Source of the DNA: an uncultured Paracoccaceae bacterium
GTDB lineage: Bacteria; Pseudomonadota; Alphaproteobacteria; Rhodobacterales; Rhodobacteraceae
NCBI GenBank assembly: GCA_947500825.1
Contig: CANMTR010000007.1
Span: forward strand, 62,001 to 126,000
Length of the DNA stretch: 64,000 bases
Direction: 5' to 3'
Below the pieces are notes generated by a model. That model did not search any database. It saw only the letters and a program-made list of their open reading frames with translations, and was not told where the DNA came from. This document shows, one piece after another, positions 1 to 64,000 of the stretch (its first letter is position 1; every line of letters starts with the position of its first letter). Position numbers and translations under genes: made by a program.

Positions 1-284
1 ATCCCCATGAAGTAGACGAGGAACCGACGGTCGGCGAGGTCTTGCGCCACGCCCACCATCACGGCGGCCGTCTGCGCCATCGCCTCGATGATGGTGACGC
101 CGGGCATGATCGGCGCGCCCGGGAAATGGCCCTGGAAATGCGGCTCGTTGAAGGTGACGTTCTTGATCCCGAGGGCCGATTTCGACCCGTCGATCTCCTC
201 CACCCGGTCGATCAGCAGGAACGGGTAGCGGTGCGGGATGATGCGCTGGATCAGGTCGATATCGGCCCGGGCGAGGTCGGACAT
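1..284 (-). CDS. fabZ: FabZ, 3-hydroxyacyl-ACP dehydratase (3' end cut by window edge)
   Basis: Dehydrates 3-hydroxyacyl-ACP to trans-2-enoyl-ACP in cytoplasmic type II fatty acid synthesis. The 94 residues visible begin [11 protein letters not shown] and contain the hot-dog core with [12 protein letters not shown], then [15 protein letters not shown], which carries the catalytic histidine, and the following EAMAQTA, which carries the catalytic glutamate. The C-terminus lies beyond base 1. It sits 60 bases downstream of the Skp-like gene on the same strand, in the order bamA-skp-fabZ usual for alphaproteobacterial envelope clusters; lpxA and other lipid A genes would be expected just outside. 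No lpxD lies between bamA and fabZ. Confidence 0.95.
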
Positions 285-344
285 GGAGCCTCCGTCAGAT
301 GTCGCGCGAGCCTTACCAAGGCCGGCCCTCCGCGGCAAGAAAGC

Positions 345-869
345 CTATGGGCCCTCCGTTCCGTCGCCAATCGTGGCATCGATCCGCCCGATGGCGCGTC
401 CGGTGACATCGGCCTCGTCGCCCACCGACAGGACCACCCGCCGATCGAGCAGGATCGAGGCATCCACCGCCTCCAGCAGGTCAGACAGCACCGGCGCCAC
501 GCGCGTCGCGAAGTCCTGGCGCGCCTCCTCCTGGAAACCCGCGAGGGCGCGGGCCTTCGCGTCCTGCTCGGCACGGATGCCGCTCACCTTGTCGTCGAAC
601 GCCTGCGCGCGCTCGCGGAACTCCGCGGGCGCGAGCGTGGGGCGCAGGTCGGTCAAAGCGCGTTCCTCGGCCACGAGTTCGGCCTCGATGCGGCGATTCT
701 CCTTCGCAAGATCCGCCCCGCGCCGGTCTATCTCCGACAGGACGCGCTGGCCGTAGGCGCTCTCCTGGAACATCCGTTCCTGGTCCACCACGGCGATTCC
801 GCCCTGCTGGGCGGGTGCCGGCCCCGCCAGCACCGCCACGAGGGCGAGGGTGGCGAGGACGCGGATCAA
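345..869 (-). CDS. OmpH/Skp-family periplasmic chaperone
   Basis: Predicted 174-residue periplasmic holdase for unfolded outer-membrane proteins on their way to the Bam complex. An N-terminal signal peptide (IRVLATLALVAVLAGPAPAQ) precedes a helical, charged middle (about residues 45-130) consistent with Skp coiled-coil tentacles. The start is a TTG overlapping the bamA stop as TTGA, with no ATG before the signal peptide, so translation is probably coupled to bamA. Position directly after bamA supports the Skp call; sequence identity to well-known Skp proteins looks low, as is normal for the family. Confidence 0.85.
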   Translation of the reverse strand: MIRVLATLALVAVLAGPAPAQQGGIAVVDQERMFQESAYGQRVLSEIDRRGADLAKENRRIEAELVAEERALTDLRPTLAPAEFRERAQAFDDKVSGIRAEQDAKARALAGFQEEARQDFATRVAPVLSDLLEAVDASILLDRRVVLSVGDEADVTGRAIGRIDATIGDGTEGP

Positions 870-3196
870 AATTCGGTGGAGATCGTCACGTTGAAGTTGC
901 GCGGCTCGTCATACTCCTCGGACTGGAGTTGCTCGGCGAAGTTAAAGCGCAGCGGACCGATCGGCGTGGTCCAGAACAGGGAAACGCCGACGGAAGACCT
1001 CAGCGCGAAGTCGTCGTCGACCTGGTTGCCGTCGAAGCCGTCGGTATCCTCCAGGCTCCAGACCGAGCCCGCGTCCAGGAACACACCGCCGCGGATGCCG
1101 TACTCCTCCGGCAGGCCAATCGGGAAATCCGCCTCGAACCGGGCCACGGCGTAGTAGTTGCCGCCCAGCGCGTCCTCGTTCGGGGCCTCCCTGTCCCGCG
1201 GGCCCACGCCCAGGGGCTCGAAGCCGCGAAGCTGGCGCGAGGAGAGGAAGAAGCGGTCGGTAAGGCGCGTGGTGTAGTCGTTGATCCCGTGGATAGCCCC
1301 GCCCTCGAAGGTCGCGCTCAGGTTGACCTCCTCGTCGGCCACGGCGCGCTCGTAGCGGGCGAGCGCGCGCGTTTCCACGTAGTCCACGTCGCCGCCGACC
1401 CCGGCGAAGTCCTGGCTGAAGCGCAGCAAGATCCCCGAGGTCGGGTCGAGCCCGCCACGCCGCGTGTCGTAGGAATAGGAATAACCGATGGCGGAGGTCA
1501 GCTCCTCGCCGGCCTCTCGGCGCAGGATGGGAGAGCTGCGCGTGGTCACGTCCGAGATCTCGTCCTGCGAGTAGAGGTAGCGCAGTTGCAGGCGCCCGTT
1601 GCGGCTGATCGGGAACGTCAGCGACGGCGAGAACCCGATCGAGCGGGTGTTGTAGGCCGCCTGGTCGTAGTCGGACGTCTCGTAGAAGACCTCGATCTGG
1701 CCCGTCAGGTCGCGGCCGAACAGGGCCGGCTCGGCGAAGGAGATGCTGGCGCTGTCGGCATCGGTGCCGGTCGTGACGTTGAACGACAGGTACTGGCCCC
1801 GGCCGAGGAAGTTGCGCTCGGTCAGTCCCAGGCTCAGCCCGAAGCCGGAGTCGGTCGAGTACGAGCCGCCGAAGCTGAGGCTGCCGGTGGGTTGCTCCAC
1901 CACGTCGACGTCGACGATCACCTGGCCGGAGGTCGTTCCCTCGCGCGCCTCCACCTGGGCATCGGAGAAGTAGCCCAGCGCGCGGATGCGCTCGGCCGCC
2001 GCCCGGATCTCGCGCGGGTTAAAGGGGTCGCCCTCGACGGTGTCGAACTGGCGCCGGATCACCCGGTCGAGCGTGGTCGAGTTGCCCTCGATGTCGATCC
2101 GCTCGACGAAGATGCGCGGCCCCCGCTCGATGGCGAAGGTCACGTCGAGCTGGCGGTTGGGAAGGTCGCGCTCGACCTCGGGGTTGGCCCGCACGAAGGA
2201 CAGGCCACGCCGCGTGGCCAGTCGCTCCATCCGGGCAATCGCACGGTCGATGGCACCGGGGCTGTAGGTCTGGCCCGCCCGGATGTTGGCCAGGGCCAGG
2301 TATTCCTGTGGATCGACGCCCGGGATGTCGGAACTCGCCGTGATCTCGCCGAAGGCGTATTGCTGGCCCTCGCTGATATTGTATTGGGTGAAGAACGCGT
2401 CGCGCTGGCGCGAGAACTCGTTCGTGACCCCCTCGATGCGGAAGTCGATATAGCCCCGCGAGCGGTAGAAGTCGGTCAGGAGCTGCTGGTCGAACTGGGC
2501 CCGCTCGGGTACGAAGGTGTCGCTGCCGATGAACTGACGCAGGAGGCCCGCCTGGCTCGTGGCCAGCGCCCGGCGCAGGCGGCGGTCGGAATAGGCGCGG
2601 TTGCCCACGAAGGACAGGCGCTCGATCTCCACCACGCGGCCCTCGGCCACCTCGAACACCACGTCGACCCGCTCGCCCTCGCGGCGGATGATCCGCGGGT
2701 TCACCGACGCGGCGAGCCGGCCTTGCGCCTCGTAGGCCTCGGCGATGGCGCGGGCATCCTCCTCAACCTGGGCGGGGTTGTAGACGCGGTTGGGCACGGT
2801 GCCGATCAGCTCGATCAGCTCCTCGTCGCCCAGGCGCGAATTACCCTCCACGGCAATCTGGCCGACGGTGGGATATTCCTCCACCGTGACGACCAGCGTA
2901 CCGCCCTGCGGCGCGATGTCGACGCTGCTGAACAAGCCCGACTGCTGCAACCTCTGGTAGGCCGAGTTCAGCTCCCCCGCCGAGACCTGCCCGCGCGGCA
3001 GCTGCAGGTAGCCCGCGACCGTGCTGGCATCCACGCGGTTGTTGCCCACCACCTGCACGTCGTTGATCTGAAACGCCTGGGCGAGGGCCGCGTGCGGCGC
3101 GAACACCGCCCCGGCAGAGAGCCCGATAACCGTGGTCGCGCGCATCGCCGCGGCCAGCCCGACTCCGCGCAAGCCGCGGCCTCTTTCGACGCTCAT
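866..3196 (-). CDS. bamA: BamA, outer-membrane protein assembly factor
   Basis: Core of the Bam complex, which folds beta-barrel proteins into the outer membrane. A signal peptide ending near APHAALAQ is followed by five POTRA domains (about residues 40-380) and a 16-strand barrel ending in a C-terminal Phe (TISTEF), as expected for an outer-membrane barrel. I chose the ATG at 3196 (776 residues) because GGAAG lies seven bases upstream; a longer reading from a TTG at 3259 would add 21 residues before the signal peptide. The gene follows rseP by about 120 bases and overlaps the Skp-like gene by four. Confidence 0.97.
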   Translation of the reverse strand: MSVERGRGLRGVGLAAAMRATTVIGLSAGAVFAPHAALAQAFQINDVQVVGNNRVDASTVAGYLQLPRGQVSAGELNSAYQRLQQSGLFSSVDIAPQGGTLVVTVEEYPTVGQIAVEGNSRLGDEELIELIGTVPNRVYNPAQVEEDARAIAEAYEAQGRLAASVNPRIIRREGERVDVVFEVAEGRVVEIERLSFVGNRAYSDRRLRRALATSQAGLLRQFIGSDTFVPERAQFDQQLLTDFYRSRGYIDFRIEGVTNEFSRQRDAFFTQYNISEGQQYAFGEITASSDIPGVDPQEYLALANIRAGQTYSPGAIDRAIARMERLATRRGLSFVRANPEVERDLPNRQLDVTFAIERGPRIFVERIDIEGNSTTLDRVIRRQFDTVEGDPFNPREIRAAAERIRALGYFSDAQVEAREGTTSGQVIVDVDVVEQPTGSLSFGGSYSTDSGFGLSLGLTERNFLGRGQYLSFNVTTGTDADSASISFAEPALFGRDLTGQIEVFYETSDYDQAAYNTRSIGFSPSLTFPISRNGRLQLRYLYSQDEISDVTTRSSPILRREAGEELTSAIGYSYSYDTRRGGLDPTSGILLRFSQDFAGVGGDVDYVETRALARYERAVADEEVNLSATFEGGAIHGINDYTTRLTDRFFLSSRQLRGFEPLGVGPRDREAPNEDALGGNYYAVARFEADFPIGLPEEYGIRGGVFLDAGSVWSLEDTDGFDGNQVDDDFALRSSVGVSLFWTTPIGPLRFNFAEQLQSEEYDEPRNFNVTISTEF

Positions 3197-3319
3197 GTTG
3201 ATACTTCCATCGCCAGCTGTCCCATCTTGGTGACTAGCCGGATTGGGATTCCGTGTCAAAACGCGATCCCCCGTCCTGTCACCCCGGCGCCACGCCGCCC
3301 GCGCGGCCCGGGGCGGGCG

Positions 3320-4657
3320 TCAGGGACAGAGGAAATCGTTGGCCACGGCAAAGACCATGAGCGTTCCCACGAGCGCGATCCCGGCCGCCATCAGCACGTT
3401 CAGCGCCTTCTCCGACGGCGCGCGCCCCGCCACCGCCTCGTAGGCATAGAGGACGAGGTGCCCGCCATCGAGCACCGGGATGGGAAAGAGGTTCACGAAG
3501 CCCACGGCCGTCGACAGGATCGCGATGAACCACACGAAGCTCAGAAGGCCCGCGCTCGCCGCCGCGCCGCTTGTCTGGGCGATGCCGACCGGACCTTGCA
3601 GGTTGCACGAGGAGATCGCGCCCACCGCCATGTGGTAGAGCCCCGAGAGCGACTGCTCGACGATGTAGCCCACCTGCCCCGCGCCGAAGCCCACCGCCGC
3701 GAGAGGCCCCGGCGTCGACGTCTGCGGGCTGAGATACATCCCCCCCGTGATGCCGATCAGCCAGCGCGTCTCGAACCCGCCCTCGGGCAGCGGCAGGTCC
3801 ATCCGGCGCGGCTCGAGCACGACCTCGCGCCGCCCCTCGCCCTCGCGCCAGACCGTCAGCGTCACCGGCGCCCCGTCCGAGGCCCCGACCGCGTCGCGCA
3901 ACTGGGTGAAGGCGAAGATCTCCTCCCCCTCGACGGCGGTGACCACGTCGCCCGCCTCGAGCCCTGCGGCCCGCGCCGCCGATTGCGGCGTCACGCTGCC
4001 CACGATCGGCGGATAGGGATAGGGCCCGGCGACCTCCACGTCGTCGCCGCGGCGCTCGATCGCGTAATCCAGGTCCCGCTCCACGGGAAGCGCGTCGTAG
4101 AAACCGCCCAGTTCCTCGATCGCGGGCATTTCGCGGCCCGCGATGGACAGGATCCGGTCGCCTGCCTCGATCCGGCTCTCCACTCCCGGCAGGGGGTGAA
4201 CCTCGTCGACGGTGAACGGGTCGCTGGCCACGCCGCGGATCGTCAGGACCACGGCGAAGACGGCGATGGACAGGATGAAGTTGAACGCCGGTCCGGCCGC
4301 CACGGTCGCCGCCCGCGCCCAGAGCGGCGCGCCCGCCATGGTCTGGCGTCGCGCCTCCGAATCGAGGCCGGGCGTGTCGGCCGCGCGCAAGCTCGCCGCG
4401 TCCGCATCACCGCGGAACTTGACGTAGCCGCCAACTGGGAAGGCCGCGATCTGCCAGCGTGTGCCGCGCTTGTCCATGCGCGAGGCGAGGACCGGCCCCA
4501 TCCCGATGGAAAATACGTCGGCCTCGATCCCGGACCAGCGCCCGACGATGTAGTGGCCGTATTCGTGGATCGCGACGATCACGCTGAGGGCGATCACGAA
4601 AGCCAGGATCGTGCTCAAGAGCGAGCCGAAATCGGGGATCAGTCCCACGACGTCCAT
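3320..4657 (-). CDS. rseP: RseP-type site-2 zinc metalloprotease
   Basis: Inner-membrane intramembrane protease (445 residues) of the M50 family, which cleaves anti-sigma factors and remnant signal peptides. The HEYGH zinc motif lies in the first transmembrane helix (about residues 31-35), PDZ-like segments fill the middle (about 130-300), and the second zinc-ligand motif PIPVLDGGH sits near residue 390. It is placed between dxr (ten bases upstream) and bamA, the conserved envelope cluster order. No RseA/RpoE genes are visible here, so the natural substrate cannot be read from this window. Confidence 0.95.
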   Translation of the reverse strand: MDVVGLIPDFGSLLSTILAFVIALSVIVAIHEYGHYIVGRWSGIEADVFSIGMGPVLASRMDKRGTRWQIAAFPVGGYVKFRGDADAASLRAADTPGLDSEARRQTMAGAPLWARAATVAAGPAFNFILSIAVFAVVLTIRGVASDPFTVDEVHPLPGVESRIEAGDRILSIAGREMPAIEELGGFYDALPVERDLDYAIERRGDDVEVAGPYPYPPIVGSVTPQSAARAAGLEAGDVVTAVEGEEIFAFTQLRDAVGASDGAPVTLTVWREGEGRREVVLEPRRMDLPLPEGGFETRWLIGITGGMYLSPQTSTPGPLAAVGFGAGQVGYIVEQSLSGLYHMAVGAISSCNLQGPVGIAQTSGAAASAGLLSFVWFIAILSTAVGFVNLFPIPVLDGGHLVLYAYEAVAGRAPSEKALNVLMAAGIALVGTLMVFAVANDFLCP

Positions 4658-4667
4658 GTGGTCTCCT

Positions 4668-5837
4668 TCAGGCGGTCAGCGCCCCGAGATGTTCGTCGGC
4701 CAGGCTCCGCGCCCGGGCATCGGCGTCGCGGACCATATCGAGCGTCGGGACGGGCGTGCCAAGCCGGTCTGACGACATCTTGTTGAGGACGCGCTCGACC
4801 AGGTCGGCCATCTGCAGGAATCCCATGCGTCCGGCGACGAAGTGGTCCAGCGCACGTTCCTTGGCGGCGTTGAACGCCGCACCCGACAGTCCCCCCTCGC
4901 CCATCACCTGACGCGCGAGCCGCAGCGCGGGATAGCGCCCCTCGTCGGCCGCGCGGAAGGTGAGTTGCCCGATCCGGGCGAAGTCCAGCCGCTCCACCGG
5001 AAGCCTGCGCCGCTCGGGCCAGTTCAGCGCGAAGCCGATGGCGTGGCGCATGTCCGGCGGGCCGACATGGGCCATGAGCGCCCCGTCGTTGAACCCGACC
5101 ATGGCGTGGATCAGCGATTCGGGGTGGATCAGCGCCTCGATCCGGTCGGCGGGGATGCCGAAGAATTCCTTGGTCTCGATCAGCTCCAGCGCCTTGTTGA
5201 ACATCGACGCGCTGTCGATGGTGATGCGCTGCCCCATGTCCCAATTGGGATGGGTCGCCGCCTCGGCGGGCGTGGCCCGCGCCAGGCGCTCCAGCGGCCA
5301 GTCGCGAAACGCCCCCCCGGACGCGGTGATCACCACCCGTTCGACCGCCGCCGCGTCCTCGCCGATCAGGGCCTGGAAGACGGCCGAGTGCTCGCTGTCC
5401 ACCGGCAGGATCTTGGCCCCGTGGGCCTGCGCCGTCCCCAGCAGGAGCGGTCCGGCGCAGACCAGGCTCTCCTTGTTGGCCAGGGCCAGCGTGGTGCCCT
5501 GCTCCAGGGCGGCCAGGCCCGGCGCCAGTCCCGCCGCGCCGACGATGGCCGACATGATCCAGTCCGCCGGGCGGCGCGCGGCTTCCAGCAGGGCCTCCGG
5601 CCCGGCCGCCGCCTCCACGCCCGACCCCGCCAGCGCGTCGCGCAGCTCGCCCAGGCGCACCGGATCGGCGGTCACCGCGACCTCGGCGCGCGTCGCACGC
5701 GCCTGCGCCGCCAGCCGCGCGATGTTCGCACCTCCCGTCAGGGCCACGACGCGGAACGCGTCCGGCCGTCGCGCCACGAGATCGAGCGTGCTGCACCCGA
5801 TGGAGCCCGTGGAGCCGAAGACGGTGATGCGACGCAT
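4668..5837 (-). CDS. dxr: DXP reductoisomerase
   Basis: Converts 1-deoxy-D-xylulose 5-phosphate to 2-C-methyl-D-erythritol 4-phosphate with NADPH, the committed step of the MEP isoprenoid pathway. The 389-residue product opens with MRRITVFGSTGSIG (NADPH-binding loop), has ANKESLVCAG, the metal/substrate motif PVDSEHSAVFQ and ITASGGAFRD, and the substrate segment DSASMFNKALELIE. The start at 5837 follows cdsA by five bases. The frame stays open upstream through cdsA, but only the GSTGSIG start matches the family length. It lies beside uppS, which uses isoprenoid diphosphates. Confidence 0.97.
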   Translation of the reverse strand: MRRITVFGSTGSIGCSTLDLVARRPDAFRVVALTGGANIARLAAQARATRAEVAVTADPVRLGELRDALAGSGVEAAAGPEALLEAARRPADWIMSAIVGAAGLAPGLAALEQGTTLALANKESLVCAGPLLLGTAQAHGAKILPVDSEHSAVFQALIGEDAAAVERVVITASGGAFRDWPLERLARATPAEAATHPNWDMGQRITIDSASMFNKALELIETKEFFGIPADRIEALIHPESLIHAMVGFNDGALMAHVGPPDMRHAIGFALNWPERRRLPVERLDFARIGQLTFRAADEGRYPALRLARQVMGEGGLSGAAFNAAKERALDHFVAGRMGFLQMADLVERVLNKMSSDRLGTPVPTLDMVRDADARARSLADEHLGALTA

Positions 5838-5842
5838 ATGGG

Positions 5843-6631
5843 TCAGCCCGTCACGATGCCCGGCGGGAAGTCGATGATTTGCGCCACGAGGAGAAAGAGC
5901 ACGGCCGCCCCCAGCATCCCGTCGAAGCGGTCGAACAACCCCCCGTGGCCCGGCAGGAGCGACGAGCTGTCCTTCACGCCCGCGCGCCGCTTCACCGACG
6001 ATTCGGCGATGTCGCCGATCTGCGCGGCCATGCTGAGCGCAATGGAGACGGGCACGATCTCGGCGTTGGCCTCCGTCCAGATGGCGAAAATCGCGCCGAC
6101 CCCGCCGGCCGCCACCCACCCCGCGACCGTGCCCGACCAGGTCTTGTTGGGACTGACGCGGGGCCAGAGCTTGGGCCCGCCCATCGTGCGCCCCACCAGA
6201 TAGCCGAACACGTCCGTCGCGATCACGACGAGGGCCAGCCAGAGCATCCAGATGGCCCCGTTCTGGGTGCGCAGGATATAGAGGCCCAGCCCCGCGAGGA
6301 CGATCAGGACCGTGAAGATGGCGTAGATAACGCGCCGCCGCTTGAGAACCGTGACCCCGTAGAACACGGGCGCGATCAAGAGCGGCAGGGCGTAGGCTGC
6401 GGGCAGCACCTCGGCCACCACGAGCCCCGCGCCCGAAGCGAGGGCGAGGCCGACGGCGGGCGCGTCCGCGTCGAGCATCCGCACAAGTTCCCACACCATG
6501 ATCGCACTGATCACGATGGTCAGGATCCCGAAGACGGCGCCCCCGATCCACACGCAAAGAAGCCCGACGCCGGCCACGACGGCACCGACCCCGATCCGCT
6601 CGCCCAGATCGTTCCAACGCCCCATGCTCAT
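5843..6631 (-). CDS. cdsA: CdsA, phosphatidate cytidylyltransferase
   Basis: Makes CDP-diacylglycerol from phosphatidic acid and CTP for phospholipid synthesis at the inner membrane. About seven hydrophobic helices and the C-terminal signature region around SPNKTWSGTVAGW to PGHGGLFDRFDGML support the assignment. I chose the ATG at 6631 (262 residues, MSMGRWNDLGERIG), which overlaps the uppS stop as ATGA; the reading frame stays open further upstream inside uppS but that part is antisense-like noise. It sits in the uppS-cdsA-dxr-rseP order typical of proteobacteria. Confidence 0.96.
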   Translation of the reverse strand: MSMGRWNDLGERIGVGAVVAGVGLLCVWIGGAVFGILTIVISAIMVWELVRMLDADAPAVGLALASGAGLVVAEVLPAAYALPLLIAPVFYGVTVLKRRRVIYAIFTVLIVLAGLGLYILRTQNGAIWMLWLALVVIATDVFGYLVGRTMGGPKLWPRVSPNKTWSGTVAGWVAAGGVGAIFAIWTEANAEIVPVSIALSMAAQIGDIAESSVKRRAGVKDSSSLLPGHGGLFDRFDGMLGAAVLFLLVAQIIDFPPGIVTG

Positions 6632-7353
6632 GCGACGACGGCACCGTAGCGACGTTCGCGCTTGCCGTAGCGCGACACCGTCTGGGCGAAGATGTCGGCG
6701 GTGAAATCGGGCCAGAGCGTGTCGATGAACTCGTATTCGGCATAGGCCGACTGCCACAGCAGGAAGTTCGAGATCCGCGCCTCGCCGCTGGTGCGGATCA
6801 CCAGGTCCGGGTCGGGCAGGAAGCAGGTGTCCAGATACCGCGCCAGCGTGGTCTCGTCCACGTCCGAGGGCTTGACGCGCCCGGCCGCGACCTCGGAGGC
6901 GAGCCGCTTCGTCGCCCGCCCGATCTCGTCGCGGCCGCCGTAGTTCAGCGCCACGGTCATGTGCAGCTTGTCGTTCTTCGACGTGAGCAGTTCGAGCTGG
7001 TCCATCATCTTGACCAGCTTGGGGTCGAGCCGCACCCGGTCGCCGATGAACCGCACCCGCACCCCCGCCGACAGAAGCTCGTTCGCCTCCGACTGGATGT
7101 AGCGACGAAAGAGCTTCATTAGCCCCGCCACCTCGGCCTGCGTGCGCTTCCAGTTCTCGGTGGAGAAGGCGAAAACCGTCAGGTACTCGACCCCCAGGTC
7201 GGGGCAGGCCTTCACCACCTCCTTGACCCGGCGTGCGCCGGCGTGATGGCCGAACAGGCGGGCCTTACCGCGCGCTTTCGCCCAGCGCCCGTTCCCGTCC
7301 ATGATGCACGCCACGTGGCGCGGCCCGGCGGTATTTGACTCACACATCGACAT
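6628..7353 (-). CDS. uppS: UppS, undecaprenyl diphosphate synthase
   Basis: Cis-prenyltransferase that builds the C55 undecaprenyl carrier lipid used for peptidoglycan and other wall polymers. The 241-residue protein has the diphosphate-binding motif IMDGNGRWAKARG near the start, GHHAGARRVKEVV, TVFAFSTENWKR, and the C-terminal DLVIRTSGEARISNFLLWQ, all hallmarks of the family. Two in-frame ATGs (7353 and 7347) are possible. Its last four bases overlap cdsA. About 100 bases separate it from frr upstream. Confidence 0.97.
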   Translation of the reverse strand: MSMCESNTAGPRHVACIMDGNGRWAKARGKARLFGHHAGARRVKEVVKACPDLGVEYLTVFAFSTENWKRTQAEVAGLMKLFRRYIQSEANELLSAGVRVRFIGDRVRLDPKLVKMMDQLELLTSKNDKLHMTVALNYGGRDEIGRATKRLASEVAAGRVKPSDVDETTLARYLDTCFLPDPDLVIRTSGEARISNFLLWQSAYAEYEFIDTLWPDFTADIFAQTVSRYGKRERRYGAVVA

Positions 7354-7455
7354 CCGCTTTCGACTTGGTTCGCCCGCTTCATGCCTTGACGGCGCCCGCG
7401 GGTCTAGCCGACGAACCCTTTACAATACGGTAAGGCTGGTTTCCGCAGAAGGCGG

Positions 7456-8019
7456 TCAGACCTGCATGATCTCTTCCTGCTTGGTTTCCAGCGTCTCGTC
7501 GACGCGCTTGATGTAGCCGTCGGTCATCTCCTGGACCTCGGTCTGCCACAGCTTCTGATCGTCCTCAGACATGCCGTTCGCCTTGGCCTTCTTCAGGCGG
7601 TCCATCCCGTCGCGGCGGATGTTGCGGATCGCGACGCGGGTGTTCTCGGCGTAGCCGCCCGCGACCTTCGCCATCTCCTTGCGGCGCTCCTCGTTCAGCT
7701 CCGGCACCGGCAGGCGGATCGTGGTCCCGTCGATCACCGGGTTGATCCCGAGGCCCGATTCCCGGATCGCCTTCTCCGCCTTGCCCACCAGCGACTTGTC
7801 CCAAATCGTGATCGTCACCATCCGCGGCTCGGGCACGTTGACGGTGCCGACCTGGTTGATGGGCGTGGGCTGGCCGTAAGCCTCGACCATCACCGGCTCG
7901 ACCATCTGTGCCGAGGCGCGGCCCGTCCGCAGCGAGGCGAATTCCTGCCGCAGGGCGGTCATCGCGCCGTCCATGCGCCGCTTCAGGTCGTCGGTGTCGA
8001 AATCGTTGTCGTCAGCCAT
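7456..8019 (-). CDS. frr: Ribosome recycling factor
   Basis: Splits post-termination ribosomes together with EF-G. The 187-residue product ([16 protein letters not shown]) shows the RRF features [20 protein letters not shown] in the three-helix bundle and [20 protein letters not shown] in domain 2. Length matches the family (about 185). The ATG at 8019 was chosen over longer readings that enter the pyrH-frr gap. It lies 77 bases after pyrH, the usual pair. Confidence 0.97.
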
Positions 8020-8096
8020 GGGTCGCCTCTTGGATCTCTCGACGGGAGGGTATGCCGCAACACCGCCCCGATGGCCAGAGCGGGGAGAAACCGAAC

Positions 8097-8825
8097 CTAG
8101 TCGGCGACGACGGAGAAGGTGCCCTCTCCCGCGAGGATGCCCCGGAACCCCCCCGGCTCGTCGAGGGAAAAGACGATGATCGGCAGGTGGTTGTCGCGCG
8201 CCAGCGCGATGGCCGAGGCGTCCATCACGTTGAGGTGCTTCTGGAGCACCTCGTCGTAGCTCACCCGGTCGTAGCGTTTCGCGCCCGCATGCTTCGTGGG
8301 GTCCATGTCGTAGACGCCGTCGACCTTCGTGCCCTTGAAGATCGCCTGGCAATTCATCTCGTTGGCCCTGAGCGTGGCGGCCGTGTCGGTGGTGAAGTAG
8401 GGGTTCCCCGTCCCGGCGGCGAAGATGCAGACCCGCTTCTTCTCCAGGTGGCGCACCGCGCGGCGGCGGATATAGGGTTCCGCCACCTCGTTCATGGTGA
8501 TGGCCGAGATCACGCGGGTATGGATGCCCAGGGATTCCAGCGCGCCCTGCATCGCCAGCGCGTTCATCACCGTGGCCAGCATCCCCATATAGTCACCGGT
8601 GGTGCGCTCCATTCCCTGGGCCGAGCCCTGCAGCCCGCGGAAGATGTTGCCGCCCCCGATCACCATGCAGATCTCGACGCCCAGGTCATGGACGGTCTTG
8701 ACCTCCTCGGCGATGCGCCGGACCGTGGGAGGATTCAGGCCGAACCCCTGATCTCCCATCAGCGCCTCGCCCGAGATCTTCAGCAGAACCCTGTCGTAGC
8801 GCCGCGCCCCGTGTGCCTCGGCCAT
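8097..8825 (-). CDS. pyrH: UMP kinase
   Basis: Phosphorylates UMP to UDP in pyrimidine nucleotide synthesis; hexameric bacterial type. The 242-residue protein begins [22 protein letters not shown], followed by a GGGNIFRG nucleotide/UMP loop, and ends with the conserved region [12 protein letters not shown] and the D[10 protein letters not shown] segment. The ATG at 8825 fits the family length. It starts the minus-strand cluster and is divergent from miaA with about 75 bases between the start codons, which must hold both promoters. Confidence 0.97.
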
Positions 8826-8900
8826 GCGAGCCCCCGTTTTGCGTCCCCCGCCTGAATGTCGCAAAAGCGGACCGGTGACAATATCGGGAGGACCACAAAG

Positions 8901-9776
8901 ATGACGCCAGACGAGGCCGTCGCCCGCGCGGGCCCCGACCGCCCCGTCCTGGTCGCCGGCCCCACGGCCAGCGGCAAGTCCGGCCTGGCCCTGGCCATCG
9001 TTGCGGCCCATGGCGGCCGGATCGTGAACGCCGACGCGCTTCAGGTCTACGACACGTGGCGCATCCTCACCGCCAGGCCCGGCCCGGACGAGACCGCCCG
9101 CGCGCCGCACCTTCTCTACGGCCACGTGGGAGACGGGGCGGACTACTCCGTGGGCCACTGGCTGCGGGAGGTCGCGCCTCTCCTCTCGGCGGGCCCCCGT
9201 CCCGTGATCGTGGGCGGCACCGGTCTCTACCTTTCCGCCCTGACGGAGGGGCTGGCCGACATCCCCCCCGTCCCCACCGCCGTGCGGGCCCGCGCCGACG
9301 CGCTTCACCACGACGCGATGCTCGCCGCGCTCGACGCCGACACGCGCGCCCGCATCGACCCCCTCAACCCCGCCCGCGTCAAGCGCGCCTGGGAGGTGCA
9401 GGAGGCCACCGGCCGCCCCCTCGCCCGCTGGCAGGACGAGACGCCGCCGCCCCTCCTGCCCCCGGGCGACGCCCTCGCCCTTGTGGTCGAGGCCCCGCGC
9501 GACGTGCTCACTCCCCGGATCGAGGCCCGCTTCGACGCCATGCTTGAGGCGGGCGCGCTCGACGAGGTGCGCGCGGTCCTGCCAGGCTACGACCCCGGGC
9601 GGCCAGCCCACCGCGCCATCGGCGCACCCGAACTCGCGGCCCACCTGCGCGACGAGATCGACCTGGCCACCGCCCGAGAGCGCGCGATCGTGGCCACCCG
9701 CCGCTACGCCAAGCGCCAGCGCACGTGGTTCCGTGCCCGCATGGGCCGATGGGAAAGCGTGGAGATGCCCGCGTGA
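8901..9776 (+). CDS. miaA: MiaA, tRNA dimethylallyltransferase
   Basis: Transfers a dimethylallyl group to A37 of tRNAs reading UNN codons. The 291-residue product has the P-loop [12 protein letters not shown], the [11 protein letters not shown] segment with the catalytic Asp region, [14 protein letters not shown], and [11 protein letters not shown] in the C-terminal half. I chose the ATG at 8901, preceded by GGGAGG, rather than an in-frame ATG 45 bases upstream. The gene is divergent from pyrH; a 209-base stretch without a gene follows. Confidence 0.95.
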
Positions 9777-9985
9777 CGGGCCGGGCGGCGTTTCGCCACG
9801 CCATCGACCGTGCCCGACCGCCGGACCGGCGTTGACGCCGCCGCCGCAAACATGCCGAATAGGGGACCGGCGAGGGGGACGAGCACGTGGCACCGACGAT
9901 TCAGGCACCCTCCCGGCCATGACCTCCCGCCCCGCGCCGCGGGCGCGCGCCGCCTGACCCCGCTCCCACGGACACGGACACCATC
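9777..9985. other. Intergenic region before the ABC permease pair
   Basis: About 209 bases lie between miaA and the first ABC permease gene. I see no convincing gene, RNA or strong terminator. A substrate-binding-protein gene, which usually precedes such permeases, is absent. Confidence 0.5.
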
Positions 9986-11032
9986 ATGGGCGCCTTCCTC
10001 CTTCGACGCATCGCGGTGATGCTGGCCACGGCGCTGTGCCTGACCTTCGTCGTCTTCGTCCTGACCAACCTGCAGCCCAACCTGGAGAAGGTCGCCCGGA
10101 CGCAGGGAAACGCGCGCATGACCGACGCCGAGGTCGCCTCGTGGCTCGACGCGCGCGGCTACGACCGCAACGTCTTCGTCAAGTACGGCGAATGGCTGGG
10201 CGTCGTGCCGGGATACGTGGCCCGCGACGGCGACGGCGTGCAGGGTCGCTGCTTCGGGCAGGCGGCCGAGGTCCCGTCCGGCGCATCCCGCTTCTGCGGC
10301 GTGCTGCAGGGCAGCTGGGGCTACTCCACCGTCTTCCGGGAGGACGTGAGCACCATCGTCGCGACCCGCCTGGGCCTGACCGGCAAGCTCATGGCCTGGA
10401 CGCTGGCGCTGATGGTGCCCTCCGCGCTGGTGCTCGGCGTGCTGGCGGGCATGCGGGAGGGAAGCCGCACCGACCGGGCGTTGTCCTCGGTCTCGATCCT
10501 CTCGACGGCGACGCCCGAATACGTCTCTGGCGTGATCCTGATCACCGTCTTCGCCTCCTCCGCCGCCGGCCTGGGCTGGTTCAAGGGCACCGCCGCCTCC
10601 GCCATGGAGGACGCCACCTTCTGGAACTTCTTCCTGCCTGTGCTGACGATCGCGCTCTACGGGATGGGCTACATCGCGCGGATGACCCGCGCCTCCATGG
10701 CCGAGGTCATGACCAGCCAGTACATCCGCACCGCCCGGCTCAAGGGCGTGCGGTTCCGCGACGTGGTGCTCAGGCACGCGCTCCGGAACGCGCTCATCGC
10801 CCCCTTCACGGTGATCATGCTGCAGTTCCCCTGGCTCCTGAACGGCGTCGTGATCGTCGAGACCCTGTTCAACTACAAGGGCTTCGGCTGGACGCTGGTG
10901 CAGGCGGCGGGCAACAACGACATCGAGCTGCTGCTCGCCGTCTCGGTCGTTTCGGTGGTCGTCGTGCTGGCCACCCAGCTCGTCTCCGACATCGGCTATG
11001 TCTGGCTCAACCCCCGGATCTCGGTGACGTGA
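9986..11032 (+). CDS. DppB/OppB-type ABC transporter permease
   Basis: Inner-membrane permease subunit (348 residues) of a peptide/nickel/opine-type importer. A first transmembrane helix (about 8-28) is followed by a large periplasmic segment (about 30-120), then five further helices with the cytoplasmic EAA-type loop TARLKGVRFRDVVLRHALRN that contacts the ATPase. The second permease gene follows after about 40 bases. Neither a binding protein nor ATPase genes lie near, so the pair is incomplete here and its substrate cannot be named. Confidence 0.88.
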   Translation: MGAFLLRRIAVMLATALCLTFVVFVLTNLQPNLEKVARTQGNARMTDAEVASWLDARGYDRNVFVKYGEWLGVVPGYVARDGDGVQGRCFGQAAEVPSGASRFCGVLQGSWGYSTVFREDVSTIVATRLGLTGKLMAWTLALMVPSALVLGVLAGMREGSRTDRALSSVSILSTATPEYVSGVILITVFASSAAGLGWFKGTAASAMEDATFWNFFLPVLTIALYGMGYIARMTRASMAEVMTSQYIRTARLKGVRFRDVVLRHALRNALIAPFTVIMLQFPWLLNGVVIVETLFNYKGFGWTLVQAAGNNDIELLLAVSVVSVVVVLATQLVSDIGYVWLNPRISVT

Positions 11033-11072
11033 GCCCTCTCTCCCCGTTCCGCCCCCCGTTCGAGGACCTTCC

Positions 11073-12488
11073 ATGGACGCCCTGAGCTGGACCGGCGCGC
11101 TCGCGCCCTTCCTCCCCGTCCTCGCCGCGCTCGCTTGCCTGGCCGCCGCCCTGGTCGTGGGCCGCGGCGTCGCGGACGCGGTCCCGGGTGCCGGAGGCGG
11201 GCTGGCGCGCGGCCTCGACCGCGCGAGCCTCTGGGCCGTGGCAGGGCTCGCGGGCGCCCTCGTCCTGTTCCTCGTCGCCGCGATCGCCCTCGGCACCGGC
11301 GCAGGGATCGCGGGCGGCGTGGCGCGGCGGCTCCTGCCGGTCTGGGCCGCCCTCGTGGTCGTTCTTGGGTTGTCGCGCCTGTTCCGCCGCCGCCTCGGGC
11401 TCTACGGCAAGCTCTTCGACTCGCCCATCGGCGTCACGGGTTTCGCGCTGGTCCTGTTCTGGGCCGTCACCGCCCTCCTCGGGGCGCTCGACCTGATCGT
11501 GACCTTCGATCCGCTGGGCCAGTCGGGCGCCATGAAGAACGAGGGGCCCGGCACCCCCTTCACCCTCATGGTCGGCGAGGCACCGGGCGGCAGCTATCCC
11601 GCCTATCTTCTGGGCGGCGACAACCTGGGCCGCGACGTGTTCTCGCGGATGATCGCGGGGGCCTGGACGGTGGTCCAGATCGCCCCCCTGGCCACGGCCT
11701 TCTCCTTCATGGTGGGGATCACGCTGGGTCTGCCGGCCGCTTATTTCGGCGGCCGGCTCGATATGGGCCTCACGTTCCTCGCCAACCTGATCCTGGCCTT
11801 CCCGGTGATCCTGCTCTTCTACCTGCTGGTCACACCCGAGATCGTGGCCACGGGCCTGCCCACCTACATGGCCATGGTCCTGTTCGTGTTTCCCATCGTC
11901 TTCGTCGCGGTGCTGCTGAACGCGCGCTACCGCACCCGCCCGCGCCTGCGGCCCGCGCTCCTCGCGGGCGTGATCCTGGGGATGGGCTGGCTCTATCTCT
12001 CCCTCCTCTCCGACCGGCTCGGCCCGGTGACGATCCTGCCCGCCCCGCTCGACCTCTTCGACGTGCCCGGCGGCATCCTCGTGGTGTTCGTGGCGGTGGT
12101 GTTCGTCAACGCGCCCACCGTGTTCCGGATCGTGCGCGGTATCGCCCTCGACGTGAAGACGCGCGACTACGTGGCCGCGGCCCGCACCCGCGGCGAGGGG
12201 CCCTGGTACGTCATGCTGTGGGAGATCCTGCCCAACGCGCGCGGGCCGCTCATCGTCGATTTCTGCCTGCGGGTGGGCTACACCACGATCCTTCTCGGCA
12301 CGCTGGGCTTCTTTGGGTTGGGCCTGCCCCCCGAGAGCCCCGACTGGGGCTCCACCATCAACGAGGGGCGCAAGCTCCTGGCGATCTACCCCCACCCCGC
12401 CCTCGCCCCGGCGCTGGCGCTCCTGTCGCTCGTCCTCGGCCTGAACCTCCTGGCAGATGGGCTGCGGGAGGAATCCCTGCGGGACTGA
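11073..12488 (+). CDS. DppC/OppC-type ABC transporter permease
   Basis: Partner permease of the preceding gene (471 residues, longer than the roughly 300 of DppC). The N-terminal 130 residues hold extra hydrophobic helices; the conserved permease domain covers about 180-465 and includes GGDNLGRDVFSRMI, the ATPase-contact loop AARTRGEGPWYVMLWEILPN and LGLPPESPDWGSTINEG. Long forms of this kind occur in peptide transporters of alphaproteobacteria. It should be followed by DppD/DppF ATPases; instead a decayed dehydrogenase gene follows. Confidence 0.88.
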   Translation: MDALSWTGALAPFLPVLAALACLAAALVVGRGVADAVPGAGGGLARGLDRASLWAVAGLAGALVLFLVAAIALGTGAGIAGGVARRLLPVWAALVVVLGLSRLFRRRLGLYGKLFDSPIGVTGFALVLFWAVTALLGALDLIVTFDPLGQSGAMKNEGPGTPFTLMVGEAPGGSYPAYLLGGDNLGRDVFSRMIAGAWTVVQIAPLATAFSFMVGITLGLPAAYFGGRLDMGLTFLANLILAFPVILLFYLLVTPEIVATGLPTYMAMVLFVFPIVFVAVLLNARYRTRPRLRPALLAGVILGMGWLYLSLLSDRLGPVTILPAPLDLFDVPGGILVVFVAVVFVNAPTVFRIVRGIALDVKTRDYVAAARTRGEGPWYVMLWEILPNARGPLIVDFCLRVGYTTILLGTLGFFGLGLPPESPDWGSTINEGRKLLAIYPHPALAPALALLSLVLGLNLLADGLREESLRD

Positions 12489-12599
12489 ACCGCCGCCCCC
12501 ACCGCGCCCCCGAAGGTCGGACCTACCGTCCGGGGGGGCCTTCGCCCCGGCCCGCCGCATCTGACGGCAAGAGGATTTGGTCCGGGGAGGGATCGCACC

Positions 12600-13110
12600 A
12601 TGAAGACCCGCATCGCCCTGCTGCGCGAGATAGGCGTGCCCAGGCCCTGTACCCGGTCGCGCCCCATCGAGGTGGTCGGGGCCGATCTGGACGACCCCGG
12701 CCCCGGCGAGATGCGGGTCAGGGTCGCCGCCGCGGGCCTGTGCCATTCCGATCTCTTGGTCATCAACGGCGACAGGCCCCGGGCCATGGCGCTGGCCCTG
12801 GGCCACGAGGCGGCCGGCGTGGTGGAGGTGGTGGGCGAAGGGCTCGACCGCTTCGAGCCGGGCGACCACCACGCCGTCGATCCGGCCGCACCGGGCGCGG
12901 CGGAGCGCATCGCCGAGCTGACGGGCGGCGGCGTCGACGTGGCGGTGGAGCTCGCCGGGTCCGCCGCCGCGCTGCGCTTCGCCTACGACATCGTCCGGCG
13001 CGGGGGGATCGCCGTCACCGACGGCCTGCCGCCTCCCTCTCGCCCGGATCAACGAGCGGTTCGAGCGCCTCGCCACCGGGGAGGCGATCCGCCAGGTCGT
13101 CGTCTTCGAC
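12600..13110 (+). pseudogene. Zinc-dependent alcohol dehydrogenase remnant
   Basis: Begins as a normal medium-chain zinc alcohol dehydrogenase behind a good ribosome-binding site (GGGGAGGG): VRVAAAGLCHSDL with the zinc-binding Cys, ALGHEAAGVVEVVGEG. It then jumps straight from FEPGDH to ERIAELTGGGVDVAVELAGS, missing the structural-zinc lobe and most of the Rossmann fold. After VTDGLPPPS a further deletion and a +1 frame change lead to the normal C-terminal ending ARINERFERLATGEAIRQVVVF. Only about half of the usual 370 codons remain. Its first frame stays open into the next gene, so a fused product is possible but unlikely to be functional. Confidence 0.85.
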
Positions 13111-13193
13111 CGACCCGCGGCTTCCCTAGCGGCATCGTCGCCTCCGTGCTCTCGTCGTTCCTGCATCCCCTGCAATCGAGGAAAGGGGCCGCC

Positions 13194-14417
13194 ATGCGCG
13201 CCACGCTGGTCATCGGCATCTCCGCCGCGCTCGTCGCCGGATCGCTCCGGGGCGCCGCCGCGCAGGAGGGATACGACAACCCCCATGCCGACGAGCCGGT
13301 CGGCGATGTCGAGGCGATGTATTCGGGCGACCTGCTGCCCGACCTGGCCGTCAGCACGTGCCGCAACATCCACCGCCTGTTCCCGACCCGCACGGTGGAG
13401 GCCGGCGGCGATGTCCGCCCCCTGCCCGCCTCCGGCCGGAGCCTCGGCCCGGTCGCCGTCGAGCTGGACGGCGAGACCTATGACCTGAACGACGCCCTGG
13501 CGCTCGACAGCGTCACCGGGCTGATCGTGCTCAAGGGCGGCGAGGTCGTCCACGAGGTCTACCAGCGCGGCAACACGCCCCGGACCCGGTGGATGTCGAT
13601 GTCGGTGGTCAAGTCGATCACCTCGACCCTGGTGGGCGCGGCCCTCCACGACGGGCATATCGGCAGCTGCGACGACGACGTCACCGACTACGTGCCCGAA
13701 CTCGCGGGCAGCGCCTACGAGGGCGTGTCGATCCGCGACATCCTCCTCATGGCCTCCGGCGTGGCCTGGGACGAGACCTACACCAACCCCGCCTCCGACC
13801 GCCGCGACCTGCTGCGCGCGCAACTGGCCCAGGAGGACGGTGCCCTGATGGAGGTCATGGCCGGCCTCGACCGCGCCGGCGACCCCGGGACGATACACAC
13901 CTACTCCACCGGCGAGACGCAGGTCCTGGGAGAGGTCGTGCGCGGTGCGGTCGGCATGCCCGTCTCCCGCTACCTCGCCGAGAAGATCAGGACCCCCTAC
14001 GGCATGGAAACGGACGCCGAGTGGTGGCTCGATGCGCCCGGCGGCGTGGTGATCGGCGGCAGCGGCCTCAGCGCCACGCTGCGCGACTACGCGCGCTTCG
14101 GCCAGTTCTTCCTCGAGGGCGGCATGGCCGGGGGCACCCGCGTCCTGCCGGAGGGCTGGACGGAGACGGCCGGCAGGCCGCAGGACCTCTCCACCGGCGA
14201 GACGATCGACTACGGCTACATGTGGTGGCCCGCCTGGACCGAGGCCTCCCGCGAGGACGAGGCCTTCGCCGCCGTCGGCATCCAGGGGCAGTACGTCTAC
14301 GTCAATCCGGCAGAGCAGGTGGTCATCGCCATGACCTCCGCCCAGCCCGAACCTCTCGGCCGCGAGCCGGTGGAGGCGATGGCCTTCTTCGACACCCTGG
14401 TCGCCGCCATAGAGTGA
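13194..14417 (+). CDS. Secreted NylB-like serine hydrolase (beta-lactamase family)
   Basis: Predicted exported hydrolase of 407 residues in the class C beta-lactamase/6-aminohexanoate-dimer hydrolase fold. A signal peptide (MRATLVIGISAALVAGS...AAAQE) is followed by the nucleophile motif SVVK (in WMSMSVVKSITSTLVG, about residue 140), a Tyr-containing TYSTGETQVLG motif in the place of YxN, and GGSGLSATLRDYARFGQFF plus GIQGQYVYVNP near the C-terminus. The ATG at 13194 has GAAAGGGG upstream. It is read in frame with the dehydrogenase remnant. The substrate is unknown; amide or ester hydrolysis is the family's chemistry. Confidence 0.85.
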   Translation: MRATLVIGISAALVAGSLRGAAAQEGYDNPHADEPVGDVEAMYSGDLLPDLAVSTCRNIHRLFPTRTVEAGGDVRPLPASGRSLGPVAVELDGETYDLNDALALDSVTGLIVLKGGEVVHEVYQRGNTPRTRWMSMSVVKSITSTLVGAALHDGHIGSCDDDVTDYVPELAGSAYEGVSIRDILLMASGVAWDETYTNPASDRRDLLRAQLAQEDGALMEVMAGLDRAGDPGTIHTYSTGETQVLGEVVRGAVGMPVSRYLAEKIRTPYGMETDAEWWLDAPGGVVIGGSGLSATLRDYARFGQFFLEGGMAGGTRVLPEGWTETAGRPQDLSTGETIDYGYMWWPAWTEASREDEAFAAVGIQGQYVYVNPAEQVVIAMTSAQPEPLGREPVEAMAFFDTLVAAIE

Positions 14418-14535
14418 GCCCGGCCGGACGCCCCTGGCCTCCCCGCGTCCCCCGGGGCCGATACCGCACGCCCTCCCCGCGGCAGCCCTGCCCGGCATGT
14501 CCCCGGCCTCGGACGCCCGCCCCCTTGAACGACAC

Positions 14536-14560
14536 GTGGCCCCCGGCATCCGGGGGCCAC
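14536..14560. terminator. Bidirectional hairpin between convergent genes
   Basis: A perfect 11-bp inverted repeat (GTGGCCCCCGG, loop of three bases, CCGGGGGCCAC) lies between the convergent ends of the serine hydrolase and the curlin gene. No long T run follows on either strand, so termination strength is uncertain. Confidence 0.6.
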
Positions 14561-14600
14561 GCTGGTTCTCGCCCGGGCGCGAGGCCCGGTCAGGCTTCGA

Positions 14601-16148
14601 TCACTGCATCACAGTGGCCACGTTGGCATCGCCCGACTGCAGCACCGCCATCGCATTGCCATTCGTGCTCTGTGAGCCGGTGAAGGTATTGCCGATGCCG
14701 TCCTGCATGATCCCGAAATCGTTGTTGTTGCCGGCCACCGTCATGGTGAGATCGTTCCCATCGCCGGACTGCGTGAGCGTACCGGAGCGGAGGCTGACCC
14801 CGTTGATCCTGGAGACCACCATGCCGGGCGTATTGTTGCGATCGCCAGACATAGTGACGGTGAGTTCGTTTCCGGTGCCGAGGCCGCCAACTTCCTGCAT
14901 CGTGGAGAGGTAGTTGTTGCTACCGGAGATCGTCGCCGTGGCGGTCTGATCCTGCCCCGACTGATTGAAGGTCAGGTCGTTGAAGTTTCCCGTCACAAGC
15001 GCATCGATCGAGCCGTTGAAGCCGGTTTGGTCCGAAACGATACTGTTGTCGCTACCGCCGTTCACAGTAAGAATAAGGGCGTTGTCGTCGTTGCTCTGCG
15101 TCGACTCGATAATGTTGCCATCGGCGCCGTTCCGCACCCGGGTCTCGATCGTGTTTCCGTTTCCGGACTGGATCGACAGGATATCGTTATCGCTGCTTAC
15201 GCTCACACCCAGAATGATGTCGTTCCCAGCGCCGACCTGAACGGAGCCGATCTGGTTGTCGTCGGCGCCGCCGGTCAGGGACGTCAAGTTGGTGTTCCCC
15301 GTTCCTTCCTGGCGGGAGCCGGTCTCGTTGCGGTTCCCGGCGACGTTCAGGGTCAGGGTGTTGTCGTCGACCGTGTTATTGATGCCGTCGCCGTATTGCG
15401 ATGCCCCGAACTGGTTGCGATTTCCGGAGATGGAGATGTCCATCGTCCCGCCCTCTGACTGGCGGCCGTTCACGCCTTGGATGAGGGTGGATGTCTCGAC
15501 GCCCGGCAAATCGGCAATACCCGTCAGAGCGCCTCCACCGTTCTCGGCGCCGGTCATGGTCACGTTCATCCGGTTCGTCTCGTTGCCCCCTCCCACTGAC
15601 CATTGGGAAATTTTGGCAACGCGGTTCTCGCGGCCACTCTGATCGACGGTCAGGGTCGGCTTTGAACTATTATTCTTGTTCTGCTGAACGCTACCGATGA
15701 CGTGGCCGCCATCTCCGCGTTGCGTTATGCTGGCGCTGTTCTGTTGAACGTCACCGCCTGGACCGGAAGATTGCCAGACCGCGCCGACCTCGTTCCCGTC
15801 ACTCCGTTGATCAATGACCAAAATGTTGCCACGCCTACCCGGGTTAGTGCCCGTGTGGGTCTGGAAGACGCCCCGGGTATTGTTGCCGGACCATTCGTTG
15901 TTCCGGAGACCGACTTGGTTGTTGTCGCCCGACTGCGTCACGGTCAGATTGTTGAAGTTGTTCTCCTGCACCAATGCAGTGGCGTTGTCTGCATCGCCCG
16001 CCACGTTGCCGCTGCCCTGCGACTGATCGATTGTGGCGTCGTTACCAATTCCACTTTGCCGCAGATCGGTGGCGTTGTCCTGAGCGGCAACCGCACCAGC
16101 CAGGAGCGTCAGTGCGGTCGTGGTGAGCGCGAGTTTCGTAAGTTTCAT
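14601..16148 (-). CDS. Large curlin-repeat protein (CsgA-like amyloid subunit)
   Basis: Secreted 515-residue protein: signal peptide MKLTKLALTTTALTLLAGAVAAQ, then an uninterrupted run of short repeats rich in Asn, Gln, Gly, Ser and Thr. Units such as TQSGDNNQVG, TLTQSGDGNDLTMTVAG and LQSGDANVATVMQ fit the curlin Q-x-G-x-x-N pattern that stacks into cross-beta fibres. It is more than three times the length of E. coli CsgA (about 150). The gene is divergent from csgF across 654 bases and uses more AAC/ACG/CAG and T-rich antisense triplets than its neighbours. By analogy it is exported by CsgG and assembles outside the cell; whether it is the major or nucleating subunit is inference. Confidence 0.88.
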   Translation of the reverse strand: MKLTKLALTTTALTLLAGAVAAQDNATDLRQSGIGNDATIDQSQGSGNVAGDADNATALVQENNFNNLTVTQSGDNNQVGLRNNEWSGNNTRGVFQTHTGTNPGRRGNILVIDQRSDGNEVGAVWQSSGPGGDVQQNSASITQRGDGGHVIGSVQQNKNNSSKPTLTVDQSGRENRVAKISQWSVGGGNETNRMNVTMTGAENGGGALTGIADLPGVETSTLIQGVNGRQSEGGTMDISISGNRNQFGASQYGDGINNTVDDNTLTLNVAGNRNETGSRQEGTGNTNLTSLTGGADDNQIGSVQVGAGNDIILGVSVSSDNDILSIQSGNGNTIETRVRNGADGNIIESTQSNDDNALILTVNGGSDNSIVSDQTGFNGSIDALVTGNFNDLTFNQSGQDQTATATISGSNNYLSTMQEVGGLGTGNELTVTMSGDRNNTPGMVVSRINGVSLRSGTLTQSGDGNDLTMTVAGNNNDFGIMQDGIGNTFTGSQSTNGNAMAVLQSGDANVATVMQ

Positions 16149-16802
16149 AATACGTATTCCCGATTATAATCCGTTTTCGGCTCACGCCGTTCAAATTGGC
16201 AGCAAGCCGCAGGAAATGAATTTACGGATAACAATAATAATTACGTCGCCCACCGTAATCACGGGAAGGCCGCCCTTCACGCCACTAACGAACGTGAAGA
16301 TCGCACTTTAAACAGGTTATGCTGCGTGATCCGGGTAAATGGCAGGCCGCCTTTTCCCGTATCCATCCTCCTCGATCCATCCCCTTACTCGAGGTTAGAC
16401 GAGGTTAACGTTTCGGTGCAAACAAATTCGTGATCTGGCTTCATTAACCTCTAGATACCTTTGTTAACCTGTTGTTAAGGAACTGCTAATTCTTGGATCC
16501 GCCCCGTAACAGCGCACCAAGTCGACGTTCCGGCCCCTCGCGGCCCGTGTCGGGCGGATGTCCTGATCCGCACCACGAAACGCGACTCCGGGAACGCCGC
16601 GCCGCGGGCGGAGGAACTCGCGGAAGGAGGAACGGGCCGGGCGAATACGGTAGAAGTTCCTCCGCAAGGCGAATTAACCAAATCGTTGCGGATCGGCAAC
16701 ATTTTTTGACGATCGAAACCGGGCCCGGAATATCGGGAGCTTCCGTGTTAGGGACGCGCCACCGTATTTCGGCCACGGGGACTTGGGCGTATTGGAGCCA
16801 GA
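16149..16802. promoter_or_regulatory. Divergent curli promoter region
   Basis: A 654-base stretch with no gene separates the curlin gene (minus) from csgF (plus). It is clearly more AT-rich than the surroundings. It holds several TTAAC motifs (near 16405, 16444, 16464 and 16475), a 10-bp palindrome AATACGTATT just before the curlin ATG (16149-16158), and a small inverted repeat GTTGC/GCAAC followed by six T (16685-16707). Promoters for both operons should lie here. Confidence 0.7.
16464..16478. promoter_or_regulatory. CtrA-like binding site TTAA-N7-TTAA
   Basis: The sequence TTAACCTGTTGTTAA is an exact match to the full CtrA consensus TTAA-N7-TTAA known from alphaproteobacteria. It sits midway between the divergent curlin and csgF start codons (about 315-325 bases from each). 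Additional half-sites lie at 16405 and 16444. Function as a CtrA operator is inferred. Confidence 0.55.
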
Positions 16803-17255
16803 ATGATTAGATCGCTTTCGTATGTTATCCTGCTTTCCCTCGCCGCTCCCGCCGGGGCGGGAGATCTTACCTACACGCCGATCAATCCGTCCTTTGGCGG
16901 GAATGCCCTGAACTCCGCGCATCTCCTCGGCCTCGCCAATGCCCAGAGGAACGCCACCGCCCGCGATTTCGAGGATCCGCTCGACGACATCGAAGAGATG
17001 GACGACACGGCGTCGGCAGGCACGTCGGATGCCGACCTGTTCGTCCGCCAGCTCCAGAGCAGGCTGTTCTCGTCCCTTGCCGCGCAGGTCAACGACGCGA
17101 TCTTCGGCGACGATTCGCAGGATCAGGGCACGGTCACGTTCGGCACCACCACGGTGGAATTCGCCCGCACCACCCAGGAGATCCGGCTGGTGATCACCGA
17201 CGCGCTTGACGGGACGGTCACCGAGATCGCCGTGCCGCAGCTGGTGGCCCGATGA
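16803..17255 (+). CDS. csgF: CsgF, curli assembly factor
   Basis: Secreted accessory protein (150 residues) that caps the CsgG pore and couples curlin export to nucleation at the cell surface. A signal peptide (IRSLSYVILLSLAAPAGAG) precedes the hallmark N-terminal segment DLTYTPINPSFGGNALNSAHLL, the CsgG-binding part in E. coli. The rest (F.RQLQSRLFSSLAAQVNDAIFG and a C-terminal beta-rich half) follows the family. It overlaps csgG by four bases (ATGA), so the two are translationally coupled. Confidence 0.93.
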   Translation: MIRSLSYVILLSLAAPAGAGDLTYTPINPSFGGNALNSAHLLGLANAQRNATARDFEDPLDDIEEMDDTASAGTSDADLFVRQLQSRLFSSLAAQVNDAIFGDDSQDQGTVTFGTTTVEFARTTQEIRLVITDALDGTVTEIAVPQLVAR

Positions 17256-18304
17256 TCTGGCGCCTGACGCTCCTCGCCGCGGCCATCGGCCTGTCCGGCT
17301 GCGCCGCCACCTCCGACAGGGTCGCCCGGTCGGGAACGCCCGCCATGCTGTCCGAGATCACGCCGCAGAACGTGGCCCTGCGCGCGGTCCCGCCGGCGTC
17401 CGAACGGGTGCGCGTGGCCGTCTACGACTTCCCCGACCTCACGGGGCAGTACAAGGAGCGCGACGCCGTCCAGTCCCTGTCGCGGGCGGTCACCCAGGGC
17501 GGCGCGCCGATGCTTCTCAAGGCGTTGCAGGACGCGGGCGAGCGGCGCTGGTTCATCCCGCTCGACCGTTCCAGCCTCGATTCGCTCCTGCGCGAGCGCC
17601 AGATCGTGACCGAGATGCGCCGCATCTACCGTGGCGAGGAGCGGATCGACCCGTCCGTCCTGGGCCCGCTCGACCATGCGGGCATCATCCTGCAGGGCGG
17701 CATCGTGGGCTACGACACCAATACCGTCACCGGCGGCACGGGCGCGCGCTATCTCGGCATCGGCGGCGACACCGAATGGGTGCTCGACGTGGTGACCGTC
17801 AGTCTGCGCGCGGTCTCCACCGAGACGGGCGAGGTGCTGACCTCCGTCATGGTGCAAAAGCCCATCGCCTCGCGCTCCGTCAGGGGCAGCGTGTTCAACT
17901 ACATCGCCCTCGACGAGATCCTCGAACTCGAAGGCGGCTTCACGACCAACGAGCCGCGCCAGGTCGCCGTGCAGCAGGCCATCGAGAAAGCCGTCGTGGC
18001 CCTGATCGCCGAAGGCACCGAACTGGGTGTCTGGCGCTTCTCCAACCCCGATGCCGGGGCGAACTTCGTGCGCCTCTACCGACAGCAGAAATACGGGGGC
18101 CAGACCGGCCTCGCCCGGATACCGGCGACGCCCCCCGCCACGCGGGCCCCGGCCACGCTGCGCCGCACCACCCCGGTCGCGCCCCAGCCGGTGCGCGCGA
18201 CGGTCCGCACCATCCCGCCCGCGCAAACCCGAAGCCAGCCGGCCGCGCAGGAACCGGCCCCGCCCGCCCCTCCCCCGCCGGGCGCGGACGAGACCGTCGG
18301 ATGA
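17252..18304 (+). CDS. csgG: CsgG, curli export pore lipoprotein, with Pro-rich tail
   Basis: Outer-membrane lipoprotein forming the nonameric curlin secretion channel. The lipobox GLSGC gives the lipidated Cys at residue 17. The CsgG domain includes VAVYDFPDLTGQYKERD, LSRAVTQGGAPMLLKALQDA, RRWFIPLDRSSLDSLLRERQI and the barrel-forming GGIVGYDTNTVTGGTGARYLG. The core ends near residue 283 (RLYRQQKYGG); a further 65-70 residues, rich in Pro, Ala and Arg, are absent from the 277-residue E. coli protein. No csgE lies in the window. Confidence 0.93.
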   Translation: MIWRLTLLAAAIGLSGCAATSDRVARSGTPAMLSEITPQNVALRAVPPASERVRVAVYDFPDLTGQYKERDAVQSLSRAVTQGGAPMLLKALQDAGERRWFIPLDRSSLDSLLRERQIVTEMRRIYRGEERIDPSVLGPLDHAGIILQGGIVGYDTNTVTGGTGARYLGIGGDTEWVLDVVTVSLRAVSTETGEVLTSVMVQKPIASRSVRGSVFNYIALDEILELEGGFTTNEPRQVAVQQAIEKAVVALIAEGTELGVWRFSNPDAGANFVRLYRQQKYGGQTGLARIPATPPATRAPATLRRTTPVAPQPVRATVRTIPPAQTRSQPAAQEPAPPAPPPPGADETVG

Positions 18305-18335
18305 TCCGGAGCCTATCTTTGCGTGGGAGCTGTTG

Positions 18336-18350
18336 TTAACCTAGGGTCAA
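18336..18350. promoter_or_regulatory. Possible second CtrA-like site (one mismatch)
   Basis: TTAACCTAGGGTCAA fits TTAA-N7-TTAA with one mismatch and shares the ten bases TTGTTAACCT with the perfect site at 16461-16470. It lies 25 bases upstream of the second curlin-like gene and downstream of the csgG stop. Functional role is inferred. Confidence 0.35.
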
Positions 18351-18375
18351 GCCATTTCATCCCGGGAGGCCATTC

Positions 18376-19005
18376 ATGATCACGATGCCAATTCTTAGGA
18401 TCTCGGCCGCCGTCGCCATGCTCGCCGCGCCGGCGACCGCACAGAACAACTCCCTCTTCATCCTTCAGGACAACAGCACCGGGGGGATGTCCAACACGAT
18501 CTCCGTCGACCAGAGCGCGGCGAGCCGCTCCAGGGTGGGCTCCGCCGAGACACCGGCCGAGCAGATCGGCGGCGGCAACGTGGCGGACGTGTCGATCGTC
18601 GGAGAGGGCTCGCGCGTCGATCTTTCCCAGCGATCGGTGACCTCGCGGGTGGACGGCAACGACGTCTCCATTGATCTGTCGGGCACGACCCTTCTCGGCA
18701 CGGTCTCCCAGGCGGGGTCCGGAAACCGGGGAGCGGTATCCGTCTCCGGAGCGCGGGCACGGGGCTCTCTCGTCCAGGACGGGAACTTCAACGCAGGCAC
18801 CGTCTCGGTGTCGGGGAGCGACGCCTCGGGCGCGCTGCGCCAGATCGGCGACGGCAACGCGACCGATCTCGAGGTCAGCGGAGCCGGAACATCCGTGACC
18901 TACGACGTGATCGGCAACGGCCTCACGGCCGTCGTTCCGCCGACCGTCCGCTCGAACGGCGCGACGGTCACGATCACCCAGACCGGTCCCGGAGCGCCGA
19001 AATGA
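18376..19005 (+). CDS. Second curlin-like secreted protein (possible CsgB role)
   Basis: Secreted 209-residue protein with a signal peptide ending near MLAAPATAQ. The mature part repeats short hydrophilic units such as GGGNVADVSIVGEGSRVDLSQ, GSGNRGAVSVSG, DGNFNAGTVSVSG and IGDGNATDLEVSG: Gly-Asn turns every 10-20 residues with alternating small or hydrophobic residues, resembling curlin repeats but with fewer Gln. A GGGAGG site precedes the ATG. It sits between csgG and csgH, so a nucleator (CsgB-like) or minor subunit is the likely job; this is inferred from context. Confidence 0.75.
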   Translation: MITMPILRISAAVAMLAAPATAQNNSLFILQDNSTGGMSNTISVDQSAASRSRVGSAETPAEQIGGGNVADVSIVGEGSRVDLSQRSVTSRVDGNDVSIDLSGTTLLGTVSQAGSGNRGAVSVSGARARGSLVQDGNFNAGTVSVSGSDASGALRQIGDGNATDLEVSGAGTSVTYDVIGNGLTAVVPPTVRSNGATVTITQTGPGAPK

Positions 19006-19376
19006 GGGGGATGCTGACCGCCGCGTCCGTTCTCCTCGGCACCGCCCTTCCCGGGGCGGCGTCGGCCGAGTCGCTCGCCATCCCCGAAATCGCCGCCATC
19101 CCCGTCGACGGGGGCGTCAGGCTGGAGGCCAGCGTCCTGGGCATGGGCGACGGCGACGTGACCGCGACCTTCACGGTCGAGCGGGAGGAGAACGGGAACA
19201 GATTGAGCAGCTTCCAGAGCACCACGCTCCCTGTCTCGGCGGGTACCCGCGCCGTGGTCGCCCGAACCACCTTCTCGATGGCGACCGCCGCGCACCTGAC
19301 CGCGAATCTCGCGATCGAGGGCCGCGACGGGCATCTGGGGGACGCCCGCCTGACGCTCGGACCGGAGGGAGGCTGA
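19002..19376 (+). CDS. csgH: CsgH-like periplasmic curli chaperone
   Basis: Small secreted protein (124 residues) with signal peptide MRGMLTAASVLLGTALPGAASA and an Ig-like beta-sandwich pattern: VRLEASVLGMGDGDVTATFTVEREENGN followed by STTLPVSAGTRAVVARTTFSM. This resembles CsgH, the alphaproteobacterial counterpart of CsgC that keeps curlins soluble in the periplasm. The start overlaps the stop of the preceding curlin-like gene (ATGA), and the next gene begins two bases after its stop. Name is from pattern and position. Confidence 0.75.
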   Translation: MRGMLTAASVLLGTALPGAASAESLAIPEIAAIPVDGGVRLEASVLGMGDGDVTATFTVEREENGNRLSSFQSTTLPVSAGTRAVVARTTFSMATAAHLTANLAIEGRDGHLGDARLTLGPEGG

Positions 19377-19378
19377 CC

Positions 19379-20113
19379 ATGACCCGTGCCCGCCACCTCC
19401 TCGGCGCGTTTGCCACCGCGGCCCTGGCGAACTTCGGCGCGGCCGCGACCGCGCAGGACGACACCCGCTTCGTCGACGCGTTTTCGGGGCCGTGGTTCGC
19501 GTTCGACGTCGCGGCCCGCGCAGGAGAGGACCCCTGCCGGATCGACCTCGACCAGGGCGACGACGCCCCCCTCCCGGCCCGGACCTCCGGTTGCGCAGAG
19601 ACGCTCGCGGGCGTGTCGGGCTGGCGGATCGAGGGCGGAATGATCCACCTCATCGGGGGCGGCGGCGACGAGCTCGCGTCCCTGGGAGGCAACCAGTTCC
19701 GCATGACCGGAGAGGTGTCGCAGGCCGGCACCAGCCTGATCCTGGATCGCGCCGAGGGGGACGGAACGGGGGCCGACCTTGCCCGCGCCGTCCGGCGCCA
19801 CGGATGCTACTTCTCCGGCTTCGCCTCGGACTGCGCGGCACCCGAGGCACTCGCCGCCCCGCCGCGGGGCCGGGGTCGCATCACCGCCCTCGCCGACGTG
19901 AACGTCCGTGTCCAGCCGCGGCGGGAGGCCGAGATCCTGGGCGTCGTCGAGCGGGGATCGTCGATCGCCACCGAGAGCTGCCTGCAAACGGCGGACGGGT
20001 ACTGGTGCCGGGCCAGCTTCGGCGATGCCCCCGGCTGGATCGCCAAATCCGCCCTGCGCCAGGACGAATGGCCCGTCGTGACCTTCGTCGCGGAAACCCC
20101 CTCCGGGGATTGA
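19379..20113 (+). CDS. Secreted AprI/Inh-like plus SH3 domain protein
   Basis: Exported protein of 244 residues (signal peptide to about residue 26, ...GAAATAQ). Residues about 30-120 follow the AprI/Inh metalloprotease-inhibitor pattern: SGPWFAFDV, a Cys in DPCRIDL, a second Cys in SGCAETLAGVSGWRIEGG, then MIHLIGGGGDELASLGG and a beta strand ending TGEVSQAG. Residues about 165-235 form a bacterial SH3 domain (ALADVNVRVQPRREAEILGVVERGS ... YWCRASFGDAPGWIAKSAL). It is the last gene of the csg operon, two bases after csgH. A role in protecting curli or its exporters from proteases is conjecture. Confidence 0.7.
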   Translation: MTRARHLLGAFATAALANFGAAATAQDDTRFVDAFSGPWFAFDVAARAGEDPCRIDLDQGDDAPLPARTSGCAETLAGVSGWRIEGGMIHLIGGGGDELASLGGNQFRMTGEVSQAGTSLILDRAEGDGTGADLARAVRRHGCYFSGFASDCAAPEALAAPPRGRGRITALADVNVRVQPRREAEILGVVERGSSIATESCLQTADGYWCRASFGDAPGWIAKSALRQDEWPVVTFVAETPSGD

Positions 20114-20155
20114 TCCCCGCGACGGCCCCTCCCCCGCAAGGCTGAGCGGTCTCCC

Positions 20156-20185
20156 CCGCCCGTCACGACCCCGCCCGTCACGACC
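20156..20185. repeat. Two-copy tandem repeat, 15 bp
   Basis: The unit CCGCCCGTCACGACC occurs twice in perfect tandem in the gap after the csg operon. It is too short to call a functional element. Confidence 0.7.
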
Positions 20186-20261
20186 CCGCGCGGTGCGGCC
20201 ATGGCCCGGGGTCCCCGGGCGCGCTGCATCTCGCGGCCCTTGCACCCATTGCACGCAAAGC

Positions 20262-20290
20262 GAAAAGGGGGCGGAACCCGCCCCCTTTTC
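20262..20290. terminator. Bidirectional terminator between csg operon and ridA-like gene
   Basis: Perfect 13-bp inverted repeat GAAAAGGGGGCGG / CCGCCCCCTTTTC with a three-base loop. The A and T runs at the stem base suit termination in both directions. It separates convergent transcription units. Confidence 0.85.
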
Positions 20291-20363
20291 CGTATCGCCC
20301 TTCCCGCCGGGGCGGCCCCGTCTGGGGCGGTCGCCGCTCGTGCGAAAGGCCTATTTTCCTCTC

Positions 20364-20855
20364 TCAAGGGCGCACGGCGACGACCTCGATCTCCACGAGC
20401 CAGTCCGGGTTCGCCAGGCCCGCCACCTCGAACACGGACCGAGTGGGCAGCTCGGGTTGCTCCTCGGTGCCGAAATACTGGGTATATCCGTCCATGAAGC
20501 CCGCGAAATCCATGGCGTCGGCCCCCTCCGGCGCGACGAGGTAGGCCTGCATCTTGACCACGTCGCCCATCGCCAGGTCGAGGCTTTCGAGCTTCGCCTC
20601 GATGGAGGAGAGCGTGGTTTCCGTCTGCATGGCGGTGTCGCCGTAGCGCTCCGCGGACCCTTCCTCGGCCTCCTCGTCGGCCACCTGCGGGACGGTCCCG
20701 CTCAGGTAGACGAGCGTGGCGTCGGCGGGGACCTCCACCGCCTGCAGGATCGGGAAATCCGAGTCCGGCAGCGGGTGGCGCGTGACCTCGGAGGACTGGG
20801 CCATGGCGCCCCCCGCGGACAGGGCCAGGGCAAGGGCGGACAGGGTGATGCGCAT
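20364..20855 (-). CDS. Exported RidA-family protein
   Basis: RidA proteins hydrolyse reactive enamine/imine intermediates to ketones plus ammonia. This 163-residue member carries a clear signal peptide (MRITLSALALALSAGGAMAQ), unlike the cytoplasmic archetype, and has an acidic insert (VADEEAEEGSAERYGDT). The active-site Arg region PTRSVFEVAGL and the C-terminal WLVEIEVVAV are kept. The start at 20855 lies two bases after the cytochrome c stop, making it the last gene of an amine-oxidase operon, where it could detoxify imines formed in the periplasm. Confidence 0.85.
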   Translation of the reverse strand: MRITLSALALALSAGGAMAQSSEVTRHPLPDSDFPILQAVEVPADATLVYLSGTVPQVADEEAEEGSAERYGDTAMQTETTLSSIEAKLESLDLAMGDVVKMQAYLVAPEGADAMDFAGFMDGYTQYFGTEEQPELPTRSVFEVAGLANPDWLVEIEVVAVRP

Positions 20856-20857
20856 CG

Positions 20858-21298
20858 TCAGTGTTCTCCGGTGGTTTGCATGGGGTCTTCGGGCCGGGCC
20901 TGTTGCACGGCCTCGGCCGTGGCGTCCGCCTCGAAGTCGTTGAGCCCGGTCTGGAGGTATTCCACGACCGCGACGATCTGCTCGTCCGACATCAGCGGCC
21001 CGAGGGGCGGCATGCCGCGCAGGCCGCCCACCACGACCGTGATCGGGTAGGCCGCGTATTCCAGGTTGGGGTTGTCCGCCAGGGCCGGATAGGTGCCCGC
21101 CCCCGTGGCGCCCTGCCCGTCGGGCATGTGGCACCCGGCGCAGACATTGCCGTAGATCTCGGCGCCGGTCGTGCCGGTGATCGTCTCGTCGGCGAAGATG
21201 TCGGGCGCGCCACGGTCGGGGCTGGTTCCGGCCGATCCATCGTCCTGCGCGGTCGCGGCGGTGGCGAGGAAGAGCGCGGGGATCACGTATTTCATCAT
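20858..21298 (-). CDS. Periplasmic monohaem cytochrome c
   Basis: Class I c-type cytochrome of 146 residues: signal peptide MMKYVIPALFLATAATAQ, haem-binding CAGCH near residue 55, and the distal Met region GLRGMPPLGPLMSDEQIVAVVEYLQT. It is co-transcribed between the flavin amine oxidase (five bases upstream) and the exported RidA gene. The likely job is to accept electrons from the flavoenzyme, making that enzyme a dehydrogenase rather than an oxygen-using oxidase; this is inferred. Confidence 0.9.
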   Translation of the reverse strand: MMKYVIPALFLATAATAQDDGSAGTSPDRGAPDIFADETITGTTGAEIYGNVCAGCHMPDGQGATGAGTYPALADNPNLEYAAYPITVVVGGLRGMPPLGPLMSDEQIVAVVEYLQTGLNDFEADATAEAVQQARPEDPMQTTGEH

Positions 21299-21303
21299 CT
21301 GTC

Positions 21304-22878
21304 TCACCCGTTCAGGATCTTGTCGTGGAGCCTCGAGATGGCATCGAGCGAGGACAGGATCGCCCCCTCCTGCCAGGCCGGGAGATACGACAGGTGCTCT
21401 CCCGCGCAGACGACGCGGCGGTCGATCTGCACCGCCTGCGCGTAGTCGCGCTCCTTGTCCGCCCAGACGCCGGAGCATCCCAGCGTCCACGGGACCTTGT
21501 GCCAGGACACGGTCACGCCGGTCTTGAACTCGTCGCGGTACTGCGGGTGGATGCGGCTGCCGTATTCGAGCGCCGCCTCGATCCGGTCCTGGGGGCTCAT
21601 GGCGTTGAACTCGAACGACTCGGGCCCCCGCCACGTGTACCCGCCCAGCAGGACGGCCGGCCCGGATTGCAGGTACCCCGTCGAAGGGTAGCTGATCTGG
21701 CTGATCGGCAGGTCCGTGTAGCTGATCCCGCCGTAGATGTGCTCGTCCTCCTCCCAGAAGCGGCGATTGAACTCCAGGCCCCACTTCACCGACCCGTTGT
21801 AGAACATGGAATCGATGACCGAGGTCAGCTCTCCCGACAGGTTGTGCTCGATCTGGCCAAGCACCGAGAACGGGATCGTGCAGACGCAGTAGTCGGCGCT
21901 GGAGGTCCGCCGCTCGCCCGCGCCGTCCTCCCACGTCGCCGTGACGCCCCCGTCGTCCTGTTCCAGCGACACGACCTTGGCCTCGTAGGTGATCAGGTCG
22001 CCGACCTCGCGCTCGAAGCCGCGGGCGATCGCGTCCATGCCGCCCACGGGCTGGAACATCGCCAGCTGGTGGTTCAGCGTCTCGTGGGTCGAGAGCCAGG
22101 TCCACAGCTCGGATTTCAGGATCGTGGACAGGTCGATCGGGGCCGTGGGTTCGGGCGCGGCGTTCGCGCCTCCGCCCGGCGTCTTGGCATAGCCGCGGTA
22201 ATACGCCGTATCGAGGCTCTCCACGTACTCGTAGCTGTCGTTGAGAACGCCCACGTCCTTGAGGCTCTCGAGCAGCGCCTCGCGGTCGTCGGCCGAGACC
22301 ATGTCGTCCAGCTTGCCCTGGTCGACGGCCTTTGCCAGCAGCTCCGAGGTGTGCCCGCGGTGGTCGGTGGCGATCTCCTTGAACCGCTGCGGCTGGCCGC
22401 CGAAGGCGTCCTGCCGGTGCAGGTAGCTGTTGTGGTTCTTCTGGATGAAGGGCTCCAGCGGCACGCCCAGCCTGCGGCAATAGTCGAGGATCGCGTGGTG
22501 GTAATGCGGGATCCGCCACGGGCCGGGGTTGAGGTAGTTGCCCTCGGCGAAGTCCACGGTCTGCGTATCGCCCCCCAGCTCGGTGTAGGTGTCGCCGGAA
22601 TGGAGGGTCCAGCACCGCCCGCCCGCCTTCTCGCGGTATTCCAGGACCTCGACCTCGTAGCCGGCCGCGCGCAGCTCCAGCGCCGCGGTCAGCCCCGCGA
22701 GCCCCGCCCCGAGGACCAGGATCTTGGTTCCCTCCGGCGCGCCCTCCAGCCGGATCGGGCCGGAATAGGTCGAGGCCTGCGCATGCCCCATGGCCGTCAT
22801 CGTGTGCAGCATCGCGGCGCCGCCCGCGGCGGTTCCCACCATCTGCAGAAGTTGTCGTCGGGATAGGTCCGTCATCAT
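21304..22878 (-). CDS. Tat-exported flavin monoamine oxidase family protein
   Basis: FAD-dependent amine oxidase of 524 residues. The N-terminus MMTDLSRRQLLQMVGTAAGG is a Tat signal; the dinucleotide fold ILVLGAGLAGLTAALELRAAG ends with GGRCWTLHSG, and the FAD-contacting C-terminal segment reads VVCAGEHLSYLPAWQEGAILSSLDA. It oxidises a primary or secondary amine to an imine in the periplasm; the substrate is unknown. The double ATG at 22878/22875 was preferred because it puts the twin-arginine motif at the N-terminus. It leads an operon with a cytochrome c and an exported RidA. Confidence 0.9.
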   Translation of the reverse strand: MMTDLSRRQLLQMVGTAAGGAAMLHTMTAMGHAQASTYSGPIRLEGAPEGTKILVLGAGLAGLTAALELRAAGYEVEVLEYREKAGGRCWTLHSGDTYTELGGDTQTVDFAEGNYLNPGPWRIPHYHHAILDYCRRLGVPLEPFIQKNHNSYLHRQDAFGGQPQRFKEIATDHRGHTSELLAKAVDQGKLDDMVSADDREALLESLKDVGVLNDSYEYVESLDTAYYRGYAKTPGGGANAAPEPTAPIDLSTILKSELWTWLSTHETLNHQLAMFQPVGGMDAIARGFEREVGDLITYEAKVVSLEQDDGGVTATWEDGAGERRTSSADYCVCTIPFSVLGQIEHNLSGELTSVIDSMFYNGSVKWGLEFNRRFWEEDEHIYGGISYTDLPISQISYPSTGYLQSGPAVLLGGYTWRGPESFEFNAMSPQDRIEAALEYGSRIHPQYRDEFKTGVTVSWHKVPWTLGCSGVWADKERDYAQAVQIDRRVVCAGEHLSYLPAWQEGAILSSLDAISRLHDKILNG

Positions 22879-23195
22879 CCGCCCTCGGCCGTGAATCGTC
22901 CCCGGGATGCAGCACCCGGTCCGCCCGAAGCACCAGCCGCGCCCCCCGGCACGGACGCCCGAGAGGGGCCGCATGCTGCATCTTTCAGCACCCCGGCTGA
23001 CAATCCCGGCGGGAAGATGACGCCGCCCCGCACGCAAAGGCCGCGGGGCCGCCTGCCGTGCAGGATCAAGCGTCGTGCCCGACCGGCCGATGCCGATGGA
23101 ACGACGGAGTGGAAGGATGCAGGCTGTGATGGGTCCGGCTACGCGGTCGGGACACCGCGTCTCGCGCGTCCGGACCGCCGCGTCTTCGCCGCCCG
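22879..23195. other. Gene-free stretch upstream of the amine oxidase operon
   Basis: About 317 bases between the amine oxidase start and tRNA-Thr. It should contain the amine oxidase promoter; I cannot point to a convincing -35/-10 pair, and see no other element. Confidence 0.4.
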
Positions 23196-23271
23196 TGGTG
23201 CCCGCACCAGGAGTCGAACCCGGGACCTACTGATTACAAATCAGTTGCTCTACCAGCTGAGCTATACGGGC
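23196..23271 (-). tRNA. tRNA-Thr (anticodon UGU)
   Basis: Cloverleaf on the minus strand: acceptor GCCCGTA pairs with TGCGGGC, D arm AGCTCAGCTGGTAGAGC, anticodon stem-loop ACTGA-TTTGTAA-TCAGT with anticodon TGT, T arm with GGTTCGACTCC. The discriminator is A and the terminal CCA is encoded. Confidence 0.97.
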
Positions 23272-23324
23272 ACTGGCGGCTCGGGGATCGTCCTACACCC
23301 GAACGGAGCGCGCGGAAAGGGGCC

Positions 23325-24977
23325 CTAGCGGTTCGCGCGCGCCAGAACCCCCACCGCCGCGATCCCCACGCCGGTGACCAGCAGGGCGGCCGGCGCCGCG
23401 TCGCCGATGCGCTCCAGCGAGGCCTGCTCGTAGACCCGCGTCGCCAGCGTGTTGTAGTTGAACGGCCGCAGCAGCAGCGTCGCCGGCAGCTCCTTGACGC
23501 AATCGACGAAGACCAGCAGCAGCGCCGTGCCCACCGAGCCTCGGATCATGGGAAGGTATACGGAGGTCAGCGCGCCCCCCGCCGTGCGCCCCAACGCCCG
23601 CGCCGCCATGGGAAGGCTGGGCGAGACGCGCCCCATGGCGGCGTCCGCCGCGCCCTGCGCGATGGCGAAGAAGCGCACCATGTAGGCCAGGACGATCGCC
23701 GCGGCCGAACCGGTCAGGAGCAGCCCGGGATCGACCCCGGTCACCGCCGTCCAGAGGTCGGCCAGGGCATTGTCGGCCCAGGCCAGCGGCAGCAGCAGGC
23801 CCACGCCCAGAACGGCGCCGGGCGCGGCGTATCCCACGCTCGTCACCGGCATCAGCAGGCGCGGCAGGGCCCGCCCCGACAGACGCACCCCATAGACGAG
23901 GAACAGCGCCGCCAGCACCGTCAGGATCGCCGCCGCGCCCCCCGCCGACACGGTATGCCACAGCGCCAGGCCCAGCCCGGGGTCGAGCCACCGGTCGCCG
24001 TTGCCCAGCGCGTGACTGGCGATCACGCCCAGGGGCAGCACGAACCCGGCCGCGAAGGGCAGCGCGCAGAACGCCGTCGCCCCCCAGCCCGCCGCCCCCG
24101 ACAGGGGCCGGCGCACCGGGCGCCGCTCGGACCGGCTGAGCGCGTAGAAGCGCGAGCGGCGGCGCGACAGCTTCTCCAGCATCACCAGGACCACGACCAG
24201 CGCCAGGATCACGCAGGCTATCTGCGCCGCGCCGCCCGCGTTGCCCTGCTCCAGCCACACGGTGAAGATCCCCGTGGTCAGGGTCTGGACGCCGAAATAC
24301 TCGACCACGCCGAAATCGTTGATCGTCTCCATCATCACGATCGCCGTGCCAGCGGCGATGGCGGGGCGCGCCAGGGGCAGGCCCACGCGCCAGAACCGCG
24401 CCACCGGCCCGGCCCCCAGCGCCTGGGCCACGTCGAAGCTCTGGGTCGAGAGTTCGCGGAAGGCCGCGCGCGCCAGCAGGTAGACGTAAGGATAGAGCGC
24501 GGCCGAGATCACCGCGATCGCCGCCCCGCGCGAGCGGATCTCGGGGAAGGCGTAGTCGCGCGCGTTCTGCCAGCCCATGAGCGCGCGCAGCCCCGTCTGC
24601 ACCGGGCCCGCATATTCCAGGAAGTCGGTGAGCGCGTAGGCGCCCACATAGGCGGGGATCGCGAGGGGCAGCAGCAGCGCCCATTCCAGCCACCGCGCGC
24701 CGGGGAAGCGGTACATCACCACCAGCCACGCCGCGACGGTGCCCACCACCGCCGAGACGGCCCCCACCGCACCCGACAGCAGAAGCGAGTTGCCCAGGTA
24801 CCGCGGCAGCGTCGTCGAGACGAGGTGCCCCCAGATCGGCTCGGAAGGATGCAGGGCGAGCCAGAGGACGGTCGCGATGGGCATGAGGACAAGCGCGGCG
24901 ATCGCGGCCGCCCCCAGCGACCAGCGATCGGGCCGCACCGGGGCGGGCATCTCTATCCGAGCGTTTTCCTCGACCAT
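23325..24977 (-). CDS. Iron-type ABC transporter permease (FbpB/FutB family)
   Basis: Inner-membrane protein of 550 residues made of two fused permease halves, about twelve helices in all. Each half carries an ATPase-contact loop: FDVAQALGAGPVARFWRVGLPLARPA in the first (about 175-200) and AARALGRTAGGALTSVYLPMIRGS in the second (about 445-470). This two-domain layout is typical of ferric-iron importers (FbpB, AfuB, FutB). The binding protein and ATPase genes are not nearby. The gene starts at 24977; downstream is tRNA-Thr. Confidence 0.88.
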   Translation of the reverse strand: MVEENARIEMPAPVRPDRWSLGAAAIAALVLMPIATVLWLALHPSEPIWGHLVSTTLPRYLGNSLLLSGAVGAVSAVVGTVAAWLVVMYRFPGARWLEWALLLPLAIPAYVGAYALTDFLEYAGPVQTGLRALMGWQNARDYAFPEIRSRGAAIAVISAALYPYVYLLARAAFRELSTQSFDVAQALGAGPVARFWRVGLPLARPAIAAGTAIVMMETINDFGVVEYFGVQTLTTGIFTVWLEQGNAGGAAQIACVILALVVVLVMLEKLSRRRSRFYALSRSERRPVRRPLSGAAGWGATAFCALPFAAGFVLPLGVIASHALGNGDRWLDPGLGLALWHTVSAGGAAAILTVLAALFLVYGVRLSGRALPRLLMPVTSVGYAAPGAVLGVGLLLPLAWADNALADLWTAVTGVDPGLLLTGSAAAIVLAYMVRFFAIAQGAADAAMGRVSPSLPMAARALGRTAGGALTSVYLPMIRGSVGTALLLVFVDCVKELPATLLLRPFNYNTLATRVYEQASLERIGDAAPAALLVTGVGIAAVGVLARANR

Positions 24978-25071
24978 GGCGGCGGTCTAGCAGATCGCCG
25001 GGGGCTGTCCAGCGCCCGCCGCGCCGGGCGCGCCCCGGTCAGGCGCCGGGCAGGCCCCGGTCAACCCCCGC

Positions 25072-25335
25072 TCAGGCCATGCCCAGCGCGCTCTTGTACA
25101 TGTCGAGGACGGCCTCTTCCTCGGCCACGTCGTCGCGGTCGCGCTTCCTCAGCGCGACGATCTTGCGCAGCACCTTGGTGTCGTAGCCACGCCCCTTGGC
25201 CTCGGCCATGACCTCCTTCTGCTGGTCGGCGATCTCCTTCTTCTCCTCGTCGAGCCGCTCGAAGCGCTCGATGAACTGGCGCAGCTCCTCGGCGGTGACG
25301 TTGTAGCTGTCGTCGGGGGCGGACGCGTCGGACAT
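25072..25335 (-). CDS. gapR: GapR, DUF2312 chromosome-structuring protein
   Basis: Small (87 residues) helical DNA-binding protein that in Caulobacter binds overtwisted AT-rich DNA ahead of replication and transcription forks and stimulates topoisomerases. The characteristic run [19 protein letters not shown], the [19 protein letters not shown] segment and the C-terminal LDMYKSALG match the family closely. It stands alone between the iron permease and a small divergent membrane protein gene. Confidence 0.93.
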
Positions 25336-25476
25336 GGGGGTGCTGCCTCGCTCGTATCTCTGGGGTGGCCGTTCGGGCGCCGACCTCTAGGGCGGGTCCG
25401 GCGGCGAGGCAAGACGCTTGCGGGGCATCGCGCGATCGCTTAGGCGCGGACCCCGCGAACCAGGGGGAGAGCCGCG

Positions 25477-25692
25477 ATGGATGCGCTGATCTGGGCGGGG
25501 ACGATCCTGTCCGTGCTGGGGCTCCTGGGCCTCGGCTACTGCATCGTCGCGGCGATGGGGGCGAAGCGGTCGGGCCTCGACGAGGCCGCCATGCGCGCGC
25601 GCCTGCAACGCCTCGTCGCATGGAACCTGGGCGCGCTGGCGCTGTCGTCGCTGGGCCTGGTCCTGGTGGCGACGGGGCTGTTCCTGTCCTGA
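25477..25692 (+). CDS. Small two-helix membrane protein, unknown function
   Basis: Predicted protein of 71 residues with two hydrophobic helices (about 4-27 and 48-70) joined by a charged loop (AKRSGLDEAAMRARLQRLV). A good ribosome-binding site (GGGGGAGA) precedes the ATG. I do not recognise a family with certainty. The next gene begins about 40 bases later on the same strand. Confidence 0.7.
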   Translation: MDALIWAGTILSVLGLLGLGYCIVAAMGAKRSGLDEAAMRARLQRLVAWNLGALALSSLGLVLVATGLFLS

Positions 25693-25733
25693 GCGCCCTT
25701 GGCAGCCGGGCCTCGGGGGCCTAGAACGGCGCC

Positions 25734-26153
25734 ATGGACATACGCCGCATCACGCCGCGCTACGCGGTCAGCCCGCAGATCCGCCCCGAGGACGTTGCCG
25801 AGTTGAAGGAGGCGGGCTTCGTCCGCGTCATCTGCAACCGCCCCGATTCGGAGGTGTCCGGCGACGAGCGCGCCGAGGCGATCGGGCGGGCCTGCGCCGA
25901 TCACGGGCTCGACTTCGTGATCCTGCCCGTGGACCATTCCTCCCTGACGCCCGATCTCGTGGCCGAGCAGCGCGCCGCGATCGACGAGGCCGACGGCCCC
26001 GTCTTCGCCTATTGCCGCTCGGGGACGCGCTGCACCCATGTCTGGGCGCTGGGACAGGCGGGGCGGATGCCCGCCGACGATATCGTCGCCGCCGGGGCCG
26101 AGGCCGGATACGACCTCTCTCCGCTGCGCCCCGCGCTGGGCTCCGACCGCTAG
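25734..26153 (+). CDS. TIGR01244/DUF442 sulfurtransferase-like phosphatase-fold protein
   Basis: A 139-residue protein of the Blh/TIGR01244 family, related to dual-specificity phosphatases. It starts MDIRRITPRYAVSPQIRPEDV, has VRVICNRPDSE, and carries a Cys-x5-Arg loop, CRSGTR, near residue 98, which would be the catalytic P-loop. Related domains occur fused to sulfide-detoxifying proteins, but no such partner is seen here. Its stop TAG shares the palindrome CTAG with the convergent FliM/FliN-family gene. Confidence 0.85.
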   Translation: MDIRRITPRYAVSPQIRPEDVAELKEAGFVRVICNRPDSEVSGDERAEAIGRACADHGLDFVILPVDHSSLTPDLVAEQRAAIDEADGPVFAYCRSGTRCTHVWALGQAGRMPADDIVAAGAEAGYDLSPLRPALGSDR

Positions 26154-27052
26154 GCCTCGTCTCCGCCCTCGTCCACCCCGATGAACGGCTCCTCGGGCGC
26201 GACCTCGACCCGCACCGCCTTGGCGCCACCCGCCTGGCCCAGGCGACCCGCCAGGACGGTGCCGCCATCCGGGCCGACCAGGCGCACCCGCCCGATCGAC
26301 CGGCGAGGCAGGGTCAGGAGGTCGCCCGCCTTCAGCGCGCGCACCTCCGCCGCCGACATCGTCACCCGGCCCAGTTCGGCGCGCAGGGCGATCTCGCTGC
26401 CCAGAAGCCGCCCCTCGAACCGGCGCGACCAGCTCTCTCCCCCCGGCGCCTCGACATCCTCGACCCGGTCGGCCCGCGCGCGGGGCAGGATCAGGTGGAT
26501 GGCCCCGGTGCGCCCCCCCCGGGCGCCGAAGGCCAGGTCGATGCGCCAGTGGTCGTGCGGGGCGTCGGCCAGCCCGAGGCGGATCTCGTGCGGCTCGGCC
26601 AGGCGCGTTGCGAATCGCATGCCCGCCATGGGTCGGGGCGCGGGCATCTCCGCGGTCATCGCCTCGTGCAGCTTGAATATCCCGTCGAGCGGCTCGGCCA
26701 GCATCGCCGCGTCGGTGGCGGTGGGGGCGCGCGGCCTCTCGGGCCGCGCCCGGATGCGCCCCAGGGTCTGCTGCTCGATCACCGCCGCCGTCACCGACGG
26801 CTCGATCACCGCCGCGCCGTAGCCTGCAGGCCCGTCGAGGAGCAGAAGCGTCGCCCCCTCGCTCGCCAGTCCGACCGCGGCCTCGGGAAGGATCGGCGCC
26901 GCGACGGCCCGGCCCACCCGAACCTCCGCGCCCAGCCCCCGGCTGAAGCCGTGGGACATGGCGCGCGTCCAAAGTCGCTCCGCCGTGATCGCCGGCGCGG
27001 TCGACGGGGCGGTGGCGCCGATCTTGCGGCGCAGGGGCGTCTGGTCGGTCAT
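26150..27052 (-). CDS. FliM/FliN-family (SpoA domain) protein
   Basis: A 300-residue protein whose C-terminal region (about 205-290), with [30 protein letters not shown] and [18 protein letters not shown], matches the SpoA/surface-presentation-of-antigens fold of flagellar C-ring proteins FliM and FliN. The N-terminal part recalls FliM. No other flagellar gene is in the window. The ATG at 27052 was chosen over a longer open frame reaching into the acs promoter region. It shares a CTAG stop with the convergent gene. Whether it acts at the motor or elsewhere is open. Confidence 0.75.
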
Positions 27053-27269
27053 GGATGTCCGGTCGGCTTCGGTGTCAGGCAAGCACCATGGTCCTCCACG
27101 GTTACCAAACCCTTTAGGCGTCCGGCCCGCCGCCCACTTTCCGCGGCCCCGCCTCGCTTCCGGTCCCCGACGCCCCGGCAGGCCGAAGACGTTCGTCTGG
27201 CGGCCCATGTCTCGTCAAAGGGCCGCAAGACACTACGTGACGCACAGGAATAAGGAGGAGGATTCAACT

Positions 27270-29228
<1,959 letters not shown>

Positions 29229-29252
29229 CGCCCCGAGCGGCGTGACGCGACG

Positions 29253-29283
29253 CGGCCCGCCGGAGAGATCCGGCGGGCCGTTT
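29253..29283 (+). terminator. Intrinsic terminator after acs
   Basis: An 11-bp perfect stem (CGGCCCGCCGG, six-base loop, CCGGCGGGCCG) followed by TTT, 24 bases after the acs stop. The T run is short. Confidence 0.8.
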
Positions 29284-29345
29284 CGTCGCGCAGGCGGAAC
29301 GCCGCGACCCCGGCGGCATTGGCCACAGGCCACAAGGAGGTCCAG

Positions 29346-29792
29346 ATGCTTCGCACCATTGCCCTGATCGCCACCCTCGCCCCCCTGCCCGCCCTGGCGC
29401 AGGCCACGATCCCCGTCGAGGATGCTCCCTTCAAGGAGGCCAGCCCGCTCTCCTCGCGCCTCGACCCCGCGGATCTCGTCGACGGCGACCTCTACACCCT
29501 CGTGCCCTCCGATGCGGTGACGGGCGAGCTTCTGGAATCGTCCCGGGTGGTCGATTACGCCGGCAATCGCATCGGCGACGTGGCCGGCATTGTCGGCGAA
29601 GGCGACACCGTCGTCGGCATCGTCCTCCAGGTCGGCGGCGCCTTCGGCGTGCTCGACCATCCCGTGGCGGTGCCGCTCGACGCGATGCTGGTGGGCCGCT
29701 CCGAGGAGCTGGGCGATTCGCGCATCGTGGTGGCCCTCACCAAGTCCGAGCTGGAATCGCTGCCCCCCTACGAGGGTCGAGACGGCGGCTGA
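29346..29792 (+). CDS. Exported PRC-barrel domain protein 1
   Basis: Secreted 148-residue protein: signal peptide MLRTIALIATLAPLPALAQ, a linker, and a PRC-barrel-like domain from about residue 60 (SSRVVDYAGNRIGDVAGIVGEGDTVVGIVLQVGGAFGVLDHPVAVPLDAM). PRC-barrels usually bind RNA or proteins in the cytoplasm; exported forms are common in alphaproteobacteria with unclear roles. AAGGAGG lies just before the ATG at 29346. A second exported PRC-barrel gene follows within 60 bases. Confidence 0.8.
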   Translation: MLRTIALIATLAPLPALAQATIPVEDAPFKEASPLSSRLDPADLVDGDLYTLVPSDAVTGELLESSRVVDYAGNRIGDVAGIVGEGDTVVGIVLQVGGAFGVLDHPVAVPLDAMLVGRSEELGDSRIVVALTKSELESLPPYEGRDGG

Positions 29793-29849
29793 CGGAACGC
29801 CGCCCCCGTCCTCGCCGTTGAGGGGGTGACCCGGATACGGAGAGGTCCC

Positions 29850-30269
29850 ATGCGCTTCCACACCCTGCTCGCCCTCGCGGCCGCCACCGCGCTCTCGGTC
29901 CCGCCCGCCCTCGCCCAGGAGGAGGGAACGGAGGCCGACAACCCCATCGCCGAAACCTTCGGGATCGAGACCGGCCCGGCCGATTTCGACGATATCGAGA
30001 TCGACGGCCTGAGCGTCGAGGCGCTCTCGGGTAGCGACATTCTCGCCCGCAACGGCGACGTAATCGGCCAGGTTGCCGACATTCTTGTGACGGAGGACGA
30101 TGCGGACAAGATCGTCATGGTCCTCGACGACGGCGTGATGGCGGGGACGAGCAACCTCCTGATCCCCCTCGACGAGGTCCAGATCCAGGAGGACGGCGAC
30201 ACCCTCCGCGTCCGCACCACCCTGACCGAGGAGACGGTGGCCCAGCTCGCGGAATACGACTCCATCTGA
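29850..30269 (+). CDS. Exported PRC-barrel domain protein 2
   Basis: Secreted protein of 139 residues (signal peptide MRFHTLLALAAATALSVPPALAQ) with an acidic mature part. The barrel segment is LSGSDILARNGDVIGQVADILVTEDDADKIVMVLDDGVMAGTSNLLIPLDEVQI. It is a distant paralogue of the preceding gene, and the pair probably arose by duplication. The next gene starts at the base after its stop codon. Confidence 0.78.
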   Translation: MRFHTLLALAAATALSVPPALAQEEGTEADNPIAETFGIETGPADFDDIEIDGLSVEALSGSDILARNGDVIGQVADILVTEDDADKIVMVLDDGVMAGTSNLLIPLDEVQIQEDGDTLRVRTTLTEETVAQLAEYDSI

Positions 30270-30608
30270 ATGGGCAGGGATCACCCGATCACGCCCGACG
30301 GGCGCTACTTTGTCGCCAAGGGGCGGCTCTGGCGCCGCACCGATCCCCGGCTGGGCGACACCGAGCGCCGCGCCGCCATCAAGGAGCTGATGCGCGCCCG
30401 TCGGGACGTGGGCCGGTCCGACGCGGAGGAGGACACCCGCGACGCTCGCGACCGGGTGGATGCCGCCAAGCGGCGCCTGGGCGAGCGCGGGCCGGTCTGG
30501 TGGGACGACGGCGCCCCCGACGAAGGCCGGCTCGCCCCCTGGAACAGCTCCTATGCCGGGTGGTGGGACAGCCTTTCCCAAGCAGAGCGGGACGCCGCAA
30601 CCGGCTAG
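30270..30608 (+). CDS. Conserved hypothetical protein, basic-acidic helical
   Basis: A 112-residue cytoplasmic protein without signal or membrane segments. Recognisable features are an N-terminal HPITPDGRYFVAKGRLWRRTDPRL, a charged helix rich in Arg, Asp and Ala, and the segment RGPVWWDDGAPDEGRLAPWNSSYAGWW. Similar hypothetical proteins exist in alphaproteobacteria, but I know of no function. The ATG follows the previous stop codon directly. Its TAG stop overlaps the convergent gene's stop as CTAG. Confidence 0.7.
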   Translation: MGRDHPITPDGRYFVAKGRLWRRTDPRLGDTERRAAIKELMRARRDVGRSDAEEDTRDARDRVDAAKRRLGERGPVWWDDGAPDEGRLAPWNSSYAGWWDSLSQAERDAATG

Positions 30609-31426
30609 GCCCCGTGCCCGCGATCGTATCGCGACCGGGCCGGCTCCGGCGCCGGTTCGCCGTCCACCGCGAGAACCTCCATCTCCAGCGGATGACAGTG
30701 GGCGGCATCCGACGAGTGCTCCGCCCCGCAATCGCCCCCCGGGCAGGCGCTCAGGACCGCCAGGAGGTCGATCTCGGCGAGGAGGTCTAGGTGGTCGCCC
30801 GGACGCACCGGGCTCGCCTTCATGAAGTACCGCCCCTCGGCGTCGAACCCCGTGCACATGAACACGTTCAGCACGTCGTGGACGTGGCTTTCCGCCTCCG
30901 CCAGCGGCAGGCCCGTGGCCCGCGACAGCGCCCGCGTCAGGTTGGAGTGGCACGTCCGGTGATAGTCGCGCCCCTGCAGCAGCCGCGCGGTATAAGGATC
31001 GCACCGCGTTCCGATCACGTCGTGGACCCGGCCGCCGAACGCGTCCGTCCCGTACCAGTCGAGCGAATCGTGCACGACCGTCGCCATCGGCCGCAGGTGG
31101 GGGAAACCGGACCAGAGCCGATCCCCGGTGCTCACGTGGCTGCCATGGAGCGCCCGCGTCTTGCCGGAATAGAACCGCTCCGACAGGTCGTCCGCCGCGA
31201 AGAGGTTCAGGTCTCCCACCTGCGGCCCCTCCACCGACCGGATGCGCAGCACCTGGCCGCGCGCCACCCTTATGGCGCGGGCATCGCGGGGAGGCACCCG
31301 CACGCCGCCCACCCGTGTCAGGGCGCCCACCCGGCCCAGACCCGGATCGGGCAGCGCCTCGGGCGGGTAGCAGATCACCGGGGCGACCGCGCGGCGCCTC
31401 TCGGCATCCGCGGGCGCTTCAGGCAT
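30605..31426 (-). CDS. DUF1989 (urea carboxylase-associated) family protein
   Basis: A 273-residue protein of the DUF1989 family, which often accompanies urea amidolyase and aminomethyl-transfer genes. Conserved stretches include VRVARGQVLRIRSVEGPQVGDLNLF-type sequence, FYSGKTRALHGSHVSTGDRLW, HDVIGTRCDPYT, DVLNVFMCTGF and the Cys cluster SACPGGDCG. No urea or amine utilisation genes adjoin it. It starts eight bases before the end of the lipoprotein gene upstream and so probably shares its transcript. Confidence 0.82.
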   Translation of the reverse strand: MPEAPADAERRRAVAPVICYPPEALPDPGLGRVGALTRVGGVRVPPRDARAIRVARGQVLRIRSVEGPQVGDLNLFAADDLSERFYSGKTRALHGSHVSTGDRLWSGFPHLRPMATVVHDSLDWYGTDAFGGRVHDVIGTRCDPYTARLLQGRDYHRTCHSNLTRALSRATGLPLAEAESHVHDVLNVFMCTGFDAEGRYFMKASPVRPGDHLDLLAEIDLLAVLSACPGGDCGAEHSSDAAHCHPLEMEVLAVDGEPAPEPARSRYDRGHGA

Positions 31427-31658
31427 CGCAGACCTGCTGGCCCAGGTCGTTCCTGAGCGGGACGCCCGGGCCCTCGGCCTCCAGCACGACGCCGTAGCAG
31501 CCCTGGTCGTCGCGCACGAGGAAGCCGGGGTCGATCCCGTTCGGCAGGGCCGTCCGTGCCTCCGGCGAGATGTTCCTCAACCGGCCTTCCTCGTCGTATT
31601 CCGAGAATATGCAGCCCGAGAGGATCGCCAGGATCGCTCCGCTCGCCAAGATGCGCAC
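31419..31658 (-). CDS. Small predicted lipoprotein
   Basis: A 79-residue predicted lipoprotein with GTG start at 31658. The signal [15 protein letters not shown] ends in a lipobox LSGC (Cys at about 16), followed by a hydrophilic mature part with two further Cys (DDQGCYG and the C-terminal QQVCDA). A GGGGGAAG ribosome-binding site supports the GTG. It overlaps the DUF1989 gene by eight bases. No known family recognised. Confidence 0.7.
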
Positions 31659-31860
31659 TGGTCTTCCCCCGTTTGCGTGGATCGGCGCGACGCTAGCAGA
31701 GGCGCCCGGCCCGTCAAGCGCCCGGCCGCGGCGCCGGGGCGTCTTCGTCTTTCGCCCGCGGCGGCGCTGCCCTATAGACGGGCGTGGAAAGACGCCCCGG
31801 ATCCGGGGAACGAAAGGGACAGCGCCCCCGACGGGGGGCGACAACGCGACGGGGACGGCA

Positions 31861-32361
31861 ATGAGCGACAGATCGCACGACACGGACGTGGCCTTCATTC
31901 GGGCGCTCGCGGAATTGCTGCACGAGAACGACCTTACCGAGCTCAGGGTCAAGCGCGACTACGCCCCCGACGACAGCCTCGACGTGCGCGTCTCCCGCAT
32001 GACCCAGGCCCCCGTGGCCGCGCCCGCCACCGTGCCGGCCCAGCCGCAGCCCGCGCCGGCCCCTTCCGCCCCGTCCGGCGGGACAGAGACCCAGGCCCCG
32101 GCCGAGACGACGGACCCCGGCGCCGAGCCGGGCGCCGTGACCTCGCCCATGGTCGGCACGGTCTATCTCTCGCCCGAACCCGGTGCCGCCGCCTTCGTGT
32201 CGGTGGGCGACCAGGTGGGCGAAGGCCAGACTCTGATGATCGTCGAGGCGATGAAGACCATGAACCACATCCCCGCCCCCCGCGCCGGCACCGTCAAGCG
32301 CATCCTCGTTTCCGACGGCGCGCCGGTCGAATACGGCGCGCCCCTCGTCGTGCTGGTCTGA
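31861..32361 (+). CDS. accB: AccB, biotin carboxyl carrier protein
   Basis: Carries biotin between the biotin carboxylase and carboxyltransferase of acetyl-CoA carboxylase, the first step of fatty acid synthesis. The 166-residue product has an N-terminal helical domain ([17 protein letters not shown]), a Pro/Ala-rich flexible linker (about 48-85), and the biotinyl domain with EAMKTMNHI, whose Lys is biotinylated. accC starts ten bases after the stop. The ATG at 31861 gives the normal length. Confidence 0.96.
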
Positions 32362-32371
32362 GGCGGGGCGG

Positions 32372-33718
32372 ATGTTCAACAAGATCCTGGTCGCCAACCG
32401 AGGGGAGATCGCGCTGCGCGTCATCCGCGCCGCCCGCGAGATGGGGATCGGCTCCGTGGCCGTCCATTCCACCGCCGACGCGGACGCGATGCACGTGCGC
32501 ATGGCCGACGAATCGGTCTGCATCGGTCCGCCCTCGGCAGCGCAATCCTACCTCAACTTCCCCGCCATCATCTCCGCCTGCGAGGTCACCGGCGCCCAGG
32601 CGATCCATCCGGGCTACGGCTTTCTCTCCGAGAACGCCCAGTTCGTGCAGATCGTCGAGGACCACGAGCTGACCTTCATCGGCCCCCGCGCCGAGCACAT
32701 CCGCATCATGGGCGACAAGATCACCGCGAAGGAGACGATGAAGGCCCTGGGCGTTCCCTGCGTGCCCGGCTCCGAAGGCGGCGTGCCCGATTTCGCCACC
32801 GCGAAGCGGCTGGGAGCCGAGATCGGCTTTCCCCTGATCGTCAAGGCCACCGCCGGCGGCGGCGGGCGCGGCATGAAGCTCGCCCGCACCGAGGCCGAAC
32901 TCGAACGCGCCTTCCAGACCGCCCGGGCCGAGGCCAAGGCCGCCTTCGGCAACGACGAGGTCTATCTGGAGAAATACCTGGGCGCTCCGCGCCACATCGA
33001 GGTTCAGGTCTTCGGCGACGGCAAGGGCGGCGCGGTCCACCTGGGCGAGCGCGACTGCTCGCTCCAGCGCCGCCACCAGAAGGTGCTGGAGGAGGCCCCC
33101 GGCCCCTCCATCAGCCCCGAGCAGCGCGCCCGGATCGGCGCCACCTGTGCCGAAGCCGTGGCCCGGATCGGCTATGCCGGCGCGGGCACGATCGAGTTCC
33201 TCTACGAGGACGGGCAGTTCTACTTCATCGAGATGAACACCCGCCTCCAGGTCGAGCATCCGGTGACCGAGGCGATATACGGCGTCGATCTGGTGCGCGA
33301 GCAGATCCGCGTCGCCGCCGGCGAACCCCTGAGCTTCACCCAGGCCGATCTCTCCCCCCGCGGCCATGCCATCGAGGTGCGCATCAACGCCGAGAAACTG
33401 CCCTCCTTCTCGCCCTCTCCGGGGCGGATCACCCAGTACCACGCCCCCGGCGGGCTTGGCGTGCGGATCGATTCGGCTCTCTACGACGGCTACCGCATAC
33501 CGCCCTACTACGATTCGCTCATCGGCAAGCTCATCGTCCACGGGCGCGACCGGCCCGAGGCGCTCGCCCGCCTCGACCGCGCCCTGGGCGAGCTGATCGT
33601 CGACGGGATCGACACGACCCTGCCCCTGTTCCACGCCCTGCTGAAGACCGACGCGGTGATCACCGGCGACTACACGATTCATTGGCTCGAAGAATGGCTC
33701 GCCCGGAACCTCGAGTGA
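32372..33718 (+). CDS. accC: AccC, biotin carboxylase
   Basis: ATP-grasp enzyme (448 residues) that carboxylates biotin on AccB. It begins [21 protein letters not shown], has the glycine-rich ATP loop [32 protein letters not shown], the [18 protein letters not shown] signature and [18 protein letters not shown]. It ends in an overlap with the next gene: the last bases GTGA serve as accC stop and aat GTG start. Confidence 0.98.
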
Positions 33719-34356
33719 ACGCACCGGGCCTGACGCCCGAACTCGTCCTCGCGGCCTACGCCCAGGGGATCTTTCCCATGGCCGAGCAGCGCGACTCGAC
33801 CGAGATCTACTGGATCGATCCGCGCCGTCGCGGCATCCTGCCCCTCGACGGCTTCCACGTTTCGCGCTCTCTGCAGCGCCGCGCCCGCCGTGGAGACTAC
33901 GCCATTACATTCGACCGCGACTTCGCCGGCGTGGTGGCGGGCTGCGCGGGCCGTCCCGAGACCTGGATCAACGACGAGATCGCCGCGATCTACGGCGCGC
34001 TGCACCTGTCGGGCCACGCCCACTCGGTCGAGGTCTGGGACGGCGAGGTCCTCGCGGGGGGCGTCTACGGGGTCGCGATCGGGTCGGCCTTCTTCGGCGA
34101 ATCGATGTTCTCGCAGCGCACGGATGCCTCCAAGCTGGGGCTTCTCTACCTGATCGACCGGCTGCGGCAGGGGCGCTTCACCCTGTTCGACACCCAGTTC
34201 GTGACCGATCACCTCGCCTCCCTTGGCGCGGTGGAGATCGAGCGGCGCGACTACCAGCGCCGCCTGGCCAAGGCGATCCGGCGCACCGCCCAGTTCGAGG
34301 ACGGGCCGGCGCCATCAGCGGATCAGGTCGTGCAGCGGATGACCCAGACGTCGTAG
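33715..34356 (+). CDS. aat: Leucyl/phenylalanyl-tRNA-protein transferase
   Basis: N-end-rule enzyme that adds Leu or Phe to proteins with N-terminal Lys or Arg, marking them for ClpAP. The 213-residue product shows [11 protein letters not shown], the [12 protein letters not shown] motif, [16 protein letters not shown] and the C-terminal [20 protein letters not shown] take the GTG at 33715, overlapping the accC stop; an upstream ATG inside accC is possible but less likely. Its last 34 bases overlap the convergent DUF2155 gene. Confidence 0.93.
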
Positions 34357-34805
34357 CGCGGATGGTCGAGCGGGTTCAGCGCCGGGGCGGAGGCGACCAT
34401 CCAGCCCGCGAAATCGGGCGTCTCGGCCCCTTCGTCCCGGATCGTCAGATAGGCATAGGCATCGCCCGACGGGTTCGCCTCCGGGAAGCGGCATTGCGAC
34501 AGGGTCACGCGCAGTTGCCCCAGCCCCCGGGTCTCGCCCACGTTCATCTCGATATCGCGCACCGTGCCGTTCAGCCGGTCGAGGCCGCGCAGAACGGCCG
34601 CCCCGCCCTGGGCGACGCGCTCGTTTTCCTCGCGGGTGATATCCTCGTCTTGGTCGAGCGGGATCAGGATACCGTTCTCCCAGTCCTCGCGCATGACGTC
34701 GCCGTCCTCCTCTCCTTCGAAGAGGTCCTCGGCTCCCTCGATGCGCTCCTGCGCCATGAGGGGCGCGGACATGACCGCGAGGGTCAGCGCGAGCGCACGG
34801 ATCAT
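34323..34805 (-). CDS. DUF2155 domain protein, exported
   Basis: Secreted protein of 160 residues (signal peptide [19 protein letters not shown]) with an acidic N-terminal part and a C-terminal DUF2155 domain: [41 protein letters not shown] to [27 protein letters not shown]. In alphaproteobacteria it is found beside the NDUFA12-like gene, as here (ATGA overlap). Function unknown. The C-terminal 11 codons are antisense to the end of aat. Confidence 0.88.
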
Positions 34806-35194
34806 TCCGGGCTCCACGCCTCGTAGTCACTCTTGGGCTTGGTCTCCGCGCGCCGGATCGAGCCCGCGGGCGCATAGGCACCAGGGGTCCCGGTCAGGTT
34901 GGGCAGGTGCGGCTTTTGCCACTCCTGCACCTTGATCGGGCGCTCTAGGGGCGTCTCCTTCCAGGTGTGGTGCAGCCAGCCGTGCCATTCCGGCCCGACC
35001 CGGCTTGCCTCCGCCTCGCCGGAGTAGATCACCCAGCGCCGCTTGCCGTCCTTCGACTGGTAAAAGACGTTTCCGGCATCGTCCTCGCCGACCTTCTGGC
35101 CGTGGCGCCAGGTCCAGAGCAGCGTGTTGAGCGTGGCGCCGTGCCACCAGGTCACCGCCTGCAGAACTCGTCTCATCTTGCTCATCGTCGGCAT
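34802..35194 (-). CDS. NDUFA12-like NADH:ubiquinone oxidoreductase subunit
   Basis: A 130-residue protein homologous to the mitochondrial complex I accessory subunit NDUFA12/B17.2, found in bacteria mainly in alphaproteobacteria. It has [32 protein letters not shown] and the [14 protein letters not shown] motif, then a Pro-rich tail ([21 protein letters not shown]-type). The ATG at 35194 follows GAGGGG; internal ATGs at 35185 and 35176 are alternatives. It likely stabilises complex I at the membrane. Confidence 0.93.
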
Positions 35195-35271
35195 CCTTAC
35201 CCCTCGTGCCGCCCGATATGGCGCAAACCCCGCACGGCGTCCAGACGCCGGCGGGGCGTCCCGGCCCGGCC

Positions 35272-36528
35272 TCAGCCGGCCGAGGCGCTCTCCTTCTGGT
35301 CGGCATAGATCATCAGCGGGGACGCGTCGGAGGTGACGGCCTCGTCGTTGACCACGACCTCGTCCACTTCGGTCCGGCCCGGCAGGTCGAACATCGTGTC
35401 GAGCAGGATGTCCTCCATGATCGACCGCAGGCCGCGCGCGCCCGTCTTGCGCTCGATGGCACGCTTGGCGATCGCCTTGAGCGCGTCCTCGGTGAAGGTC
35501 AGCTCCACGTCCTCCAGCTCGAACAGGCGCTGGTACTGCTTCACGAGCGCGTTCTTGGGCTGGGTCAGGATGGTGACGAGCGCCTCCTCGTCGAGGTCCT
35601 CCAGCGTGGCGATCACCGGCAGGCGGCCGACGAACTCGGGGATCAGCCCGAACTTCAGCAGGTCCTCCGGCTCCAGCGACGACAATTGCTCGCCGACGCC
35701 CTGATCTTCCTCGGATTTGACATCGGCGCCGAATCCGATGGCCGAGCCCTTGCCGCGCTGGGCGATGATCTTCTCGAGCCCGGCGAAGGCGCCGCCGCAG
35801 ATGAACAGGATGTTCGTGGTGTCCACCTGCAGGAATTCCTGCTGCGGATGCTTGCGGCCGCCCTGGGGCGGAACGGATGCGACGGTGCCCTCCATGATCT
35901 TCAGGAGCGCCTGTTGCACCCCCTCCCCGGAGACGTCTCTCGTTATGGACGGGTTGTCCGACTTGCGCGTGATCTTGTCGACCTCGTCGATATAGACGAT
36001 GCCGCGCTGCGCCCGCTCCACGTTGTACTCGCTGGCCTGCAGCAGCTTGAGGATGATGTTCTCCACGTCCTCGCCGACATAGCCCGCCTCGGTCAGCGTG
36101 GTGGCGTCGGCCATGGTGAAGGGCACGTCGAGAATGCGCGCCAGCGTCTGCGCCAGCAGCGTCTTGCCGCAGCCCGTGGGGCCGATCAGCAGGATGTTCG
36201 ACTTGTTCAGCTCGATCTCGGACTTGCCGGCGTTGTTGAGGCGCTTGTAGTGGTTGTGCACCGCCACCGACAGGACCCGCTTGGCGATCCTCTGGCCGAT
36301 CACGTAATCGTCCAGAACCTCGCAGATCTCCTTGGGCGTGGGCACCCCTTCGGAGGATTTCAGGCCCGAGGACTTCGTCTCCTCGCGGATGATGTCCATG
36401 CACAATTCGACGCATTCGTCGCAGATGAACACCGTCGGGCCCGCGATCAGCTTGCGCACCTCGTGCTGGCTCTTGCCGCAGAACGAGCAGTAGAGAGTGT
36501 TCTTTCCGTCGCCGGAATTGTTCGCCAT
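35272..36528 (-). CDS. clpX: ClpX, ATPase of the ClpXP protease
   Basis: AAA+ unfoldase (418 residues) feeding tagged substrates to ClpP. The N-terminal zinc domain shows CSFCGKSQ and CDECVELC; Walker A is [16 protein letters not shown], Walker B is [11 protein letters not shown], and the pore-2/IGF region near residue 265 reads SAIGFGADV. In alphaproteobacteria ClpXP degrades CtrA and other cell-cycle regulators, so it bears on the CtrA-like sites noted elsewhere. It lies 130 bases downstream of clpP but behind a terminator, so it probably has its own promoter. Confidence 0.98.
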
Positions 36529-36619
36529 GGCTGGTCCTTCGGGGGCGTCCGCCCCTCTTCTCGCGCCTCGAACGTCGTATCGTTCAAACCTAGGGTACGC
36601 CCGGCGCACCCGCAATCGC

Positions 36620-36649
36620 AAAAAGGCCGGCGCCGCCGGGGCGCCGGCC
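36620..36649 (-). terminator. Intrinsic terminator between clpP and clpX
   Basis: On the minus strand a 10-bp perfect stem (GGCCGGCGCC/GGCGCCGGCC, five-base loop) is followed by five T, right after the clpP stop. It should reduce read-through from clpP into clpX. Confidence 0.85.
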
Positions 36650-36657
36650 CGTCACCG

Positions 36658-37290
36658 TCAGGAGGTCGCTTCGGCCTGTTCCTTGCGGTCCTCGACGATC
36701 TCGTCGATCAGGCCCCACTCCTTGGCCTCCTCGGGCGACATGAACTTGTCGCGCTCGAGCGCGTCGTGAACCGTCTGCAGGTCCTGACCCGTGTGCTTGA
36801 CGTAGATCTGGTTCAGCCGGTCCTTCAACTTCTGGGTCTCCTGGGCGTGGATCATGATGTCCGTCGCCTGCCCCTGGTAGCCGCCGGAGGGCTGGTGGAC
36901 CATCACCCGGCTGTTGGGCAGCGAGAAGCGCATACCCGGCGCGCCGGCCGCCAGCAGCAGCGACCCCATGGAGGCCGCCTGTCCCACCACGAGGGTGGAG
37001 ACCTTGGGCCGGATGTACTGCATCGTGTCGTAGATCGACAGCCCCGAGGTCACCACGCCGCCGGGCGAGTTGATGTACATCGAGATCTCTTTCTTGGGGT
37101 TCTCGGCCTCAAGGTGCAGAAGCTGCGCCACGACGAGGCTCGACATCCCGTCATGGACGGGCCCCGAGAGGAAGATGATGCGCTCCTTGAGGAGCCGCGA
37201 GAAGATGTCGTAGGCCCGCTCCCCGCGCGAGGTCTGCTCGACGACCATGGGGACGAGGTTGTTCATGTAGTGCTCGTGGGGGTCGCGCAT
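36658..37290 (-). CDS. clpP: ClpP, proteolytic subunit
   Basis: Serine peptidase (210 residues) forming the double-ring proteolytic chamber. The catalytic Ser lies in [16 protein letters not shown] (about residue 106) and the His in [33 protein letters not shown] and the Asp-containing C-terminal half complete the fold. It starts [23 protein letters not shown]. An internal Met (residue 9) is an alternative. A terminator immediately follows it. Confidence 0.97.
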
Positions 37291-37449
37291 GGACCGGCCT
37301 TTCCTGTTCCTGCCTTCGACGTCGGGGGAGTCTTAGTGATGGCCGACCGGGGCCGCAAGGAGACGCCGGGACGCGCCCCGGGGCGCTCCGCCGGACCTTT
37401 CGCGACGTCAGGCCGTGTCGGGCGGTGTCGGGGCCGTGTCGGTACCGCG

Positions 37450-38559
37450 TCAGGCCGCGGCGTCCAGGCAGGCCAGGAGCGTCGCGCGGTCGAGCCGCAC
37501 CGGGTTGCTCCGCATCGACGAGGACCCCTCCGCCGCCTCGGCCGCCCCGGCCATGGCGGCGCGCGCCAGCCCCATCTCCCCCAGCCCCGGCAGGCCGTGG
37601 CGGCGCGCCCAGCCGGCCAGGTCCGGGCCCGTCGTGGCGGCGATCCAGCCGCGGATCTCGGCGATCCGTCCGGGCGCGGCCCCGGCGGCGGCGTTCGCCT
37701 CCAGGACATGGGGCAGCAGCGCGCCGCAGATCGCCCCGTGGGGCGCGCCCGACAGGCCCCCCACCGGCCCCGCGAGCCCGTGCACCGCGCCGAGGCCCGC
37801 ATTGGTCAGGCACAACCCGCCGGCGAGCGAGACATGCGCCATGGCGTCGCGGGCGCCCGCGTCCTCCGTCTCCATCAGGCGCACCAGCGCGGCCAGCCCG
37901 CGCGGGATCGCGTCGCGTGCCAGCGCGTCGGTCAGCGGACCCGCCCCGGACGACAGGTAAGGCTCGATCACCTGCGTCACCGCGTCGAGCCCCGAGGCCA
38001 GGGTCACGCCCGCCGGGCAGCCGTCGGTCAGCGCCGGGTCCACCACCGCCAGGTCCGCGAGCATCCGGTCGTCCCTGAGCGACACCTTGCGCCGCGCGTC
38101 CGGCACCGAGATCACGGCGTTGCGCGTCACTTCCGCCCCCGTGCCGGCGGTCGTGGGCACCGCCACGAAGGGCAGCGGGTCGGCCTCCAGCGGCCGGCCC
38201 TCGCCCACCACTTCCAGATGCGCCATGGGCCCTCCCGGCGCGGGCGCCAGCGCCGCGGCCGCCTTGCCGGCGTCGATCGCGGCCCCTCCGCCCAGCGCCA
38301 CGACCACCTCCGCCCCGTGGTCGCGCGCGGTGGCGGCCGCCGCCTCCACCAGCGCCACGTCGGGTTCCGCGGCCACGGCGACGCGGGCCACCCGCGCGCC
38401 GGCCGCCTCCAGGTCCCGCACGAGCCACGCGGCACGCTCGCCCCGCGCCCCGTGGACGAGCAGCACCGCGCGGCCGCGCTGGACGATCTCGGCGGCCAGG
38501 CCCACGGCCGCGCCCCGGCCCGACAGGATGCGCCCGGCGGTGACGAAGGAACGGGTCAT
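37450..38559 (-). CDS. Iron-containing alcohol dehydrogenase family protein
   Basis: A 369-residue type III (iron-dependent) alcohol dehydrogenase-like oxidoreductase. The NAD(P) loop VVALGGGAAIDAGKAAA, the phosphate/metal region AVPTTAGTGAEVTRNAVI and LRDDRMLADLAVVDPALTDG are typical. Metal ligands include the Asp in LASGLDAVTQVIEPYLSS and His in GAVHGLAGPVG and SGAPHGAICG. It follows ohrR by about 16 bases on the same strand. A maleylacetate reductase-like or aldehyde-reductase role is possible; the substrate is not evident. Confidence 0.88.
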   Translation of the reverse strand: MTRSFVTAGRILSGRGAAVGLAAEIVQRGRAVLLVHGARGERAAWLVRDLEAAGARVARVAVAAEPDVALVEAAAATARDHGAEVVVALGGGAAIDAGKAAAALAPAPGGPMAHLEVVGEGRPLEADPLPFVAVPTTAGTGAEVTRNAVISVPDARRKVSLRDDRMLADLAVVDPALTDGCPAGVTLASGLDAVTQVIEPYLSSGAGPLTDALARDAIPRGLAALVRLMETEDAGARDAMAHVSLAGGLCLTNAGLGAVHGLAGPVGGLSGAPHGAICGALLPHVLEANAAAGAAPGRIAEIRGWIAATTGPDLAGWARRHGLPGLGEMGLARAAMAGAAEAAEGSSSMRSNPVRLDRATLLACLDAAA

Positions 38560-38575
38560 CGCGCCGCCCCCGCGC

Positions 38576-39019
38576 TCACAGGGCACCGAAGGCGCGCCGC
38601 AGGTCCGTGAGCTGCCCGCGCAGGTGCGCGATTTCGCCGGATGTCAGGCCCGTGGCCTCCTCCACGCAGGCGGGGATGTGGGCGGCCTCGACGCGCATGG
38701 CGCCCCCGCGCGGGGTCAGCCCGATCTCCACCCGCCGCTCGTCCGAGGCGGAGCGGCGGCGCGTCACAAGCCCCGCCGCCTCCAGCCGCTTCAGGAGCGG
38801 CGTGACCGTCGAGGTCTCGAGCCCCAGCCGCGCGGCGATCCGGCCCACGGTCACCGGCGCCTCGGACCAGAGCACGACCAGCACGAGGTATTGCGGATAG
38901 GTCAGGCCCAGCGGGTCCAGCAGCGGCTTGTAGAGCCGTCCGAACGCCTGCGCCAAGGCATAGACGTCGAAGCACAGCATGTCCTCGGGCGTCAGGCAGG
39001 ATGTCTCGTCGTCCGTCAT
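38576..39019 (-). CDS. ohrR: OhrR-type MarR regulator (2-Cys)
   Basis: Peroxide-sensing MarR-family repressor of 147 residues. The N-terminal CFDVYALAQAFGRLYKPLLD segment with Cys16, the YPQYLVLVVLW helix and the winged helix-turn-helix ETSTVTPLLKRLEAAGLVTRRRS are characteristic. A second Cys (Cys118, IPACVEE) matches the resolving Cys of 2-Cys OhrR proteins, so oxidation by organic hydroperoxides would form a disulfide and release DNA. It is divergent from osmC and upstream of the Fe-ADH gene, so it may control both. Confidence 0.9.
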   Translation of the reverse strand: MTDDETSCLTPEDMLCFDVYALAQAFGRLYKPLLDPLGLTYPQYLVLVVLWSEAPVTVGRIAARLGLETSTVTPLLKRLEAAGLVTRRRSASDERRVEIGLTPRGGAMRVEAAHIPACVEEATGLTSGEIAHLRGQLTDLRRAFGAL

Positions 39020-39066
39020 GGTCCGAAAGTATCCCCCCCGCGGCCCGGCGGCAAGCGCCCCGGCCC

Positions 39067-39115
39067 TTGACCGGGTGCCCGCGAAACATATCGTTCACGA
39101 CAGAATGGCGCGATA
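39067..39115 (+). promoter_or_regulatory. Likely osmC promoter with overlapping inverted repeat
   Basis: A -35 TTGACC (39067-39072), 16-base spacer and -10 TATCGT (39089-39094) precede osmC. The -10 overlaps an inverted repeat TATCG (39089-39093) / CGATA (39111-39115) that could be an OhrR operator. Both are inferred from sequence only. Confidence 0.45.
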
Positions 39116-39202
39116 GTCATGCGGACGCAACGGATCGGCGGAACGCCCCCGGACAGTCCGCGTTTCAGCGCCGCGACATACCGAAGGCAACAGGAGTTCA
39201 TC

Positions 39203-39631
39203 ATGCCCAAGCATACCGGTTCCGCCCATTGGGAAGGCAGCCTGCAGGAGGGGACGGGGTCCGTCTCCACCGGCACGGGCGCGCTCAAGGACCAGCCCTA
39301 CGGCTTCAAGTCCCGTTTCGAGGACGGCACCAACACCAACCCCGAAGAGCTGATCGGCGCGGCCCACGCGGCCTGCTTCTCCATGGCCTTCTCGATGATC
39401 CTGGGCCAGCACGACCTCAAGGCCGACGAGATCGACACCAAGGCCACCGTCAGCCTCGACAAGGAAGGCGACGGCTTCGCCATCAAGACCATCCACCTGG
39501 ACATGACCGCCAAGGTTCCCGGTGCCGACGACGCGACCTTCCAGGAGGCCGCCAACGCCGCCAAGGAGGGCTGCCCCGTCTCCAAGGCGCTCGCGGGCCC
39601 CACGATCACGCTCGACGCCAAGCTCGCCTGA
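39203..39631 (+). CDS. OsmC-family peroxiredoxin
   Basis: Thiol peroxidase of the OsmC/Ohr fold (142 residues) that reduces organic hydroperoxides in the cytoplasm. The sequence MPKHTGSAHWEGSLQEGTGS, NPEELIGAAHAACFSMAFSMIL (peroxidatic Cys) and KEGCPVSKAL (resolving Cys) place it in the OsmC subgroup rather than Ohr. CAGGAG lies nine bases before the ATG at 39203. It faces ohrR across 183 bases and ends at a strong terminator. Confidence 0.93.
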   Translation: MPKHTGSAHWEGSLQEGTGSVSTGTGALKDQPYGFKSRFEDGTNTNPEELIGAAHAACFSMAFSMILGQHDLKADEIDTKATVSLDKEGDGFAIKTIHLDMTAKVPGADDATFQEAANAAKEGCPVSKALAGPTITLDAKLA

Positions 39632-39652
39632 TCGCCGACCGACCCCACCGCG

Positions 39653-39684
39653 CGCCGTCCCCCTCTCCCGGGGGGCGGCGTTTT
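39653..39684 (+). terminator. Intrinsic terminator after osmC
   Basis: Stem CGCCGTCCCCC/GGGGGGCGGCG (11 bp with one G-T pair), six-base loop, then TTTT, 21 bases after the osmC stop. Confidence 0.88.
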
Positions 39685-39725
39685 CGCGTCTTCCCACCGC
39701 CTCCGCACGGCCCCATATCGGGCCC

Positions 39726-40409
39726 ATGCTGAAGCTCACCCCGATCCTCCTGGCGATCGGCTGGGCGCTGGTCATGTACCGCGTCTCGGTCTGGCGCACC
39801 TCCCGACAGCTCGACGCCAAGTCGACCGAGCTCGCCGATCCGCGCCTGCGCGCCCTGTGCGACCGCATGGCCGCGGCGCTCGACCTGCCCCGCATCCGCG
39901 TCCACGTCTACGAGATCGAGCCGGTCAACGGGCTCGCCGCCCCCGACGGACGGATATTCGTCACCCGCGGCTTCCACGACCGCTACCGCGCCGGCGAGGT
40001 CACCGCCGAGGAGATGGCCAGCGTCATCGCCCACGAGCTGGGCCACGTGGCCCTCGGCCATTCCAGGCGCCGCATGATCGACTTCTCCGGCCAGAACGCC
40101 ATCCGCACGGCGGTGATCATGGTGCTGGGCCGGATCCTGCCCGGCATCGGCGTCGTGCTGGCCAACCTCCTGTCGCGCCTCGTCTCCGCCCGCCTGTCGC
40201 GCCAGGACGAGTACGAGGCCGACGCCTACGCCTCCGCGCTCCTGATCAAGGCCGGGATCGGCGCGGGCCCGCAGAAGTCCCTCCTGGAGAAGCTCTCCCG
40301 CCTCTCGGGCGGCGCCGGCGGCACCCCCGCCTGGCTCCTGAGCCACCCCAAGACCGAGGAGCGCGTCGCCGCGATCGCCGCCAACGAGGCGAAGTGGGTC
40401 TCCGACTGA
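39726..40409 (+). CDS. M48-family metalloprotease, membrane-anchored
   Basis: Zinc peptidase of 227 residues with one N-terminal membrane helix (LKLTPILLAIGWALVMY). The HELGH motif lies in ASVIAHELGHVALGHS (about residue 103), and the third ligand Glu is in RQDEYEADAYASALL. It resembles HtpX/Ste24-type peptidases but is shorter and lacks their multiple helices. The ATG at 39726 directly follows the osmC terminator region. Substrate unknown; membrane or envelope quality control is the usual role. Confidence 0.88.
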   Translation: MLKLTPILLAIGWALVMYRVSVWRTSRQLDAKSTELADPRLRALCDRMAAALDLPRIRVHVYEIEPVNGLAAPDGRIFVTRGFHDRYRAGEVTAEEMASVIAHELGHVALGHSRRRMIDFSGQNAIRTAVIMVLGRILPGIGVVLANLLSRLVSARLSRQDEYEADAYASALLIKAGIGAGPQKSLLEKLSRLSGGAGGTPAWLLSHPKTEERVAAIAANEAKWVSD

Positions 40410-40474
40410 CCCCTCTGGCCAAGGCGCGCCCCGGGCGCGATGGTGGCCCCCGAGGGAGAGAGGAGACAACCCCC

Positions 40475-40960
40475 GTGACATTCGCCACCTCCGCCGCCGA
40501 GTTGCCCGGCATCGACCGCCTGGCCGAGTATTCGGGCCTCGACTTCATGCGCGCCGTGCTCTCGGGCGACCTGCCCGCGCCCCCCATCGCCCAGACCCTG
40601 AACTACGACCTTGAGGAGGTCGAGGACGGACGCGTCACCTTCACCGGCACGCCCCGCTTCGCCCATCTCAACCCCATGGGCGGCGTCCACGGCGGCTGGT
40701 ACGGCACCCTTCTCGACAGCGCCATGGCCTGCGCGGTGATGACGAAGGTGCCCCGCGGCGCCACCTACACCACCCTCGAATACAAGGTGAACGTGTGCCG
40801 CGCGCTGGCCTGCGACACCGCGATCCGCGCCGAGGGCCGCGTCGATCACGCGGGCCGCACCACCGCGCTCGCCCACGGCGAGATCCGCGGCCTGGACGAC
40901 GGCCGCCTCTACGCCACCGCCACCACGACCTGCCTCATCATGCCCCTGCCCGAGCGCTGA
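40475..40960 (+). CDS. PaaI-family hot-dog thioesterase
   Basis: A 161-residue hot-dog-fold acyl-CoA thioesterase. Conserved features are HLNPMGGVHGGWYGTLLDSAMACAV, containing the G-x-x-H-G-G catalytic region, and TTLEYKVNVCRAL. The GTG start at 40475 is preceded by GAGAGAGGAG; the frame stays open far upstream through the M48 gene, which I treat as shadow. It could hydrolyse aromatic or short acyl-CoAs; no pathway neighbours indicate which. Confidence 0.88.
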   Translation: MTFATSAAELPGIDRLAEYSGLDFMRAVLSGDLPAPPIAQTLNYDLEEVEDGRVTFTGTPRFAHLNPMGGVHGGWYGTLLDSAMACAVMTKVPRGATYTTLEYKVNVCRALACDTAIRAEGRVDHAGRTTALAHGEIRGLDDGRLYATATTTCLIMPLPER

Positions 40961-41038
40961 CGCGCCGCCTGGGCGGTCTTTCCCTCGCCCGCCGACTTGG
41001 CTATCCCCTCGGCCGACCGATCAGAGGACGAGCGACCC

Positions 41039-44000
41039 ATGGCGATGGAGAAGACCTTCGACGCGGCCCGTGCCGAGGCGCGCATCTACGAGGCGTGGGA
41101 GCGCGAGGGCTGCTTCGCCGCCGGCGCCAATGCCCGCCCCGGGGCGGAGGCGTTCTCGATCATGATCCCGCCGCCCAACGTCACCGGCTCGCTGCACATG
41201 GGCCATGCCTTCAACAACACCCTCCAGGACATCCTGGTGCGGTGGAAGCGGATGCAGGGCTACGACGTCCTGTGGCAGCCCGGCACCGACCACGCCGGCA
41301 TCGCCACCCAGATGGTGACCGAGCGCGAGATGGCCGCGAAGGGCGAGCCCACCCGCACCGAGATGGGCCGCGAGGCGTTCCTCGCCCGCGTCTGGGAGCA
41401 GAAGCGCGCCTCCCGCGGCACCATCATCGGCCAGCTCAAGCGCCTCGGCGCCTCGGCCGACTGGAGCCGCGAGGCCTTCACCATGGCCGGCGCGCCGGGC
41501 GATCCCGGCGACACGCCCGGCGGGCAGGACTTCCACGCCGCCGTCATCCGCACCTTCGTCGATCTCCACGAGCGCGGCATCGTCTATCGCGGCAAGCGCC
41601 TGGTGAACTGGGACCCCCATTTCGAGACGGCGATCTCCGACCTGGAGGTCGAGAACGTCGAGACGCAAGGGCACATGTGGCACTTCCGCTACCCGCTCGC
41701 GGGCGGGGCCACCTACACCTACGTGGAGCGCGACGAGGACGGCAACACGCTCTTCGAGGAGGAGCGCGACTATATCTCCATCGCCACCACCCGCCCCGAG
41801 ACGATGCTGGGCGACGGCGCCATCGCCGTGCACCCGTCCGACAGCCGCTACGCCCCCCTCGTGGGCAAGCTCTGCGAGATCCCGGTGGGCCCGAAGGAGT
41901 CCCGCCGCCTGATCCCCATCATCGAGGACGAGTACCCCGACCCCGATTTCGGCTCCGGCGCGGTCAAGATCACCGGCGCCCACGACTTCAACGACTACGC
42001 CGTCGCCACCCGCAACGGCATCCCCCTCTACGCGCTGATGGACACGGCCGGCGCCATGCGCGCCGACGGGCTGCCCTACGATCAGGCCGCAGACCTCGCG
42101 GGCCGCATCGCGCGCGGCGAGGCGGAGGCGCCCGCCGATGTGGGGCAGGTCAACCTGGTCCCCGACGCCTATCGCGGCCTCGACCGCTTCGAAGCGCGCG
42201 CCCGGATCGTCGAGGACATCACCTCCGAGGGGCTCGCCGTCATGGTCCCCCCCACCGACCCGCGCCTGGGCCGCAAGGCGGCCAGGCCCGCCGCCCCCGA
42301 GGAGGGCGGCGAGGCCCGCGCCGACCAGCTCGTCCCGCTCGTCGAGGAAAAGCTGGTCATGCAGCCCTTCGGCGACCGCTCCAAGGTCGTGATCGAGCCG
42401 ATGCTGACCGACCAGTGGTTCGTGGACGCGGCGCAGATCGTCGGCCCGGCCATCGACGCCGTGCGCGAGGGCCAGTCCCGCGCGCCGGGCACCACCGACG
42501 GCACGGCGATCCTGCCCGAACGGGATGCCCGCGTCTATTTCCACTGGCTGGAGAACATCGAGCCCTGGTGCATCTCCCGCCAGCTCTGGTGGGGCCACCG
42601 GGTGCCGGTGTGGTACGGCCCCGACCGCGACGCGATCTCGCTCACCGCCGATATGGGCTCGATCCCCCAGGTGACCTTCTGCGCCGCCACCCCCGAAGAG
42701 GCCGCCGAAAAGGCTCGCGCCTATTACGGCGAGGGCATCGCGGTAGGTTTCGCCGCCGAGGCGCAGGCCCGCGAGGAGCCCGCGATCTTCGGGCTGGGCG
42801 AGGACGGCACGCTTGCCTCCGTCACCCTCGACCGGGACCCCGACGTCCTCGACACCTGGTTCTCCTCCGGCCTCTGGCCGCTGGGCACCCTGGGCTGGAC
42901 GGGCGATCCGGCGCGCGACGCCGACAACGACATGCTGTCGCGCTACTTCCCCTCCTCGGTCCTGGTCACGGGCTTCGACATCATCTTCTTCTGGGTCGCC
43001 CGGATGATGATGATGCAGTACGCCGCCGTCGGACAGAAGCCGTTCCACACCGTCTACGTCCACGCCCTCGTCCGCGACGAGAAGGGGCGCAAGATGTCCA
43101 AGAGCCTGGGCAACGTCATCGACCCGCTGACGCTCATCGACGATTACGGCGCCGACGCGGTCCGCTTCACCCTGGCCTCAATGGCCGCCATGGGCCGCGA
43201 CCTGAAACTCTCCAGGGACCGGGTCGCCGGGTACCGCAATTTCGGCACGAAGTTGTGGAATGCCTTCCGCTTCGCCGAGATGAACGGGGTGGAATTTTCC
43301 TCCTCCGGGACTCCGACGGGACTCCGCCGCGATTCCGACATCACCCAAACGGCCAATCTGTGGATTCTGGGCGAGCTCGGCCGCACCCGCGACGAGGTCC
43401 AGTCCGCCCTCGAGGGCTACCGCTTCAACGACGCCGCCGGCGCCCTCTACGGCTTCGTCTGGGGCCGCGTCTGCGACTGGTATCTGGAACTGGCCAAGCC
43501 GCTTTTCTCCTCCGAAGACGCTGACATCGTTGCCGAAACCCGCGCGACCATGGCCTGCGTGCTCGACGCCTGCCTGGTCCTTCTCCACCCCTTCATGCCC
43601 TTCGTCACCGAAGAGCTGTGGGGCGAGCGGCAGGGCCGCCTGATCCACGCCGACTGGCCCGAAGACGGCGCCGAGGCCCTCGTAGATGCCGGGGCGGACC
43701 GCGAAATGTCCTGGGTTATCAACCTCATAGAACAGGTCCGCTCGGTCCGGGGCGAGATGAACGTCCCCGCCGGCCTGACCGCCCCGATCCTCCTCGTGGA
43801 CCTCGACGAGGCCGGCCGCACCGCCTTCTCGCGCAACGAGGCCCTCATTCGCCGCCTCGCCCGGATCGAGGCTCCCGCCGAAGTCTCCGAGCCTCCGAAG
43901 GGGGCCATGACCATCCCCGTCCCGGGCGGCACCTTCGCCCTTCCCTTGGCCGACCTCATCGACGTGGGCGCCGAAAAGTCGCGCATCGACAAGGCCCTGG

Positions 44001-44167
44001 CCAAGATCGGCAAGGACATCTCGGGACTCGAGGGGCGGCTGAAGAATCCCCGCTTCCGCGACAGCGCCCCCGCCGACGTGGTCGCCGAGACCGAGGCGCT
44101 CCTGGCCGAAAAGGCCGACGAACGCACCCGCCTCGAGGCCGCCCAAGCCCGCCTGGCCGAGATCTGA
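41039..44167 (+). CDS. valS: Valyl-tRNA synthetase
   Basis: Class I synthetase of 1042 residues that charges tRNA-Val and edits threonine. HIGH-type motif is [15 protein letters not shown] (about residue 42-56), the editing domain includes [17 protein letters not shown], and [12 protein letters not shown] is the KMSKS loop. It ends with the Val-type coiled-coil arm ([21 protein letters not shown]). It is longer than E. coli ValS (951), partly through an insert ([20 protein letters not shown]). The aminotransferase start overlaps its stop (TGATG). Confidence 0.98.
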
Positions 44168-45270
44168 TGCCCGGCCCCCGCCTCACGTCGCTGGCCGCGT
44201 CCCTGCCCGCCACGGTCCCCTTCGTCGGCCCCGAGCAGCACGAGCGCGACCGCGACATGACCATCCGCGCTCGCATCGGTGCCAACGAAAGCGTCTTCGG
44301 CCCCGCCCCGTCGGCCGTGGCCGCCATGGCGCAAGCCGCTGGGGAAGCTTGGAAATATCCCGACGCGCAAAGCTTCGATCTGCGCCGCGCCCTGGCCGCG
44401 CGGACAGGTGCCGGGATGAAGAACATCGTCGTCGGGTCGGGCATCGACGGCCTTCTGGGCAGCCTCGTGCGCCTCACAGTGGCGCCCGGCGACCCGGTGG
44501 TCACCTCCGCCGGTGCCTATCCGACCTTCGCCTACCACGTCGCCGGCCACGGCGGGGCGCTCCACGCCGTTCCCTATCGTGGCGACCACGAGGACCCCGA
44601 GGCCCTGATCGCCAAGGGGAAGGAGGTGGGCGCGAAGCTCATCTATATCTCCAATCCCGACAACCCCATGGGATCGTGGCACGATTCCGCACGCGTTCGG
44701 TCGATGATCGAGGCGGTGCCCGACGGCAGCCTGCTGGTCCTCGACGAGGCGTATCTCGAGTGCACCGACCGCGACGTGGCTCCGCCGCTGGTCCCCGACG
44801 ATCCCCGGGTGATCCGGATGCGCACCTTCTCCAAGGCCTATGGGCTGGCCGGCGCCCGCGTGGCCTACGCCATCGGCCACGCGGACCTGATCGCCGCCTT
44901 CGACAAGATCCGCGACCACTTCGGTGTCTCGCGCATGGCCCAGGCCGGCGCGCTCGCGGCACTGGAGGATCGGGCCTATCTCGCGGAGGTTAAAGAGAAT
45001 ATCGAGACAAGCCGACAACGGATCGCCGCCATCGCGGCCGACAACGGGCTGGCGGCCCTGCCTTCGGCGGCGAACTTCGTCGCCATCGACCTGGGCGGCG
45101 ACGGCGCGCGGACCCGCCGAGCGGTGGAGGCGCTGATGGCGCGGGGGGTCTTCGTGCGGATGCCCGGCGTGGCGCCGCTCGACCGCTGCCTGCGCGTCTC
45201 CTGCGGCGGCCCGGAGGAGATGGACCTTTTCGCCGCCACCCTGCCCGAGGTGCTGGCCGAGACCGTCTGA
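44167..45270 (+). CDS. HisC-like PLP-dependent aminotransferase
   Basis: Fold-type I aminotransferase of 367 residues, closest in pattern to histidinol-phosphate aminotransferases: IGANESVFGPAPSAVAAM, YPDAQSFDLRRALAARTG, ISNPDNPMGSW, LLVLDEAYLECT, and the PLP lysine in TFSKAYGLAGARVAYAIG. Translation is coupled to valS by a one-base overlap. The stop codon (45268-45270) lies in the left inverted repeat of the adjoining insertion sequence, so the original C-terminus may have differed by a few residues. The true substrate cannot be assigned. Confidence 0.88.
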   Translation: MPGPRLTSLAASLPATVPFVGPEQHERDRDMTIRARIGANESVFGPAPSAVAAMAQAAGEAWKYPDAQSFDLRRALAARTGAGMKNIVVGSGIDGLLGSLVRLTVAPGDPVVTSAGAYPTFAYHVAGHGGALHAVPYRGDHEDPEALIAKGKEVGAKLIYISNPDNPMGSWHDSARVRSMIEAVPDGSLLVLDEAYLECTDRDVAPPLVPDDPRVIRMRTFSKAYGLAGARVAYAIGHADLIAAFDKIRDHFGVSRMAQAGALAALEDRAYLAEVKENIETSRQRIAAIAADNGLAALPSAANFVAIDLGGDGARTRRAVEALMARGVFVRMPGVAPLDRCLRVSCGGPEEMDLFAATLPEVLAETV

Positions 45271-46119
45271 GAGCACCTGGCAGAACCGCCTGATTTGGTT
45301 GGTGGAGATCAGCGGCGGCGAGGCTGGTAAAGGCTTCGTGGATATCTGTGCGACGCTCGTAACGGGTGGCGAGGCGACGAAACCGGGCGAAGGTGCGTTC
45401 CACGACCCAACGATGCCGACCAAGGTGTGCGGAACTGTTGATCCCCGTGCGGGCAATGCGGGTCGCGATGTTCCGGGCGCGGCACGCCCTACGGCATCGG
45501 CGGCTGTCGCAGGCCTTGTCGGCATTCAGCTTGGCCGACCGCTTCCGGGGCCGTCCCCGACCGCCGGAACGTCCGCCCGGGATCGCGGCGAGGGCGGAGG
45601 CCAGCGCCATGCTGTCGTGGCGGTTCGCTCCGGTGAGGACCAAGCCCGGCGGCGTGCCACGCCGGTCGGTTACGACATGGCGCTTTGTCCCGGCTTGCCC
45701 TGTCCGTCGGGCTCGGGGCCGTTGCGGCACCCCCTTTTGGCTCCGATCGAGGCGCTGTCGATCGAGGCCCGCGACCAGTCGAGTTCCCCGGCCCGGTGCA
45801 ACCGCTCCAGCAACAGTCGGTGCAACTGGTCCCACACCCCGGCGCGCTGCCAGTCCCGCAGCCTGCGCCAGCAGGCCATCCCCGAGCAGCCGAACGGCTC
45901 ACGAGACAGCATCTCCCATGGAGTGCCTGCTAAGCACGAGCACGATGCCCCGCCGGGCGTCGCGGTCGTTACATCGTGGCCGGCCGCCCTTCGGCTTGGC
46001 CAGATCCCCTGGGAAAAACGGCGCAACCGCCGCCCGCAAATCGTCGGATACGCGCTCGGATGCCGCCATGCCCGGTCAACGTGACGGGCCGCAAGACAGG
46101 CTCTGTCAGGCGCTCTCAG
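45267..46119 (-). mobile_element. IS5-family insertion sequence, degenerate
   Basis: An 853-bp element bounded by imperfect inverted repeats: CTGAGAGCACCTGGCAGAACC at 45267-45287 and the matching CTGAGAGCGCCTGACAGAGCC read on the minus strand from 46119 (18 of 21 identical). Size and transposase match the IS5/IS427-like group. No clear target-site duplication is visible. It sits between two convergent aminotransferase genes and supplies both stop codons. Confidence 0.85.
45271..46069 (-). pseudogene. IS5-family transposase, frameshifted
   Basis: DDE transposase broken across several frames. Recognisable pieces in order: VSDDLRAAVAPFFPGDLAKPKGGRP (start, frame 1); AGTPWEMLSREPFGCSGMACW to ELDWSRASIDSASIGAK (frame 2, first Asp); KRHVVTDRRGTPPGLVLTGANRHDS (frame 3, second Asp); LGRHRWVVERTFARF (Glu); and STNQIRRFCQVLS after another shift. 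Some IS5-group elements join two frames by programmed -1 slippage, and A-AAA-GGG at the frame 2/3 junction (near 45740) would suit that; the other shifts would still inactivate it. Confidence 0.82.
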
Positions 46120-47293
46120 CTCCCGCACAGACTCGCGCGGCGGCCGTCACGCCTCCAGCGCGGTGCGGGATCTCCAGCGCGGCGAGGCCCGCCTCGATCA
46201 CCCCCAGGGCACCCAGGACCATGTGCGCGTTCAGATGTCCCATGTGGCCGATGCGGAAGTTGTCCTCCGGCACCTCCATGCCCAGGCCAAGGCCCAGCGT
46301 CACGCCCCCTTCCGCGGCGCACCAGCGGCGCAGGCGCTCGCCATCGCCCGCCCCCAGATGCAGCGCCGTGACCGCGTGGCTGCGATGTCCCCGTGGCGCA
46401 TTGAGGCGCAATGGCCCCTCCGCGCCCCAGGTCTCGGCCGCCGCCCAGACGGCCCGGGCCAGCGTCGCGTGGCGCGCCCAGATCGCCTCGAGCCCCTCCT
46501 CGGCAATCATGTCGAGCGCGGCACGCAGGGCGAAGAGATGATGGGTGGGCGCGGTGCCGCCGAAATGCTGGTAGAATCCCTGCGGGTCGATCCGCGGACG
46601 CCAGTCCCAATAGGGGCCGACCCCGTCCAGCCGGTCCCGCGCCGCTCGAGCGCGCTCGCCCACCCACAGGAATCCCAGGCCGGGCGGGCTCATCAGGCCC
46701 TTCTGGCTGGCCGCGAGGGTGACGTCGACGCCCCAGCCGTCCATCTCGAACGGATCGCAGCCCAGGGAGGCGATGCAGTCCGCCATCAGGAGCGCGGGAT
46801 GCCCCGCCGCGTCGAGGGCGGAGCGCAGGGCGGCGACGTCGTTGCGGATGCCCGTCGCGGTATCGACGCAGACGGCGAGCACGGCCTTGATGCGGTACTC
46901 CTTGTCGGCGGCCAGCGCGTCGGCGACCCGGTTCGCGTCGAGGGCTGTCCGGCGACCGAAATCGATCAGCTCCACCTCGGCTCCGAGCGCGCGTGCGACC
47001 TCGGCCCAGCCATGCCCGAAGCGGCCCGTGGCCGGCACGAGCATCCGGTCGCCGGGCGCCAGCACATTGGCCAACGCCGCCTCCCACATGCCGTGGCCGT
47101 TGGCGATGTAGATCGCCGCGCGGGCCGTGGTGCGCGCCACGGCGGAGAGATCGCGAACGATGCCGGCGGTGATCTCGACAAGCTCGCCCTCGTAGATGTT
47201 GGGCGCGGGACGGACCATCGCCTGCACCACCCTGTCGGGCAGGACGGAGGGGCCGGGAATGGCGAGGTAGGGGCGACCGTGGGCAAGGCTCAT
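46106..47293 (-). CDS. Serine/alanine-glyoxylate-type aminotransferase
   Basis: Class V PLP aminotransferase of 395 residues, of the serine-glyoxylate/alanine-glyoxylate type used in C1 and glycolate metabolism. It begins SLAHGRPYLAIPGPSVLPDRV; ANGHGMWEAALANVLAPGD binds the cofactor phosphate, and the PLP lysine is in TLAASQKGLMSPPGLGFL. The C-terminal ends with the canonical NFRIGHMGHLN and EAGLAAL. The last four codons and stop (46106-46118) lie in the right inverted repeat of the IS element. Confidence 0.9.
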   Translation of the reverse strand: MSLAHGRPYLAIPGPSVLPDRVVQAMVRPAPNIYEGELVEITAGIVRDLSAVARTTARAAIYIANGHGMWEAALANVLAPGDRMLVPATGRFGHGWAEVARALGAEVELIDFGRRTALDANRVADALAADKEYRIKAVLAVCVDTATGIRNDVAALRSALDAAGHPALLMADCIASLGCDPFEMDGWGVDVTLAASQKGLMSPPGLGFLWVGERARAARDRLDGVGPYWDWRPRIDPQGFYQHFGGTAPTHHLFALRAALDMIAEEGLEAIWARHATLARAVWAAAETWGAEGPLRLNAPRGHRSHAVTALHLGAGDGERLRRWCAAEGGVTLGLGLGMEVPEDNFRIGHMGHLNAHMVLGALGVIEAGLAALEIPHRAGGVTAAARVCAGAESA

Positions 47294-47395
47294 GGCATGG
47301 CGGTACGACGCCACCCCGGGGCCGTCAACGGCGGCCTTGACGGGGCGCGGCGCGGGGGCCACGTGGCATTCGAGCCTACCAAGGAGCTCCCTAGA

Positions 47396-48127
47396 ATGGC
47401 GCGCACTGTCCTCTCCCTGACCGGCCCCGACCGCATCGATTTTCTGCAGGATTTGGTGACCAACGACATCCGCGACCCGGATCGCGCGACCTGGGCCGCG
47501 CTGCTGACGCCTCAGGGCAAGTACATGGTGGACTTCTTCGTCACCCACGACGGCGAGGCGCTCTTGATCGACGTGGACGAGAGCTTGGCCCAGGGGCTGT
47601 TGCAGCGGCTGACCCTTTACCGCCTGCGCCGCAAGCTGGAGATCGAGACGACCGAGTTGAAGGTCTCCCGCGGCACGGGACCCGCGCCCGAGGGCGCCTA
47701 TCCCGACCCACGCCACCCGGACCTCGGCTGGCGCCGGATCGACCGCGAGGGGACGGACGACGGCACGGACTGGGACGACCTGCGGGTGCGCCTGACGGTG
47801 CCGCGCTCGAACGTCGAGCTGGTGCCCAACGACAGCTATCCGCTGGAGATGGGGTTCGAGCGGCTCAACGGCGTGGATTTCCGCAAGGGCTGCTATGTCG
47901 GGCAGGAGGTGACGGCGCGTATGAAGCACAAGACCGAGCTGAAAAAGGGCCTCGTCACCGTCGAGGTGGACGGCGAGGCCCCCGTCGGCACGCCCATCGA
48001 AGTGGGCGGCAAGGTGGCCGGCACGCTCTTCACCCAGTCCAACGGCAGGGGCCTGGCGTGGCTCCGCTTCGACCGGTCGGGACCGGGAATGTCGGCCGGT
48101 CCGGCGCGGGTTTCCTACGTCGCCTGA
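47396..48127 (+). CDS. ygfZ: YgfZ/GcvT-family folate-binding protein
   Basis: Folate-dependent factor for assembly or repair of certain [4Fe-4S] proteins (IBA57/CAF17 in mitochondria). The 243-residue protein starts ARTVLSLTGPDRIDFLQDLVTNDI and carries the signature KGCYVGQEVTARMKHK, whose Cys is the family hallmark. AAGGAG lies 11 bases upstream of the ATG. It is divergent from the aminotransferase gene by about 100 bases. Confidence 0.94.
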   Translation: MARTVLSLTGPDRIDFLQDLVTNDIRDPDRATWAALLTPQGKYMVDFFVTHDGEALLIDVDESLAQGLLQRLTLYRLRRKLEIETTELKVSRGTGPAPEGAYPDPRHPDLGWRRIDREGTDDGTDWDDLRVRLTVPRSNVELVPNDSYPLEMGFERLNGVDFRKGCYVGQEVTARMKHKTELKKGLVTVEVDGEAPVGTPIEVGGKVAGTLFTQSNGRGLAWLRFDRSGPGMSAGPARVSYVA

Positions 48128-48430
48128 GGCTCCACGGGGCCACCCCCGTGCGGCCCTGTGGCTCAAGGGCATCCGCTCGCGGTCGCCCGGGTCCGTGGCG
48201 GCCACGTGCCCGTCAGCCAAACGGGCCGACATCGCCGATCCAGAGCGGGGGTGAAGCGACGACGCCTTGCGCGCGCCCATCACCCCGCAGGCATCCGCCG
48301 CCATCCGCATGGGACAACCGCACTGCGGTTCGGCAGAGCCTGGAACCTTGCGTTTCCGCCTCGCCTCTCATCTCCTCGCGTTGAAGTCACCGTTGCGTGA
48401 ACCAATCCCGGATAGGCGGCGTTGGCCAGG
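48128..48430. other. Gene-free stretch between ygfZ and the kinase-like gene
   Basis: About 303 bases without a supported gene. The first bases can form a hairpin (CACGGGG/CCCCGTG) soon after ygfZ, a weak terminator candidate without a T run. A promoter for the kinase-like gene should lie near the end. Confidence 0.4.
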
Positions 48431-49231
48431 ATGGAAATCGACGAGATGAGCGCGCTCCTCGGCGCGACCGTAAGCAGCAGCACGCCCCTGAGCGGGGGCG
48501 ACCTGTCGGAAGTCAGGGCGCTCGACATGGCGGACGGACGGCGGCTGGTCGCAAAGCGGGGCGGCCCCCTGATCGCCGAAGCGGAGATGCTGAAAGAGAT
48601 CGCGGCGACCGGATGCCCTGCCCCGGAGGTCGTCCACGTGGACGAAGACGTGCTGGTGATGACCCGGCTGGCGGAGCGCAGGCCCGGCACCGAGCAGGGA
48701 CACGCGCAGGCCGGGGCGGCCGTGGCACGGATGCACGCCGCGACCGCAAAGGGCTATGGCTGGCCAAGAGATCATTCCTTCGGGGAGGTGGTCGCGCCTG
48801 CGGGCACCACGGCGGACTGGCCGATATTCTGGGCGGAGCGCCGCCTGCTGGCATGGCCCGACCGCCTCCCGTCGGAAGTGGCGCAGCGGGTCGAGGCGCT
48901 GGCATCCAAGCTGCCCGACGCTCTGCCCCATGCCCCGCCGCCGAGCTTGCTGCACGGGGACCTGTGGACGGGCAACGTCCTGTTCGACGGCGATTTCTCG
49001 GGGCTGATAGATCCGGCTTGCTACCATGGCCATGCCGAGGTCGATCTGGCGATGCTGACGGTATTCGGAGCGCCCCCGACATCGTTCTGGGAGGCCTACG
49101 GCCCCCTTGATGCCGGGTGGGAGGAACGTCGCCCGATCTATCAGCTCTGGCCCGCGCTGGTGCATCTGCGCCTGTTCGGCATGGGCTATCGTAGCATGGT
49201 CGACGGGCTTCTGGACGCCACCGGGGTCTAG
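48431..49231 (+). CDS. Fructosamine kinase/aminoglycoside phosphotransferase-like protein
   Basis: A 266-residue protein kinase-like fold enzyme of the fructosamine/ketosamine-3-kinase family, which phosphorylates glycated amines so that they detach. It shows the ATP Lys in RRLVAKRGG, catalytic [15 protein letters not shown] (HGD-x-x-x-N) and the metal Asp in [20 protein letters not shown] take the ATG at 48431; a TTG nine bases upstream is less likely. Its TAG stop overlaps the convergent efp stop within CTAG. Confidence 0.88.
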
Positions 49232-49791
49232 GCGCGCTCGGAGTATTCCATCGCGGCAGTATCGACGACGATGTCCTCGTCCTGGCCGACGAAGGGCGGA
49301 ACCATGATCCGCACACCGTTGTCGAGCACCGCGGGCTTGAACGAGTTGGCCGCCGTCTGGCCTTTCACCACCGGCTCCGTCTCCACCACCGTGCAGACGA
49401 CCTTCTGGGGAAGGGTCGCGTTCAGCGCCTCGGAGTCGTGATACTCGATCTGGATCGTCATGCCGTCCTGAAGGAAGGGGCGGCGTTCGCCGAGAATCTC
49501 GGCAGGAAGTTCGATCTGCTCGAACGTCTCTCCATCCATGAAGACGAGCATTCCGTCGGTCTCGTAGAGGAACTGCTGGTCGCGCTGTTCGAGCCTAACG
49601 CGCTCGACCTTGTCGGCGGAGCGGAACCGCTCGTTCAGCTTCGAGCCGTTGCGCAGGTTGCGAAGCTCCACCTGGGCAAACGCACCGCCCTTGCCAGGTT
49701 TCACATGGTCGACCTTGGTCGCGGCCCAGAGGCCGCCATTGTGCTCCAGCACGTTGCCGGGGCGGATTTCGTTGCCGTTGATCTTGGGCAT
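49228..49791 (-). CDS. efp: Elongation factor P
   Basis: Rescues ribosomes stalled at polyproline stretches. The 187-residue product begins [20 protein letters not shown] and has the modified-residue loop [16 protein letters not shown], with Lys at the tip position, then three beta domains ending [19 protein letters not shown]. The Lys loop implies EpmA/EpmB-type modification; those genes are not in the window. The stop is shared with the convergent kinase-like gene. Confidence 0.97.
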
Positions 49792-50004
49792 GTGTCGGAC
49801 CCGTGACGAAAGCTTGATGAAAGGTTGCCGACGCCTATATCTGTCCCTTGGCGCACACGCAACACGCGCGATGTCGTCCCCACATTCCTCCAGCCATGAC
49901 CTTGGCGCATAGGTGTTATTCCGAATTTGCACCCCTTCGGACCGCTCCAAGAGTCCATAAGGGGCGTCACGTCCACCGCCAAGAGCAAGAACAAGGAACG
50001 ACGA

Positions 50005-50322
50005 ATGGCCGACTTCGTTGATGGAACCGCATTCAACCACGAGCAAGGCAACCGGGCGCGCAAGCTTTTTGCAGCCGTGGTCCTGGCCGCTCTCGACGAT
50101 GCGATCGCCGACGACAAAAAGTACGGGAACGGCCCCGACCAGATCGCACGCTGGGCCCGCTCCCGCGACGGGCGCGAGGTGCTGACCTGCGCCGGTATCG
50201 ACCCCAACGAGCGCGTCGTGTCCGGCTTGATGGAGTTCGTGAGCAAGGGTGTCCGTACCTCGGTCGCGCTCAGCCGCGAAGAGAGCGAGCGCCGCAACGC
50301 CGCGCAGGCCGAAGCCGCCTGA
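50005..50322 (+). CDS. DUF6280-type conserved protein
   Basis: A 105-residue soluble protein, highly conserved in Rhodobacteraceae. Key stretches are [40 protein letters not shown] and the segment ending [17 protein letters not shown]. No function is known to me. ACAAGGAA lies upstream of the ATG at 50005. It is divergent from efp across about 210 bases and ends at a terminator. Confidence 0.82.
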
Positions 50323-50350
50323 TCCCTGCCCTTTCCGAAGACCGGTTTGC

Positions 50351-50386
50351 CCGCCGCGCTCTCCCCGAGTGCGGCGGTTCGTTTTT
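50351..50386 (+). terminator. Intrinsic terminator after the DUF6280-type gene
   Basis: Stem CCGCCGC/GCGGCGG extended by CTC/GAG around a TCCCC loop, followed by TTCGTTTTT. Confidence 0.85.
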
Positions 50387-50392
50387 CCGGGC

Positions 50393-50782
50393 TCAGCCGC
50401 GCCGCCGCGCGGAGAGGGATCGGGCGACCTCGCGCCGGACCATGATACGGACCCGTTCGTCGAGCTGAACCTCCAGGGCGGCCTCGACCTCTTCGCGTAT
50501 GATGCTCGACAGGGTCTCGCGCCACGCCTCGTCCGGTTCGGAAGCGGGGTAAGCCGAGGGTGTCATATCCTCGGTTCGCGCCTCGGGCGGGGCGGCATTG
50601 ATCGCCTCCCTCGACGCATCTGGGCGGGCGCCGAGGTCTTCCGTTTCCGCCCCCGCGCGGGAGGCGGGATTCTCGAGCCGCAGCGGGCCGTTCTCGACAC
50701 GCCGATCCGTCGTCAGGACCAGCCTGTCCCGGGATGCCGCGGCAGCGGCATCCCCTACCTCGCCGTGATCGCGTGCGGTCAT
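50393..50782 (-). CDS. Hypothetical protein with conserved charged C-terminus
   Basis: A 129-residue protein with a low-complexity Ala/Glu/Arg-rich N-terminal part and a conserved end, [37 protein letters not shown]. Similar C-terminal helices occur in roseobacter proteins encoded between tolC and valS, and in polar organising proteins of the PopZ/DUF2497 type, but I cannot claim homology. It follows tolC by four bases, so it is the last gene of the PIMT-tolC operon. Confidence 0.65.
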
Positions 50783-50786
50783 GAAC

Positions 50787-52235
50787 CTAGCGGCCGATCG
50801 ACTGGAGAAGGCTGTCGAGCCGCTCGCCCTGCGGCGAGACCTTGGACGTTGCGGGGGCATCCTTGACCGCCTGATAGTAGGCTGCCGGATCGTAGGTCGT
50901 GACCCCGAGGCCCAAGTGCTCTACCGTCATCAACCCCATCGCGAACAGGATCTGGTAGGCGGACCTGATCTCGGCGATGCCCGCGGAGATCAGGTTGGCC
51001 CGGGCGTCCTGAAGGTCCTGCTCGGCGTCGAGCACGTCGAGCGTCGTGCGGGCGCCGAGATTCACCTCCTCCTGGAGGCCGCGATAGGCGATGCGGGCGG
51101 CGCGAACCTCCAGCTGGCCGGCGTCGATCCTGGCGATGGCCACGTCGCGCTGTGCCCAGGCCTGGGCCACGGCCTCGAGAACCTCGTCCACCGTGACATG
51201 GAGGTCCGCCCGGCTCTCGTCGCGACGGGCGGCGGCTTGGCGGATCGCCGAGGACAGGGCTCCGCCCTGGTAGATCGGGCCGGTCATCTCCAACCCGAGG
51301 GTCGCGCTCTCGGTGTAGTCATCGTCCACGCCAAGGGAGGCGGAGGCGGAAACGGAAGGCCGCCGGGCTGCCTTGGCGCGCAGCACGTTCAACTCGGCGA
51401 TGGTGATGCCGCGCATGTCGCGGAGCACCGTGGGATGCGATTGCCGTGCCACGGCCTGCGCGGCCGACAGGCTGGGAGCGGTCCTGGGCTGGCCGTCGAT
51501 GGGCGCGAGATCGCCGGGCGCCTGCCCCACCGCGCGGACATACTGCGAGCGGGCAATCTCCAGATCGCCCCGGGAGGAGGACAGAAGCGAGCGAGCGGAA
51601 GCGAGCTGGCTTTCGGCAAGGGCCACGTCCGTGCGCGTGACCTCGCCCACGTCGAACCGCTCTCGCGAGGCATCGAGCTGCGCGGTGAGCAGCTCGACGT
51701 TGGATTGCCGCAGGTCGACGAAAGCCTCGGCCTCGCGCACGGCGAGATAGGCGGAGACGGCATCGAACAGGACCTGCTGCTCGACCTGCTCGAGCGATTC
51801 GCGCGTCGCGAGCACCGTTTCGCGCGCCACGTCCACGCCGAGCCGGGTCCGGCCGCCGTCCCAGACGAGAAGACTGGCACTGAGCCCGATGCTGGCCGTG
51901 TCCTCGTAGCCGTCGGACACGTCGCCGAGGCTGCTCTGGCCGAATTGCCCGGACTGGCCCGAAAGCGCGTTGACCTGCGCGCCGGAACTGTTGTTCGGGA
52001 AGACGTAGTTGCGCTGCGCGCTCACCGCGTAGTTGATGATCGGACGAAGCTGGGCAAAAGCCTGGGCCACGTCCTCGTCGGCGGCGCGCAGGATGGCGCG
52101 GTTCTTTTCCAGCAGGCCGGAATGGCGATAGGCCAGCACCAGCGCGTCGGCCAGCGTCTCGGCCCGCGCCGGAAGGGCGCCCGCCCCGACACACAGGGCC
52201 GCCATCGCGGCCAGGACTCCGTTGCGCCACTTCAT
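50787..52235 (-). CDS. tolC: TolC-family outer-membrane efflux/secretion channel
   Basis: Outer-membrane trimeric channel for type I secretion or RND efflux; 482 residues. A signal peptide (MKWRNGVLAAMAALCVGAGALPARA) precedes ETLADALVLAYRHSGLLEKNRA and two long helical repeats, each with the TolC-type pattern: AFVDLRQSNVELLTAQLDASRERFDVGEVTRTDVALAE and the matching RAARIAYRGLQEEVNLGARTTLDVLDAE. Its start overlaps the PIMT stop (ATGA). The TolC name is by family; the partner pump is not here. Confidence 0.93.
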   Translation of the reverse strand: MKWRNGVLAAMAALCVGAGALPARAETLADALVLAYRHSGLLEKNRAILRAADEDVAQAFAQLRPIINYAVSAQRNYVFPNNSSGAQVNALSGQSGQFGQSSLGDVSDGYEDTASIGLSASLLVWDGGRTRLGVDVARETVLATRESLEQVEQQVLFDAVSAYLAVREAEAFVDLRQSNVELLTAQLDASRERFDVGEVTRTDVALAESQLASARSLLSSSRGDLEIARSQYVRAVGQAPGDLAPIDGQPRTAPSLSAAQAVARQSHPTVLRDMRGITIAELNVLRAKAARRPSVSASASLGVDDDYTESATLGLEMTGPIYQGGALSSAIRQAAARRDESRADLHVTVDEVLEAVAQAWAQRDVAIARIDAGQLEVRAARIAYRGLQEEVNLGARTTLDVLDAEQDLQDARANLISAGIAEIRSAYQILFAMGLMTVEHLGLGVTTYDPAAYYQAVKDAPATSKVSPQGERLDSLLQSIGR

Positions 52236-52885
52236 AGGGAAAACTCCGGCTTTTTCTCGAACCCCGGCAGGACCGGGGCGGATGCGTTGAACGCGAACCG
52301 CCAGTTGATGCGGCCGTCCGCCTTGATCCCGAGCCGGCACGTCCCGAGACGGTCTTCCGAGAAGATGCAGGCGATGCGCCCACCCTCGGCCAACTGGTCG
52401 GCGATGGCATCGGGAAGGACCTCGACCGCGCCCTGCACGGCGATGGCGTCGTAGGGGCCGTGCTCCGGCGCCCCGTGCGCCGGCTCGCCCGCCTGGATCG
52501 CCGCGTTGTCGATGCCGACCTCGGCGAGCGCGGCCTCCGCCTCGGTGACCAGGGGCTCCTCCGGCTCGACCGCCACGACCGCCTGCGCGAGATGCGCCAG
52601 AACGGCGGTGGAATAGCCGAAGCCCGGGGCCAGGTCGAGAACCAGGTCGCGGGGCCCGACCGCCAGGAGATTGAGCATCTTCGCCAGGGTCCGCGGCTCG
52701 AGAATGGCGCGGTTCGGACCGATCGGGAGATTCTCGCCGAGATAGGCCGCTTCCTGCAGGCGCGTGGGCACGAACCGTTCCCGCGGGATCGACAGCATCG
52801 CTTCGATGATGGGGAACAGGGTGACGTCGGAGGGGCGGACCTGGGTATCCACCATCACTCGTCGACGCTTGGCGAAATCGGTCAT
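52232..52885 (-). CDS. Protein-L-isoaspartate O-methyltransferase family protein
   Basis: SAM-dependent methyltransferase of 217 residues: MTDFAKRRRVMVDTQVRPSDV, the SAM-binding VLDLAPGFGYSTAVLAHLA and YDAIAVQGAVEVLPDAIADQLAEGG are in the right order for PIMT. It lacks the strict TGS motif of classical Pcm, so activity on isoaspartyl proteins is uncertain. In related species this gene precedes tolC, as here (ATGA overlap). Confidence 0.88.
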   Translation of the reverse strand: MTDFAKRRRVMVDTQVRPSDVTLFPIIEAMLSIPRERFVPTRLQEAAYLGENLPIGPNRAILEPRTLAKMLNLLAVGPRDLVLDLAPGFGYSTAVLAHLAQAVVAVEPEEPLVTEAEAALAEVGIDNAAIQAGEPAHGAPEHGPYDAIAVQGAVEVLPDAIADQLAEGGRIACIFSEDRLGTCRLGIKADGRINWRFAFNASAPVLPGFEKKPEFSL

Positions 52886-53011
52886 CGGTGGATGGAACCT
52901 CGGCAAGGGCGCATGTCTCCCCCGCCTTGCCACATCCCGCGGGACCGGGCAACGCCGGGCGCGCGGCCAAAAGATCCGCCCGGGCCGCGACAGGCGGCCC
53001 GGGCAGAGGGG

Positions 53012-54112
53012 TCAGGTCACCTGCGCGGAGGGCAGGAAGGGGTAGTCGACATAACCCGCCTCGTCGCCGCCGTAGAAGCTGTCCGGGTCCTGCTCGTTGA
53101 GCTCGGCACCGACGCGGAAACGCTCCGGCAGGTCGGGGTTGGCGATGAACGGCCGCCCGAACGTGACAGCGTCGCAGTAGCCCTGGGAGATCATCTTCTC
53201 GGCGTGCTCGGCGTCGTAGCCGCCGTTCGAGATGTAGAAGCCCTCGTAATGCTCACGCAGACGTTCCAGGAGCTTCACCTCCTCGTCGTCGGTGTCGAAG
53301 CCGTGCAGCTTCTCGACCACGTGCAGATAGGCCAGGCGCGCCTCGGAGATCATCTTGTAGACGGCGGTGAACAGGCCCTCGCGGTCGCTGTCGTCGATGT
53401 CGTTGCCCTGCCCCAGGGGCGACAGGCGGATGCCGACCCGCTCGCGCGGCCAGACCGTGGCCACGGCGTCGATGATCTCGCGGACGAGGCGCATCCGGTT
53501 CTCCACCGACCCGCCGTAGTCGTCGTCGCGGTGGTTGGTCTTGTCCTGCAGGAACTGGTCCAGAAGGTAGCCGTTCGCGGAATGGATCTCGACCCCGTCG
53601 AAGCCCGCGTCGCGCGCCCGCTGGGCGCCCTGGCGGAACGCCTCGACGGTCTCGGCGATCTCCTCGAGGCTCATTTCGTGAGGCTCGGAGCAATCGGTGA
53701 AGCCGTCGGCCGTGAACGTCTTCTGGTCCGCCCGGATGGCCGAGGGGGCCTGCGGCGTCTCGCCCTCGGGCAGGAGAGAGTCGTGGCTGATCCGGCCCAC
53801 GTGCCACAGTTGCAGGAAGATCCGGCCGCCACGGGCATGGACCGCGTCGGTGATCTTCCTCCAGGCATCGACATGGGCGTCGGAATGCATGCCCGGCGTC
53901 TTGATATAGCCCTTGCCGCGCGGAGTGATCTGGGTCGCCTCGCTGACGATCAGACCGGCCGAGGCACGCTGGCCGTAGTAGACTTGCGCCTTCTCCCAAG
54001 GGGTTCCGTCGTCGTAGGCGCGGTTGCGGGTCAGGGGCGCCATCAGCACCCGGTTGGGCAGGTCCAGCGCCCCCATCGTGACGGGCGTGAACAGGCGCGA
54101 CGCATTTGTCAT
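53012..54112 (-). CDS. Old yellow enzyme-type alkene reductase
   Basis: FMN-dependent ene-reductase of 366 residues reducing activated C=C bonds with NAD(P)H. The TIM barrel includes NRVLMAPLTRNRA, LIVSEATQI, LQLWHVGRIS, the active-site HSANGYLLDQFLQDKTNHRDDDYGG (His and Asn) and DAVTFGRPFIANPDL near the phosphate site. The NemA/XenB subgroup fits best. It is divergent from the transglutaminase-like gene by about 120 bases. Natural substrate unknown. Confidence 0.93.
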   Translation of the reverse strand: MTNASRLFTPVTMGALDLPNRVLMAPLTRNRAYDDGTPWEKAQVYYGQRASAGLIVSEATQITPRGKGYIKTPGMHSDAHVDAWRKITDAVHARGGRIFLQLWHVGRISHDSLLPEGETPQAPSAIRADQKTFTADGFTDCSEPHEMSLEEIAETVEAFRQGAQRARDAGFDGVEIHSANGYLLDQFLQDKTNHRDDDYGGSVENRMRLVREIIDAVATVWPRERVGIRLSPLGQGNDIDDSDREGLFTAVYKMISEARLAYLHVVEKLHGFDTDDEEVKLLERLREHYEGFYISNGGYDAEHAEKMISQGYCDAVTFGRPFIANPDLPERFRVGAELNEQDPDSFYGGDEAGYVDYPFLPSAQVT

Positions 54113-54233
54113 CGTGATCTCCTAGAATTCGGTCACGGCAGAACCTGACACGGGCCAATCGCGTTCCGTATCTTGAGACTCAATCGGCGCACAGCTCCTG
54201 TTCGTCGCCCACACCGGATCTGGAGAGCCGCCC

Positions 54234-55013
54234 TTGAAACTGAAGATAGAGGCAGAACTCGATTACGGGCTCGAATCGCGCACCGACATCCTGCTGCAGA
54301 TCGAGGCCGCCACCCTGCCCGACCAAAACATCCTGTTCGAGCAGTTCGACGCCGGCTCGACCACCTACCTCGCACGGATCAGCTCCGAGGATTCGATCGG
54401 AACCCGGGTCTGGCTGTCCTGCGACGAGCGGCTGAAATGCCACTACGCCGCGGAGGTGGAGGTCACCCGCCGGAACGAAGACATCTCGCGCCTGACGGCC
54501 GACCTCGTCCACACCCTGCCCCACGAGGCGGTGCGCTACCTCATGGCGTCGCGCTACTGCCCGTCGGACGAGTTCCAGAGCTTCGTCGCCGCCGAGTTCG
54601 GCCATGTGAACGGCGGGGCGGCGGTGCGCGAGATGGCCGACTGGATCAAGGCGCGCTTCACCTATTCGCCCGGCGCCTCGGGGCCCAGCACCACGGCGCT
54701 GGAGACCTTCGTGCAGCGGCGCGGGATCTGTCGCGACTTCGCCCATGTCCTGATCACGCTGGCGCGGGCCAAGGCGATACCGGCGCGGATGGTGAGTTGC
54801 TACGGCCCGGATGTGCAACCGCCGGACTTCCACGCGGTGGCGCAGGTCTGGCTCGACGGCCGCTGGCATTTGGTCGACCCGACCGGCATGTCCTCGCCCG
54901 ACCGGATCGCCATCGTGGGCGTGGGCCGCGACGCGGCCGACATCGCCTTCATGACGAGCTACGGCTGGGCGACGATCCGGCGTCAGGTCGTGCGGGTGAC
55001 CGAGGCGGGCTGA
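54234..55013 (+). CDS. Transglutaminase-like cysteine protease-fold protein
   Basis: A 259-residue protein of the transglutaminase-like superfamily. Catalytic triad residues sit in ETFVQRRGICRDFAHVLI (Cys), DFHAVAQVWLDGRWHLVDPTG (His and Asp). An N-terminal beta-rich domain (about 1-90) precedes it, as in bacterial TgpA-type soluble members. The start is TTG at 54234, supported by GGAGAG seven bases upstream and the absence of an ATG near the N-terminus. Role unknown; members often process peptides or peptidoglycan-linked substrates. Confidence 0.88.
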   Translation: MKLKIEAELDYGLESRTDILLQIEAATLPDQNILFEQFDAGSTTYLARISSEDSIGTRVWLSCDERLKCHYAAEVEVTRRNEDISRLTADLVHTLPHEAVRYLMASRYCPSDEFQSFVAAEFGHVNGGAAVREMADWIKARFTYSPGASGPSTTALETFVQRRGICRDFAHVLITLARAKAIPARMVSCYGPDVQPPDFHAVAQVWLDGRWHLVDPTGMSSPDRIAIVGVGRDAADIAFMTSYGWATIRRQVVRVTEAG

Positions 55014-55017
55014 TTTC

Positions 55018-55794
55018 TCAGCGCCCCTCGTAGCGCGCGGGGCGCTTTTCCAGAAAGGCGAGGACGCCCTCGCGAAAGTCATGCGTCCGGCCCATCCTGC
55101 CCTGGATATCGGCTTCCAGCGCGAGCTGCGCGTCGAGGTCGTTGGAAAAGGTAGCCCGCAGTGCCTGCTTGACGCCGCGATAGGCCTCCGTCGGACCCGT
55201 CGCCAGTTGCGCGGCGCGGGCCCGCCAATGGTCGTCGAACACGTCGTCGGGAACCGCTTCCCATATCATGCCCCATTCGGCCGCCTGGCGCGCACCCACC
55301 GGCTCGGCGAAGAGGGCGGCGCCCATCGCGCGGGCCAGGCCGACCTGACGGGGCAGCCAGTAGGTTCCGCCGGCATCAGGGATCAGACCGATCCGCGTGA
55401 ACGCCTGCAGGAACACCGCCGACTCGGCCGCGATCACGACGTCGGCGGCCAGCGCGAGGTTCGCGCCCGCCCCCGCCGCGGCCCCCTTCACCGCCGCAAT
55501 GGTCGGGACGGGGCATTCCGCGATCGCCTTGAGAAGGGGGACGTACTCGTCGCGCAGGACCTGCTCGAGATCCATCTCCCCGGCGCCGGCCCCGTCCGAC
55601 AGGTCCTGCCCCGAGCAGAAGGTCTCGTTCGCCCCGGTCACGACCAGGACCCGCGCCTCCTCCCCGGCCGCTTTGACAGCGCGCGTGATCTCGGACCGCA
55701 TCTGCGTGTCGAGCGCGTTGCGCCGCGCGGGGCGGTCGAGCGTCACGATGCCCACGCCGTCGCGAAGCTCGTACCGGATCGTCTCGTAACCCAT
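55018..55794 (-). CDS. Enoyl-CoA hydratase/isomerase family protein
   Basis: Crotonase-fold enzyme of 258 residues (family of PaaG and EchA). GVGIVTLDRPARRNALDTQM, the oxyanion-hole stretch CSGQDLSDGA, AAVKGAAAGAGANLALAADVVIA and FTRIGLIPDAGGTYWLPRQVG are conserved. The Asp in LIPDAGG and lack of the second catalytic Glu resemble PaaG-type isomerases of phenylacetate degradation, but no paa genes are adjacent. GGAGGAAG precedes the ATG at 55794. It lies downstream of ccmH in the same direction. Confidence 0.9.
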   Translation of the reverse strand: MGYETIRYELRDGVGIVTLDRPARRNALDTQMRSEITRAVKAAGEEARVLVVTGANETFCSGQDLSDGAGAGEMDLEQVLRDEYVPLLKAIAECPVPTIAAVKGAAAGAGANLALAADVVIAAESAVFLQAFTRIGLIPDAGGTYWLPRQVGLARAMGAALFAEPVGARQAAEWGMIWEAVPDDVFDDHWRARAAQLATGPTEAYRGVKQALRATFSNDLDAQLALEADIQGRMGRTHDFREGVLAFLEKRPARYEGR

Positions 55795-55865
55795 AGGCAC
55801 TTCCTCCCCTGCGTCGGGCGGTAGCGTCGCAAAGATCTCGCCGGGAGGGAAGGCAGGACGCCCCG

Positions 55866-56318
55866 TCACTCCTTCAGGATCGCCTCCAGGCGGGCGCGCT
55901 CTTCGGCGCTCAACTCGGCCTCTCGCGGGGCGGCACCGGGGCGGCGTCCGAGTGCTACCACGGCCACGCCAATGCCCAGGACCAGCATGGCCGGGCCGGC
56001 GAACCACAGGATCAGGTTCGCCCCGTCGGCTTGGGGGCGCAGGAGGACGTATTCGCCGTAACGATCCACGAGGTAGGAGATGGCCTCCGCATCGGTATCG
56101 CCGGCCACCAGCCGCTCGCGCACGGCAAGGCGAAGATCCCGCGCGAGGTCGGCGTTCGACTCGTCGATGTTCTCGTTGCGGCAGACGAGACAGCGCAGCC
56201 CCTGGGACAGGTCGCGCGCGCGCTCCTCCAGTACGGGGTCTTCGAGTACCTCGTCGGGCTGCACGGCCCACAGCGGGGTCGACAGGAGAAGCGACAGGGC
56301 GAGAAGCAGGGTCCTCAT
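55866..56318 (-). CDS. ccmH: CcmH, cytochrome c maturation thiol-reductase
   Basis: Periplasmic membrane-anchored protein (150 residues; CcmH/CycL) that keeps apocytochrome Cys reduced for haem attachment. After a signal peptide the CXXC motif appears in QGLRCLVCRNENIDES (about residues 43-46); a C-terminal membrane helix (LILWFAGPAMLVLGIGVAVVAL) anchors it. It overlaps the ccmF stop (ATGA). A separate CcmI is not seen. Confidence 0.95.
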   Translation of the reverse strand: MRTLLLALSLLLSTPLWAVQPDEVLEDPVLEERARDLSQGLRCLVCRNENIDESNADLARDLRLAVRERLVAGDTDAEAISYLVDRYGEYVLLRPQADGANLILWFAGPAMLVLGIGVAVVALGRRPGAAPREAELSAEERARLEAILKE

Positions 56319-58288
56319 TCCGCCGGCACCGCCGCCCGCGAGGACTTGGCCGCGCCGGCCGCGACCCGGTGGCGTCTGTCCGAAAGGCTGAGAGCGCCAC
56401 CGAGCGCCATGACGATGCAGCCCGCCCAGATCCAGTTGGCGAATGGCTTGATGTAGCTGCGCACCGCCCAGCCGCCGTCGTCCTGCGGGTCGCCGATGAC
56501 GAGGTAGAGGTCGCGGGCCACGCCGTTGTCGATGGCGGCCTCCGTCGTGGGCATCTGCGCCACGGGGTAGAACCGTTTTTCAGGGAACAGCGTCGCGACC
56601 GGACGGCCGTCGCGCGCCACCTCCATCCGGGCCATGGTGGTTTCGTAATTGGGGCCCTGGAACGTATCCACGTCCGCGAGGGTGATGTCGTAGGGTCCGA
56701 CTGCGAAGGTCTCGCCGACCTGGGCCACGCGGATATCCTCGACCTGCCACGCGGTCAGCGCGGTGATGCCAAAGATGGTGATCCCGAAGCCGGCATGGGC
56801 CACCGCCTTGCCCCAATCGGCTCGCGGCAGGCGGGCAAGACGACGAAGCTTGGAGGACAGATCGCCGCGCCCCGCCCGCTGGCGCAGGTCGACGAGTGCC
56901 CCCAGCACCAGCCAGGCGGCCAGGACGGCCCCGATGGGCGCCAGGATCGAGCGACCGGTCTGCAACGTCCACACCAGCCCGCCCATCGCGACCGACAGGG
57001 CGAGCGCCCCCGTCAGCGCCCCCAGAACGCGGCCCATCCGCGCCCGCTTCCAGGGCATCGTCGCACCGATCGGCAGGATCGCGGCGAGGGCCACCATGAA
57101 GGGGGTGAAAGCCGCGTCGAAGAACGGGGCGCCCACCGATAGTTTACGCCCGAACGCCATCTCGGCGAACAATGGCCAGACCGTGCCCACGAAGACGACG
57201 AATGCCGCCACCGCGAGCAGGATGTTGTTGGCCACAAGCGCGGATTCGCGGCTGGTCAGGGAGAAGACGCCCTTTGCTTCCAGCGCGCTCGCCCGGGCGG
57301 CATAGAGCGTCAGCGCCCCGCCCATGAACAAGCCGGTGATCGCGAGGAGGTAGACGCCGCGCTCGGGGTCGTTTGCGAAGGCGTGAACGGAGGTGAGGAC
57401 ACCCGACCTGACGATAAAGGCGCCGATCAGGGAGAAGCCGAAGGCCAGGATCGACAGGAGGATTGTCCAGGATTTGAGTGCCTCGCGCTTCTCGACCACG
57501 ATGGAGGAATGGAGAAGTGCCGCCGCGATGAGCCAAGGCATGAAACTCGCGTTCTCGACCGGGTCCCAGAACCAGAAGCCGCCCCATCCCAGCTCGTAAT
57601 AGGCCCACCAGGATCCCAGCGCGATGCCCACGGTCAGGAACATCCAGGCGGCCAGGGTCCAGGGCCGGACCCAGCGCCCCCATGCCGCGTCCACCCGCCC
57701 CTCGATCAGGGCGGCGACGGCGAAGGAAAACGCCATCGAAAGGCCGACATAGCCCAGGTAGAGGAACGGCGGGTGGAAGGCGAGGCCGGGGTCCTGCAGG
57801 AGCGGGTTGAGGTCCTCGCCGTTCAGCGGCGGCACTTCCAGCCGGGCGAACGGATTGGAGGTGAAGATCAGGAACCCCAGGAAAGATAGGCTGATCGCAC
57901 CCTGTATACCCAGGACGCGTGCCTTGAGCGTCTCGCTAAGGTTGCCGCCGAACCACGCCGCGAGCGCGGCATAGAGGGCGAGCACGAGGCACCACAGCAG
58001 CATCGACCCCTCGTGGTTCCCCCACACCCCGCTGATCTTGTAGATCAGCGGCTTGGCGGAATGGGAGTTCATCGTCACCAGACGCAGCGAGAAGTCGGAG
58101 GTGACGAAGCCCCAGGTCAGTACCGAGAACGAGAACAACAGGAACAGGAACTGCGCGGTGGCCGCGGGGTCCGCCGCCGCCATGAAACCTCGCCACCCCC
58201 GCGAGGCACCCACGAGCGGCAGCACGGTCTGCATCGCCGCCATGAGGAAGGCGAGGATCAGCGCGAAATGTCCGAGTTCGATGATCAT
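56315..58288 (-). CDS. ccmF: CcmF, haem lyase subunit
   Basis: Membrane protein (657 residues, about 15 helices) of the system I cytochrome c haem lyase; transfers haem from CcmE to apocytochromes. The WWD domain GWGGFWFWDPVENASFMPWL is present (about residues 230-250), with conserved HPPFLYLGYVGLSMAFSFA and GTVWPLFAE. A periplasmic loop near the C-terminus includes NYETTMARMEVARDGRPVA. It precedes ccmH with a four-base overlap and follows a 140-residue membrane protein by about 65 bases. Confidence 0.97.
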   Translation of the reverse strand: MIIELGHFALILAFLMAAMQTVLPLVGASRGWRGFMAAADPAATAQFLFLLFSFSVLTWGFVTSDFSLRLVTMNSHSAKPLIYKISGVWGNHEGSMLLWCLVLALYAALAAWFGGNLSETLKARVLGIQGAISLSFLGFLIFTSNPFARLEVPPLNGEDLNPLLQDPGLAFHPPFLYLGYVGLSMAFSFAVAALIEGRVDAAWGRWVRPWTLAAWMFLTVGIALGSWWAYYELGWGGFWFWDPVENASFMPWLIAAALLHSSIVVEKREALKSWTILLSILAFGFSLIGAFIVRSGVLTSVHAFANDPERGVYLLAITGLFMGGALTLYAARASALEAKGVFSLTSRESALVANNILLAVAAFVVFVGTVWPLFAEMAFGRKLSVGAPFFDAAFTPFMVALAAILPIGATMPWKRARMGRVLGALTGALALSVAMGGLVWTLQTGRSILAPIGAVLAAWLVLGALVDLRQRAGRGDLSSKLRRLARLPRADWGKAVAHAGFGITIFGITALTAWQVEDIRVAQVGETFAVGPYDITLADVDTFQGPNYETTMARMEVARDGRPVATLFPEKRFYPVAQMPTTEAAIDNGVARDLYLVIGDPQDDGGWAVRSYIKPFANWIWAGCIVMALGGALSLSDRRHRVAAGAAKSSRAAVPAE

Positions 58289-58353
58289 GACTCCGCATTA
58301 CAGCGGAGCGCCTCGTCCGCCAATGGGGCGCACGCGGTTGTGTCGGGCGCGCC

Positions 58354-58776
58354 CTATAGGAGCGCGGTCAGCGCGAGGGTGAGCGCGATCCCACCGCACG
58401 GGATCAGGAACCACGCCCCCGTGGACCAGCCCAATGTCGACCCGATCACGCGGAAATGCAGGGACGCGCCAATCACGTGGGTCGCCAGGAAAACGAAGAT
58501 CAGCGGATTCTCCGACATGCCCCCCGGCCCCTCCAGGAGCGAGACCATGTACCACCATCCCACGATGCCCGCCGATCCGGCCCAGGACAGCGCCATGCCA
58601 AGGGCGAGCGGTGTCGCGCGCCGCAGATACAGCCACAGGAACGTGGCTCCTATCGCGAGCGCCATGATGGCGAAAGTGCCGAAGGCCAACTGGTAGACGG
58701 TGTCGTACCCCGCCACGGAAACCCCGACCACGATCAGCGCGAACAGGGCGCAAATGCCCGATAATGCGTACTTCAT
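58354..58776 (-). CDS. Four-helix membrane protein of unknown function
   Basis: A 140-residue hydrophobic protein with about four transmembrane helices (MKYALSGICALFALIVVGVS; LAFGTFAIMALAIGATFLWLYL; LALGMALSWAGSAGIVGWWYM; FLATHVIGASLHFRVIG and a final one ending ALTLALTALL). No family recognised. Its start overlaps the stop of a 39-residue gene (ATGA). It is placed directly before ccmF, but a haem-maturation role is not shown. Confidence 0.75.
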   Translation of the reverse strand: MKYALSGICALFALIVVGVSVAGYDTVYQLAFGTFAIMALAIGATFLWLYLRRATPLALGMALSWAGSAGIVGWWYMVSLLEGPGGMSENPLIFVFLATHVIGASLHFRVIGSTLGWSTGAWFLIPCGGIALTLALTALL

Positions 58777-58892
58777 TGCCGAAACACCTCTCTGACGGCT
58801 CGATCTAGTCGGTCGACGGCGCGGCGATGCCTCCTCAGGTCGCCGTCCAGCCCACGTCCGGTGAAGAGCAGCCACCACCGCCACAGGCTCAT
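58773..58892 (-). CDS. 39-residue micro-protein
   Basis: Short gene encoding a hydrophobic start (MSLWRWWLLFTGRG) and a basic amphipathic helix (LDGDLRRHRRAVDRLDRAVREVFRQ). It is supported by ATGA overlaps on both sides: its start with the 63-residue gene and its stop with the 140-residue gene. Too short to identify. A membrane-peripheral partner of its neighbours is a guess. Confidence 0.55.
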   Translation of the reverse strand: MSLWRWWLLFTGRGLDGDLRRHRRAVDRLDRAVREVFRQ

Positions 58893-59080
58893 CTTCCGCC
58901 CCCAAAGCCCCCGATCTGGGTGCGCAGGAGCGTCGCCAGCTCGATCAGGACGGCCGTGTTCTTGTTCAGTGCCTCTCGCGTCGCCGCATCCTTCTGGGCG
59001 TCGCGATACAGCAGGTAGAAGACGAGGAGCGCCCATGGCCCGTGATCCGTCAGCAGCTGAAAAAAGAGTTCCGGACCCAT
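58889..59080 (-). CDS. 63-residue holin-like single-helix membrane protein
   Basis: Small protein with one N-terminal helix (FFQLLTDHGPWALLVFYLLY) and a charged, helical tail (RDAQKDAATREALNKNTAVLIELATLLR). This pattern resembles BhlA/UviB-type small holins, but the resemblance is only in layout. AGGGGGG lies about eight bases upstream of the ATG. It heads a run of three genes joined by ATGA overlaps within the ccmE-ccmF interval. Confidence 0.6.
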   Translation of the reverse strand: MGPELFFQLLTDHGPWALLVFYLLYRDAQKDAATREALNKNTAVLIELATLLRTQIGGFGGGR

Positions 59081-59374
59081 CAGGCAGCCCCCCTGCCGGC
59101 TCCAGACGAGTGAGCGGTCTCGGTCATGGCGCGGCCCCGCGTCTCCACCCGACCGACGCCGCGCGGCTGGACCGCCCCCGGTGCGGCACGAGCCCGCAGC
59201 CATCCCGACCCCTGGGAGAAACCCGGGGCGGACGTTGGACGACCATCGGTGGCAGACGGAGGCATCTTCCCGACCCGCCGGGCATCTCACGATCGGGCTG
59301 AACTTGGCGGTCGGTGCATGGCATCTTCCCGGCTCCCCTGCGCTAGGCACAGGTCGAAAGCTCCGGGAGAGACA
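59081..59374. other. Gene-free stretch between ccmE and the micro-gene run
   Basis: About 294 bases with no supported gene; only very short open frames are present. A 12-base direct repeat (GGCATCTTCCCG) occurs twice (near 59261 and 59318). A promoter for the micro-gene run may lie here. Confidence 0.4.
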
Positions 59375-59833
59375 TTAATTCATCGACATTGCGCCGTCCG
59401 GAGGCTGGTACGTGCCCTGCTCCTTGAGGCTGTCGATGACTTCCTTCGGCATGTATGATTCGTCGTGCTTGGCGAGAATTTCGGTCGCCCTGAAGGTTCC
59501 GTCGACGTAGCTTCCGGTGCCGACCATGCCCTCCCCTTCCCCGAAGAGGTCCGGCAGGACGCCGGTATACGCGACCGGAACGCTCGCCGCCCCGTCGGTG
59601 ACATTGAAGGTGATCGTCTCGCCACGCCCGCGGACGAGCGTTCCGGCCTCCACGAGGCCGCCGATACGGAACACTTCCGTCGGCGCGGGCGGACCTTCGG
59701 CGATCTGGCTCGGGGAGCGGAAGAAGTTGATCCCGTCGCGCATGGCGTAGCCAATCAGCGCGGTGGACGCCACGAGTGCCACGACCGCCAGAGCGATGAC
59801 CTGGATCCGGCGTTTCTTCTTCAGTCCGCGCAA
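59375..59833 (-). CDS. ccmE: CcmE, haem chaperone
   Basis: Membrane-anchored periplasmic protein (152 residues) that covalently binds haem and passes it to CcmF. An N-terminal helix (IQVIALAVVALVASTALIGYAM) is followed by an OB-fold and the haem-binding motif KHDESYMPKEV (His at about 129). The start is TTG at 59833, with GAGG five bases upstream, seven bases after the argC stop; no earlier ATG exists. In this window it is separated from ccmF by three small genes. Confidence 0.94.
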   Translation of the reverse strand: MRGLKKKRRIQVIALAVVALVASTALIGYAMRDGINFFRSPSQIAEGPPAPTEVFRIGGLVEAGTLVRGRGETITFNVTDGAASVPVAYTGVLPDLFGEGEGMVGTGSYVDGTFRATEILAKHDESYMPKEVIDSLKEQGTYQPPDGAMSMN

Positions 59834-59840
59834 TGTGCCC

Positions 59841-60869
59841 TCAAGGAAAGACGGGGGCCATGGTCAGGCCGGTCACTTCGGACAAGCCTAGCATCAGGTT
59901 GGCGTTCTGCACAGCCTGTCCCGACGACCCCTTGGTCAAATTGTCGAGCGCCGCGACGACGATGGCCCGGCCCGCGCGACGGTCCGCGACGACACCCAAG
60001 TGGCAGTAGTTGGACCCCCTGACATGCCGCGTCGAGGGCGTCTCGCCGTAGGGCAACGTCAGAACGAAGGGCTCGTCGGCATACCTCTCGGACAGGATGC
60101 GGTGGATCTCCTTCGGGTCGCCCCGGACGTAGATCGTCGCGAGGATGCCGCGATTGGCGGGGACGAGATGGGGCGTGAACTGCACTTCCACCTTGCGCCC
60201 GGCGAGGGCAGAGAACTCTTGGTCGAACTCGCCCAGGTGCCGGTGCATGCCCCCCACGGCATAGGCGTGGTATCCCTCGCTCAGTTCCGCGTGGAGAAGG
60301 TGCTCCTTCAGCGATCGGCCGGCACCAGAGACGCCGCATTTCAGATCCATGATGATCTCGTCGAGGTCGATCGCCCCCGCCTCGATCAGTGGCCGCAGGG
60401 CGTATTGACCGGTGGCCGCGTTGCACCCCGTCCCGGCGACGAGCCGTGCGGCGCGGATCTCGTCGCGGTAGAACTCCGTCAGGCCGTAGACGGCCTCGGC
60501 CTGGATGTCCGCCGCACCGTGGGGGCGACCGTACCACGTCTCGTATTCGGCCGCGTCGCGCAGGCGGAAATCGGCGGATAGGTCGACGATCTTGAGATCC
60601 CGCGGCAGCCCCGAGATAACGTCCTGGCTGGTGGCGTGGGGCAGCGCGCAGAAAGCCATGTCGATACCCGAAAGGTCGATTTCTTCGATCTTCGCCAGGC
60701 GCGGCAGGTCGAGATGGCGCAAGTGGGGGAAGACCTCGCCCATCGTCTGCCCGGCCTTGCGCTCGCCCGACAGCGCGCGGATCTCAAGATCGGGGTGGGT
60801 GGCGATCAGGCGGACGAGTTCGGCGCCGGTATAGCCGCTCGCCCCCAGGATGGCGGTCGTCTTTGTCAT
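59841..60869 (-). CDS. argC: ArgC, N-acetyl-gamma-glutamyl-phosphate reductase
   Basis: NADPH-dependent reductase of arginine synthesis (342 residues). It begins [22 protein letters not shown]; the catalytic Cys is in [17 protein letters not shown] and the His pattern follows in [13 protein letters not shown]. Type 1 ArgC by length. It is just upstream of ccmE and 13 bases downstream of murI. Confidence 0.96.
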
Positions 60870-60882
60870 TGTACCTCCGGCT

Positions 60883-61692
60883 TCAGGCCTGCTGGAACGG
60901 AATCCGGCGACGCAGGAACTGCGTTGCCTGCCCCGACACGCGGCGCGGATCGCCCGTGGTCAAGAACTTCGCCTCACCCTCCCCGACCATGCCGGGGTGG
61001 CGCTGGAGATAGTCGGCAAGGCTTTCGCCCACCAGGTCGGCCTGGCTGTAGACCTCGACCCCCGGGCCCAGGGCATCCCTGAATATCTCTTCCATGATCG
61101 GGTAGTGCGTGCAGCCCAGGATCGCGGCCTGGGGCGTGGGCATCTTGCGGCGCAGGGCATCCACGTGGGAGCGCACGAGGGCCTCGGCCAGAATCATGTC
61201 GCCCTCCTCGATCGCGTCGACGACGCCGCCGCAGGCCTGCGCCTCGACGTCCACGCCGATGGCGCGGAAGGCCAGCTCGCGCTGGAAGGCCCGGGATGCC
61301 ACCGTGGCGGGGGTGGCGAAGAGGGCGACGTTGTTCACGCGCACCTCCCGAGGGGGGGAATTGTCGCCCCACCGGCGCTCTGTCAGCGCCTCGATGAGCG
61401 GAACGAAGACGCCCAGCACGCGCTTGTCGCGGGGCAGCCAGCTTTCCTGCATGCGCCGCAGGGCGGCTGCCGAGGCGGTGTTGCAGGCCAAGACCACGAG
61501 GTCACAGTCCTCGTCCCAAAGCCGCTCGACCGCGGTACAGGTCAGTTCGAAGATGTCGTTCGCGGCGCGCACACCGTAGGGGGCGTGGGCCGAGTCCGCG
61601 TAGTAGACGAATGGCACGTCAGGCAGTCGCCGCTCCAGCGCGCGGAGGACCGTCAATCCGCCGAGACCGCTATCGAAGACGCCGACCGCCAT
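60883..61692 (-). CDS. murI: Glutamate racemase
   Basis: Makes D-glutamate for peptidoglycan from L-glutamate; 269 residues. The two catalytic Cys are in [14 protein letters not shown] and [13 protein letters not shown]; the start [19 protein letters not shown] is typical. It lies just upstream of argC on the same strand. Confidence 0.96.
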
Positions 61693-61826
61693 CGCTTCCG
61701 TTTCCCCGCACCGCTTTGCCGGGACGGGCTTAGGTCGTGGCGCGGGGAAAGTCCATGAGCGCGCGGCGGGCAGCGCATACCGCAGTTCGCGGTTTGGACG
61801 CCCGGCCGCGAGATCCGTCCGCGCGC

Positions 61827-64000
61827 CTATTCCGCGGCGCGGGAAGCGCCCCGCCCGGGGTCAAGGATTGCCTCGAGCAGTTCGACGCGGCGAGCGGCAG
61901 CCCACCTTGCATTCGCCATTTTCACCGGGCCAAAACCCCGGATCTCGAGCGGCAGACGCGCGAGGGCTTGCGCGGCGTCGGGGTTGGCGGCCGCGAGGGG
62001 GAGGATCTCTGCCATGTCGGCCTCGTATTGCCGGATGAGGTCGCGCTCGGTGCGGCGTTCCTGCGTCCGGGCGAAGGGGTCGAGCCAGGTGTCGCGGAGC
62101 ACACGCCCCCGCGCGAGGAGGGGGTAGAGCCGCTCGATCCAGGGGCCGAAGACGCGCTTCTTGGGGCGATCTCCATCGGTGCCGCCAAGCGCGGGCGGAG
62201 CCAGGTGGTAGGTCAGCTTCGGGGCGCCGCCGAAGGTTCGGGACACCTTGTCCCGCGTCCGGGACAGAAGGCGTGCGACTTCGTATTCGTCCTTTCGTGC
62301 CAGCAGCTTGTGGTAGCCCTCGGCGACGGCAAGACGAAGCGCCTCGTCCTCGATCCCGTCCACCAGGGCGCGGTAGCGTCGCGCCAGGCGCCTGCCCTGG
62401 TAGGCCACGAGGTGGTCCTCGCGGAAGGCGATGCGATCGGCGGTCGAGCGGGGCAGGTCGACCACCTCCGAGCGGGCCGCGCGGGCGGCCTCATCGGGGT
62501 TCAGGGCGGCCCAGCGGCCGACCTCCAGGGCGCGCAGATTGGCCTCCACCGCGGCACCGTTGAGCCGGATTGCCCCTGTCAGAGCCCCGTAGGAAACCGG
62601 TAGGAGTCCCGTCTGCCAAGCGGCGCCCAGGACGAGCATGTTGGAGAAGATCGTGTCCCCCGTCACCGCGCGGGCAAGTTCGGTGGCGTCGAAGCTCGAC
62701 AATCCGTCACCCAGGCGTCCGCGCAAAGCCTCGGTCAGGTCCTCGGCGGGAATGCGGAAGCCCGGATCGCGGGTGAAGTCGCCGGTCACGATCTCGTGGC
62801 TGTTGACGACCGCGCCGGTCCTGCCCCGCGACATGAGGCCCAGCGTCCCGGCCCCGGCGGTGACGACGAGGTCGCCGCCGATCACGGCGTCGGCCTCTCC
62901 GGTCGCGACGCGGATCGCCGAGATGTCGCCGGGCCGCTCGCCGATACGGCAGTGGACGTGGACCGCCCCGCCCTTCTGCGCGAGGCCTGCCATCTCCATC
63001 ATGCCCGCGCCGCGCCCGTCGAGATGCGCCGCCATGGCGAGAAGCGCGCCCGACGTCACCACGCCCGTCCCGCCGACACCGGTGACGACCACGTTCCAGG
63101 TGCCGTCGATCGCGGGCAGCGCGGGTTCGGGCAGGTCGCCCACGTCGATCTCGGCGGTCACCTCCTTGCGGATCTCGCCGCCCTCGACGGTGACGAAGGA
63201 GGGGCAGAAACCCTTGAGGCAGGAATAGTCCTTGTTGCACTGGGACTGGTCGATGGCGCGCTTGCGACCCAGCTCCGTCTCCACGGGGACGATGGCGACG
63301 CAGTTGGACTGGATGCCGCAATCGCCGCACCCCTCGCAGATATCGGTGTCGATGAAGATGCGCGTGTCGGGGTCGGGGAACGTGCCGCGCTTGCGGCGGC
63401 GGCGTTTCTCGGCGGCGCAGGTCTGGACGTAGATGATGGCCGAGACGCCGGTTGTGTCGCGGCACCGCTCCATCACGCGCGGAAGGTCGTCGCGTTCGTG
63501 CCAGCCGATGCCATCGGGGAAGCCCGCGCGAAGAGGTTCCTCCTTGGGGTCGTAGACGACGTCGATCCGCCCGACCCCCATGGCGGAGAGTTCGCGCGCG
63601 ATCCGGTCGGGGCCGAGCGCTCCCTCGTTCGGCTGGCCGCCGGTCATGGCCACGGCGTCGTTGTAGAGGATCTTGAAGGTGATGTTGGTCCCTTCGGCCA
63701 GCGCCGCGCGGATCGCGAGCAGGCCGGAGTGGTTGTAGGTGCCGTCGCCCAGGTTCTGGAACACGTGGCCGGTGGTGGAGAAGGGCGCCTCGCCGATCCA
63801 GTTGGCCCCCTCGGCCCCCATGTGGGTGTAGTTCGACGTCTCCCGGTCCATCCACATGGCCATGATGTGGCAGCCTATCCCTGCATAGGCGCGGGACCCC
63901 TCGGGAAGGGTCGTGGAGGTGTTGTGGGGACAGCCGGCGCAGAAATAGGGCGTGCGGGTCGCGATCTCCGGGGCGGCATCGGCGCGCCGCGCCTCGGCCA
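61827..64000 (-). CDS. Indolepyruvate ferredoxin oxidoreductase, fused (5' part beyond window)
   Basis: Large fused (IorA-IorB-like) enzyme oxidatively decarboxylating aryl/2-oxo acids to acyl-CoA with ferredoxin, catabolising aromatic or branched-chain amino acids. The visible 724 residues start within the TPP-binding half ([18 protein letters not shown], then [11 protein letters not shown] and [13 protein letters not shown]), continue with iron-sulfur Cys motifs ([13 protein letters not shown] and [15 protein letters not shown]), then the IorB-like gamma domain ([22 protein letters not shown]). The N-terminal domain is off the right edge. Confidence 0.94.

Follow-up and report, generated by a model that had tools for sequence, protein, structure and literature searches.

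The 64-kb window (the whole stretch of 64,000 nucleotides analysed here, from an uncultured Paracoccaceae bacterium) carries at positions 14601-20113 a curli locus that, judged from its sequence, is a type VIII secretion system lacking CsgE and belongs to a separate branch represented in Rhodobacterales and in some Hyphomicrobiales. Curli are adhesive amyloid fibres made in biofilms. The last gene of its operon, P0006, is conserved, is not named in the curli literature examined, and is genetically tied to one branch of CsgG. Among the curli publications listed by our literature search, no title or abstract was about a gene of this type.

Gene content and putative control of the locus

All six ORFs lie where the first-pass annotation had placed them when it described a 515-residue curlin divergent from csgF, csgG, a second curlin, csgH and an AprI/SH3 gene. 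The two ATGA overlaps it had claimed were likewise read in the sequence, at 17252-17255 (csgF/csgG) and 19002-19005 (P0004/csgH). The features are as follows:

14601-16148, minus strand: P0001, curlin, 515 aa, divergent from csgF; 10 strict QxGxxN motifs
16149-16802, no strand: divergent intergenic region between P0001 and csgF, holding a candidate CtrA-type site
16464-16478, no strand: candidate CtrA-type site TTAA-N7-TTAA upstream of csgF, in the divergent intergenic region
16803-17255, plus strand: csgF (P0002), 150 aa; Pfam CsgF (PF10614) 97.8 bits, cut-off 25.8
17252-18304, plus strand: csgG (P0003), 350 aa; Pfam CsgG (PF03783) 171.5 bits, cut-off 20.8; ATGA overlap with csgF
18336-18350, plus strand: one-mismatch site TTAA-N7-TCAA between csgG and P0004
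18376-19005, plus strand: in-operon curlin (P0004), 209 aa; Pfam Curlin_rpt 33.1 bits, cut-off 20.7
19002-19376, plus strand: csgH (P0005), 124 aa; NCBIfam NF041112 49.4 bits, curated cut-off 35; ATGA overlap with P0004
19379-20113, plus strand: P0006, 244 aa, predicted secreted, with a predicted Inh (I38) barrel and SH3b domain; conserved extra component

The csgF and csgG products also matched their counterparts in the PDB (E 8.1e-7 for CsgF chains and 6.5e-49 for CsgG), and the NP-[SN]-FGG stretch of CsgF, which corresponds to the pore-binding N-terminus, aligns with E. coli CsgF and recurs across loci; by homology, the two proteins would form the outer-membrane pore. A model search that detected CsgE in the E. 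coli control returned none in the host genome and none in 41 genomes carrying csg or P0006 loci. The earlier claim that csgE is missing, made with a call for a genome-wide search, thus holds for the whole host genome, and a csgE located elsewhere in it is ruled out. Pfam and NCBIfam models identified no regulator gene among the six genes of the locus.

The large divergent curlin, P0001, falls under the Pfam Curlin_rpt cut-off as a whole (17.4 bits against 20.7; best single repeat in the genome scan, 22.4). The first-pass annotation had noted that its curlin reading would fail if the 515-residue protein matched no curlin profile and formed no amyloid in vitro, and on the sequence side this is answered by comparison with the curlin-like ORFs of other csg loci: P0001 reached 150.8 bits at best and exceeded 30 bits with 66 of 89 (a set including repeats from four duplicated loci), while 40 shuffles of P0001 produced no matches to the same ORFs. 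The shuffle control rules out that P0001 is merely an Asn/Gly-rich protein, and its identification as a putative curlin stands. Curlin repeats have a period near 22-23 residues, and glutamine spacing peaks at 22 in both P0001 and P0004 (z 3.3 and 4.4); in P0001, asparagine spacing peaks at 11 and glycine has no clear peak. Of the 27 further P0006 loci that have csgF and csgG, 23 also encode a close relative of P0004 (E < 1e-12), the exceptions being L073, L074, L075 and L079. Both proteins are probably fibre subunits, as homology indicates.

Besides P0005 passing the curated CsgH model, the profile of its family found CsgH itself (2n59, E 0.027) as its best PDB match; phmmer with P0005 alone found no curli match in the PDB. 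P0005 contains no cysteine and, as read from the alignment, the two domain cysteines are present in none of the 24 distinct CsgH proteins of the P0006-bearing branch. By homology, CsgH would keep the curlins soluble.

A promoter and terminator scan gave no signal above shuffles. A spacing-specific enrichment of TTAA-N7-TTAA upstream of csgF suggests possible control of the CtrA type. The site at 16464-16478 is the sole exact TTAA-N7-TTAA in the window; the 3.93-Mb genome as a whole has 11 (further TTAA in the intergenic region lie at 16308, 16405, 16444, 16475 and 16674). Such sites could have arisen by chance in AT-rich intergenic DNA, leaving the locus outside CtrA control, a reading to which we give only a little less than even weight: the exact site precedes csgF in just 6 of 28 loci, the reversed-pattern control occurs 6 times in the host genome against the 11, Aureimonas has no site at up to one mismatch, and a spacing of 2 also yields 4 exact sites. 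Against chance, spacing 7 gave 6 exact sites compared with 15 for 20 other spacings combined, and 22 sites with at most one mismatch compared with a mean of 8.35 (highest 13) for other spacings; moreover, the three sites in the window with at most one mismatch all fall inside the curli locus. No title or abstract among those listed by a search for curli and CtrA was about such a link.

Distribution of P0006 and its tie to one CsgG branch

Of the 295 genomes in the family sample, 9 had a full-length homologue of P0006 (E < 1e-80), 14 had csgF and 8 had both (Fisher p = 2e-11). Other matches to the P0006 profile start at E 2.6e-8 and cover the C-terminal part only (profile position 137 onward); such a match reaches E <= 0.001 in 71 of the 295. 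P0006 is absent from six csgF-positive genomes of the family, G008, G041, G054, G105, G203 and G232; in the first two of these the locus meets a contig end. In the class sample, P0006 was found at E <= 1e-20 in the host genome only (1/385), and six other csgF-positive genomes were without it, one of them with a csgF below the curated cut-off. Scanning the genome collection with the P0006 alignment gave 25 loci, all adjoined by curlins and 23 of them holding csgF and csgG, although locus counts follow partly from how the loci were gathered, as P0006 was the query in this and the family-genome scan. The two loci without csgF and csgG look decayed. A plasmid collection, which lay outside the P0006 alignment, contained one near-full-length match, on Aureimonas pAU20a, and it sits within a csgF-csgG-curlins-csgH operon; the same plasmid carries the best of the collection's 47 CsgG matches. 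In Aureimonas, as in the host, P0006 is the last operon gene. Over 29 loci, the next most widespread neighbouring family reached 7 loci, its frames running antisense to curlin genes (8/8 frames), and each of the remaining families among those listed reached at most 5.

P0006 follows the CsgG phylogeny. In a tree of 38 CsgG sequences, the 28 from loci with P0006 were separated from the 10 without it by one branch (support 99/90), and a split as low was seen in none of 500 shuffles. Four repeats of family-sample loci (L057, L066, L069 and L078) were left out of this tree, the site counts and the neighbour-family count, and the tree also excludes G041, for which there was no CsgG sequence, and G471. 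Since the tree is midpoint-rooted, with several long outer branches (L034 longest) and 9 unresolved forks, the one branch does not amount to proof of a single origin.

Together, the co-occurrence in family genomes, the collection scan, the CsgG tree and the plasmid match rule out P0006 as a chance neighbour. What the first-pass annotation had set down as an odd extra gene thus proves to be a conserved part, and P0006 is very probably a dedicated curli component. Confidence in this was lowered by G013, where an open P0006 frame (the TGA in the match is its own stop) adjoins a csgH-like frame in a genome with no CsgF and no CsgG, and with its curlin repeats located elsewhere; P0006 can therefore outlive the pore. 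In favour of a dedicated component, P0006 is retained in four loci in which the CsgH model found no CsgH (L024, L032, L075 and L079).

Predicted fold and possible role of P0006

The AprI/SH3 label given earlier to the last gene was right, even though on its own sequence P0006 stays under both Pfam cut-offs (Inh 22.1 against 25; SH3_3 22.8 against 27). Among its 28 family members, Inh matched 27 (best 2.4e-10) and SH3_3 matched 25 at E <= 0.01. The AlphaFold2 model (pLDDT 91.1, pTM 0.83) places eight strands within residues 37-123 as a barrel. A Foldseek search of the PDB with this model returned the U-Omp19 barrel first (7mhw, E 3.6e-6), followed by lysostaphin-type SH3b domains, with the Inh of 1smp (1smp_I) at rank 19 (E 6.6e-3); phmmer with the sequence gave three weak PDB matches and none to Inh. 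P0006 is thus predicted to combine a beta-barrel of the I38 (Inh/AprI) type with an SH3b domain. It is cysteine-rich, with a pair at 53/72 and four further invariant cysteines, and has a putative cleavage site, AxA-Q26, read by eye.

We propose that P0006 is a periplasmic guard or escort of unfolded curlins. Mature P0006 would be secreted to the periplasm, where, to judge from its fold, the SH3b domain could tether it to peptidoglycan near CsgG; the barrel would guard or escort the long unfolded curlins toward the pore and so may cover part of the work of CsgE in E. coli. That P0006 acts on the periplasmic side is probable, while the guard or escort role itself we put at close to an even call.

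The fold match to U-Omp19 and to the Inh of a serralysin complex could instead point to a classical protease inhibitor of the I38 family. In that case the short N-terminus of mature P0006 would enter the active site of a secreted or periplasmic protease and so protect curlins, with no contact to curlins or CsgG. Consistent with this are the cysteine pair and W39, which becomes mature residue 14 if the protein is cut at Q26 and compares with Trp15 of APRin, part of the I38 pattern; the Q26-W39 stretch is gap-free in all 28 members, and Gln occupies position +1 in 28/28 of them compared with 20/41 CsgF sequences (repeats included). However, beta3-5, by our own strand count those that reportedly lie towards the protease, are the least conserved (1.56, 2.41 and 2.24 bits, compared with 3.0 for the beta6-7 hairpin), and the modelled helix starts at mature residue 3, leaving no free tail. 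U-Omp19 of Brucella is described as inhibiting through its disordered N-terminus and not its barrel (PMC9486555). Furthermore, the one Peptidase_M10_C match in the host genome (28.6 bits, cut-off 20.7, over 73 of 193 positions) forms the C-terminus of a 948-aa frame whose sequence resembles that of an extracellular nuclease and, by eye, lacks the serralysin zinc motif, which lowered our confidence in an inhibitor; we consider this role unlikely.

P0006 could also be a true CsgE replacement, an adaptor that would bind the periplasmic mouth of CsgG and select curlins. The lack of CsgE throughout the 41 genomes, the tie to one CsgG branch and the strong conservation of the GGNQxRxTG hairpin and DGxWC motif all favour it. 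On the other hand, the 10 CsgG systems outside the branch have neither P0006 nor, in their genomes, CsgE, which means that P0006 does not stand in for CsgE in general; G013 retains P0006 without CsgG, and the searches made gave P0006 no match to CsgE. We hold this adaptor role to be rather unlikely. As SH3b domains can also have surface glycans and peptides as ligands, P0006 might be exported with the fibres and anchor or cap curli outside the cell, or be a co-inherited matrix protein, and its last place in the operon in both host and Aureimonas would suit such roles; the clean split of the CsgG tree is more readily explained by a working part than by a passenger, and we regard these roles as improbable. 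Also quite unlikely is the most far-reaching form of the periplasmic escort proposal, in which P0006 would be the first member of a novel group of curli secretion factors. Derived from an I38 protein and tethered by its SH3b domain, it would have replaced CsgE on a single occasion, in the common ancestor of the CsgG branch, and expression of the system would be linked to the CtrA phosphorelay rather than to CsgD.

For the delivery of aggregation-prone subunits to the outer membrane in bacteria without CsgE, P0006 offers a concrete single-gene candidate, passed on together with one branch of CsgG. Should it act as guard or escort, functional amyloid secretion would have an extra control step.

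Comparison with known systems

The first-pass annotation was correct that the parts list differs from that of E. coli, but the missing csgE and csgD and the giant curlin, which it regarded as odd, are the published norm: Dueholm 2012 (PMC3521004) describes Alphaproteobacteria without csgC, csgD and csgE, many with csgH, and CsgA homologues of up to 529 aa, so novelty of the layout itself is ruled out. Like those alphaproteobacterial operons, the host locus has csgF, csgG, long curlins and a csgH beside a curlin. Its csgH coexists with csgF and csgG, unlike the suggestion in that paper that csgH might substitute for missing csgE and csgF. The same authors state that alternative proteins must take over the role of missing Csg proteins; the words 'SH3' and 'inhibitor' are absent from the main text, whereas the host locus has an Inh/SH3 gene.

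P0006 shares with the I38 inhibitors Inh, APRin and U-Omp19 (PMC9486555) a common barrel fold, predicted in its case, a cysteine pair and a Trp; it differs from them in its SH3b fusion, four extra invariant cysteines and location in a curli operon. Both the host CsgH and that of Rhodopseudomonas palustris (PDB 2N59) are encoded next to a curlin, but proteins of the host branch are without the two widely separated, disulphide-forming cysteines by which Taylor 2016 (PMC4838910) defines CsgH-like proteins. In CsgG, the E. coli pore-ring residues Tyr66, Asn70 and Phe71 (PMC7304575) correspond by alignment count to Arg, Ser and Leu in the host protein. Compared with E. coli csgBAC/csgDEFG, then, the host genome lacks CsgE and the six genes include neither csgC nor csgD, with CsgH and long curlins in the host, while the CsgG pore, CsgF and the curlin repeats are common to both.

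Composition of the curli locus

The first-pass annotation had read 14601-20113 as a complete-looking curli locus, and inspection of the sequence showed its six genes and both ATGA overlaps to be present as given. CsgF, CsgG, and CsgH passed the cut-offs of curated models; the Curlin_rpt cut-off was passed by the 209-aa curlin and missed by the divergent 515-aa curlin (17.4 vs. 20.7 bits). Curlin-like ORFs of other csg loci matched the 515-aa protein (66 of 89 above 30 bits; best, 150.8 bits), and none of 40 shuffled versions of the protein was matched. Spacing of Gln peaked at 22 residues in both curlins and that of Asn at 11 residues in the 515-aa curlin. Of 11 curlin-repeat matches in the assembly holding the window (E ≤ 10), 10 lay inside the curli locus, while the sole match beyond it (contig C75) scored 13.4 bits.

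Of the oddities noted in that annotation (no csgE or csgD, a giant curlin, and an extra gene), most had already been published for Alphaproteobacteria. Passages of Dueholm et al. (2012, PMC3521004) describe Alphaproteobacteria without csgC, csgD, and csgE, many that carry csgH, always adjoining csgA/B, and CsgA homologues of up to 529 residues and 22 repeats, and passages of Sleutel et al. (2023, PMC10192328) describe curlins whose repeats number from 4 to 62, along with a modelled curlin of Roseovarius indicus. Judging by these passages, a long curlin and the lack of csgE and csgD are therefore ordinary in this class. CsgE was not found in the window's own genome, where the annotation had proposed to look for it, and 41 genomes that carry csg or P0006 loci gave no match either (E. 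coli control positive). P0006, the last gene of the operon (19379-20113), is a new part of the locus and marks a curli branch for which we did not find a description among the titles and abstracts that literature searches listed.

Between 14500 and 16999, where the 515-aa curlin gene and, beside it, the divergent promoter region lie, G+C drops from ~0.70 to 0.51-0.63. In CsgG (17252-18304), Arg, Ser, and Leu align with the E. coli pore-ring residues Tyr66, Asn70, and Phe71; the Phe71 position is occupied by Leu, Val, or Met in rows of the P0006-bearing branch and by Leu, Phe, or Tyr in rows outside it. CsgF (16803-17255) has Leu at the position of E. coli Asn36 (second pore ring), where relatives mostly have Leu, Gly, or Phe. 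By eye, a single ORF at 12600-14417 passes from a zinc-type alcohol dehydrogenase-like start into a serine-hydrolase-like secreted protein, an arrangement suggestive of a dehydrogenase fragment followed by a second gene.

Distribution of P0006

Among 295 family genomes, csgF occurred in 14, full-length P0006 in nine (10 copies, E < 1e-80), and both together in eight (Fisher p = 2e-11). Any match to P0006 at E ≤ 0.001 was found in 71 of these genomes, those beyond the top ten copies beginning at E 2.6e-8 and covering the C-terminal part only. In the ninth P0006 genome (G013, locus L086) the P0006 frame is open and adjoins a csgH-like frame; neither CsgF nor CsgG was found in that genome, and its curlin-repeat frames are located away from P0006. 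This genome counts against a strict rule tying P0006 to csgF and csgG. In a class-wide sample of 385 genomes, P0006 was detected at E ≤ 1e-20 in the window's own genome only, and six other csgF-positive genomes were without it.

A genome_contigs scan, seeded with two conserved peptides from the P0006 alignment, yielded 25 P0006 loci. The titles of most name Rhodobacteraceae or a genus within it, and further loci came from Devosia (two loci), Pseudaminobacter, and one MAG of the Hyphomicrobiales. All 25 adjoined curlins and 23 had csgF and csgG; in the remaining two the P0006 frame was cut (L067) or split across two frames (L080). A plasmid collection, which contributed nothing to alignment building, had one near-full-length match, on Aureimonas pAU20a, in an operon that runs from csgF and csgG through three curlin-type genes and a relative of the 209-aa curlin to csgH and P0006; the best of the collection's 47 CsgG matches was also on this plasmid. 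A partial match in Sulfitobacter W074 adjoined curlin2-like and CsgH-like frames. In L091, P0006 was matched in part only. Genome G170 carried a pair of P0006-type curli loci that differ from each other, L028 having csgH and L032 lacking it.

Across 29 loci, all of which contain P0006 by construction, only the csg families and P0006 recurred widely (curlins in 28, CsgG in 27, CsgF in 26, CsgH in 22); the next group was found in seven loci, its frames lying opposite curlin genes (8/8), and subsequent ones in five or fewer. In the CsgG tree, which was midpoint-rooted and has long outer branches and nine open forks, one branch (99/90) parts 28 rows with P0006, gathered partly by P0006 itself, from 10 rows without. 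When P0006 was shuffled over the tree, changes averaged 9.1, and none of 500 shuffles was as low as observed. Among loci of the tree selected by csgF, P0006 was present in 9/9 inside the branch (window included) and 0/10 outside. Three curli loci without P0006 have an IalB-like ("invasion associated locus B") protein after csgG, as if another extra part filled the slot of P0006.

IalB-like genes after csgG in curli loci without P0006
L036, 8227-8958: IalB-like gene, by similarity
L092, 5880-6677: IalB-like gene, by annotation
L093, 5956-6471: IalB-like gene, by annotation

Predicted fold and possible role of P0006

P0006 starts with a signal-peptide-like N-terminus and carries one Inh-like and one SH3-like domain. 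Alone it scores under the Pfam cut-offs; at E ≤ 0.01, Inh matches 27 of 28 family members and SH3_3 matches 25. It is not named by any NCBIfam family (the single match, which one member gave at E 0.006, was to an unrelated enzyme), the one annotated relative examined is called just "SH3 domain-containing protein," and "SH3" was not found in the main texts of the curli papers checked for the term. An AlphaFold2 model from 28 sequences (mean pLDDT 91.1, pTM 0.83) was closest in a Foldseek search of the PDB to the U-Omp19 barrel (E 3.6e-6), and the next matches were SH3b proteins of lysostaphin type; Inh of a Serratia protease complex ranked 19th.

We propose that the SH3b domain would hold P0006 in the periplasm and that P0006 may guard unfolded curlins or escort them to CsgG, since CsgG and CsgF are constant partners while curlin ORFs vary, since P0006 is kept in four loci in which the CsgH model finds none (L024, L032, L075, and L079), and since I38 proteins are presumed, in passages of PMC9486555, to have a periplasmic, protein-protecting role. 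ORFs with at least eight curlin motifs are up to 993 aa long. Alternatively, P0006 might be a simple protease inhibitor, as its fold, a stretch of constant length (13 residues) ahead of a conserved Trp, and a Gln that never varies at +1 (28/28) would suggest. However, strands beta3-5, which in I38 complexes are said to touch the protease (PMC9486555, in part), are less conserved than the beta6-7 hairpin, the modelled helix begins at mature residue 3, and the sole Peptidase_M10_C match in the window's own genome (28.6 bits, above cut-off) ends, by eye, a nuclease-like frame rather than a serralysin. Nor does P0006 fit well as a general replacement for CsgE: CsgE-less CsgG proteins outside the branch lack P0006, and G013 has P0006 without CsgF or CsgG. 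Guarding or escorting curlins is the role that we favor, at slightly less than even odds.

Candidate CtrA sites and the CsgH variant

The full CtrA site is given as TTAA(N7)TTAA (PMC6180460, in part). In the window this motif occurs without mismatch just once, at 16464 within the divergent promoter region, and the window's two one-mismatch copies (16475 and 18336) likewise fall in the curli locus; the whole genome (3.93 Mb) has 11 exact sites vs. six with the reversed pattern. Within 860 bases around the csgF start of 28 P0006 loci, spacing 7 gave six exact sites in six loci, and 20 other spacings together gave 15 (four at spacing 2); with up to one mismatch, spacing 7 gave 22 sites vs. a mean of 8.35 and a maximum of 13 at other spacings. 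No exact site was present in this region in 22 of the 28 loci, and the Aureimonas locus had none at up to one mismatch. From these motif counts, we consider the chances for and against CtrA-type control of the curli locus to be roughly even.

CsgH-like proteins are defined, in passages of Taylor et al. (2016, PMC4838910), by two distant cysteines. The window's CsgH (P0005) has no cysteine, and by eye none of the 24 distinct CsgH proteins of the branch has two in the CsgH domain. One CsgH outside the branch (L033) also lacks a distant pair, and loss of the pair is therefore not a perfect marker of the branch. In contrast, two other CsgH proteins outside the branch, those of L036 (cysteines 24/111) and L093 (21/106), carry the cysteine pair of Taylor et al. 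(2016).
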